This document shows, one piece after another, positions 1 through 34,360 of a stretch of DNA of 34,360 bases. The translations under genes and the position numbers were made by a program. This DNA is from a virus. A model generated the notes under the pieces. The model was not told the DNA's origin and did not search any database. It was given only the letters and a program-made list of their open reading frames with translations. Numbering within the stretch: the stretch's first letter is position 1; each line of letters starts with the position of its first letter. Where the stretch lies: IMG/VR virus record IMGVR_UViG_3300028735_000019, positions 1 to 34,360 of that record; one strand, 5' to 3'.

Positions 1-199
1 TCATAGAAAAGGCGAACTGCGCTACAGCCTTTTGTGTGTATGGCAGCAGGGCAGAGTAATGTGGATTGCTGGGAAGAGGATCAGTATTATACCAGGCATC
101 CAATGCACTTAAAAGTGCATCGCCCAGGTATTTTCTAAGAAACTTTCGTTGGGCTGCATCCACATACGGCAAAAAATCAGGCACCTCAAATGTGATGTT
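1..199. repeat. Left copy of the contig-end direct repeat
   Basis: This stretch is the same as 34162-34360 except at one base (position 73 is g, 34234 is t). It shows that the sequence is circular, or from a circularly permuted molecule, opened inside a gene. The unit length is 34,161 bp. The mismatch changes Thr (right copy) to Pro (left copy) in the encoded protein. Confidence 0.95.
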
Positions 200-247
200 T
201 ACTTTCAGGCAATCCTGTATTTCTTCTATGGTTTTAAAAAGCGCCAT
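1..247 (-). CDS. Head-tail connector-like protein (DUF6712-like), N-terminal part cut by the window start
   Basis: This is the N-terminal part of a gene whose remainder is at 33509-34360; joined across the ends it encodes 299 aa beginning MALFKTIEEIQDCLKV. The ATG (247-245) shares one base with the TAA stop of the portal gene (TAATG), so translation is probably coupled. The protein resembles the DUF6712 proteins that follow the portal in Bacteroidota prophages and are thought to be head-tail connectors. This assignment is from memory of the family and from position. The function is inferred. Confidence 0.7.
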   Translation of the reverse strand, partial: MALFKTIEEIQDCLKVNITFEVPDFLPYVDAAQRKFLRKYLGDALLSALDAWYNTDPLPSNPHYSALLPYTQKAVAQFAFSM

Positions 248-1632
248 TAGCTGATGATTTTTTGTGAGCCGGTACCCTGGTCAAGAGTGGTAAGCATCAG
301 GTTGGGTATTTCAAACTGAATTTCTTTGGGCCAGCCGTTCAGGTTTTTAATCACATAAAACGGCTTCAGCAACATATCCCGGATCGGTTTCATCAAGGCT
401 TGCTTGATGATAAATAGTTCCCTGGCTTCTGTGCCGTTAATGGTTTTGTTTTTACCGGGGCTCGATCCGTTAAGCGATGGGTGAACGCCCATTGCATACG
501 ATAATATGTTGCTGGCTTCTTCGCTATCTTCAATGTACTCCCCGCCTTTGTAATGGTTTTCAATGACTTTGATTTTCATACTGGCCAGTTCCTTTCCTTC
601 GTGTGAATATCTGGTAAATGAAATCACAGATTTGCCAGTGTTCTTGGTGTTGGAAAGAAACTTGTTGAGATCCTGATATTCTCTCTTGGTACGCTCCTGC
701 TTTTTCACCGGATCGGTAATACCTTCTGCATTAAAGATGCGGTTAAAGTAATCATCTGTGAGTTCTATGTGGTATTTAATGGTAGCCTGGTTGGTCATGA
801 TATACTTTTTGAACTCAGGAATGGCAACAGCAAAATCATACCATCCGGAATCAAACATGCTCCACCAGTAAGGATGAGAATAGTACAACCGGCCTTCCGT
901 GGGAATAGATACCGGTACAATGAACCTGGCTTCCTTCAGATCTTTGAGTTTCCCATCCTCATTGGGTCGTTTTCCGGTGCGCTGCATAGCATCCAGTACC
1001 GTGGCATAATCTTTCAGCACAGGGGTAACAACAATATCTTTCTCAGTAATGGTTTCGCCCCATTTGGCTGAGTAAAAATGATTTTCGATGTAGCCTGTTT
1101 TGGGGTTCATTTCTTCCCAACGGGAAAAAACTCCCTGTTTGGAGTCTATACCAATTACCTTTCTTTTTCCGTCAACATCATTATTCATGATGAGTTCCGG
1201 AAATCCAATGCCAAACAATTGAAGGTTGGTAATCTCTTTGAGCAGGTATGAACGGATGTCGTTCATTTCAAAGAAATCTTCAATCTCCTGCACTTCTACA
1301 GGTTCCAGCTTTTTAAGACCTCTTTCATCGCGTACTATGCGGCCGTATTCAATGCCACTTCCATAGGTTACCAGAATATTGAAAAACAGGTTGGCCGAAA
1401 CGATTTCGCTTCGCTTAACCTTGTCTAATACTTGCTTAGGCAGGTCGTTGTTTTCGCCCCAGGGTACAATTTTTCTGTACTTTGTATTGGGGTTAGGGAT
1501 AGGATCTGCATCCGGCTTTTCAAAAATACGGCTGCTTTGCCCAATGGTAATTGCAGCTTTAACTCCGGAAAGGTAAACACCTTTGTTTGGAGATTCGTAA
1601 ATGCCGTCTCCATGATTGATAATTTCAGACAT
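247..1632 (-). CDS. Phage portal protein
   Basis: The 461-aa product most likely forms the portal ring at the capsid vertex through which DNA is packaged and to which the tail attaches. It resembles portal proteins of Bacteroidota prophages in length and general sequence character: an N-terminal region with a conserved-looking KIVPWGENNDLP, a long mixed alpha/beta middle, and a C-terminal part with HPSLNGSSPGKNKTINGTEARELF. The start was moved to 1632, 23 codons inside the longest frame, because a strong Shine-Dalgarno (GGGGAGGAAG) lies just upstream of this ATG; it is the best ribosome site in the window. The gene overlaps the 81-aa gene upstream by 8 nt, and its stop overlaps the next start, so it sits inside a tightly coupled structural operon. 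It is separated from the large terminase by more than 5 kb, which is not the common order. Confidence 0.8.
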   Translation of the reverse strand: MSEIINHGDGIYESPNKGVYLSGVKAAITIGQSSRIFEKPDADPIPNPNTKYRKIVPWGENNDLPKQVLDKVKRSEIVSANLFFNILVTYGSGIEYGRIVRDERGLKKLEPVEVQEIEDFFEMNDIRSYLLKEITNLQLFGIGFPELIMNNDVDGKRKVIGIDSKQGVFSRWEEMNPKTGYIENHFYSAKWGETITEKDIVVTPVLKDYATVLDAMQRTGKRPNEDGKLKDLKEARFIVPVSIPTEGRLYYSHPYWWSMFDSGWYDFAVAIPEFKKYIMTNQATIKYHIELTDDYFNRIFNAEGITDPVKKQERTKREYQDLNKFLSNTKNTGKSVISFTRYSHEGKELASMKIKVIENHYKGGEYIEDSEEASNILSYAMGVHPSLNGSSPGKNKTINGTEARELFIIKQALMKPIRDMLLKPFYVIKNLNGWPKEIQFEIPNLMLTTLDQGTGSQKIIS

Positions 1633-1870
1633 AAACTTCCTCCCCGTTAAATTCAATAATAGTAATAGTGCGGATGGTTCGGATCTCGTCCGATCCATCA
1701 ATCTTAATGTTGATACAGCGCTTCGGGAAAAATTCAGAAGTAAGCGTAGCGCTTAGGATATGAATTATTTCACCGGTGCTTTTTTTTACAAACTTCAGCG
1801 AAAAAGGTACTGGTTTGCCTTTGGCATCTTTGCGGTTCCATATTACGGGCAGTTTGCTGCGGTGTATCAT
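1625..1870 (-). CDS. Small conserved-type phage protein of unknown function
   Basis: This 81-aa protein (MIHRSKLPVIWNRKDAKGK...) has no motif I recognise. The sequence alternates short hydrophobic and charged stretches (SLKFVKKSTGEIIHIL, CINIKIDGSDEIRTIRTITII), suggesting a small beta-rich domain. It lies between the spanin-like gene and the portal and overlaps the portal start by 8 nt, so it is probably translated together with it. A TGTCCTTT motif of the kind found before several late genes lies 34-41 nt upstream of its ATG. A role near the portal is only an inference from position. Confidence 0.65.
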   Translation of the reverse strand: MIHRSKLPVIWNRKDAKGKPVPFSLKFVKKSTGEIIHILSATLTSEFFPKRCINIKIDGSDEIRTIRTITIIEFNGEEVYV

Positions 1871-1885
1871 GAATGCTAAGATATT

Positions 1886-2413
1886 TTAGCAAAGCGGCAA
1901 CTTAAAGGACAGCAATTTGAGCCACCATTTACGGGTAATATGCATTACAAACCCCAGTAAAACACCCCAGGCAAAATATCCGCTGGTTAAAAAGAAGCGT
2001 TGCCAGCGGCTTATTTTGTTTACTTCAATCGTCCGGGCTTCTTTGTGGGTAAACTTCTCCAGTGTTTTACGAATCACCTCTCTGAGCGTGAACTTCATTA
2101 GAAGTTCATGGCAAACGGCTGTAGCGGTAAGTACACCATCTGTAGCCGTTAAGGTAATGGATGCTCTGCCGGAATTGGCATGAAGCTGAACTGATTTGTG
2201 TACCAGCAAGCTATCACAAAGCAGTTTTAGCTGAATGCGGATGGAGGCAGTATCGGCAGGAATGTGGATGGTTGTATCGCGGTAAACTATACTGTCTTTT
2301 GTTTCTTTTATGTATTCGGTGCTGATGGATGGAGGAAAAAGCCTGTTACACTTTTCTGCGGTGTAACAGGCCGTTAACAAAACCAAACCTATGAACATGA
2401 AAAAATATCGCAT
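1886..2413 (-). CDS. Probable unimolecular spanin (lipoprotein with C-terminal membrane helix)
   Basis: The 175-aa product begins MRYFFMFIGLVLLTAC. Residues 3-15 form a signal peptide ending in a lipobox (L13-T14-A15-C16), so Cys16 would be lipidated and, with Tyr at +2, sorted to the outer membrane. A second hydrophobic segment at about residues 140-158 (FFLTSGYFAWGVLLGFVMHI) is followed by basic residues, as expected for an inner-membrane anchor. An N-terminal lipid anchor plus a C-terminal TM helix joined by a periplasmic domain is the architecture of u-spanins, which fuse the two membranes at the last step of lysis. The neighbours support this: endolysin and holin-like genes lie immediately upstream. 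The start was placed at 2413, directly after the endolysin stop, because the longer frame to 2500 adds no signal peptide and overlaps the endolysin gene. Confidence 0.65.
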   Translation of the reverse strand: MRYFFMFIGLVLLTACYTAEKCNRLFPPSISTEYIKETKDSIVYRDTTIHIPADTASIRIQLKLLCDSLLVHKSVQLHANSGRASITLTATDGVLTATAVCHELLMKFTLREVIRKTLEKFTHKEARTIEVNKISRWQRFFLTSGYFAWGVLLGFVMHITRKWWLKLLSFKLPLC

Positions 2414-2414
2414 A

Positions 2415-2903
2415 CTATTTTTTAATTGATGGCCGTACTTCGGTAACGATGTACTCCCGTTTGTTGTAAAAAGAAATTCCGCGAAGCCAGCCATTAGCAT
2501 CAGCTTTTAGCAGGTTGGTAGCATGAGTACCTTTTGATTCGTGGCTGGTACCCGGATCAAAGAAACGGTAACCGGCAGCCGTTTTGCCTACTATTACCAC
2601 AAAATGCGAGGTGGCTTTATTGGCGTTTCCCACCGAGCTGTTTTGCCGGTTTACCCCTACCATTACAGGATATCCTTTAGCCAGGCAATCATCCAGTAAA
2701 AGCTGAGCATCTAAAAATGTTTTTGCCTTGGTGAGCTGGTTGGTTTTATTCCATACCAGCATATCAATACGATCGGTAGAATTGGTTTCTAAAAATCCGG
2801 CATCATTCATCATTTTTTTGCATGCCAGGGCACAGGCTACATTTTGGCGATCTCTGGTGCCAAAAATTGCATCAAACTGGGTTTGAAACTTTACTCCGTT
2901 CAT
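2415..2903 (-). CDS. Endolysin candidate, papain/C39-like cysteine peptidase
   Basis: The 162-aa protein has the layout of a papain-like or C39-like cysteine peptidase. Near the N-terminus is QNVACALACKK with Gln20 and Cys24 (or Cys28), then a hydrophobic strand GYPVMVGV, then SHFVVIVG with His100, and YRFFDPG with Asp116. A Cys/His/Asp triad in this order fits an enzyme cleaving peptide cross-links in the cell wall. It has no signal peptide, so a holin would be needed for export. The gene lies between a TM/coiled-coil protein and a spanin-like lipoprotein, which makes a lysis role likely. An alternative is a structural or maturation peptidase. Confidence 0.6.
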   Translation of the reverse strand: MNGVKFQTQFDAIFGTRDRQNVACALACKKMMNDAGFLETNSTDRIDMLVWNKTNQLTKAKTFLDAQLLLDDCLAKGYPVMVGVNRQNSSVGNANKATSHFVVIVGKTAAGYRFFDPGTSHESKGTHATNLLKADANGWLRGISFYNKREYIVTEVRPSIKK

Positions 2904-3256
2904 AGGCTATGGCTTTCAAGTTCAGATATTCGGGTTTTAAGGCTTCGGTTTTCCTGCAGCAAATCCGATACTTTATTCTCCAGGGTATGTACTTCTTGCT
3001 TCAGGCTTCGATTTTCGTCAAGTAATTGAGATACTTTGTTTTCCAGTGAGTTTACTTCTGTTCTTAAATTTTTATGCTCAATTTTTAAATCCTCCATCAT
3101 ATTGCGGTAAATCTCCAGGCCTTTTTCTATGTTTTCCAGTTCGTTGCTTTTGGTTTCGGCTTTTTGCTTTCTACGGCCAAAAAGCCAGGTAACAAAACCA
3201 CCGCCCAACGTACCGAGGGTAGTCCATAACCAAGATATATCAAAATGATCATTCAC
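2900..3256 (-). CDS. Single-TM coiled-coil protein, holin-like candidate
   Basis: The 118-aa protein has one N-terminal hydrophobic segment (residues about 7-27, ISWLWTTLGTLGGGFVTWLFG) followed by a basic stretch GRRKQK and a long coiled coil. Within the coiled coil a 21-residue unit is repeated almost exactly (LENKVSQLLDENRSLK and LENKVSDLLQENRSLK), and the 63-nt DNA repeat is visible at about 2940-3065. The start is GTG (3256-3254), sharing one base with the TAG stop of the fibre-like gene; no in-frame ATG lies nearby. Its place directly before an endolysin suggests a holin or another membrane lysis protein. A single TM with a long coiled coil is not a classical holin, so the function is tentative. 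Confidence 0.5.
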   Translation of the reverse strand: MNDHFDISWLWTTLGTLGGGFVTWLFGRRKQKAETKSNELENIEKGLEIYRNMMEDLKIEHKNLRTEVNSLENKVSQLLDENRSLKQEVHTLENKVSDLLQENRSLKTRISELESHSL

Positions 3257-4689
3257 TATTGAAACGGTAATAAATAAAATTCTTTGAAGTAATACTTATT
3301 ACTTTCATTAGTAGGCAAAACAGCAACAAATAATGGGTTTCGCAATAATGTATAAAAACCATTATCATTACTGAATATTAGATTAGAAAAAGGTATTAGC
3401 TTTCCATCATTGGCAAGAATAAAAAGCCTGGAGAATAAATCATTTGAAAAAGAATATGAGCCGTCTATTTCGAAAACAGAGGGGTATTTTGTTTTTAAAA
3501 TTGCATTTGCTCCTGATATATTAACAATTTGCCCAATAAATAATTCTTCAACAACACCACTATTAGGTAAGACATTTTGTTGTATTGTATCAACATTAAA
3601 AAAGCTATATAAAGTATAAATTTCAACGATATCATCATAGCTCGTTGGAATATTATTATAATATAGCCTTATGGCAGTTGTTTCTAAATTGAAGGAAAAA
3701 TAACTAGATAATGAAATATCATTAGTCAGATAGTCTAAAAGCTTTTCAGAAAATTGTTCTAAATCATCAGGCCAATATAAATCAGCTAAAAGCTCTCCCG
3801 TTGTATTTGCATTTAATATATCAGCAAGAGAAATATTTATCTGATTAGGGCCGATGTTAAAAGATAAAATAAATGAATTTGCTGTTTGCAGGTTATTATC
3901 ATTCCCAGTAACAATATTACCAACCGTTATTTTTGGCGTATTAGAAGCAAACGCCAAAGAATTTCCTGCTGTACCAGCATATTCTTGACCAACCTCCCAA
4001 GTAAAAAGATTATTGTCAAAATCAAAAGTAAGAGTACCCTCGTTTAAAGGCCCCCAATAATCATTTAAAACATCAGATATTAATAAAAGAGAAGAATTTA
4101 AATCATCAGATACAGAGAATTCAGTATTGCTAGAAGGATATTCACGAGCAGTAAAAACAACACCATTTAAAGTAAAATACTCCCCATCAGTATCTAAAGG
4201 TGCAGAAAAAGCAAATTGAACTTTTCGTTTTGTTGGTTTTGTAGGCAATATTTTTGATTCAATAAGCCATTCCCCTGATACGCCAGGAGTGTCAGGTTGC
4301 CTATATGACAAATCGACCTTGTTACTGTTATTTAGTATACAAGCTCGACCTATAAGCGTATTATCAAAATTATCAATCAGACTATCACTAGCAGGAAGTA
4401 TAATATAATCATCACTAACGCCCTCTGCAAGAATAATCTCCCACTTATTAGGATCAAATATGCCAGAAGTGTTTTCCTTACATATGTAAAACTTTAAACC
4501 GGCTCCGCTATCGTATAAGCAAAGATCATCTATATAATAAGGTCTATCAGTTTGATAAAGAATGTTATCTTTCTTCTGCCAGATATTCTTTAAAAGAATC
4601 TGAAGTGCATTTCCAGAAATTGCACCTATGTTATTACTGTATACGGTTGCAGTAATATTATCTGAAATGTTTTTCCATTGGCTTGGCAT
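3256..4689 (-). CDS. Probable tail fibre or receptor-binding protein
   Basis: The 477-aa product looks like a modular fibre. Residues 30-90 hold a region typical of phage fibre N-termini or carbohydrate-binding modules (YIDDLCLYDSGAGLKFYICK, then SGIFDPNKWEI). A middle domain contains LNGVVFTAREYPSSNTEFSV, and the C-terminal half is rich in Asn, Ser, Leu and aromatic residues. The coding DNA is visibly richer in A+T than the flanking structural genes, consistent with recent exchange of a host-range determinant. It is followed without a gap by the lysis genes. Its 5' leader holds a perfect 8-bp inverted repeat two bases before the ATG and a TGTCCTTT motif. Receptor binding is inferred from composition, position and modularity. 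Confidence 0.5.
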   Translation of the reverse strand: MPSQWKNISDNITATVYSNNIGAISGNALQILLKNIWQKKDNILYQTDRPYYIDDLCLYDSGAGLKFYICKENTSGIFDPNKWEIILAEGVSDDYIILPASDSLIDNFDNTLIGRACILNNSNKVDLSYRQPDTPGVSGEWLIESKILPTKPTKRKVQFAFSAPLDTDGEYFTLNGVVFTAREYPSSNTEFSVSDDLNSSLLLISDVLNDYWGPLNEGTLTFDFDNNLFTWEVGQEYAGTAGNSLAFASNTPKITVGNIVTGNDNNLQTANSFILSFNIGPNQINISLADILNANTTGELLADLYWPDDLEQFSEKLLDYLTNDISLSSYFSFNLETTAIRLYYNNIPTSYDDIVEIYTLYSFFNVDTIQQNVLPNSGVVEELFIGQIVNISGANAILKTKYPSVFEIDGSYSFSNDLFSRLFILANDGKLIPFSNLIFSNDNGFYTLLRNPLFVAVLPTNESNKYYFKEFYLLPFQ

Positions 4690-4690
4690 G

Positions 4691-4710
4691 GTGCTAAATT
4701 ATTTTAGCAC
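4691..4710. promoter_or_regulatory. Inverted repeat in the leader of the fibre-like gene
   Basis: GTGCTAAA and TTTAGCAC form a perfect 8-bp inverted repeat around TTAT, one base away from the minus-strand ATG at 4689. As DNA it could be an operator in the divergent region with the plus-strand HTH gene. As RNA it would be a short stem just before the start codon. Confidence 0.4.
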
Positions 4711-4716
4711 ACCCGG

Positions 4717-4757
4717 TTTGGAAAGGACAGGCAAAAGCGTTAAATTTACCTAACGAT
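4717..4757 (+). promoter_or_regulatory. Possible promoter and operator of the small HTH gene
   Basis: TTTG (4717-4720) and TAAATTTA (4741-4748, one base off TAnnTTTG) are 20 bp apart, as in Bacteroidota promoters, and lie just before the ATG at 4770. CTAACGAT (4750-4757) overlaps the expected start of transcription. The same octamer forms an inverted repeat at 6409-6430. Confidence 0.35.
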
Positions 4758-4769
4758 AAATAAACAAAA

Positions 4770-4952
4770 ATGACAACAAGAGAGGCATTTAAAAAGCTAA
4801 TTCACATTAGAGGAATACATCATAAACTAGGTATATCATCCGGATTAGTTAGGATATACCGATTTGAAACACCATCCATTGAAAAAATGGAAGAATTACT
4901 TTCAAAAGCAGGATGGACCAAAAAACCAGAAGTATGGACAGAAAAGAATTAG
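4770..4952 (+). CDS. Small helix-turn-helix protein
   Basis: The 60-aa protein (MTTREAFKKLIHIRGIHHKL...) resembles a type of short HTH protein found in Bacteroidota mobile elements, with a KLGISSGLVRIYR segment fitting a turn and recognition helix and the ending KMEELLSKAGWTKKPEVW. It is the only plus-strand gene inside the long minus-strand late unit, has its own promoter-like sequence, and its stop codon overlaps the convergent stop of the 119-aa gene by a few bases. It probably binds DNA. Its target may be the CTAACGAT motif found in its own promoter and upstream of the DUF6943-like gene, which is inference. Confidence 0.6.
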   Translation: MTTREAFKKLIHIRGIHHKLGISSGLVRIYRFETPSIEKMEELLSKAGWTKKPEVWTEKN

Positions 4953-5308
4953 CCTAAAAAACTATCTATATCCTGTTGATCCTCCCAGATTAAATATGAT
5001 TCATACCAGTCTGCCATTCTTCTCATAATTCCAGCAAGTTCATTAGCTTGTTTTTGTGCTTCTTTAGCTAAAAATCGTGCATCCGGAATAGTCCACAAGG
5101 CACCAAAAACTATATATTGATTACCAAATTCAAGAGAAGAGCCTATCGTAAACTGTCTTTTACAATTCATCTGTAACTCTTCATTTTCGATATCAAAGTG
5201 AAAGACTTCTGCCAGTATTAATGGATTTCTATTGTGAAGAATAAATATTCTTCCATCTGACTTATCAGCAATAGGGTTTTCACATAGTAGGAATTTAGCT
5301 GTTTTCAT
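4949..5308 (-). CDS. Hypothetical 119-aa protein in the accessory segment
   Basis: I do not recognise this protein. It is a mixed alpha/beta sequence (MKTAKFLLCENPIADKSDGR..., FHFDIENEELQMNCKRQF), ending in a helical, Trp- and Asp-rich tail (IMRRMADWYESYLIWEDQQD). No signal peptide or TM segment is visible. It lies between the ParB-like gene and the convergent HTH gene, in a cluster of small genes between terminase and fibre that looks like cargo. Confidence 0.6.
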   Translation of the reverse strand: MKTAKFLLCENPIADKSDGRIFILHNRNPLILAEVFHFDIENEELQMNCKRQFTIGSSLEFGNQYIVFGALWTIPDARFLAKEAQKQANELAGIMRRMADWYESYLIWEDQQDIDSFLG

Positions 5309-5339
5309 TATTCTTATTTAAAGTGTTGACATCCATTTT

Positions 5340-5792
5340 TTAATAATCTTCGTATTCGTCAGATTTGGGTTTGCTGTATATAATCCTGTCGTCTGGGTTT
5401 CTTTCCCAACTATTGCTGTGTTTTAGGTTTTTAAATTCCTCAGCAAGCACAGCCCCTTTTCGATAAATAACCACTTCCTCAGCCTCAGCGCCTATTCCTT
5501 CTGCTATATCAGGCATAGGCACTTTTTCAAGCAGTTTGTTAAATATGTTACTTACCAGCTTAAGCTGATGGGTGCCTTTGGCCTTATTATGCCGGATTGT
5601 GCTCATCATTCTTTGTTCAATTGGTTTATTGATCACACTTACTGGAACCTCAGAAACCTTCATTTTCAACAATACAGAGTATCGATGGAATCCGTCCACT
5701 ATCTCATAAACATCCTTCTCTTGGTCGTAAAAAGTAACAATCGGCATGGTTAACCCGTCCTCCTGTATGCTTTTTTTGAGCAAGCGGAACAT
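5340..5792 (-). CDS. ParB/IbrB-like nuclease-fold protein, N-terminally shortened
   Basis: The 150-aa product has the ParB/sulfiredoxin fold signature: LLKKSIQEDGLTMPIVTFYD, then EIVDGFHRYSVL (DGFHR motif, about residues 33-38), then STIRHNKAKGTH (about 65-76), then a helical C-terminal part ending near SWE as in IbrB-type ParB proteins. Family members I recall begin 20-30 residues earlier with a strand and a YNPN-like motif before this helix. Here an in-frame TAG lies four codons upstream of the ATG, and a large palindrome follows immediately. The gene is probably 5'-truncated and may no longer encode a working protein. No IbrA-type (PAPS reductase-like) partner is present. Confidence 0.65.
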   Translation of the reverse strand: MFRLLKKSIQEDGLTMPIVTFYDQEKDVYEIVDGFHRYSVLLKMKVSEVPVSVINKPIEQRMMSTIRHNKAKGTHQLKLVSNIFNKLLEKVPMPDIAEGIGAEAEEVVIYRKGAVLAEEFKNLKHSNSWERNPDDRIIYSKPKSDEYEDY

Positions 5793-5800
5793 TTTCTTTT

Positions 5801-5884
5801 GCTACTTTTCTTTATCAAAGAAAAGTAGCGCAAAAAGCGCAAACCCCCGTAAGCGTTTGCAAACGATTGCTGCTTCGGGGTTTG
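5801..5884. repeat. Cluster of palindromes resembling host REP-like repeats
   Basis: Several palindromes are packed together. GCTACTTTTCTTT pairs with AAAGAAAAGTAGC (13-bp arms, 3-base centre, 5801-5829). GCGC AAAAA GCGC lies at 5828-5840. CAAACCCC (5840-5847) pairs with GGGGTTTG (5877-5884), enclosing the perfect palindrome CGTTTGCAAACG (5854-5865). Palindromes of the first kind are common intergenic repeats in Bacteroidota chromosomes. It stands exactly where the missing 5' part of the ParB-like gene would be. Confidence 0.6.
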
Positions 5885-5971
5885 GGGGTACGTTTTCAAT
5901 TCGCTTTAATTGCCCGTAAAGCCACATCCAAAAGTACCCAACAAAAAAGTAGAAACGGGGTGCAGGGTGGT

Positions 5972-6361
5972 TTAAATTCGTAGTAGCTGACTACAAAACA
6001 TTACCTGCAGCTGTGCGCACACTTTTTTCTGTTCATCAAGGTTTTTAACCAGCCTATCAATACTGACAAGCTTTTCAAAAAGGGGATATTTTTCAGGCGT
6101 AAAGGTTGCCAGGTGGCATTCAATCAGGTTTTCGGTTTCCTTTATCCGAATGAAAGGAACTACCGAACCATGAATAAGGGGTTCAAACCTTCTGCCCTTG
6201 TATAGTGCCAAAACTAAAAAAAACAAGTGAAAATCAGCACAATAAACCGAAAAGCAGTTCGGGATGGGTTTCATTAACGGCTTGCCGGAATGCAGCCCTT
6301 TGCATTGAATGTAAAAAGTGGCATCTTTTTTTCCATTGTATTGACGGAGCGAAAATAACAT
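5972..6361 (-). CDS. DUF6943-like protein of Bacteroidota mobile elements
   Basis: The 129-aa product carries FYIQCKGLHSGKPLMKPIPNCF (about residues 16-37) and later GSVVPFIRI, features I associate with the DUF6943 family found in Bacteroidota phages and conjugative elements. The family has no established function. The C-terminal part is helical and contains KYPLFEKLVSIDRLVKNLDE. The gene stands alone between two intergenic stretches. Its upstream region holds two perfect 8-bp inverted repeats (6384-6410 and 6409-6430), so it probably has its own regulated promoter. Confidence 0.6.
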   Translation of the reverse strand: MLFSLRQYNGKKDATFYIQCKGLHSGKPLMKPIPNCFSVYCADFHLFFLVLALYKGRRFEPLIHGSVVPFIRIKETENLIECHLATFTPEKYPLFEKLVSIDRLVKNLDEQKKVCAQLQVMFCSQLLRI

Positions 6362-6383
6362 TTAACTATTTGATTAATAATTA

Positions 6384-6430
6384 ATTTGATGCATAAAATA
6401 TACATCAAATCGTTAGTTTTTCCTAACGAT
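6384..6430. promoter_or_regulatory. Two adjoining inverted repeats upstream of the DUF6943-like gene
   Basis: ATTTGATG (6384-6391) pairs with CATCAAAT (6403-6410). ATCGTTAG (6409-6416) pairs with CTAACGAT (6423-6430), and both are perfect 8-bp arms. They lie 23-70 bp before the minus-strand ATG in AT-rich DNA, as expected for operators. The rest of 6431-6766 contains no convincing gene. It holds a TAAGGGGC/GCCCCTTA hairpin (6565-6587) without a T-run, and the tandem hairpins annotated next. Confidence 0.45.
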
Positions 6431-6657
6431 TATAGGACAAAAAAGAGTATTTTAACAATTCTATCAGCCTGATATACAGACATTTACAGAGAATTTTTGT
6501 TTTATAAATACCTGTAAATCAGATTTTTATACATAACAATTTCAATGTGTTGATTTTGTGGGGTTAAGGGGCAACAATCGCCCCTTATCTGTCAGAACTG
6601 ACCCCGCACGGTGCTATTGGCGGCTGCGGTGTTTTTGGCAGTTTTTGTGCAATATGC

Positions 6658-6763
6658 TGCAAGGCGAAGTGCCCTCTACACAGCCTCACGCCTGCGAAGC
6701 AGGTGTGTCCGCTTTGTAACAAGCCCCTCTATAGAGCTTTACCCGTGCGAAGCATGGGTGTCC
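6658..6763 (-). repeat. Two diverged tandem units each with a GAA/TTC-loop hairpin
   Basis: Read on the minus strand downstream of the terminase gene, two units of 53 nt start with GGACAC at 6763 and 6710. Each forms a hairpin around a TTC triloop (6741-6759 and 6687-6707) and is followed by a GCTnTrTAGAGGG segment. The stems differ in sequence yet still pair (CATGC/GCACG against CCTGC/GCAGG, with one G-U in each), which points to selection on RNA structure. I do not recognise the family. Confidence 0.5.
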
Positions 6764-6766
6764 TAT

Positions 6767-8395
6767 TTAAACAGAAATATAGGATGGATGGCCGGCATGG
6801 GATGATACCATGTGCCAGTATAGCTGGCATCCAATAAAGAAAGTATCCCATGCATCGGTGACGTGAGTTTTGAGTTCGTCCGGATTGTCCGGGCTGTCGG
6901 TTTCCTTTTCAGCCCGTTTATCTTTTTCAAAGCCATTTCTTCCCACTAGAATACCGGTGTTTTCCATGGCCATCAGGAGGTATTCGCAGTTGTGTTTATT
7001 AAAGGTGGGCAGTAAATACTCTGAACTACCACATAGTGCCTGGTGGATGATATTGTGTTTTACATGGTGTTTCATTGGCTGACCGATGTACAATTCATGA
7101 ACGGTCCAGCCTCTCTTAACCAAAACTTTGATAACGGTGTCTTTAAAGCTCTCTGCATCCAGTGGAGTGTCCCATACAGCGGTGGAGTCATACACGAACA
7201 CAACCTCACGTTTGGGATGATAATGGTAATAGTCGCACCAGTCGTTGGTAAGGTCGGTTAGCTTCCTGGGTGTTTTCACAAACATAGAGCGCAGGCAGCG
7301 CAGTTCATTATCTATGCGTTGCCCGGTTACCAGGTTATTGATGGCAGCATTATAATCAAAGGCAAGCACCAGCGGCTTGGATGGATCTACATCTGCATCG
7401 CGGCGGCAATCTTCTTTTGCCAACAGTTCCATATTATAATCAAGCGACTGCAGGTAAGAAACATTGGAAGATTCGTAGTAATGCAGCTTCTCGCTGAGTG
7501 CCGGGTAAAATCCATTTTCAACAGATCGGGGCCTTTGGTTCAGGTAGGCAGTTCGGAATATCATTGGTGGGTTCTCCCGTTTGCGGTCTGCCAGCCATTT
7601 CTCCCCGAGAACGTCTATGTTATCCAATACATTGAATTCTGCATAAAAAGTAGCCACGCTTCTGAATTGAGCCAATTCCTTTTTTAAAGCGTGTAGCTTC
7701 TTTTTGTAGTAAACTTCATCCAGCTGTGATTTTCGGGCTTTCAGGTCAACCATTTGGCTATACAGCGACTTAATGCATGTGATGAGTTCCTTATCCATTT
7801 GCTCGGCTTTATCCAGGATCCAGAACCCGGATTTAAGCGTGGGCATATCTGTGCTGTACGTTTGGCCATGATGCCAGGGACAATTACCAAAGTGCTGCCG
7901 GTTACCCCGATTGGCTGGCAGCACTTCATTGGTGATTTTTGAATAATCCAGATACTTGGCTTCAAATCCCATGAGATAATCCAAGCTCATGGAGTTGGCA
8001 GACATGGACCTGTCAAAGCTGATCATGTTTTGGATAGAGCCGTTCCACCAGCTGATTACGTGGTCATAACTAATAGGATCAATGATAGGTTTTGGCCAGT
8101 TAAGTTTTTTATCGGGCTTTCGGCCTACAAAATAATGGATGTTGCGTTTATAGCCCCAGCGATCAAGGGCAGAAAATATAGCAGGCAGAGTGTTCTGCAT
8201 CAGCTTGGCATAAGTGGGACTCATAAGCCCACCGGCAGAACGTGGCATTGAAGTAAGATAACGAAGCATCCAGGGAGCATCAATGCCCTCTGACTTGCCA
8301 AACCCACGCGAAGCAACGATATAGTTGTTGTGAGCACCTACGGTAAGGCACTCAATCTGTCCGGGATTGAAATAAATCTTTTTGCGGTCGCTCAT
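6767..8395 (-). CDS. Terminase large subunit
   Basis: The 542-aa protein is the ATP-driven packaging motor with C-terminal nuclease. Residues 29-35 (SRGFGKS) form a Walker A motif of the terminase type, with Gln13 upstream (FNPGQIE) as in the adenine-binding Q motif. The C-terminal half has LVLAFDYNAAINNLV and VVFVYDS, acidic strands typical of the RNase H-like nuclease, and HVTDAWDTFFIG as a likely third acidic motif. The start overlaps the stop of the upstream gene by 4 bases (ATGA), and both terminase-associated small genes lie directly upstream. The sequence resembles large terminases of Bacteroidota prophages. It is the last gene of its block, followed by about 400 bp without a gene. Confidence 0.85.
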   Translation of the reverse strand: MSDRKKIYFNPGQIECLTVGAHNNYIVASRGFGKSEGIDAPWMLRYLTSMPRSAGGLMSPTYAKLMQNTLPAIFSALDRWGYKRNIHYFVGRKPDKKLNWPKPIIDPISYDHVISWWNGSIQNMISFDRSMSANSMSLDYLMGFEAKYLDYSKITNEVLPANRGNRQHFGNCPWHHGQTYSTDMPTLKSGFWILDKAEQMDKELITCIKSLYSQMVDLKARKSQLDEVYYKKKLHALKKELAQFRSVATFYAEFNVLDNIDVLGEKWLADRKRENPPMIFRTAYLNQRPRSVENGFYPALSEKLHYYESSNVSYLQSLDYNMELLAKEDCRRDADVDPSKPLVLAFDYNAAINNLVTGQRIDNELRCLRSMFVKTPRKLTDLTNDWCDYYHYHPKREVVFVYDSTAVWDTPLDAESFKDTVIKVLVKRGWTVHELYIGQPMKHHVKHNIIHQALCGSSEYLLPTFNKHNCEYLLMAMENTGILVGRNGFEKDKRAEKETDSPDNPDELKTHVTDAWDTFFIGCQLYWHMVSSHAGHPSYISV

Positions 8396-8949
8396 GATAT
8401 TACTTCTGCTTCATCCAAATCATCCATATCACCGAGGTATTTTTTCCGGAGTTTGGCTTTTGTTTCTTCACTGATTGGTTTGAATCCGGCTGCTGATGCA
8501 TCGGTGGTCATTTCAAACTCAGGAACAAATATTTTATCGAAGCCGAGATCTTCATCCTCATCTTTATCCAGCTTAGTGTACTTACCAATCTTATCGGCTG
8601 CTGCGATCATGTTTCCGAGGTCATTTTTATCACGGGCTTTATTGTAAGCTTCCAGCAGCATTTGAATTACCTGGTACCGATGCCATTGTTTTGCCGGCAC
8701 CTGTACATTACCCATCAGCATCTTGGTAAAATACATCAGCCGGTATGCTTCCTGTTTGTCCAGTTGCAGTTGGTTCTGGATCCACAATTTCATTTCGTTG
8801 TCTGTTTTGCTGGGGTCAGACAACCATCGGGTAAACACCGTTTCGATTTTGGTCTTTAATTCCTGCTCTGCAGGTGTTAAGGTGATTTTTTTTGAAGAAA
8901 ACAGCGCTTTCTCTATCTTCTTTACTTTATCGGCATTGTATTTACCCAT
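8392..8949 (-). CDS. Terminase small-subunit-associated protein
   Basis: This 185-aa, highly charged helical protein (KIEKALFSSKKITLTPAEQELKTK..., then IAAADKIGKYTKLDKDEDED) lies directly before the large terminase, overlapping its start by 4 nt and the previous stop by 8 nt. Proteins of this kind precede the large subunit in Bacteroidota prophages and are usually regarded as small-subunit or DNA-recognition components. I see no clear helix-turn-helix motif. With the 86-aa protein upstream it may form a two-part small terminase, an inference from position. Confidence 0.6.
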   Translation of the reverse strand: MGKYNADKVKKIEKALFSSKKITLTPAEQELKTKIETVFTRWLSDPSKTDNEMKLWIQNQLQLDKQEAYRLMYFTKMLMGNVQVPAKQWHRYQVIQMLLEAYNKARDKNDLGNMIAAADKIGKYTKLDKDEDEDLGFDKIFVPEFEMTTDASAAGFKPISEETKAKLRKKYLGDMDDLDEAEVIS

Positions 8950-9202
8950 TGCTCATTTTTATGAAAGTTTTCACTGCTGCCGGGCTGCCCAATCTGGCAA
9001 AATGCATTTCTTTCTGCATTACATCCAGTTTTGCCTGAGCTTTCCCTTTTCGGTATATTTTGGATGCATCCGTGTAATTATTATTGATTGCTTCCTTTAG
9101 TTCATCTTCAGGCAATTCCATGATTAAAGCGCACTCTTCAGGACTCAGGCAATGGTATGCCAGATCATACAGTTTTTCCAGCTGTTCATTATCCAAGGTC
9201 AT
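8942..9202 (-). CDS. Small terminase-like DNA-binding protein
   Basis: The 86-aa protein resembles the DNA-binding N-terminal part of small terminase subunits: a helix-turn-helix-like start (LYDLAYHCLSPEECALIMELPEDELKEAI), then AYYKGK-type sequence (KIYRKGKAQAKLDVMQKEMHFARLGSPAAVKTFIKM), the usual small-terminase ending in which short helices pack after a lysine-rich helix. It overlaps the PLD-like gene by 14 nt and the 185-aa gene by 8 nt. It would recognise the packaging start and hand DNA to the large subunit. Confidence 0.6.
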   Translation of the reverse strand: MTLDNEQLEKLYDLAYHCLSPEECALIMELPEDELKEAINNNYTDASKIYRKGKAQAKLDVMQKEMHFARLGSPAAVKTFIKMSNG

Positions 9203-9713
9203 ATCGTTCAGCGGTTTTAACTATTTCGTTGAATTGAGCCAGCAAAGTATTGTACATTTCCTCATCGTAAGAAATGAGGGTACATTCCCATCGGGGGTTA
9301 ATGGAAAAGTTGGCCGAGCTGTGAACCACTACAGAAAACCGGTGGCCTTTTATAAGCATAACCTTGGCATGTATGGAAGTAAAGTACAACTCATCCATTA
9401 CCTGCTGAGAAAAAAGCAGGTAATGTTGTTTGTTGGCTTTTACAGAATGGTCAAGAATAACACGCAGGTTATTCACTTTTTTGTTCTCTTTAAGCCAATG
9501 GATGGCGCGACCAAATTCCTCTCCGATGGAAAAAGAAGTAATGTGAATATCACAACCATCATCAAACATATCAGCGATGTACATGAGCACTTCATCCATT
9601 CGGATGTTTCCGGTATGGAACTTCACCCCGGTAAGATATACGGGGTGAAGTTCCGGAAGATCCAACCATAAGAGATGATTGAATGGCTTATTTGAAGCTG
9701 GCGATTTTTTCAT
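9189..9713 (-). CDS. Phospholipase D-like (HKD) domain protein, degenerate motif
   Basis: The 174-aa protein has a single PLD-type motif: His115-x-Lys117, then Lys122 where Asp is usual, then Ser132-Ser133-x-Asn135 (SIHAKVMLIKG...HSSANFS). Upstream are the matching core strands (VKFHTGN, CDIHITSFS, NLRVILDHS). Single-motif members of this superfamily act as dimeric nucleases. The Asp-to-Lys change may weaken or abolish catalysis. The start chosen is ATG 9713; the longer frame begins with TTG. It overlaps both neighbours and lies directly before the terminase genes, so it may act on DNA during packaging or have become a binding protein. Confidence 0.65.
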   Translation of the reverse strand: MKKSPASNKPFNHLLWLDLPELHPVYLTGVKFHTGNIRMDEVLMYIADMFDDGCDIHITSFSIGEEFGRAIHWLKENKKVNNLRVILDHSVKANKQHYLLFSQQVMDELYFTSIHAKVMLIKGHRFSVVVHSSANFSINPRWECTLISYDEEMYNTLLAQFNEIVKTAERYDLG

Positions 9714-10374
9714 CAATTTCTTTCAGTTCTTTTTCCCAACCAATGATGCTGGCCTGCCGGGTGTTTATTTGTCGGGCAGAAAGGTTTCCCTTTTCCAGTT
9801 CCTTTTTAGCCCGGCTGATATTATCGGTTACAACCTTTTTGCGTTTGGTAAGCTGTTGAACCTGGGCAGCAATTTCAGCAGCCGTAACCGGTGCTGGGGC
9901 TTCTTCTTTTTTCAGTTTATCTACCTCAGCCCAAAATTCAATCTGCTCATTTTCGAGGATTTCCATTTCTTCTGCCAGCTTTTTCCGGGTTTCATCATCC
10001 GGTGCAGTTTTCAGTTTGTTGTGAAGGGCGGCGAGGTGAGGTACTATTTCTTTTACCCGGGCAAGTTTTTGCTTCAGCTCTCCCGGTAAATCATTCTCAT
10101 GAATGTTTTTCTCGGTGAGCTGTTTAATGAACTTACGTTCTGCAATATTAATTTCCGGGGCGGCAATGGTTGCTGCTGCTGGTGCGGATGGTTCAGGTAC
10201 TGCAGCAATCTTTGCCAGGTTGTACTCCAGCTTCTCCATCAGGAAGCCGGCATCACGTTTTTTCTTTTTCAACAGGTCGAGGATCGTTCTGTTGTTGCCA
10301 TGTTTTTCATACAGCAAAACCCCAGCATCGTAATCACGATGGGGGTTATTAAGCCAGTCAATAATTTCTTGCAT
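9688..10374 (-). CDS. Coiled-coil protein of the packaging block
   Basis: The 228-aa protein has a short N-terminal domain (MQEIIDWLNNPHRDYDAGVLLYEKHG) with a KKKKRDAGF basic patch, an Ala/Pro-rich linker (PEPSAPAAATIAAPEI), and then about 140 residues of predicted coiled coil rich in Lys and Glu. The N-terminal domain resembles short motifs in other Bacteroidota phage proteins, but I cannot name a family. It is followed with overlap by the PLD-like and terminase genes. A scaffolding or packaging-associated role is possible. A TGTCCTCT motif lies about 45 nt before its start, within the end of the methyltransferase gene. Confidence 0.6.
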   Translation of the reverse strand: MQEIIDWLNNPHRDYDAGVLLYEKHGNNRTILDLLKKKKRDAGFLMEKLEYNLAKIAAVPEPSAPAAATIAAPEINIAERKFIKQLTEKNIHENDLPGELKQKLARVKEIVPHLAALHNKLKTAPDDETRKKLAEEMEILENEQIEFWAEVDKLKKEEAPAPVTAAEIAAQVQQLTKRKKVVTDNISRAKKELEKGNLSARQINTRQASIIGWEKELKEIDEKIASFK

Positions 10375-10415
10375 AATTTATTGTTTATGCAAGTATAGTC
10401 TTTGCGGCTGCGAAT

Positions 10416-10952
10416 CTAGAGGACAGGGATTTTGGATATAAAGGCTACGGTCTCCACGTAGTGGAAATAACCGTCTTTATCGTTGGCCGGATCTCTTTGT
10501 TTCCAGCTAACTGTATCGTACAAGTTGGCATTTACATTCATCCTTTCCCAGCCATAGCCTTTGTATTCAAAATCGTGTACGATTACAATGCCCGCTTTTT
10601 TCTCAAACATGAGATTGGCAGTTTCTGGGCGGCTGTCTGCGTGGCCGTCTATAAAAGCCAAATCGATGTGGTCAGGATATTCCAGGGCAAGAAATGCATC
10701 GGCACCCAAAGAAAGGTGCAGATCCAGCTGATTCTTTTTCAGCTGTGCTGCATGTTTATTTTTTATGGCTTGGTACCATGCGGGTTCTTGCATTTCTATG
10801 GACATAACTTTTGCACCGGAATTGAGAAACAATTCGGTGCTGAAGTTACCGGGGCCAAACTCCACAATTTGTTTTGGCTGATAGGCGGCAAGCAGTACCC
10901 TAAGTAAGGGTAAATGGCTGGAGTAAGGATCTACAATGTGTGAATTTTCCAT
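10416..10952 (-). CDS. Class I SAM-dependent methyltransferase
   Basis: The 178-aa protein has the Rossmann methyltransferase order. Motif I is QIVEFGPGNFSTELF (about residues 33-47), with the glycine-containing loop for SAM. A following strand ends in an acidic residue (AKVMSIEMQEP). LAFIDGHADSRPET (about 97-110) is of the Methyltransf_24/TylF type, and a later strand is AGIVIVHDFEYKG. Such enzymes often methylate sugars or small molecules. It overlaps the glycosyltransferase gene by 22 nt, so the two probably act together on one product. It is not needed for virion assembly in known phages, which marks it as cargo. Confidence 0.7.
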   Translation of the reverse strand: MENSHIVDPYSSHLPLLRVLLAAYQPKQIVEFGPGNFSTELFLNSGAKVMSIEMQEPAWYQAIKNKHAAQLKKNQLDLHLSLGADAFLALEYPDHIDLAFIDGHADSRPETANLMFEKKAGIVIVHDFEYKGYGWERMNVNANLYDTVSWKQRDPANDKDGYFHYVETVAFISKIPVL

Positions 10953-11647
10953 GTTACGGCATTGATGGTTTCAGTTTGAATCTTATCGTTTTTATTCAGG
11001 GTTTGGCTTATGCTGTGAGCATGCGGCCAGTTTCGGCTGATGCGGTAATCGTATTCGCGGTGAGCTCTTACTACTCTTGGAATACCGAGCTTGTTTAGTT
11101 CAATGCTGATGTAAATATCTGTCATGTTTGCCCGTGGAAACATTTCCAGTGTGGGCTTGAAAGTATCGGTATGAAATGCCATCACTCCGGTACCAATTTC
11201 ATGCACAAAACGATCAGAGGAAACGGTAGCCAGGCAGCCAAGAAATTCTTTGCAATCCCAATAATAGGTTTTGCACGGACGATCTGTATGAAAAATTCGC
11301 CCATGGTTACTTATAACAGCTTTTCGATTGTACTTTTCAATGGTTTCAATCATCACTTTTGTGTGATTGCCCGGATAGATGATTTTATCATCGGTGGTAA
11401 ATATGTAGGCATTATTCCATTCTTCACATAAAAAGAACTTTCCTACATCGCCCAGGTCACCATATTCTTTTTCGCTTTCAAATATTCTGATTTTGGGGTG
11501 ACGGGCAAAATGCGGAATGTTTCCATTCCAGCCATTAAAATAAAGATTGATGATGTCTGCCTGAGGCAAGATACTGGCCAGGCACTCCTGGAGTGCTTTT
11601 TCCCGCGATGGGATGGTTGCCATGTTGTAAATAACGGGTGTTTTCAT
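10931..11647 (-). CDS. GT-A type glycosyltransferase
   Basis: The 238-aa protein starts MKTPVIYNMATIPSREKALQE, the opening strand and loop of a GT-A (GT2-like) fold, continues with ILPQADIINLYFNGW and IRIFESEKEYGDLGDVGKFF, and carries ITTDDKII-like sequence (YIFTTDDKIIYPGNH), the acidic metal- and nucleotide-sugar-binding site. A later RANMTDIYISIELNKLGI matches the acceptor-side acidic region. The start was placed at ATG 11647; the longer frame would run into the terminator hairpin. The gene follows a terminator and overlaps the methyltransferase gene. The likely target is a virion protein or a host surface glycan, which cannot be decided here. Confidence 0.7.
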   Translation of the reverse strand: MKTPVIYNMATIPSREKALQECLASILPQADIINLYFNGWNGNIPHFARHPKIRIFESEKEYGDLGDVGKFFLCEEWNNAYIFTTDDKIIYPGNHTKVMIETIEKYNRKAVISNHGRIFHTDRPCKTYYWDCKEFLGCLATVSSDRFVHEIGTGVMAFHTDTFKPTLEMFPRANMTDIYISIELNKLGIPRVVRAHREYDYRISRNWPHAHSISQTLNKNDKIQTETINAVTWKIHTL

Positions 11648-11650
11648 AAA

Positions 11651-11682
11651 ATAAAAACCCTCCACGTTTGCAAGGAGGGTTT
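11651..11682 (-). terminator. Rho-independent terminator after the capsid block
   Basis: AAACCCTCC and GGAGGGTTT pair perfectly over a 10-nt loop (11655-11682). On the minus strand the stem is followed by TTATTTTA. It lies between the 75-aa gene and the glycosyltransferase start, so it would end or reduce transcription from the capsid genes into the cargo pair. Confidence 0.75.
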
Positions 11683-11695
11683 CTGGTTGGGGTTA

Positions 11696-11923
11696 TTACT
11701 TTTTCTTTTTTGGCAGTTTCAGTTCGGGTGTACCGATCTCGGCTTCATCCGGAAACAGAATTTTTCTGTATTCTGGTGTTGGCTCTAAAAACGGATTGCC
11801 TTCTTTCCACAACTTTTCCTGAAGATCTTCAGGCAACGTTTCTAGGTTTACAATGCCGAGCCCCATGATATCCATGCGGCCCGGTGATGCAATACCTTTT
11901 AGCTGGAATTTTTTCCCTTCCAT
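11696..11923 (-). CDS. Small protein downstream of the second tube-like protein
   Basis: The 75-aa protein (MEGKKFQLKGIASPGRMDIMG...) is short and Pro/Lys-rich at the end (TPELKLPKKKK). It carries NLETLPEDLQEKLWKEGNPFLEPTPEY, a pattern seen in small proteins that follow capsid genes in Bacteroidota prophages. I know no function. It is followed directly by a terminator, so it is the last gene of the capsid transcript. Confidence 0.6.
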   Translation of the reverse strand: MEGKKFQLKGIASPGRMDIMGLGIVNLETLPEDLQEKLWKEGNPFLEPTPEYRKILFPDEAEIGTPELKLPKKKK

Positions 11924-11934
11924 ACGCTATTCTA

Positions 11935-12696
11935 TTAAGAAGATACAGGAGGAACTGTTGTGTTGGACAATGGAATTGGTCCGTTATAGAACGGAGCAGG
12001 CCCCAGTCCGCGGCTTTTCAGTTTAATGGTAAGCCCTCGGCGATCGGCAGTTGCCTTTCCCGTAGTGATGGATGCTTCCATAACTACAGCCGGGAAATCT
12101 TTGCTACCGATAACACGACGCTGGCCGTCTACCATTTCGCGAATGAATAAGCCACGTGTGTTTGGCAGCTTACGAGCCAGTGCAGCCACGTCTTTATCAA
12201 CTCCCGGATAGAACAATTCCAATTCGTGTTCCCATGATTTTCCATCCAGTTCGCCCACGTTGTTGTCAACAATGGCAGATGTATCCATAGTAGAATAAAG
12301 CGTAAGAAAGGATTTACCACTTTTCGGAATAAAATTACCGATGAGTGTGGTGGCCTGTTCGTTATTGGTAATGGCTGAGAAATGCTGTAAGTAAGGGAGC
12401 GGATCGTCAAGATCGTTCAATGGAATCCAGTATCCGATTACTTTTAAACCTGCTGGGTTTTCCTTTTGGTCAGGCCAATCCATATCAATAAATCCAAAAT
12501 TGGTAAACAGGTAGCTGTGAGCCGATGGAAAAGCAAGGGCTTTGGCTACAAAAGGAAAAGCAACCATAGGCGCTGCAATTACAGCCGGATGCACATGCAC
12601 ATCCAGGAAGTTTTCAGCTGCAAAGCTGAAAGCGGATCCTGCCACTACAGCCAGCAGGATCACGCTCAGAAACGAAACGATGAATTTTGTTTTCAT
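11935..12696 (-). CDS. Tail-tube-like or head-surface protein with a signal-like N-terminus
   Basis: The 253-aa protein begins with a typical Sec signal-like sequence (MKTKFIVSFLSVILLAVVAG, with a possible cleavage after AFSFAA near residue 27). The C-terminal half shares a pattern with the 175-aa protein at 14988-15515: a hydrophobic strand, a VDGQRRVIGS or DSNGRTRLVGS turn, then STTG/ITTG...AD and a final PAPFY or PAPYY. This pattern is common in tail-tube-type proteins of Bacteroidota siphophages. It lies directly after the major capsid gene, so it may be a decoration or tube protein. A hydrophobic leader on a virion protein is unusual and could target it to the membrane. Confidence 0.55.
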   Translation of the reverse strand: MKTKFIVSFLSVILLAVVAGSAFSFAAENFLDVHVHPAVIAAPMVAFPFVAKALAFPSAHSYLFTNFGFIDMDWPDQKENPAGLKVIGYWIPLNDLDDPLPYLQHFSAITNNEQATTLIGNFIPKSGKSFLTLYSTMDTSAIVDNNVGELDGKSWEHELELFYPGVDKDVAALARKLPNTRGLFIREMVDGQRRVIGSKDFPAVVMEASITTGKATADRRGLTIKLKSRGLGPAPFYNGPIPLSNTTVPPVSS

Positions 12697-12725
12697 GATT
12701 ATTTAAAGTGTTACGAGATTAAACA

Positions 12726-13676
12726 TTAAGAAATGGGAGTAATGGTTCCAACCATCAGGTGCTCCTTCTGGATGCTGGCAAACTGAACACCAAAAGCCAT
12801 TTTGGTAACAAAACGAGCTTTCCAGGGGTTGTCGATCTCTTTCACCAAAATGGTTGGGGTATCACTGGCAATGTCGGTACCAACCTGCAGGGTGGGAGAT
12901 TCAGCCAAATGAACGTAAGCACTACCGGCTTTACCAACCTGAGGAACGATGCGGCAACGCTTGTCAGAACCCAAAACATACATCCAGCTTTCAGACTGGT
13001 TGAAGTTGGCAGCTCCGTAATCATCGCGCATTTGTCTTTGTGCCAGGTCATACAGCGCATAAGGCACGAACATCACAGTGTTCTTTTCACGCATGGTAAC
13101 ATCGGCTGCATAGTACAGGTCAGTCAGCTTGTCCATTGCATTGGATGCAGTGATAGAACCCAGCGACATCAGGTTACCGTTTGCAACAGAAATGTTGTTT
13201 GCAGCAATTTCAGTAGCGGTAATGGTATCAAAACCATTGTACAATTCTGCGGTGGTGGTACCAGCCGGATTGCGGGAAGCATTCCAAATTGTTCTTGCAA
13301 GCTTCTTGCTTACCTCTGCCATAATAGCGGCCAGTATCTGAGCTTCCAGAGGATGCTTTGCTGGCTGTGCATTATTCAGCAGGTTTTGTCCAAGGATGGA
13401 TTTACGCAAGGCTTCAGGATCTTCATCGGTAATCACATCGCCCACGTAAACTTCCAGTTCACGGGCATTGATGGTGATACCAGACTGGGTGTTAACCTGG
13501 CCATCGTGTGGACGAAGCTCGAAGTTACCGAGCATCTGGCCGATTACTTCCTTCCATTGAATGTTAGGATAAAAGGCCATGAACTGCAAAACATGCTCAC
13601 GAAGAGCCAGGAAAGGAATCATCAGAAGTTCCTTCCGGTACTTCTCGGCGGTGTTGTTTAAGGCATTCAGTGTCAT
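12726..13676 (-). CDS. Major capsid protein
   Basis: The 316-aa protein has the layout of an HK97-fold capsid subunit. A helical N-terminal arm (NALNNTAEKYRKELLMIPFLALREHVL) is followed by a domain with TGITINARELEVYVGDVITDEDPEALRKS-like sequence, a long helix (ILAAIMAEVSKKLARTIWNA), and a C-terminal part with VMFVPYALYDLAQRQMRDDYG and KEIDNPWKARFVTKMAFGVQF, typical of P-domain strands. The gene order protease, scaffold-like protein, capsid protein upstream supports the call. It should be among the most abundant virion proteins. Confidence 0.85.
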   Translation of the reverse strand: MTLNALNNTAEKYRKELLMIPFLALREHVLQFMAFYPNIQWKEVIGQMLGNFELRPHDGQVNTQSGITINARELEVYVGDVITDEDPEALRKSILGQNLLNNAQPAKHPLEAQILAAIMAEVSKKLARTIWNASRNPAGTTTAELYNGFDTITATEIAANNISVANGNLMSLGSITASNAMDKLTDLYYAADVTMREKNTVMFVPYALYDLAQRQMRDDYGAANFNQSESWMYVLGSDKRCRIVPQVGKAGSAYVHLAESPTLQVGTDIASDTPTILVKEIDNPWKARFVTKMAFGVQFASIQKEHLMVGTITPIS

Positions 13677-13696
13677 TGTGAAGTGGTATTAAAAGA

Positions 13697-14059
13697 TTAG
13701 AAGTTGATTAACTCTTTGGCAGTGGCCACAATTTTTGAGAAGTCATCCTCGGCTGCAGCTTCAGTTTCAGTGGCTGCTTCTTTGGATGCAACAACCTTTG
13801 CAGGTTTTTCAGGTGCACTTTGGCGCAAAGCGGCAATGGTGGTATCGCGCTCAGCTACCTGTTGTTCCAGCTCAGTAACACGAGCCTGGAGGGGATTTTC
13901 TTCCGAAGCGGAAGCTACAACAGACTGGATGGCTGCAACAGCATCGAAGTTTTCTTCGGCTGCAGCTTCACCAAACAATCCGTTAATGGCATTGAGGCGC
14001 TGCTGAAGTGCATCGCGCTCTGCCACTACCTGATCAAATTTTGATTTTGGTACAAACAT
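13697..14059 (-). CDS. Scaffold-like coiled-coil protein
   Basis: The 120-aa protein is acidic, Ala- and Glu-rich, and predicted coiled coil: FDQVVAERDALQQRLNAI and VTELEQQVAERDTTIAALRQ. It lies between the S49 protease and the major capsid gene, where capsid scaffolds are usually encoded. It would guide assembly of the procapsid and then be removed by the protease. Its small size is within the range of scaffolds. It has no enzymatic motif. Confidence 0.65.
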   Translation of the reverse strand: MFVPKSKFDQVVAERDALQQRLNAINGLFGEAAAEENFDAVAAIQSVVASASEENPLQARVTELEQQVAERDTTIAALRQSAPEKPAKVVASKEAATETEAAAEDDFSKIVATAKELINF

Positions 14060-14061
14060 GG

Positions 14062-14943
14062 CTATGAGTTTAAAAGTGATTTGATTACAGATTCAAGGGG
14101 CATGATTTCATCAATCAGCCCTGTTTTAACGGCTTCACGGGCAAAGAAAACTTTGCCTGTTCCCCAGTCATCGGCTCCGGTTTTGAGTTTACCGGACCTT
14201 CCGGATTCTATGTATTGAATAAACCGATCATTCAGGACATTCAAGTCCTGCTTAATCAGTTTGAATTCTCCTTTATCAATGGCATCGCGGTACGGTTTAT
14301 TTTTATCCGTGCTGGCATCTGCGTACACCTCAATAATTTTAATTCCTTCCTTTTCAAAATATCCTTTGTAATCGGCCAGCGTTAAGAAGGTACCAATGGA
14401 TCCAACCCGGGCAAGCTCCTGGTTAGCCACAATGTAATCTGCCTGAGATGCTATCATCATCCCGGCACTGGCAGAAAGATCATCTACAAACGCAACGATG
14501 GGCTTGCCAACCGATTTAACAGCCTCTGCCATGGCCATACCCGCGTAGGCTTCGCCGCCCGGAGTATCCATCAGTAGAATGTGCGCTTTAATGTTTGGAT
14601 TTTTATCTGCCCGGAGTAACAGGTCCGCTTTGGTATTGATTCCGCTATCACCACATGCTTGATCGTATTTTGTAATTACATCCTGCATGCTGATAATGGC
14701 TACTGAATTTTCTGGAGCATTTTCCGGTGGGGATGCTTCACCATAGGTTGAAATAAAATAAGCACCGGTAACACCGGCACCGATTATTCCAATTCTTGAA
14801 TCTTCCTTTGATCTACCTTCAGAAGTAAATGGCTGAAAGTTTCCTTTAATAAATGAAGCGACCAGTGGCAAATAAGCTTCAGCAGCCTCAGGCGATATTG
14901 CCCAGGCTGCTGAAAGTGATTGTGTAATGGCTCTGATCTTCAT
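14062..14943 (-). CDS. S49 (SppA/ClpP-fold) capsid maturation protease
   Basis: The 293-aa protein has the ClpP/crotonase-type core of S49 peptidases: HILLMDTPGGEAYAGMAMAE, then GKPIVAFVDDLSASAGMMIAS with the likely nucleophile Ser159, then VGSIGTFLTLADY, and a Lys-rich segment STDKNKPYRD holding the probable general base (Lys214 or Lys216, 55 residues after the Ser, close to the spacing in phage S49C proteases). It would cleave scaffold and capsid proteins during maturation. The start is ATG 14943; an 11-bp hairpin covers it (see 14940-14967). The 18-nt longer TTG-started frame is rejected. Confidence 0.8.
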   Translation of the reverse strand: MKIRAITQSLSAAWAISPEAAEAYLPLVASFIKGNFQPFTSEGRSKEDSRIGIIGAGVTGAYFISTYGEASPPENAPENSVAIISMQDVITKYDQACGDSGINTKADLLLRADKNPNIKAHILLMDTPGGEAYAGMAMAEAVKSVGKPIVAFVDDLSASAGMMIASQADYIVANQELARVGSIGTFLTLADYKGYFEKEGIKIIEVYADASTDKNKPYRDAIDKGEFKLIKQDLNVLNDRFIQYIESGRSGKLKTGADDWGTGKVFFAREAVKTGLIDEIMPLESVIKSLLNS

Positions 14944-14967
14944 GATTGATGCGAAGATCAATCATGA
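14940..14967 (-). promoter_or_regulatory. Hairpin covering the protease start codon
   Basis: TCATGATTGAT and ATCAATCATGA form a perfect 11-bp inverted repeat with a 6-nt loop, and the protease ATG (14943-14941) lies inside the 3' arm. In the transcript this would hide the start codon. A second, out-of-frame ATG lies in the 5' arm. It could limit protease translation or make it depend on translation from upstream. Confidence 0.6.
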
Positions 14968-14987
14968 ATGGTGGGTAAAAAAGGACG

Positions 14988-15515
14988 TTATTCGAAGTCT
15001 TCGTTGAAGTCGTTATTGAACGAACCTTCAATATTTTCTTCATTAATATAGTAGGGTGCCGGCAATTCGGTTTCGGCAGAAAATGAAAAATTGAATCCTG
15101 CCAGATCAGCTGTATTGTCTCCGGTGCTGGAAGAAAAATTAAAGATTACCGGTTGACGAGGTGAGCCTACCAACCTGGTGCGGCCGTTTGAATCTTTTAC
15201 GCAAAGCACAAAAAACTCTTTAGTCATTTTGGTAAATAAATTCAAGGCATCCGGGGTATTTAATGGAAAGAAACCCTGGAATGGTTTTTTGAAAATGTAT
15301 CCAGCGTCTACTATCTCACCCTGATCACCGAGTGAAGATTTAAAAGGGGTGCTGTAGCCTATGAGCCAGCTTTTACCTTTTACAAATTTTACGGGTTCCT
15401 GGCATTGCATATTTTCTACCAATGGCATGGCAGCAATGTACCGGATGGGAGTGAAATAAAAGGCAACAACGCCTCCCATGTTTTCTATCTGTTCTCTGTT
15501 AGGAAAGTCAGTCAT
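14988..15515 (-). CDS. Tail-tube-like structural protein
   Basis: The 175-aa protein (MTDFPNREQIENMGGVVAFYF...) carries FFVLCVKDSNGRTRLVGSPRQPVIF, then SSSTGDNTADLAGFNFSF and ELPAPYYI, the same order of elements as in the 253-aa protein at 11935-12696. Similar sequences are found in tail-tube-type proteins of Bacteroidota siphophages, though the position before the protease and capsid genes is unusual for a tail protein. The C-terminus (SFNNDFNEDFE) is acidic and low-complexity. It lies near the front of the late unit, with two TGTCCT motifs in its leader. Confidence 0.6.
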   Translation of the reverse strand: MTDFPNREQIENMGGVVAFYFTPIRYIAAMPLVENMQCQEPVKFVKGKSWLIGYSTPFKSSLGDQGEIVDAGYIFKKPFQGFFPLNTPDALNLFTKMTKEFFVLCVKDSNGRTRLVGSPRQPVIFNFSSSTGDNTADLAGFNFSFSAETELPAPYYINEENIEGSFNNDFNEDFE

Positions 15516-15570
15516 ATCAAGGTTTTTAAATTACAGGACAACACGAACATAAAAAAGGACAAAATACACA

Positions 15571-16005
15571 TTAAAGCCTGGAGCCATATCGCTGGATATC
15601 TTTAATGATGGCATCCGTGGAAAAATCGTCATCGCTAAGCCTAAGATCTTTTTGAAAATCAGACACTGCTTTTTTGCGTTGAAATCCGAAACGGCTGTAA
15701 ATCTTAGCATACAAGCGGCTTTCCTTTTTAATCATAAACTCAAGCCAGTTGTTAAACAATGTAAGGTTGGTAATGGTAAGCCCATGGCCATAACGGTTGT
15801 ATACATCTTCGCTTACCAGTACATGAATAAAATCATTGTACTGACCAACCAGCTGATTGTCTCTGTGAGTGCATCGCTTATCCAGCAAACGGCAAAAAAT
15901 GCCATACAGGCTTTGATCTACTTTATTCAAGTCTACCGGTTTGCCGGGAGGATCTTCCAGCCATTTTCTCACATACTTCTTGCAGGGAACAGTGATTGTA
16001 TACAT
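15571..16005 (-). CDS. First gene of the late unit, conserved Bacteroidota-phage-type protein
   Basis: The 144-aa protein (MYTITVPCKKYVRKWLEDPPGKPVDLN...) has the look of a protein type often found in Bacteroidota phages and mobile elements, with a beta-strand start, an EDVYNRYG-type middle and a helical C-terminus (ISRFGFQRKKAVSDFQKDLRLSDDDFSTDAIIKDIQRYG in loose form). The C-terminal part could bind DNA. The gene is the first on the long minus-strand transcript, and its start lies directly beside the GCTAAT/ATTAGC operator array, so it is the gene most directly exposed to repressor control. Its function is unknown. Confidence 0.65.
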   Translation of the reverse strand: MYTITVPCKKYVRKWLEDPPGKPVDLNKVDQSLYGIFCRLLDKRCTHRDNQLVGQYNDFIHVLVSEDVYNRYGHGLTITNLTLFNNWLEFMIKKESRLYAKIYSRFGFQRKKAVSDFQKDLRLSDDDFSTDAIIKDIQRYGSRL

Positions 16006-16008
16006 GAT

Positions 16009-16051
16009 GCTAATATACGCCTGATTAGCCTTTTCGCTAATTTCATTAGCG
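16009..16051. promoter_or_regulatory. Operator array of four alternating half-sites
   Basis: GCTAAT (16009-16014), ATTAGC (16024-16029), GCTAAT (16036-16041) and ATTAGC (16045-16050) alternate within 42 bp. The inner pair forms the perfect palindrome CGCTAAT-TTC-ATTAGCG (16035-16051). They lie 4-46 bp before the first late gene. GCTAAT (21456-21461) and GCTAAC (21475-21480) also stand in the divergent region beside the XRE repressor, so the repressor is the likely ligand. Confidence 0.55.
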
Positions 16052-16208
16052 TTGTTTTTTCACGCAGTTTTTAACAGCGGATGCAGTAAACTATCCATTT
16101 TTTGGGATTTTTTTAAAATTGATAATGCAATACTAAAAGTATAAATGAGAACTGCTGAAATTGTGAAATCGAAAAAATATTGGCGACTTGAGGTTTTTGG
16201 AGTCGCTC

Positions 16209-16559
16209 TGTTACAAATCTTCATAACTTACTAATTATCAAAGTAACACGCTTGTAACAAACTTGTAACAAAGCATGTAACAGAAATGTAACAGAATGTA
16301 ACAGATTGTAACAGATTTTTGACTTTGTTACACTTCAAAATGGTATTCAAAGCCTTGTTAATACTCACTTTTTTATTTCTTGAAATGAATTTGTAACAAT
16401 GTAACATAGCAGTTAGTAAAAAAAATTCGTTGTGCAAACATGCCAAAAACACCCATTTTTACCCTTTCAGCGGCAAAAATAGAAAGTAGAAGCGGCTACT
16501 CCTTCTGCATCTAAATAAGGCAACGGATTGAAAAACAGAGTTGTAACAGAAATGTAACA
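16209..16559. repeat. TGTAACA iteron array, replication-origin candidate
   Basis: Six direct copies of TGTAACA start at 16253, 16264, 16276, 16287, 16297 and 16307, about one helical turn apart. A one-base-variant copy lies at 16242. Inverted copies (TGTTACA) flank the group at 16209-16215 and 16326-16332. Further pairs are at 16392/16400 and 16542/16553. The region is AT-rich, has no convincing gene, and lies between the early terminator and the late unit. Phased iterons beside AT-rich DNA are typical of origins bound by an initiator, but a regulator could also bind them. Confidence 0.65.
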
Positions 16560-16562
16560 ACA

Positions 16563-16587
16563 CAAAAAAGCCCCCAAAAAGGGGGCT
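16563..16587 (-). terminator. Strong rho-independent terminator of the early unit
   Basis: AGCCCCC and GGGGGCT pair over a 5-base loop (16569-16587). On the minus strand the stem is followed by a run of six T (16564-16569). It ends transcription coming from the primase-helicase side before the iteron region. The DNA at 16588-16723 is AT-rich and I see no gene in it. Confidence 0.85.
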
Positions 16588-16723
16588 GAATACTTTGAGT
16601 AATAGGTAAACTATTTAGTTCAAGTATATAAAAAACTATTGTTAACTGCGCCTTTATGCTATTAGCCAAAAAAGTGATTTTTGCTTCTATGTATGCTTTA
16701 TGTGGGTTAACACATGGTGGAAG

Positions 16724-16840
16724 CTAATTTATGCTTTCAATTTCAATTTTTACTACCCTGTTGATACTTTCAAGTAATACTATATGATCATTGCTGAGGT
16801 ATTGACTGAACTCTTTTATAAAACTCTTGATATCTGACAT
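16724..16840 (-). CDS. Small 38-aa protein at the end of the early unit
   Basis: A short frame starting ATG at 16840 encodes MSDIKSFIKEFSQYLSNDHI followed by VLLESINRVVKIEIESIN. It is predicted amphipathic-helical and lies 27 bp after the 122-aa gene and before the early terminator, in the same direction. No family is recognised. The low-complexity AT-rich setting leaves open that it is not translated. Confidence 0.35.
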   Translation of the reverse strand: MSDIKSFIKEFSQYLSNDHIVLLESINRVVKIEIESIN

Positions 16841-16867
16841 AATAAATAATTTTAATGTAAATGTAAT

Positions 16868-17236
16868 TTAATTTGAAACAAGCGGGTAAGTTGCTGGAAT
16901 ACGATAATGCGATGACGTATCAAACGAATAAAGGCTCCAGCTAAATTGGCCGTGAAAAGGCCGGATGTGTTTAAGGAAACGATGTGGCCGGATGATACCG
17001 GAGGTAACAATCACCACCGGGCCATCATTAAACCTTACGAATTTGATCCAGTGCTCTAACTCATCCTCGTCATCAATGCCCCGGTGAATGATAAAGTCAG
17101 CCTCCTTATCAGGTACAAAATCTTGTACCGGTAAATAGAAACTTACTTCAGATATTTTATCTGAAGGCAAAACAAGATGATTAATGAAATCTTCCATTCC
17201 GTTGGAATGATTGTGTATAAAAATGATTTTTTTCAT
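16868..17236 (-). CDS. Hypothetical 122-aa early protein
   Basis: The protein begins MKKIIFIHNHSNGMEDFINH and continues with alternating strands and helices (KEADFIIHRGIDDEDELEHW, GPVVIVTSGIIRPHRFLKHI), suggesting a small Rossmann-like or response-regulator-like fold without recognised catalytic residues. The start was set at ATG 17236; the longer frame begins with TTG at 17269. It follows a strong hairpin (17271-17300) in the early minus-strand unit. The function is unknown. Confidence 0.6.
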   Translation of the reverse strand: MKKIIFIHNHSNGMEDFINHLVLPSDKISEVSFYLPVQDFVPDKEADFIIHRGIDDEDELEHWIKFVRFNDGPVVIVTSGIIRPHRFLKHIRPFHGQFSWSLYSFDTSSHYRIPATYPLVSN

Positions 17237-17270
17237 GTGATAAGGTTTTAAAATTTGAATGGATAACAAA

Positions 17271-17300
17271 TTATTGGCGACATGACAACGTCGCCAATAA
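17271..17300 (-). terminator. Hairpin between early genes, possible attenuator
   Basis: TTATTGGCGAC and GTCGCCAATAA form a perfect 11-bp stem with an 8-nt loop. On the minus strand it is followed by TTTGTT, a weak U-tract. It lies between the 97-aa and 122-aa genes and may partly end transcription or protect the message. Confidence 0.45.
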
Positions 17301-17305
17301 GACTG

Positions 17306-17599
17306 TTATTTGCATTTGAGTTTCCCGGCATCCAGCAGATTATGTATGTGCTGAAAGCTTTTTTGCACTTCCAGTATTACCTCTCTTTGAAAATTGGTTT
17401 CCTGCAGGATGTAATAGCTTCGATGCATATCGGTTTCATCGGGTTCTGCGTTTGGTAATGGTTCAGTAATTACCAACTGGCCGGTGCCGGAATCGTACCC
17501 CACACCTGCCATGGTAATGTGGTGCCGGCTTTTAATTCTAAACCACCGGTTGCCAGATACCAGGCGCTGTTCATCTTCTAAAAAACAAAAGGTATTCAT
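17306..17599 (-). CDS. Hypothetical 97-aa early protein
   Basis: The 97-aa protein starts MNTFCFLEDEQRLVSGNRWF and has a beta-rich first half (RIKSRHHITMAGVGYDSGTG, LVITEPLPNAEPDE) followed by a helical end (QREVILEVQKSFQHIHNLLD). No family is recognised. The gene follows the primase-helicase by 2 nt in the same direction, so it is probably translated from the same message. Confidence 0.6.
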   Translation of the reverse strand: MNTFCFLEDEQRLVSGNRWFRIKSRHHITMAGVGYDSGTGQLVITEPLPNAEPDETDMHRSYYILQETNFQREVILEVQKSFQHIHNLLDAGKLKCK

Positions 17600-17601
17600 A
17601 C

Positions 17602-20025
17602 TTAAAAGTCAAGTTCAGGATCGGGGGTGTATTCTTTAGTGGGCAGCGATTTGTTCAGTAGTTTCTGTTCCGGATTACCCATGCTTTTCAGTTCTTCGGG
17701 GGTAAGGAACATATCGGGCGTAAATACATAGGGCCTGCCCTGGCAGTTTACCTCTACGCGTTTCATTTCAGAGTTGCCATCTGAATAGATGTTGTGCCAC
17801 TTGGGGTAAGAGTACCGGCAGGTTACTTCCCTGCGTTCTATGTCTTCCATCTTAGCCGATGGGTAATGTTTTAATACAGCCTGCAGGCTTTCGTACTGTG
17901 CAGTTTTATAGTAAAACTTGCAGTACTTCTCGGCTTTCAGGTCGTTTTGTATCACTTTGGCCAGATAGTTTGCTTCGTATCGGCCCCTGAAACATTCCTG
18001 GTGAATATCCATACGAGACATAAGTATCTGTTCGCAGCCAAAATCCAAAAACTTCTCCCGGAAAAATTCACGCAGTTCTTTTTCGATGGTTGGCTTGCTG
18101 AAAGAAATTACCTTACGCAGTGCATCGGTTTTGATGATGTTGTGATCAAACCACGCCCGGCTCATTTTATTTGTTTTTAGCTGGCGATTGTTCAGGTAAT
18201 TCAGAAAAGCTGGAATTTCATCTACCATCATTTTCTCCATATCTGGAATTTTATTGGTGATGGAAGGAATTTTGCGAACCCAGTAACGAACATCATCCTC
18301 AGAAGCGTAAATGAAGTTTTCTTCGTTGTTGGTAAGCAGAATGAATTTTCCAAAGAAGTCAATTTCTACCTGGTCTTTTCCCTTGGCGTTCATCATGATC
18401 TTATCCGCTGTACTGAGTGACTTAATTTTTTCAATTACGATGTGCTTGTCGATTTTTGCCTCATCGCAAATAACCAGAAGCTTACTGCTCCAGCTGGCGT
18501 TAAAATCATTACTCAGGTCTGAGTTTCCCACAATGGCCACATTGCTGGTAAAAATCAGTTTGAGCCATTTGGCAAAGGTTGATTTACCGGTTTCGTTTTC
18601 GCGTGAAACCAAACACAGTATTGGTAGTATTTGGGTTGGCTTTTGGTAAAGCAGCTGAATATAATCCAGCCCAAGATCCAGTTCGTCAATTTCAAAAGGT
18701 TCTCCGTTTTTAGCCAGTTTGCAGGATATTTTACCTGAGCCGAATATGTGTTTTAAAAAGTTGAGGGTTATTTCGCAGTCTCCTTCTTCAGGCTCATGCT
18801 CAAACTGCCCGTATATATTGTAGCACCCATGAATAACTTCCTGCCAGTTGTTATGATCTGGTACATTGCAAAAGGCTTTGTACTTGGGGATGTGCCTTAT
18901 TATGTCTTTTCCGTGGTCGTCTGTAATGGTAACCTTTTGTCTTCTATGGAAAGTATGTTCCAGCTGGTTGTACTTGTTCGGAATGGCCACTTTTTCGTGG
19001 TACTGGTCGCCCACGCGGAAAAATCGTTTTGCATCAGCCGGTACCACAATGTCGGCCACCTGTTTCTCCCGGTTCCATTTGTAGCGCGTACCGTGGAAAG
19101 TAAATTCTTTTTCGAGCAGTTCCGGGCGGCGTTCAGCATGTTCCAATACAAAATCGCTTACCGAATGAATGTGAAAATACCGGTGCAGCTTTTTGGTATT
19201 CTGGGTAACATTCATTTTAAAGAAATAGCTTCCCTCGGTAAAAGAGTACAGATCGGTAAGGATGTCATCTATTTTATCAGGCGCAGCAATCAGCATATCA
19301 TCCAACCCTTTGGGATAACCTGGTATAGACTCGCTGATGCAATGAGCAAACCAGATATCAATATCACCACGCAGATCAAGAATAAGATCGCGAACAGCCA
19401 GTGTGCTGTAAAAGAAATTGCTGGGCCTTTTGTATAGATCCACAGTTTCGATATCCTTACCGGAAATGTCGCGGCAATCTCCATCCAGCAACCACACTAC
19501 CCTTTTTACTCCGCATGTTTTAATCAGCCGAATAACATCGTGGTGCAGCTTGCCGGTATCTTTGTCTTTGTAGTGGGTAATGGATGACAAGCCCACTACA
19601 TCAGCCCCATGCATTCCGGCTTTGAATGCTTTAAAGTATCCCTCGGTTAAAAACAGGGTGTCGATGGGTTCTTTTTTTTCAAATTTTTCTACCAAGTTCG
19701 GTGGGAAAAAAGGCCATGTTCCGGCACCCCTCGGAATGTGATATTTTTTTGTATCTCCTGTTTTTGTTGTTTCAGGTACAGCCAACCGAGTTATAATAAA
19801 CTCTTTACTCCATCTGCTTCCATCAGTTTTGTATCTAATGCATCTTCTATCTATATGATATACAAAAATGTCAATCCCTTTAGCGCTTGGCCTGAAAATA
19901 GGTCTCTTTTTAAGAACATTATCAAAGACTTCAGAATCATGATGCCATATATCAATCTGATTAATTTCAGGAGTTACACCCAGCAGCTCCATACGCTGCT
20001 GGAAATACTCATTATTTTCTTCCAT
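17602..20025 (-). CDS. TOPRIM-type primase and SF3-like helicase
   Basis: The 807-aa protein combines a primase-like N-terminal part with a helicase C-terminal part. Near residue 127 is TLFLTEGYFKAFKAG, the conserved Glu loop of TOPRIM domains, and near 179 VVWLLDGDCRDI, the Asp-x-Asp motif. Near 474-481 ENETGKST is a Walker A motif, near 520 LLVICDEAKID a Walker B, and further on GKFILLTNN a sensor-like Asn motif of the SF3/DUF5906 type. The protein would prime and unwind DNA for phage replication. It is the largest early gene. The iteron array beyond the early terminator is the likely site of action, although no separate initiator gene was recognised. Confidence 0.75.
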   Translation of the reverse strand: MEENNEYFQQRMELLGVTPEINQIDIWHHDSEVFDNVLKKRPIFRPSAKGIDIFVYHIDRRCIRYKTDGSRWSKEFIITRLAVPETTKTGDTKKYHIPRGAGTWPFFPPNLVEKFEKKEPIDTLFLTEGYFKAFKAGMHGADVVGLSSITHYKDKDTGKLHHDVIRLIKTCGVKRVVWLLDGDCRDISGKDIETVDLYKRPSNFFYSTLAVRDLILDLRGDIDIWFAHCISESIPGYPKGLDDMLIAAPDKIDDILTDLYSFTEGSYFFKMNVTQNTKKLHRYFHIHSVSDFVLEHAERRPELLEKEFTFHGTRYKWNREKQVADIVVPADAKRFFRVGDQYHEKVAIPNKYNQLEHTFHRRQKVTITDDHGKDIIRHIPKYKAFCNVPDHNNWQEVIHGCYNIYGQFEHEPEEGDCEITLNFLKHIFGSGKISCKLAKNGEPFEIDELDLGLDYIQLLYQKPTQILPILCLVSRENETGKSTFAKWLKLIFTSNVAIVGNSDLSNDFNASWSSKLLVICDEAKIDKHIVIEKIKSLSTADKIMMNAKGKDQVEIDFFGKFILLTNNEENFIYASEDDVRYWVRKIPSITNKIPDMEKMMVDEIPAFLNYLNNRQLKTNKMSRAWFDHNIIKTDALRKVISFSKPTIEKELREFFREKFLDFGCEQILMSRMDIHQECFRGRYEANYLAKVIQNDLKAEKYCKFYYKTAQYESLQAVLKHYPSAKMEDIERREVTCRYSYPKWHNIYSDGNSEMKRVEVNCQGRPYVFTPDMFLTPEELKSMGNPEQKLLNKSLPTKEYTPDPELDF

Positions 20026-20230
20026 TATTGTGCGTGTAAAGGTTGTTTTCGAATTCTTTAATCAGATCATTCATTCGGTTAATTTCATGAATGGTGATAG
20101 CGTTTTTATCGGTATTATTCAAGCCATCTTCTATGAAGAGCTTTAAAAGCTGCAGGTCATTAGAGGTAAGATTTTCAATACTGAAAACAGGCTTACCAGC
20201 TGCCATTTGGTAATCAATTTGAATCGGCAT
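20012..20230 (-). CDS. Hypothetical 72-aa early protein
   Basis: The 72-aa protein (MPIQIDYQMAAGKPVFSIEN...) is acidic and helical after a short strand-rich start, with a segment NDLQLLKLFIEDGLNN. It overlaps the primase-helicase start by 14 nt and the 89-aa gene by 17 nt, so the three are probably co-translated. It might assist replication, but no motif supports a function. Confidence 0.55.
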   Translation of the reverse strand: MPIQIDYQMAAGKPVFSIENLTSNDLQLLKLFIEDGLNNTDKNAITIHEINRMNDLIKEFENNLYTHNNGRK

Positions 20231-20483
20231 AGAATTGATTTTGTATTATGGCCATCAATCTTTTTTTGTACTGTTCAGCCTCTGCACCGGTTAATTCATC
20301 ACCGGGGCCAATGGTATGGGCTATGGGAGTATCGTAAGTGCTTATTCCAATAGAATCACTTGCTGATTTTAGAGAAAGCACTTCGTGAAGCCGGAGTGTT
20401 TTGCTTTTATTCCTAAAGAGTGTTTCTACGATCAACACTTTTTTTTCATGTTCAATTTTTCGTGCCTGTGTTATCATATTCAT
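20214..20483 (-). CDS. Hypothetical 89-aa early protein
   Basis: The 89-aa protein starts MNMITQARKIEHEKKVLIVE and carries the segment TIGPGDELTGAEAEQYKKRL, with a helical C-terminus. Two ATGs two codons apart could serve as start. It is the first protein gene after the tRNA-like element and overlaps the 72-aa gene. No family is recognised. Confidence 0.55.
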   Translation of the reverse strand: MNMITQARKIEHEKKVLIVETLFRNKSKTLRLHEVLSLKSASDSIGISTYDTPIAHTIGPGDELTGAEAEQYKKRLMAIIQNQFYADSN

Positions 20484-20496
20484 TGGTTTTGTTAAG

Positions 20497-20602
20497 CGGA
20501 GAGTGGAAGATTCGAACTTCCAGACAGCGTTTTTGGTTTTCCGGGCTTTGCTGACATAAACCCCAATCTTTTAAGTAACTTGCTTACCAAGCCTAACTCT
20601 CC
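20497..20602 (-). tRNA. Oversized tRNA-like element
   Basis: Read on the minus strand, the acceptor stem is perfect (GGAGAGT at the 5' end with ACTCTCC at the 3' end). The T arm is perfect (GGAAG-TTCGAAT-CTTCC), and a short D-like arm with GG in the loop is present (GCTTGGTAAGC). The total of 106 nt is too long for a normal tRNA. The middle about 55 nt forms no standard anticodon arm: possible loops CTTAAAA or ACTTAAA have poor stems. CAGC and GCTG could pair as a long variable arm. CCA is not encoded. It may be a decayed tRNA, a tRNA mimic, or a tRNA with an insertion. Confidence 0.55.
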
Positions 20603-20642
20603 GTTTGCCGGTCTTTCCCGGCTGTCGAGCAATTATACGAAT

Positions 20643-20795
20643 TCAAAGAACGTCCAGTAATCGGGCTACGACGAAGCATAGCGTGATGAACACCGCGAAA
20701 ATGGCTACATACTCACCGGTGTAATTTTTGTCGCTACATGTAGAGCGACGAATTTCCTGCAGGCTCTGTTGCCTGCGTCCGTTTTTTTCTCTCAT
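20643..20795 (-). CDS. Small membrane protein, 50 aa
   Basis: A short frame with ATG at 20795 encodes a 50-aa protein: a basic, Gln-rich start (MREKNGRRQQSLQEIRRSTC), then a hydrophobic segment at about residues 29-43 (YVAIFAVFITLCFVV) and a short tail ARLLDVL. One TM helix with a basic N-terminal side would place the N-terminus in the cytoplasm. It lies between the 128-aa gene and the tRNA-like element. Small single-TM proteins of temperate phages are sometimes exclusion or lysis regulators, but nothing here decides this. Confidence 0.55.
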   Translation of the reverse strand: MREKNGRRQQSLQEIRRSTCSDKNYTGEYVAIFAVFITLCFVVARLLDVL

Positions 20796-20800
20796 GGTAT

Positions 20801-21187
20801 TTAGGAATTATAAATAGTACCGCAGCGAGCAGCCAGAGCGATTTCTTTCTTGGACCATTGCTCTGCATATTCAAATGATTTAATCACAGATTGGTGAGAA
20901 CTGCAAGACTTACCGGGTAATATGGCTACGATAAGATCTTTTTGAGAGACGAAAAATCGAGCCCATCCGGCATCTGTTCTTTTGGGGTTATTACCAAAAA
21001 GAGCGATCAGTTTTCCGGTTTTGATCGCCATATCCGGAGTACATCTACCCAGGTTATTACGCAGGGTATATTTTCTCATTTCCAGCACCTTTATTAAAAG
21101 CTCGGTTACCGGGTTTTCATCTACCCACAGCGGAGCTGAATACGGGTATTGTTTGAATTGCAGCTTCATAACATATCTGTTAATCAT
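20801..21187 (-). CDS. Hypothetical 128-aa protein next to the regulators
   Basis: The protein (MINRYVMKLQFKQYPYSAPL...) has a short strand-rich start and a helical middle (PVTELLIKVLEMRKYTLRNN). It ends in two helices (SVIKSFEYAEQWSKKEIALA) with a possible HTH-like turn. The start at ATG 21187 overlaps the stop of the upstream gene by 8 nt; a second ATG at 21169 (MKLQFKQY) is equally possible. It belongs to the early minus-strand unit. No family is recognised. Confidence 0.55.
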   Translation of the reverse strand: MINRYVMKLQFKQYPYSAPLWVDENPVTELLIKVLEMRKYTLRNNLGRCTPDMAIKTGKLIALFGNNPKRTDAGWARFFVSQKDLIVAILPGKSCSSHQSVIKSFEYAEQWSKKEIALAARCGTIYNS

Positions 21188-21413
21188 TAAACAATTCGCT
21201 AATTGACACCCCAAAAAAAAGGCTGAAAAATGTGGATTCAGATGCAGACAGCTTTGTTTCAGGGTTATTCAGGATGTAATAATACCGGCTAGTGGTACCT
21301 CCTGCATTTCTGAACTGAGCCAGGGCTTTACCGCTTGAAAAGTTTGAGCTTTCAAACATTTCTTTGATTTTATGCGTCTTTGGCTCAATTAAAACTCCTT
21401 TTGCATTTTTCAT
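21180..21413 (-). CDS. Small HTH-like early regulator, Cro-like candidate
   Basis: The 77-aa protein ends in FFSLFFGVSISELFND, close to the last helix of XRE-type HTH domains (FGVSxDEL). Before this is a segment fitting a helix-turn-helix (SSGKALAQFRNAGGTTSRYYYIL). It is the first gene of the early minus-strand unit and diverges from the XRE repressor across a 91-bp gap, the usual place of a Cro-like partner. The N-terminal part (MKNAKGVLIEPKTHKIKEMF) is basic. Its role is inferred from position and weak sequence similarity. Confidence 0.5.
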   Translation of the reverse strand: MKNAKGVLIEPKTHKIKEMFESSNFSSGKALAQFRNAGGTTSRYYYILNNPETKLSASESTFFSLFFGVSISELFND

Positions 21414-21504
21414 AATCTATTTGTAATTTTAATAATGCAATAGTAATACAGAAAGGCTAATAATTAACCTATACGCTAACTTATATTTTGAACAAGTTAT
21501 TAAC
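21414..21504. promoter_or_regulatory. Divergent regulatory region of repressor and early unit
   Basis: This 91-bp AT-rich gap must hold both promoters of the lysis/lysogeny switch. GCTAAT (21456-21461) and GCTAAC (21475-21480) stand 19 bp apart and match the half-sites before the late unit. A TATATTTTG stretch ahead of the repressor gene is close to TAnnTTTG but has one base too many. Confidence 0.5.
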
Positions 21505-21876
21505 ATGAAACCACACGAAAGGCTTCAAAGGGTATTAACAGTCTTAGCCATAGACCAAAAGGAGATTGCCAAGAAGATTGGCATACACGAAGTATCTGTT
21601 AGCAGGATGGTTAACGGTGTACAGTATCCCAGTTTTGAAACACTGGCTTCATTAAAGAAGCACTATCCGATGATTAATATCAATTACCTGGTATCAGGTG
21701 AAGGACCTATGTTCATGTCAACCGATGGCCTTAGTTTAACTAATGAGGAACAATTTTCATATGGTTTACAGGGAATGGAAAAGATATTGAAGGAATTTAC
21801 AGAGGTAAACAGTGCATTATTGGACTTTTTAAAAGCCAATACACCAGCAAAAAGTTCACAGTACCAAAAAAAGTAA
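21505..21876 (+). CDS. XRE-family repressor (CI-like)
   Basis: The 123-aa protein has an N-terminal XRE HTH: RLQRVLTVLAIDQKEIAKKIGIHEVSVSRMVNGVQYPSFETLASLKKHYP, with the recognition helix near EVSVSRMVNG (about residues 29-38), then a linker with NYLVSGEGPMF and a C-terminal coiled coil (EKILKEFTEVNSALLDFLKA), probably for dimerisation. No peptidase domain is present, so it is not a LexA/CI self-cleaving repressor. It lies on the plus strand between the early unit and attP, which is where the lysogeny repressor of a temperate phage is expected. Its last codons contain an integrase arm-type repeat (21854-21863). Confidence 0.75.
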   Translation: MKPHERLQRVLTVLAIDQKEIAKKIGIHEVSVSRMVNGVQYPSFETLASLKKHYPMININYLVSGEGPMFMSTDGLSLTNEEQFSYGLQGMEKILKEFTEVNSALLDFLKANTPAKSSQYQKK

Positions 21877-22044
21877 TTGATAATCAGCAAGAATGAGCAT
21901 TGAAAGAGTCCCGTCCAGACCGCTAAAAGCCTCGGGAATCCCGAGGCTTCGTTGTTTAACGAGCAATTATGCTGCTTTCAAAGGCTCATTTTTTCGCTGT
22001 TGGTTCACAGTAGGTTCACAGTAGCAAAAAAAAGGTTCACAGTA
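21854..22044. other. attP: tRNA-Asp-like core flanked by integrase arm sites
   Basis: The core (21906-21923, GAGTCCCGTCCAGACCGC) is the 3' end of a tRNA with T-stem CCCGT and acceptor CCAGACC, followed by discriminator G. This fits a Bacteroidota tRNA-Asp, and a terminator hairpin follows at once, as after a host tRNA gene. Four copies of GTTCACAGTA flank it: 21854-21863 on one side and 22003-22012, 22014-22023 and 22035-22044 on the other. The last is just before the integrase start. This is the arm-core-arm layout of lambda-type attP sites. Confidence 0.75.
21927..21949. terminator. Terminator hairpin within the attP core
   Basis: AAGCCTCGGG and CCCGAGGCTT form a perfect 10-bp stem with a 3-base loop (AAT). 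It lies directly after the tRNA-Asp-like 3' end, so it is probably part of the host-derived core and restores tRNA termination after integration. It may also end the repressor transcript. Confidence 0.7.
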
Positions 22045-22046
22045 AA

Positions 22047-23222
22047 ATGCAGCATATGATAACATTCAATTTTGTGTTGAGGTCAGATTTCTCCAATTCT
22101 AAAGGAGAAGCCCCTATTTCATTAAGGATCATCGGGAAAAATTCATCCGGAAAAAAGAAAAAGAAGGATATTTCCATGAGGATGAAGGTGCGTCCGGAAA
22201 TATGGAATCCTGTTCGGCAACGGATTGATTCTAAACAGCAATCGGAAATTGATAAGAACTACATTCTTTCAAAAGAGGAAAGCAAGTGCAGTGATATTCT
22301 TACACGATACCGGCTGATGGGAATAACTCCAACCATCGAAGAGTTTGAGGATCTTTACAAAAGGTATCAGGAGAAACTTCATCTTACTTCTTTTATTGAA
22401 CATACTATAAAAGAAATAGCTGAAAAAAGAGCTGTTTCTAAAAGTACAATTACCCAATACCTTACTTTTTTGGATTGCATTAAAAAGCTTTTTCCGGCTT
22501 TGCCATTAAGCCAGTTGTCGTTGAATCATATAGAACATTTGGATGGTTATCTGATAAATCAGGGATATGCTCACAATACCCGGTGGAAGTATCATAAGAA
22601 CTTCAAAAAGTTTGTTCATCTGGCCGATAAAAAGAACCTTTTATTCCGTAATCCATATACAGAATTCAAAATTAAAAAAGGTCCAGGAAGAATAGTTTAC
22701 CTAGAATCATACGAGCTGGAGAAAATGATAGCCATATATAAGGAAGATATTCCGGAAACCTATAAAAAGGCTTTGGCTCGCTACCTGTTTTCATTTTATT
22801 GTTGTGGACTTCGTATATCAGACATACAAAGAGTTGGGTGGGAAGATATATCCGGAAACAATCTGAGAGTTTTGCCAAAAAAAACCGCTCGGTTTTTAAA
22901 GGTACTGGATATACCTGTAACAGAACAAATGCTTAGTTATATAGAAAACAGCACCGGATTGTTTTTTACCCGTATGCCGGAAGCAACAATCAATAAGGCA
23001 TTGAAGGAAGTTGCAAAGCTATGTAATATACATAAGCCAGTAACCTTTCATACTGCCCGGCATACGTTTGCTACGTTATTTCTAGAATCCGGAGGTAAAA
23101 TTGAAGTCTTAAAAGATCTTTTGGGCCACAGCAAAATGGAAGATACTATGGTTTACGTCCACATAAGCCGTTCCCGAAAAAAATCATCGCTTCATGCTAT
23201 GTTTGACTACATCATCCGGTAG
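22047..23222 (+). CDS. int: Tyrosine recombinase integrase
   Basis: The 391-aa protein has a Bacteroidota-type arm-binding start (MITFNFVLRSDFSNSKGEAP), a SAM-like core-binding domain (FIEHTIKEIAEKRAVSKSTITQYLTFLDC) and a catalytic domain with Arg256 (CCGLRISDI), His335-x-x-Arg338 (HTARHTFA), His361 (LLGHS) and the nucleophile Tyr370 (MVYVHIS). It would catalyse integration at the tRNA-Asp gene and excision, the latter normally with an excisionase that I did not identify. The start could be ATG 22047 or 22056. The arm-type site ending at 22044 would let the integrase repress its own gene. Confidence 0.9.
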   Translation: MQHMITFNFVLRSDFSNSKGEAPISLRIIGKNSSGKKKKKDISMRMKVRPEIWNPVRQRIDSKQQSEIDKNYILSKEESKCSDILTRYRLMGITPTIEEFEDLYKRYQEKLHLTSFIEHTIKEIAEKRAVSKSTITQYLTFLDCIKKLFPALPLSQLSLNHIEHLDGYLINQGYAHNTRWKYHKNFKKFVHLADKKNLLFRNPYTEFKIKKGPGRIVYLESYELEKMIAIYKEDIPETYKKALARYLFSFYCCGLRISDIQRVGWEDISGNNLRVLPKKTARFLKVLDIPVTEQMLSYIENSTGLFFTRMPEATINKALKEVAKLCNIHKPVTFHTARHTFATLFLESGGKIEVLKDLLGHSKMEDTMVYVHISRSRKKSSLHAMFDYIIR

Positions 23223-23233
23223 TGTTATATTTG
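23202..23233 (+). promoter_or_regulatory. Bacteroidota-type promoter TTTG-N20-TATATTTG
   Basis: TTTG (23202-23205) and TATATTTG (23226-23233) match the -33 and -7 consensus TTTG and TAnnTTTG with a 20-bp spacer. It lies across the end of the integrase gene. Transcription would start at about 23238-23240, at the foot of the structured RNA that follows. Confidence 0.75.
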
Positions 23234-23236
23234 TAT

Positions 23237-23336
23237 GCCCGCATTTTACAAAGTACAAAAGTCTCCGGTTGTTGGAGATCCGGTGAAAGTCCGGTGCAGT
23301 ACTTTGTATTGCGGGCCCACCAATAACCGGTTTTTT
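23237..23336 (+). ncRNA. Riboswitch-like structured leader of the 75-aa gene
   Basis: The leader folds compactly. P1 has two helices: GCCCGCA (23237-23243) with TGCGGGC (23310-23316), 7 bp, and TACAAAGTAC (23247-23256) with GTACTTTGTA (23299-23308), 10 bp. P2 is TCTCC/GGAGA around the loop GGTTGTT (23267-23273). P3 is CCGG/CCGG around TGAAAGT (23284-23290). The whole P2 loop can pair with AATAACC (23322-23328). Alternatively 23265-23275 pairs over 11 bp with 23320-23330, followed at once by six T and the ATG. The P3 region (CCGGTGAAAGTCCGG) resembles the P4 loop of cobalamin riboswitches, but most of that family's conserved parts are missing. Confidence 0.6.
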
Positions 23337-23564
23337 ATGACAGCCATTGAAATTATCCTCCAAAGCTTTGAGCCAGCGCCTGAAATGTCCGTAAAAACAA
23401 TGCTATTTACCACCCGCCAAATGATTAACCTGGTATCATGTATCATTGAAGTATCAGAAGATGAAATGGCTGATGATTTAAAGTCAGCAGGTTTTAAGCT
23501 ATATCTGCAAGAAGATGATGGAGAGCCTGTTGGTTTTAAATGGATGGTGCTTAAAAAAGATTAA
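23337..23564 (+). CDS. Small protein controlled by the structured leader
   Basis: The start at ATG 23337 gives a 75-aa protein (MTAIEIILQSFEPAPEMSVK...). The longer frame to 23235 is rejected because its ATG lies at or before the expected transcription start and its extra codons are the structured leader. The protein has a helical middle (LFTTRQMINLVSCIIEVSED) and AGFKLYLQEDDGEPVGFKWMV, a pattern of a small winged-helix or HTH-type domain with a beta-hairpin wing. It may be a DNA-binding protein such as an excisionase or regulator, but no family is certain. Its 3' end overlaps the convergent exported-protein gene by 4 bp. Confidence 0.6.
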   Translation: MTAIEIILQSFEPAPEMSVKTMLFTTRQMINLVSCIIEVSEDEMADDLKSAGFKLYLQEDDGEPVGFKWMVLKKD

Positions 23565-24079
23565 CCCCCGACTTTTATCAGGAAATTGCCCGCCCTTATT
23601 TTTTGTGCCGGTGCTATTAAATGAAAAATAAGACCAACGGATGTAAAACCTATCCCGACGTAAGTTAATTCAGGAGTGCTTGTAGCTGCGCCAATCGTAG
23701 TGCCCAATAACCCAATGCCTCCTATAATATATCCAGCATATTGATACTTTGCAGAGCTTATAAGAGCCCGCCCAGCCATAGTTAAATCATTATAGGTTTC
23801 TCTCAAAGGCTTTTCTTCTTTTCTGGGCTGGCTGAAATGGTATCCCTTTTTATGAAATTCATTTCTAACCTGCAGGGAACTTCTTACAACCACACGATCA
23901 ATAGAATCTCTTCCGATATCAATAACATTAGTGCCGTCCAGTGAAAATTCTATGGATCTGTTCCAAGGCCATTTTGCTGTACCTGTAATTAATCTGCCTG
24001 TGGTTAAAAAAACAGTGTCAATCTGAGCTTTAGCATTTACTGTAAATGTTATTAAAAGCATTAAAAGGAAGTGTTTCAT
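23561..24079 (-). CDS. Exported protein of unknown function at the end of the late unit
   Basis: The 172-aa protein begins with a signal peptide (MKHFLLMLLITFTVNAKAQ, cleavage expected after AKA). The mature part has a short beta-rich region (DTVFLTTGRLITGTAKWPWN), a charged linker, and a Gly-rich hydrophobic region of about 45 residues (YAGYIIGGIGLLGTTIGAAT, then LTYVGIGFTSVGLIFHLIAP) that may form two membrane helices. The start was moved to ATG 24079; the longer frame begins with TTG. It is the last gene of the late unit and lies next to the lysogeny arm, a typical place for prophage genes that alter the host surface. That role is an inference. Confidence 0.6.
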   Translation of the reverse strand: MKHFLLMLLITFTVNAKAQIDTVFLTTGRLITGTAKWPWNRSIEFSLDGTNVIDIGRDSIDRVVVRSSLQVRNEFHKKGYHFSQPRKEEKPLRETYNDLTMAGRALISSAKYQYAGYIIGGIGLLGTTIGAATSTPELTYVGIGFTSVGLIFHLIAPAQKIRAGNFLIKVGG

Positions 24080-24102
24080 AGGAATCAGTTTTCCCAAAAA
24101 TA

Positions 24103-25959
24103 TTACATTTTAATCATATCCATTTCAGCGAGGGTAATTTTTTCCATGTTGAGCTGCACAGATACAGAAACGAGGAAGTATTCTCCCTGGTCGATTCGGT
24201 ATTTTTTACGCAAATCAAGTTTGTTTAATTCCTCTGGAGATAGCATTTTCCACATTCTTACCGGTACGGTATTAAAACCCAGGACTTTGGCATAGCCTTC
24301 TAAAAAATTGGCCACAATTCCGGAACCTGGTACCTGATGATCATTGTTAAGCAATAAGGCTATGGTGGAATTTGTATAAACATTCCCTGCTGCGTTTATC
24401 AAATCTACTCTTCCCCATGGGTAACGCCTGTCAGCCGCAACTTCAGTTTCTGTTGGCACTCTACCCAGCAAATTGGTATGCGCTATTCCTTCGTATATCA
24501 TCATCATGAATCCGAAATCGTTGGTATTCTGCCACTTGCTACCAACCATCGGGCAGTTAACGTGTGGCACAGATACTCTTTTGTTGAACACTCCGCTGTA
24601 ATACCAAAGTATTGCCGGGTTTTTTTGCATGGGGTAAGACAGTTCTGTTTCCAGCTTCAGGGCATCTTCCTCTCCTGAACAATATTCATCAAAATAGTTA
24701 CATGCGTTGTTATTTCCATCAGGTTCATACTTTGCCCAGCCAAAAGTAACCGGGTATTTGCTGATTTGTTTGTAGATATAATAACCATCACCAGTAACTA
24801 AAACAACCTGACCGGCAACCGGAGAACCAACAGCACCGGTAGATGAAACTTCGATTATTGCTAAAGGTGGATCCGGCATTTTGGCAGGATAAGCAATATC
24901 ATCCATATTTGAAACATTCATTTTTATACATAGCTTTCTGGATGCTGCTTCGTTGTTTTTTTCATATTTCTCGGTTACCAGGTTTGAAAACTCAACTACT
25001 TCTGCATTTTCAAAATCAAATATTACCGGCCGAATTTCCACCGTTTTTTCCAGAGAATTGAACCAAAAGGTAACGCCATAACCTACTTCCAGAGAACGGA
25101 TAAAGTCTTCAACTTTAATGTTTGGAAGTAAATCAAAAGGATCCATCCAAAAGGATGTGCTGGTATTGTCAAACTCTCCTGCAATATCTCGGTTATTGTA
25201 AATGACCATCTTCCTGAGTTCAGGTAGTAAGGTGAAAAAGTTGTATGTGATCTGGTAACCAAGCTCCGCAAATAAGTTTTTTAATACCCAGTTGAGTTTT
25301 AAAAACGGACTTACAACATTAGGAATTCCCCACAGGGTATCCGGGAATTGAAAATCTGCTCCGGTAAGATCAGGATAGACGGCATCTATATTTGGTGGCG
25401 GTCCGATTGGCCCCGGCCAAACAATAACATAGATGTTATTCTGCATGTGCAGATTATTTTTTACAGCACCTGAAATATCAAAAAGGAATTTATTCTCTAC
25501 CGGGAAAATATGATACATATCAAACAGAGTGTTGCAGCCGTTTGTGAGCAGTTCCACTATCCAGTCGTTGTAATTATCGGCTGTAAAATAATAGCGGCCA
25601 CCATATTCATAATCTCGGAGGGTTTTGTCTTTAACAAGGGTATAAAAATCTGCATCATCCAGCCCCGAATAAACTTCATACCCCAGATTGGTTGATTTTT
25701 TAAGTTTCAAAACGCCAGAGAATACCATCAGGGTTTTCCAGTAATATTGCACCGGCTTGGTGATACTGGATAGTTCTTTTTTGTGCAGCTTGCGGGCAAA
25801 CTCAAATATCTCATCATTAATAGGGCATTTGGGCAGGGTGTGATTAAGGGCAAACGATTTGGATTCACGCAGCCAAAAGAATTGAGTTTGCTTTACAAAA
25901 TCAATTGAAGTGCGGTTATCTACTACCGCCTCTACTCCATCAATTACTATTCTAAGCAT
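24103..25959 (-). CDS. Tail-tip or baseplate-hub-like protein
   Basis: The 618-aa protein lies after the tape measure and distal-tail genes, where tail-tip proteins are encoded. The sequence is large, mixed beta, with many aromatic residues (VKQTQFFWLRESKSFALNHT, NYNDWIVELLTNGCNTLFDM), a segment LEVGYGVTFWFNSLEKTVEIRP of hub-domain type, and a C-terminal part with KKYRIDQGEYFLVSVSVQLN. I associate this layout with hub-like proteins of Bacteroidota siphophages. It overlaps the upstream gene by 13 nt. No peptidase motif is visible. Confidence 0.6.
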   Translation of the reverse strand: MLRIVIDGVEAVVDNRTSIDFVKQTQFFWLRESKSFALNHTLPKCPINDEIFEFARKLHKKELSSITKPVQYYWKTLMVFSGVLKLKKSTNLGYEVYSGLDDADFYTLVKDKTLRDYEYGGRYYFTADNYNDWIVELLTNGCNTLFDMYHIFPVENKFLFDISGAVKNNLHMQNNIYVIVWPGPIGPPPNIDAVYPDLTGADFQFPDTLWGIPNVVSPFLKLNWVLKNLFAELGYQITYNFFTLLPELRKMVIYNNRDIAGEFDNTSTSFWMDPFDLLPNIKVEDFIRSLEVGYGVTFWFNSLEKTVEIRPVIFDFENAEVVEFSNLVTEKYEKNNEAASRKLCIKMNVSNMDDIAYPAKMPDPPLAIIEVSSTGAVGSPVAGQVVLVTGDGYYIYKQISKYPVTFGWAKYEPDGNNNACNYFDEYCSGEEDALKLETELSYPMQKNPAILWYYSGVFNKRVSVPHVNCPMVGSKWQNTNDFGFMMMIYEGIAHTNLLGRVPTETEVAADRRYPWGRVDLINAAGNVYTNSTIALLLNNDHQVPGSGIVANFLEGYAKVLGFNTVPVRMWKMLSPEELNKLDLRKKYRIDQGEYFLVSVSVQLNMEKITLAEMDMIKM

Positions 25960-27944
25960 TTGGATATTTTTATTGAACGGATGTATAATTGACGGTCCCA
26001 GTTAAGGGTGCCGTTTACGTTTTCAATCTGCAGGATGATGTCGTTTACCGGATCAGCATTGGTGATGAAGGTTTGCCGGATAATTCTTCTTTCGTTGTTT
26101 ACGATTTCCTGATCGCCCCAGATACCTGTAATTACCGGTGTAATAGCCATGTCATAGGCGTAATAATTCTCAACGTCAATTTCTACCTCATACTTGGTAT
26201 TGCTAAGCAGGAAATTAAACGCACTTGGCCATGCGAGGGCACCAAAGAAACTGGTTTGGCTGCGGTACTGGTACCCATAGCCACTTCCTACAAAATACCA
26301 GTCTGGGTTACTACCTATCAAATCATCATAGGTACGAAGCCAAACACCTGCAGCAGTAAAGAGGTCTTCCCATATTTTTACCTTTCGTTGGGTATCCAGT
26401 GGTACTTCTGGTCGGGTATATTCAATGGTCATTTGCCAGGTAAAATCCTTGTCTTTTACCTTGCTGCTGCTGGTGGACGTAATATTTACCGGGTACAGCT
26501 CGTTGTTTACAATCTCCCAGCATCCATATTCTTCGGCACTAAACATTTCTTTCAGCCAGTTAAGTTTATCCAGGCTCAGGTGCCCGGTATTGGCTTTTAT
26601 CTTATCCTGCCCGATGGTGTTGTAATTAAAACGCTTGCGTCTTTTCATCGGATTTTCGAGCGATGGTCCTTCTATCAGTTCATCGCGTTCATACTGGCCT
26701 TCAATTTCTTTTACTCCCGTAAGCGTAACAAGATCAAATCCACCTTTTTCAGAATGAATCAGCAGCCTATGTTCGTGCTGCTCTGGTTCCTGGTTAATGT
26801 GAAATGTGAAAATATCAGAGATAATAGCTCCACCCGGACGGCGGATATAAAAATCATACTTCGCAATCTCTTTGGATGGTTGGATGTTTTCCAAAAGATG
26901 GATGTAGATTGATGGATTATATTCAATAACGCAGTCCTGATTATAGCTGCTGTTCTTGCTGTAAGTAGTGGTGGTTCCGTCAGTGTATTCAATTTTCCAA
27001 ACAAACAGCACCCCGGTAAATCCTGATTCTGGCACAAATGGCAGGAATAACCGTTCATGATCGTCTTTCCGGATGAATTTTACCCGGGGCTGGTTGGTAA
27101 GGAATTCGCCCAGCACATTGAAGGTTGTTCTGTAAGTGCTCCAGTTGGTATCATTCTGCCGGTATTTTTCTTCAAATGTGTAGTCGTTTTCTTTTCCTGG
27201 TATGGCAATCATTTCAGATGATTCTACCATTCCCTGAACTGCAGGAGGATCTCCCCAGGCTTCACCATAGCGGATAAAAAACCTGCGGAGTAAATTCGGA
27301 TAATTGGTGGCAATGTTAACGCTCGGCCAGCGAAATTCTGGTACAATAAGCGGCTGAAGGTATTCAGAAACATTAAAACGTGCATTTCCATCGGCATCGG
27401 GCTTAATCCATTCTTCACCAGCTAATACATCACCACTAGCCGTTTTTACCCACACTTGCAGTACAATATGAAAGTTGGGGCGTTTAATCGGGTCAAATCC
27501 ACCTATTTGGCTGTAAAAAACAAATCGGCCATTGGTGCTTGCAAAAGACATGAAAGTGTATGCCTGCGATTTTACCCGGGATGTGAAGCGAATGCACCAG
27601 GTACCTAGAATTTCAATGGCTTCTATAAAAAACCAGTTGTTCATGGTATAATTCCTTCGCAGGTATTCTACCACAGATTTTACATAGTTTTCAATGGATA
27701 ATGCTCCTCGTCTGGGGATCTGAGTGCCTGAATTATTGGGTGAGGTTTTATGCGTGAAAACAAAAAGCTGCTGGTTAACACCAAACTCCAGCGTATCATT
27801 TTCATCCGGATCAAGGGCATATTGAATAATGAACACTTCATTAAACCCGGCTGAAGAGTACTGATTGTTTGTTTGCAGGTTAAAGATTACAGGGTTTTTT
27901 ACCCGGCAAACCGTTGGAGCTTGTTTTAAAATAGTGATAGCCAT
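25947..27944 (-). CDS. Distal tail structural protein
   Basis: The 665-aa protein follows the tape measure gene by 2 nt. Its N-terminal third is beta-rich with NPVIFNLQTNNQYSSAGFNE; the middle has RPNFHIVLQVWVKTASGDVL, and the C-terminal about 150 residues (GVWLRTYDDLIGSNPDWYFV, KYEVEIDVENYYAYDMAITP) look like a jelly-roll or carbohydrate-binding module. This suits a distal tail or tip-adaptor protein that may touch host surface sugars. It is assigned mainly by position and general composition. Confidence 0.6.
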   Translation of the reverse strand: MAITILKQAPTVCRVKNPVIFNLQTNNQYSSAGFNEVFIIQYALDPDENDTLEFGVNQQLFVFTHKTSPNNSGTQIPRRGALSIENYVKSVVEYLRRNYTMNNWFFIEAIEILGTWCIRFTSRVKSQAYTFMSFASTNGRFVFYSQIGGFDPIKRPNFHIVLQVWVKTASGDVLAGEEWIKPDADGNARFNVSEYLQPLIVPEFRWPSVNIATNYPNLLRRFFIRYGEAWGDPPAVQGMVESSEMIAIPGKENDYTFEEKYRQNDTNWSTYRTTFNVLGEFLTNQPRVKFIRKDDHERLFLPFVPESGFTGVLFVWKIEYTDGTTTTYSKNSSYNQDCVIEYNPSIYIHLLENIQPSKEIAKYDFYIRRPGGAIISDIFTFHINQEPEQHEHRLLIHSEKGGFDLVTLTGVKEIEGQYERDELIEGPSLENPMKRRKRFNYNTIGQDKIKANTGHLSLDKLNWLKEMFSAEEYGCWEIVNNELYPVNITSTSSSKVKDKDFTWQMTIEYTRPEVPLDTQRKVKIWEDLFTAAGVWLRTYDDLIGSNPDWYFVGSGYGYQYRSQTSFFGALAWPSAFNFLLSNTKYEVEIDVENYYAYDMAITPVITGIWGDQEIVNNERRIIRQTFITNADPVNDIILQIENVNGTLNWDRQLYIRSIKISKCLE

Positions 27945-27946
27945 TG

Positions 27947-30900
27947 TTATGGTTTAAAATCGTTTTTGATAACAGACAGGTTTTCTTCCATTTCTTCCAG
28001 ATCGCGGTAAACCAGCTTGGCCTTAAATCCTCTTTTAGCCAGTGCATTAAATTGAGTTAATGCTTCTTTCAGCTCGGGATCTATATACATAGATTCTTTG
28101 CTTTCTCTGATAATCTCCCGGGTGGGCTGTGGATAATATCCATCAGCAAAGCCACGCACCCGGCTTGCTTCGATGGCTGAAATAGCTTCCGGGAAATTCA
28201 TCTGAAGGTTTCGGAACGTAGGTCCGTCAATAATCATTTCGGGCATGGCACTGCCATCTTCACCGGCTAAGAACATTGTTGGACGGTCAACTAAACCGGT
28301 ACGCGGTACCCCTCCCATAGCGGCATTGTATCGTTGGCCGTTTTGGTCAGTTACCGGATAAAGCCCTTTTCGGTACCCCTGAATTTTAGCCAACTCTTGG
28401 CCGGCAATTATTCCCTGAGCTGCCCCGGTTGCAATAATAAACGGGGTAGCGATGGCGGCACCTACAGGCCCTAATTGAGCAAATGCCTGCATTACGGCTG
28501 TGGCAGTGTTGGCTACAATGGAAGCTATTTTTACCAGAAATTCAGCCACAGCATACTTTTTGGCAATTTCTTTTTTCTTGCGTTCTGCCTGTTCTTTGCT
28601 GATTATGCCACGCTCTTCCTGTTCTTCGATGGCTGAAAATTCTGCTTCTTTAATAGAAGAAATGGCATTGCTGAAATGCTGGGTTACAGCTTGCTGTTTC
28701 TGCAAGAATTTATTGAAATCTTCAAAATCTTCTTCCCGGGCTTTTTGGTCTTCGGCTTTTTTGCCTTCCCGGTATTTTTCTTCCAGCTCTGCTTTCAATT
28801 TGAGGTATTCCTCATAATTGATAGCATCCAGCATATAGGCTGTTTTAAGCTCCTGCAGTTCCTGAGCAAGCTTCTGTTCAAGCGTAATCAGGCCGTATTT
28901 TTCACGAAGTTCAAGCTTTCTTTTTTCTACCGCTTCCTCATCCTCCAGTTCTTTTCTTCGTTGTTCCAGACGTTGCAGATATTGCTGGTATTCCTGCTCG
29001 GTCATTTTTTCAGCAAATTTTTGGTTGATCCTGGCAATTTCCTCGTTCATCTGGCGCTCATGCTCTTGCCTTACCCTACCCCACTCCCTGCCAAGCTCTG
29101 TACGATCATTTTCGTACCGGGAAGCCTCATCTATTTGAGACTGGAATTTTCTTCTCACTTCATCAATTTCACGTTGCTGAAGTGATTTATATTCCTGAGA
29201 AAGCTTAAAGTTTTCTTCGACGATTTTCTTTTGATGCTCCTGAAGGGCTTTCAGCATGTCATCAAATTTCTTTTTGGCGTCATCCGTAACATCACCGCCT
29301 CCACCACCTCCGCCCGGATCAGTTTCATCTCCAAGAATAGTACTTAACACAGAGCTTCCATACGATTTGGCTAGTTTGTCAATTTCCGCATCCAGTTTTT
29401 TAATTTCATCAGATGTGGCCAACACATTATCAGCTGCCTTTCTCCAATTTTTTTCAAAACTCCCTGCGCCACTAATAGAACCACCTGTTATCTCAAGAGT
29501 TTTACTCCATTTCTGATAATCCTGAACTGCTTTGGTATGCTCTGCCTGGGCTTTGGTACGTTCACGCATTAAAATAGTGAGCTGCTCTTCTTTCAGCTGC
29601 GCATCAATTTTGCGTTTAATGCCATCAATAACCTGCTGCTGCGCCACTGCAATCTGATTTAAAAACTCCTTTTCATTCTGGAGATTTTTAAGGTGGGTGC
29701 CGTAATTTTTATTGAGGTAATCAATTAGCTCTGCCCGTTCTTTGCTTTGAGGATTTGTTTTTTTCAATGCATCAAACAGGGAGTTTACTTTCCCGGTCTC
29801 TGCGGCCAGATTGGCTTCTGAATCTTTGGCTGCCTGTGCCAGATCCTTTTGCCATTGTGCAGCCTCTTTGGCTTTATTGTTAAACGCAACAAATGCCACC
29901 ACAGCAGCCGTAACGGCAGCGGCAATAAGCCCAATAGGAGAAGCTTTTGCTGCTACATTCATTAGTTTCATAGCTGCGGTTGCCCGGGTAATATTTCCAG
30001 TAAGCAGGGCTTTTGCTGCAGCATAAGCCAGTGTAATGGTTCTGGCTGATGCCTGTGCCATTGTAAGCAGTTTTTGTGCAACGGTAACGCCTTTGGTGGC
30101 AGCCCAGTAAGCAGCGATCCCGGCTGTTAACCCGGCAATGGCTTTTCCTAAAGCGGTTGCCCGTGTTTTATTTCGCTCCATCCAGTTGAGCAAATCAAGA
30201 AATGCAGAAAGGAGTTTATTTACAAAATTGGTACTGAATGTTAGCACGGGCATAAGCCTTTCTCCCAATTCAATGGCTCTTTTTTGAACCTTATTCATTG
30301 CCTGGGCTTGGCGGCTTGCTGCATTATCTGTGTTGATGGCTGCCTGCTCTGATGCTACGCCCACTTCAGTAACCTGACCGGCCAGTTCTTTATATCTTGG
30401 CAAGGAGGTGAAAATAGCTTCAGCTGCGTTTTTATTTTCCAGACCAAACACTTTAATCATGGCGGCACTATCTCCGCTGATCTTAGCCACCTCTTGCAAT
30501 CTTACTTCAAAAGGTATGGTTTTGTCTGTTATCAGGTCTACATTTACGCCATAGCGTTGCAGGCTTTCCAATGCTTCTTTGCCCAAGCCTTTGGCCCCTG
30601 CCATTTTGTTGAGAATACCATTGAGTTTGGTCCCGGCTTCTGATCCTTTCAATCCTTTTTCACCAAGTAATTCAATGAGGGCTACCGATTCCTGAACCGA
30701 AATATTTGAGTTTTTGGCACCTACTCCAAACTTGACAATTGCATCAGCAATATCCGGAATCGCTGCAGCACCATATTTTGAACCGGCTGCCAGGGCATCA
30801 ATATAAAGTCCGGCTTCTTCGGCCGGTGCATTAAACTGATTCATGGTATCGGTAAGAGACCTTACGGCATCGGGCAATGCCATGCCTGAAGCTTCAGAAA

Positions 30901-31666
30901 GTATGATGGCTTGCTTGGTAACTTCTGCCAGTGCCTCTTTATTGGCAAGCAATTCTGGTTTGGCACTACCTACCAGGGTAAATGCTTTTACAATGTCCTG
31001 GGCGCTGGCAGTAACCCGGATGCTTCCTTCCAGCATACCGGTAGAAAGCTCTTTGGCCTGGGTGCTGAGCCATTCAAGGTCATCACCTACAAGTCCGGTC
31101 AAAGAGCTGAGTTCATCTACCGATTTTTCGTATTCTTTAAAAGCATCGGTGGTTTTTTTGAATGAAAAAACAATGCCGGTAAGAGAAGCGGCCAGCGTTG
31201 TAACAATGCCGAAGTATTTATTAAATCCATCGGTCATGCGCGAAAAAAACCCGGATTGGGAAGCGGCCATGCCGTTCATTTCATTTCTTACTTTCCGAAT
31301 CTCGGCTTGTACCAGTTGAAGCTGTTTTGATTTGGCAACATATTCTGTTGTTCCCCTGGTCATTTTTGTAAGCTCGGCAGTAATGGCGCGTTGGCTTCGC
31401 TGTAAGTCATTCAGGTTGGCACCGTTCAGGTTTTTCATTACCTGCGCCACGTTGAAAGTTTCCTGTTTGAGTTGGCGCATTTGCTGGTTTACCAGCTTCA
31501 GTTCCTTTTCCTTTTTATCGTATCCGGCTTTATCGTTGGCTTTGCCAAGTTCAATCATTTCTTTCCGAACTTCAGCAGCTCGCTGTTTAAGTTCTTTGAG
31601 CTGGTTTTCGGCATTTCTGCCATCCAGATTAACTACTGCATTTGCGGTTTCTACCTGACGGGCCAT
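27947..31666 (-). CDS. Tail tape measure protein
   Basis: The 1239-aa protein is the longest in the window. It has an N-terminal coiled coil (NQLKELKQRAAEVRKEMIEL), a PhageMin_Tail-type domain (about residues 180-480, with FKEYEKSVDELSSLTGLVGD and ASGMALPDAVRSLTDTMNQF), hydrophobic Ala-rich helices at about 500-600 (SPIGLIAAAVTAAVVAFVAF), a Gly-rich linker and a second charged coiled coil. At about 0.15 nm per residue the tail would be near 185 nm. It sets tail length and helps deliver DNA. The leader carries a TGTCCTTTTTTT motif about 45 nt before the ATG. Confidence 0.85.
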   Translation of the reverse strand: MARQVETANAVVNLDGRNAENQLKELKQRAAEVRKEMIELGKANDKAGYDKKEKELKLVNQQMRQLKQETFNVAQVMKNLNGANLNDLQRSQRAITAELTKMTRGTTEYVAKSKQLQLVQAEIRKVRNEMNGMAASQSGFFSRMTDGFNKYFGIVTTLAASLTGIVFSFKKTTDAFKEYEKSVDELSSLTGLVGDDLEWLSTQAKELSTGMLEGSIRVTASAQDIVKAFTLVGSAKPELLANKEALAEVTKQAIILSEASGMALPDAVRSLTDTMNQFNAPAEEAGLYIDALAAGSKYGAAAIPDIADAIVKFGVGAKNSNISVQESVALIELLGEKGLKGSEAGTKLNGILNKMAGAKGLGKEALESLQRYGVNVDLITDKTIPFEVRLQEVAKISGDSAAMIKVFGLENKNAAEAIFTSLPRYKELAGQVTEVGVASEQAAINTDNAASRQAQAMNKVQKRAIELGERLMPVLTFSTNFVNKLLSAFLDLLNWMERNKTRATALGKAIAGLTAGIAAYWAATKGVTVAQKLLTMAQASARTITLAYAAAKALLTGNITRATAAMKLMNVAAKASPIGLIAAAVTAAVVAFVAFNNKAKEAAQWQKDLAQAAKDSEANLAAETGKVNSLFDALKKTNPQSKERAELIDYLNKNYGTHLKNLQNEKEFLNQIAVAQQQVIDGIKRKIDAQLKEEQLTILMRERTKAQAEHTKAVQDYQKWSKTLEITGGSISGAGSFEKNWRKAADNVLATSDEIKKLDAEIDKLAKSYGSSVLSTILGDETDPGGGGGGGDVTDDAKKKFDDMLKALQEHQKKIVEENFKLSQEYKSLQQREIDEVRRKFQSQIDEASRYENDRTELGREWGRVRQEHERQMNEEIARINQKFAEKMTEQEYQQYLQRLEQRRKELEDEEAVEKRKLELREKYGLITLEQKLAQELQELKTAYMLDAINYEEYLKLKAELEEKYREGKKAEDQKAREEDFEDFNKFLQKQQAVTQHFSNAISSIKEAEFSAIEEQEERGIISKEQAERKKKEIAKKYAVAEFLVKIASIVANTATAVMQAFAQLGPVGAAIATPFIIATGAAQGIIAGQELAKIQGYRKGLYPVTDQNGQRYNAAMGGVPRTGLVDRPTMFLAGEDGSAMPEMIIDGPTFRNLQMNFPEAISAIEASRVRGFADGYYPQPTREIIRESKESMYIDPELKEALTQFNALAKRGFKAKLVYRDLEEMEENLSVIKNDFKP

Positions 31667-31721
31667 GAGGAATGTTTAAGCCCAAAAATCGTGTGGAAGG
31701 GTAGTTAAAAAAAGGACAGCG

Positions 31722-32099
31722 CTAATCGGCCTTTCCTTCTATTCCGTCTACAATGGTAATGGCTCCCATGTATCCGTATTTTTCAGCAATGATATAACCC
31801 AGCTTTTTAACTTCACGCATAAAAGTTTTTGAATACCACGGTTTACGCTGTCTTTTGGAACCAGCGAATCTGTCAGCCAGCTTCATGCCACGGCCTAATC
31901 CCATATCCACAAACATACCGTAATAGTTAAACGCAAATTCAATGCGTTGTACATCGCCACCGGCATTGCCTATAACATGAAATGCAAATGAATTGGCCAG
32001 CTGAAAGGTATCAGATATTCCCAGCTGGAACATTTTCTCTTCCCAGATCTTCACCACAATTTCTGCCCATTCTTCTACGGTAAGCTTAATATCGCTCAT
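31722..32099 (-). CDS. Neck or tail-completion-like protein
   Basis: The 125-aa protein has SFAFHVIGNAGGDVQRIEFA, then FNYYGMFVDMGLGRGMKLAD and RKPWYSKTFMREVKKL. The motif of a strand, then GMFVDMGLGRG, then a KPWYSKTF turn is typical of Bacteroidota phage proteins encoded before the tape measure and resembles HK97 gp10-type neck proteins in general layout. It would join head and tail or help finish the tail. The family assignment is from position and general resemblance only. Confidence 0.55.
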   Translation of the reverse strand: MSDIKLTVEEWAEIVVKIWEEKMFQLGISDTFQLANSFAFHVIGNAGGDVQRIEFAFNYYGMFVDMGLGRGMKLADRFAGSKRQRKPWYSKTFMREVKKLGYIIAEKYGYMGAITIVDGIEGKAD

Positions 32100-32107
32100 G
32101 ATAGAGG

Positions 32108-32614
32108 TTATATGCTAAAGTCTTGAATGATGTCGTGTGGTTGTATGTTGAGTTCTGCACTGGTTAACACGGTAAACGTGCACATTTTGCCAATGATATT
32201 ATCACCTATAGCCGGCACTTCAAAAAAGGAAAAACTGTTCATGTCCAGATCACGAAGTCCGTTCATGGCTCTGCCCTTATCCCGTTTCATTTTGGCAACT
32301 ATTTTTTTCATCACCACATCCAGGTCTGCCTTTACCTGCATTTTATCAGTCGGTGCAAGGTTCCGGGCTTTTTTAAAAAGCCCGAAGGTGTAAAACTTGG
32401 TTTCCTGCACATTATCAGCCAGCCTTTCTACGTATCGGCTTTCGTCGTTATCAATGGCAACAATGCATGGAAACTTCATGGTTCTGGTAGCCATGAGCAA
32501 GCCTTCCATGTTATTAATGCTGTCGGCAACAAAAAAACGGCCATCGGCTGTACCATTTCCCAGTAACACCAGATTGGCGGCCATGGCCTCAAAGTATGCT
32601 GTGAAGTTAAACAT
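32108..32614 (-). CDS. Head-tail joining or tail-terminator-like protein
   Basis: The 168-aa protein begins MFNFTAYFEAMAANLVLLGN and has strands (KFPCIVAIDNDESRYVERLA, ETKFYTFGLFKKARN) and a long helix (ADLDVVMKKIVAKMKRDKGR), then a beta-rich end. It lies between the portal/connector side and the tape measure, where tail-terminator or joining proteins are expected. I do not recognise a named family. It overlaps the upstream 301-aa gene by 8 nt. Confidence 0.55.
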   Translation of the reverse strand: MFNFTAYFEAMAANLVLLGNGTADGRFFVADSINNMEGLLMATRTMKFPCIVAIDNDESRYVERLADNVQETKFYTFGLFKKARNLAPTDKMQVKADLDVVMKKIVAKMKRDKGRAMNGLRDLDMNSFSFFEVPAIGDNIIGKMCTFTVLTSAELNIQPHDIIQDFSI

Positions 32615-33512
32615 TTGTTTTAGCTGATTTTAGTTTTTTCTGAGCCGCTATTTCATCTTTCCGGGCGGTTTCTATTCTCTGTAAAACCGTGTACAGATAG
32701 ATATTATCTATCTCAGCAACCTTGGTTACATCACCTCCTGAAAGGCGATCTTTTAAAATCTGGAATTGCTGAAACGGATCTGAAGCCGGTTTATCATCAT
32801 CCGGTTCGCCGAAAGTATTGGGGTAATTGTATGAAAGCAGCTTGCAGCATCCTTCCCAAAAAAACAAGGTGGCCAGCTTCAGTTCTCCAGGAATGGCAGA
32901 AACTATTTTAGCATCCTCATCTAAACGGTATTCATTCAGGGGCTCCCGGCAATCTCCTTTATACGCTTCATCCGTTGGTTCCAGTGCCTTTTTTCTGTAC
33001 ATGATAGCCATAAAGAGATCCAGGTATTTTGTATCCTGGCTCTTTTGGAATCGGTAATAAAAGGTATTTGCCAATTCCCATTCTTTATAAACCAGATTGG
33101 TAAGCTTGTCAGCCGGTCCGGCATACGTTACTTTATCAATGATAATTTCCGGAAATTTATTGGTGCTCAGCTGGCTTGATATCTTCAAGTGCACCTGATT
33201 ATCTTTTCCGGTAACTTCCTCAAACAAAAAATCAAACGAGGAGGAAAGAAAAGCAAGATCGGCTGCTGTAATCCAGGCAAATTCTCGGGGTTTAATTTCA
33301 ATAAGAAATGTGCTTTGGCCCATGTATTCACCTTTTCTCTTTTTGCCTGATGCTTTCCACCCATGATGTGCCATCAGCACTTTGAGTTTAAATTCAGAGG
33401 CAGGCATTTGCTCTACACTAAGCAAGGCTATTTTACGCAACGAGTCGGCATTGAGTTCATCCCACTTGGATGGATTTTCGAAGCGATGATGATTAATCAG
33501 TAGCTGCTTCAC
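32607..33512 (-). CDS. Conserved structural-operon protein, 301 aa
   Basis: The protein is mostly helical after a short start. Segments include TFLIEIKPREFAWITAADLA and KWELANTFYYRFQK-like sequence (VYKEWELANTFYYRFQKSQD), LDLFMAIMYRKKALEPTDEA, and DRLSGGDVTKVAEIDNIYLY near the end. Proteins of this kind stand after the connector gene in Bacteroidota prophages, but the function is not known. The start is GTG (33512), overlapping the connector stop by 4 nt (GTGA); no in-frame ATG lies near. The start is therefore less certain. Confidence 0.55.
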   Translation of the reverse strand: MKQLLINHHRFENPSKWDELNADSLRKIALLSVEQMPASEFKLKVLMAHHGWKASGKKRKGEYMGQSTFLIEIKPREFAWITAADLAFLSSSFDFLFEEVTGKDNQVHLKISSQLSTNKFPEIIIDKVTYAGPADKLTNLVYKEWELANTFYYRFQKSQDTKYLDLFMAIMYRKKALEPTDEAYKGDCREPLNEYRLDEDAKIVSAIPGELKLATLFFWEGCCKLLSYNYPNTFGEPDDDKPASDPFQQFQILKDRLSGGDVTKVAEIDNIYLYTVLQRIETARKDEIAAQKKLKSAKTNV

Positions 33513-34360
33513 AGAGAAGCCCCTCCACCGGCCAGAAAGAATCCGTTATTATCTGAATTTTCAAAGCGATTGTAGCTTGCTCCGGCCTGATAGGTGGAAG
33601 ATTGCTCATACAGCGGATAGTCTGATATGTTTGCATCCATGATCTGCCGGGCCTGAATCATGTAATTATAACCGGTGTCGTATTGTTCCCGGCTTCCGTC
33701 TATCTTTCCTTTGGTAAGATATGCCACGGCAGGCCTTATCAGGTCTAGTACTTTTTTATTGGCCGGGCTAACAGCATTTGCAGTTACTTGCGTTTTTATT
33801 TGCGTGGCCAGCTCCGGACTGATGGCGGGAACCACAACAAGGTTTTCAATGTTGGCTATTTCCTGCCACATACGCATGTAAGTGAGCCTGCTTTGATCAA
33901 TATTTACATATTTATCAAACTCTTCGGCTGAGTTGATGAAAAGCTGATTGTTCAGGGTATATCCGGACGAACTTACCCAAGCTGCATAGTTTGCTTTATT
34001 GAGCTCCAAAAAGCGCAGCATTTCTTCAATCCAAAACCAACCTAACTCTGCCCGGTTATCATGAAATGATTTTACCCGTTCTTTACTGGCAGGGGCAAAT
34101 TGCTGATTGCTGATTACGGCAAACCCTCCCTCGGTAACCTGCAAGTCCAGATCGGGAGTCATCATAGAAAAGGCGAACTGCGCTACAGCCTTTTGTGTGT
34201 ATGGCAGCAGGGCAGAGTAATGTGGATTGCTGGTAAGAGGATCAGTATTATACCAGGCATCCAATGCACTTAAAAGTGCATCGCCCAGGTATTTTCTAAG
34301 AAACTTTCGTTGGGCTGCATCCACATACGGCAAAAAATCAGGCACCTCAAATGTGATGTT
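33509..34360 (-). CDS. Head-tail connector-like protein (DUF6712-like), main part cut by the window end
   Basis: This is the larger piece of the gene begun at 247 on the left copy. It stays open to the last base. Joined across the ends, it encodes 299 aa. The N-terminal part (PDFLPYVDAAQRKFLRKYLG) and the helical segments (LGWFWIEEMLRFLELNKANY) fit DUF6712-type connector proteins. The C-terminus is Gly-rich (GFFLAGGGASL). It follows the portal in translation order and precedes the 301-aa gene, with a 4-nt overlap. Confidence 0.7.
   Translation of the reverse strand, partial: NITFEVPDFLPYVDAAQRKFLRKYLGDALLSALDAWYNTDPLTSNPHYSALLPYTQKAVAQFAFSMMTPDLDLQVTEGGFAVISNQQFAPASKERVKSFHDNRAELGWFWIEEMLRFLELNKANYAAWVSSSGYTLNNQLFINSAEEFDKYVNIDQSRLTYMRMWQEIANIENLVVVPAISPELATQIKTQVTANAVSPANKKVLDLIRPAVAYLTKGKIDGSREQYDTGYNYMIQARQIMDANISDYPLYEQSSTYQAGASYNRFENSDNNGFFLAGGGASL
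34162..34360. repeat. Right copy of the contig-end direct repeat
   Basis: This is the second copy of positions 1-199 with one difference (34234 t against 73 g). It is an assembly overlap of a circular or permuted genome rather than a long terminal repeat of the virion, because it lies within a gene and has no boundary feature. Confidence 0.95.

Follow-up and report, generated by a model that had tools for sequence, protein, structure and literature searches.

Genomic context

The stretch of DNA analysed here (34,360 nt, hereafter the window) is the virus record IMGVR_UViG_3300028735_000019. Its two ends (1–199 and 34162–34360) share 199 bases with a single mismatch, and this terminal direct repeat indicates a phage genome of about 34.16 kb that is either circular or circularly permuted. 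The temperate phage in the window is complete or nearly so, and its terminase and integrase mark it as distant kin of Flavobacterium phages such as 6H and of Cellulophaga phage Ingeline. In the region of interest, a repressor-like HTH gene is followed by the integrase gene (int), the leader studied here, a 75-aa ORF and then convergent late genes (Table 1). The annotation of phage 6H has no gene between the integrase and the convergent late genes, so the leader and the ORF look like an inserted cassette. Amid the late genes of the window, at 10416–11665, lie two further ORFs, one methyltransferase-like and one glycosyltransferase-like.

In the interval between repressor and integrase (21853–22044), GGTTCACAGTA occurs four times, once with a mismatch, and a hairpin with perfect pairing, AAGCCTCGGGA/TCCCGAGGCTT, spans 21927–21949. 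These repeats and the hairpin probably represent the integrase arm sites and the attP region.

Table 1. Features of the integrase–leader–ORF region of the window (T in place of U; L002 is the homologous phage described in the text)
Feature	Position	Strand	Basis and remarks
Tyrosine integrase (Phage_integrase, SAM_5, Arm-DNA-bind_5)	22047..23222	+	Domain matches; upstream of leader
Putative Bacteroidota-type promoter, TTTG-N20-TATATTTG	23202..23233	+	Sole pattern match in window; within conserved island
P1a 5' strand, GCCCGCA	23237..23243	+	MFE fold; pairs with 23310–23316
P1b 5' strand, TACAAAGTAC	23247..23256	+	Pairs with 23299–23308; A23251 is G in L002
P2 hairpin	23262..23278	+	Fold; stem 23262–23266/23274–23278; loop can pair with tail in both sequences
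P2 loop, GGTTGTT	23267..23273	+	G23271 is A in L002
P3 hairpin, CCGG-TGAAAGT-CCGG, T-loop-like loop	23280..23294	+	Fold; stem 23280–23283/23291–23294; invariant in two sequences
P1b 3' strand, GTACTTTGTA	23299..23308	+	T23304 is C in L002
P1a 3' strand, TGCGGGC	23310..23316	+	MFE fold
Tail, AATAACC	23322..23328	+	Complementary to P2 loop; A-rich initiation element; –15 to –9 of ATG
Alternative 11-bp helix, then T6 at 23331–23336	23265..23330	+	23265–23275 with 23320–23330
75-aa ORF	23337..23564	+	Predicted winged-helix fold, acidic, without family match

The putative promoter straddles the 3' end of int and the beginning of the intergenic region. Its –7 element, TATATTTG at 23226–23233, fits the TAHHTTTG consensus established in F. 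johnsoniae, where 4–5 nt separate this element from the transcription start (PMC6847099). Applying that spacing places the predicted start at 23238/23239, at the foot of the closing stem of the leader, as an earlier note on this DNA had proposed. Chance alone would give about 0.87 matches to the promoter pattern across the window, compared to the one observed; hence the pattern itself is not rare, and its weight as evidence lies in its position at the foot of P1.

The same note had described the product of the downstream ORF as a possible DNA-binding protein. The best AlphaFold2 model (pLDDT 89.6, with only two input sequences and a spread of 55 to 90 across the five models) shows the element order H-S-H-H-S-S, as in a winged helix. 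Family searches with the protein gave no match, and Foldseek with the model gave none that was significant at E 0.001; among its non-significant viral matches are segments of VapE/D5-type primase-helicases as well as small phage proteins that are uncharacterised. With VIA-align the best match reached Z 7.3, and winged helices obtained middling scores, in a range typical of a common fold. While the predicted fold is thus in line with the earlier description, DNA binding is doubtful and not favoured, as the protein is acidic (pI 4.4, charge –7.5; pI values 4.4 and 5.0). A role in lysogeny would be a guess.

Predicted structure of the leader

The sequence and coordinates of the 100-nt leader (23237–23336, + strand) agree with the earlier description of a folded RNA ahead of a small ORF. 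Its minimum free energy (MFE) is –35.7 kcal/mol (z –3.96), a value that none of 200 shuffled sequences reached, and it ranks within the three lowest of the 2742 100-nt folds scanned on both strands. In the MFE fold, the closing stem consists of P1a (7 bp) and P1b (10 bp), separated by a small internal loop, and encloses the hairpins P2 and P3, whose loops both measure 7 nt; this bears out the closing stem and the two hairpins noticed earlier. The predicted junction is three-way.

All seven bases of the P2 loop are complementary to the AATAACC tail, with one G-U pair. This match, also reported earlier, is real; however, seven-base complementarity also arose in 5% of cases when the tail was shuffled and in 20% when the loop was, and on its own it is weak evidence.

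The 11-bp helix that the earlier note saw as an alternative, with six T directly after it, exists as described. One reading of it is a transcription attenuator, in which the helix and T6 would form the intrinsic terminator while P2, together with P1, would act as antiterminator. The 11-bp complementarity is rarer than the loop–tail match, occurring in just 0.8% of tail shuffles, and in the homologue described below the helix is entirely Watson-Crick and likewise abuts T6. Its energy, though, is –28.6 kcal/mol versus –39.5 kcal/mol for the P1/P2/P3 form, and it is the weaker form by 11 to 13 kcal/mol in both sequences. Moreover, P1 would already be complete when the tail is transcribed, and the terminator loop would measure 44 nt. 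Thus the elements of a terminator switch are present, but switching through them, though possible, is energetically unfavoured, and we regard attenuation as an improbable function of the leader.

The compact fold, the terminal T-run and the predicted promoter would also suit a stand-alone small RNA that acts in trans, is some 100 nt long and has T6 as its 3' end. Against this, no strong terminator hairpin lies beside the T-run on the + strand, and the ORF begins right after the T-run in both phages. Such an RNA seems distinctly unlikely here.

Conservation in a second phage

A single homologue was found, IMGVR_UViG_3300044998_001391 (L002), with an identical arrangement of int, leader and ORF. 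The two phages are 96.6% identical across an island (23200–23346) that extends from the –33 box to just past the ATG, compared to 77% in int, 78% in the rest of the ORF and 75% downstream. The leader is conserved far beyond its surroundings (binomial P = 4e-9), and other intergenic stretches of the same diverged region are 86–87% identical, versus 97% for the leader. One caveat is that these phages are mosaics, in which recent exchange has left 26% of aligned 100-nt windows with at least 97% identity; near-identical blocks are seen, for instance, at 3036–4755 and around 32355–33325, in genomes otherwise 75–87% similar. High identity is therefore nothing special across the window as a whole, and it is the difference from the immediate surroundings that carries the argument. 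A short recombination tract could still conceivably account for the island.

Only three changes separate the two leaders. A23251G and T23304C affect the two bases of one P1b pair, which goes from A-U to G-C, while G23271A, in the P2 loop, converts the G-U pair with the tail to A-U. Hence all 33 pairs (33/33) are kept, through one double and one one-sided change between two sequences. When three changes were placed at random, retention of all pairs together with one compensatory change was seen in 1% of trials if all changes were transitions, and in 0.2% otherwise. The compensatory change that the earlier note would have sought among homologous leaders is thus present in the one homologue, in P1b, and the loop–tail pairing is retained. 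P1a, P2 and P3 are invariant in both sequences, so covariation says nothing about them.

P3, the loops and the tail are conserved between the two phages to the same degree as the stems. This bears on the view that the leader is a passive 5' structure, in which P1 stabilises the mRNA or insulates it from integrase read-through and nothing switches. P1 does start at the predicted transcription start and is very stable, but a plain stabilising stem needs no fixed loops, and we consider a purely passive role unlikely.

The leader contains a long inverted repeat and adjoins the integrase gene, as might a DNA element such as attP or a dyad for a repressor or recombinase. In the window, however, the G-U of the loop–tail pairing can form only in RNA of the + strand, an argument, at this single site, against a DNA dyad and against a − strand RNA. 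P3 and the loops, furthermore, are as well conserved as the arms. The attP reading in particular was rejected, since repeats of the kind found at integrase arm sites, the four copies of GGTTCACAGTA, precede int and make an attP on that side more likely. Overall, we deem it very unlikely that the element acts as DNA.

No stop codon interrupts the reading frame across the leader in either phage, and a 109-aa ORF beginning at ATG 23235 could in principle be translated, in which case the conservation would be that of a protein. When the leader is read as codons, 34 of 34 third positions are identical, compared to 53% and 65% in the flanking genes, and all three changes fall on first or second codon positions. 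These data point to constraint on the nucleotides rather than on a protein. As the ATG also lies upstream of the predicted transcription start, translation of this ORF is hardly credible, and the coding reading of the leader was rejected on the strength of the identical third positions.

Searches for further members recovered only L002, whether DNA was searched in phages and plasmids, degenerate patterns were run against contigs (three patterns in viral contigs, one in genome contigs) or the 75-aa protein and the integrase were used as queries, singly and as alignments. Other matches to the degenerate patterns fold differently and were discarded as chance. A covariance model gave no match in 395 Bacteroidota genomes, 396 genomes of one family or related phages; built from two near-identical sequences, this model could let distant members escape. 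Two sequences are too few to call a family. On the basis of these comparisons, the leader may be regarded as a candidate orphan RNA, not a proven riboswitch.

Relationship to known RNAs

The earlier note had likened P3 to a hairpin of cobalamin riboswitches and pointed to the corresponding Rfam models. Neither the window nor either leader gave an Rfam match above threshold, cobalamin models RF00174 and RF01689 included. The AdoCbl model (RF01482) scored 13.6 bits for the window and 16.1 bits for L002, against a gathering cut-off of 50, and was the only one of the three cobalamin models (RF00174, RF01482, RF01689) to give any match. These scores stem from a shared GGUGAAA-UCC hairpin. Neither GCCACTG nor GCCAC, as expected of a B12 box, occurs in 23200–23345. 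Given the low scores, the missing B12 box and the three-way junction, a cobalamin riboswitch was rejected, and the proposed kinship comes down to a T-loop-like hairpin.

Cobalamin/AdoCbl riboswitches, especially those of class II, do carry in P4 the T-loop hairpin core GGUGAAAnUCC that is also found in P3 of the leader. Another likeness is the pairing of a hairpin loop with a ribosome-binding stretch, seen as L5-L13 in the env8 cobalamin riboswitch (PMC10907184). However, cobalamin riboswitches have a four-way P3-P6 junction with an L4-L6 T-loop contact, whereas the leader has a three-way junction and one T-loop-like hairpin with no L6 partner. Its P2 loop, moreover, pairs with a single-stranded tail, and the gene behind it is not a B12 gene.

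The leader is also akin to manA and wcaG, candidate cis-regulatory RNAs carried by phages, which are orphan structured leaders defined by comparative genomics (Weinberg 2010, PMC2864571). Those two motifs, in contrast to the leader, sit in cyanophages ahead of metabolic genes, and the leader has no Rfam match. The int-alpA and STAXI motifs are structured RNAs that, like the leader, adjoin integrase genes; int-alpA lies between int and a small DNA-binding gene. No Rfam family matches the leader. STAXI is a pseudoknot motif (PMC2864571). HMP_4078, a phage-associated, palindromic RNA candidate of 109 nt that occurs in Bacteroidetes close to D5 and phage integrase domains, resembles the leader by description alone and may be related or unrelated (PMC8040213). 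The leader is thus not described in Rfam, and a riboswitch is one possibility for what it may be.

Proposed action on translation

Initiation in F. johnsoniae, which proceeds without a Shine-Dalgarno sequence, is promoted by an A-rich motif at –14 to –11, near bS1, and lowered by structure around the start (PMC6847099). The loop–tail pairing of the leader, at –15 to –9, would span this A-rich element. We infer a transcript, a pseudoknot that forms in the cell, an effect on translation and a trigger, which would act together as follows. Transcription would begin at 23238/23239, at the foot of P1, and P1, P2 and P3 would fold ahead of tail synthesis. The P2 loop could then pair with AAUAACC and mask the A-rich element used by Bacteroidota ribosomes, which would reduce initiation on the 75-aa ORF. 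Loosening of the loop–tail pairing, be it by a metabolite, a protein, a ribosome or a small RNA, would turn the gene on.

Masking of the A-rich motif is the best-supported way in which the leader might act. Our preferred reading, which we hold to be somewhat more probable than all others combined, is that the element forms a structured 5' untranslated region ahead of a small phage gene with its own promoter, and that it most likely regulates translation as a cis-acting RNA. A bolder version would make it a new, very compact class of ligand-sensing riboswitch, in which a three-way junction, a T-loop hairpin and a loop–tail pseudoknot mask the A-rich element and tie a host metabolite to a prophage gene; we think this version rather doubtful, if a little less so than attenuation or a passive role.

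The leader is real, conserved and structured, and it most likely acts on translation of the gene behind it. Bacteroidota do without Shine-Dalgarno sequences and, to our knowledge, control of translation by leaders is poorly known in this phylum. A conserved phage leader with a loop that pairs to the A-rich substitute for the Shine-Dalgarno sequence would be a direct test case, and phage-borne regulatory leaders, of which there are few, would gain an orphan RNA.
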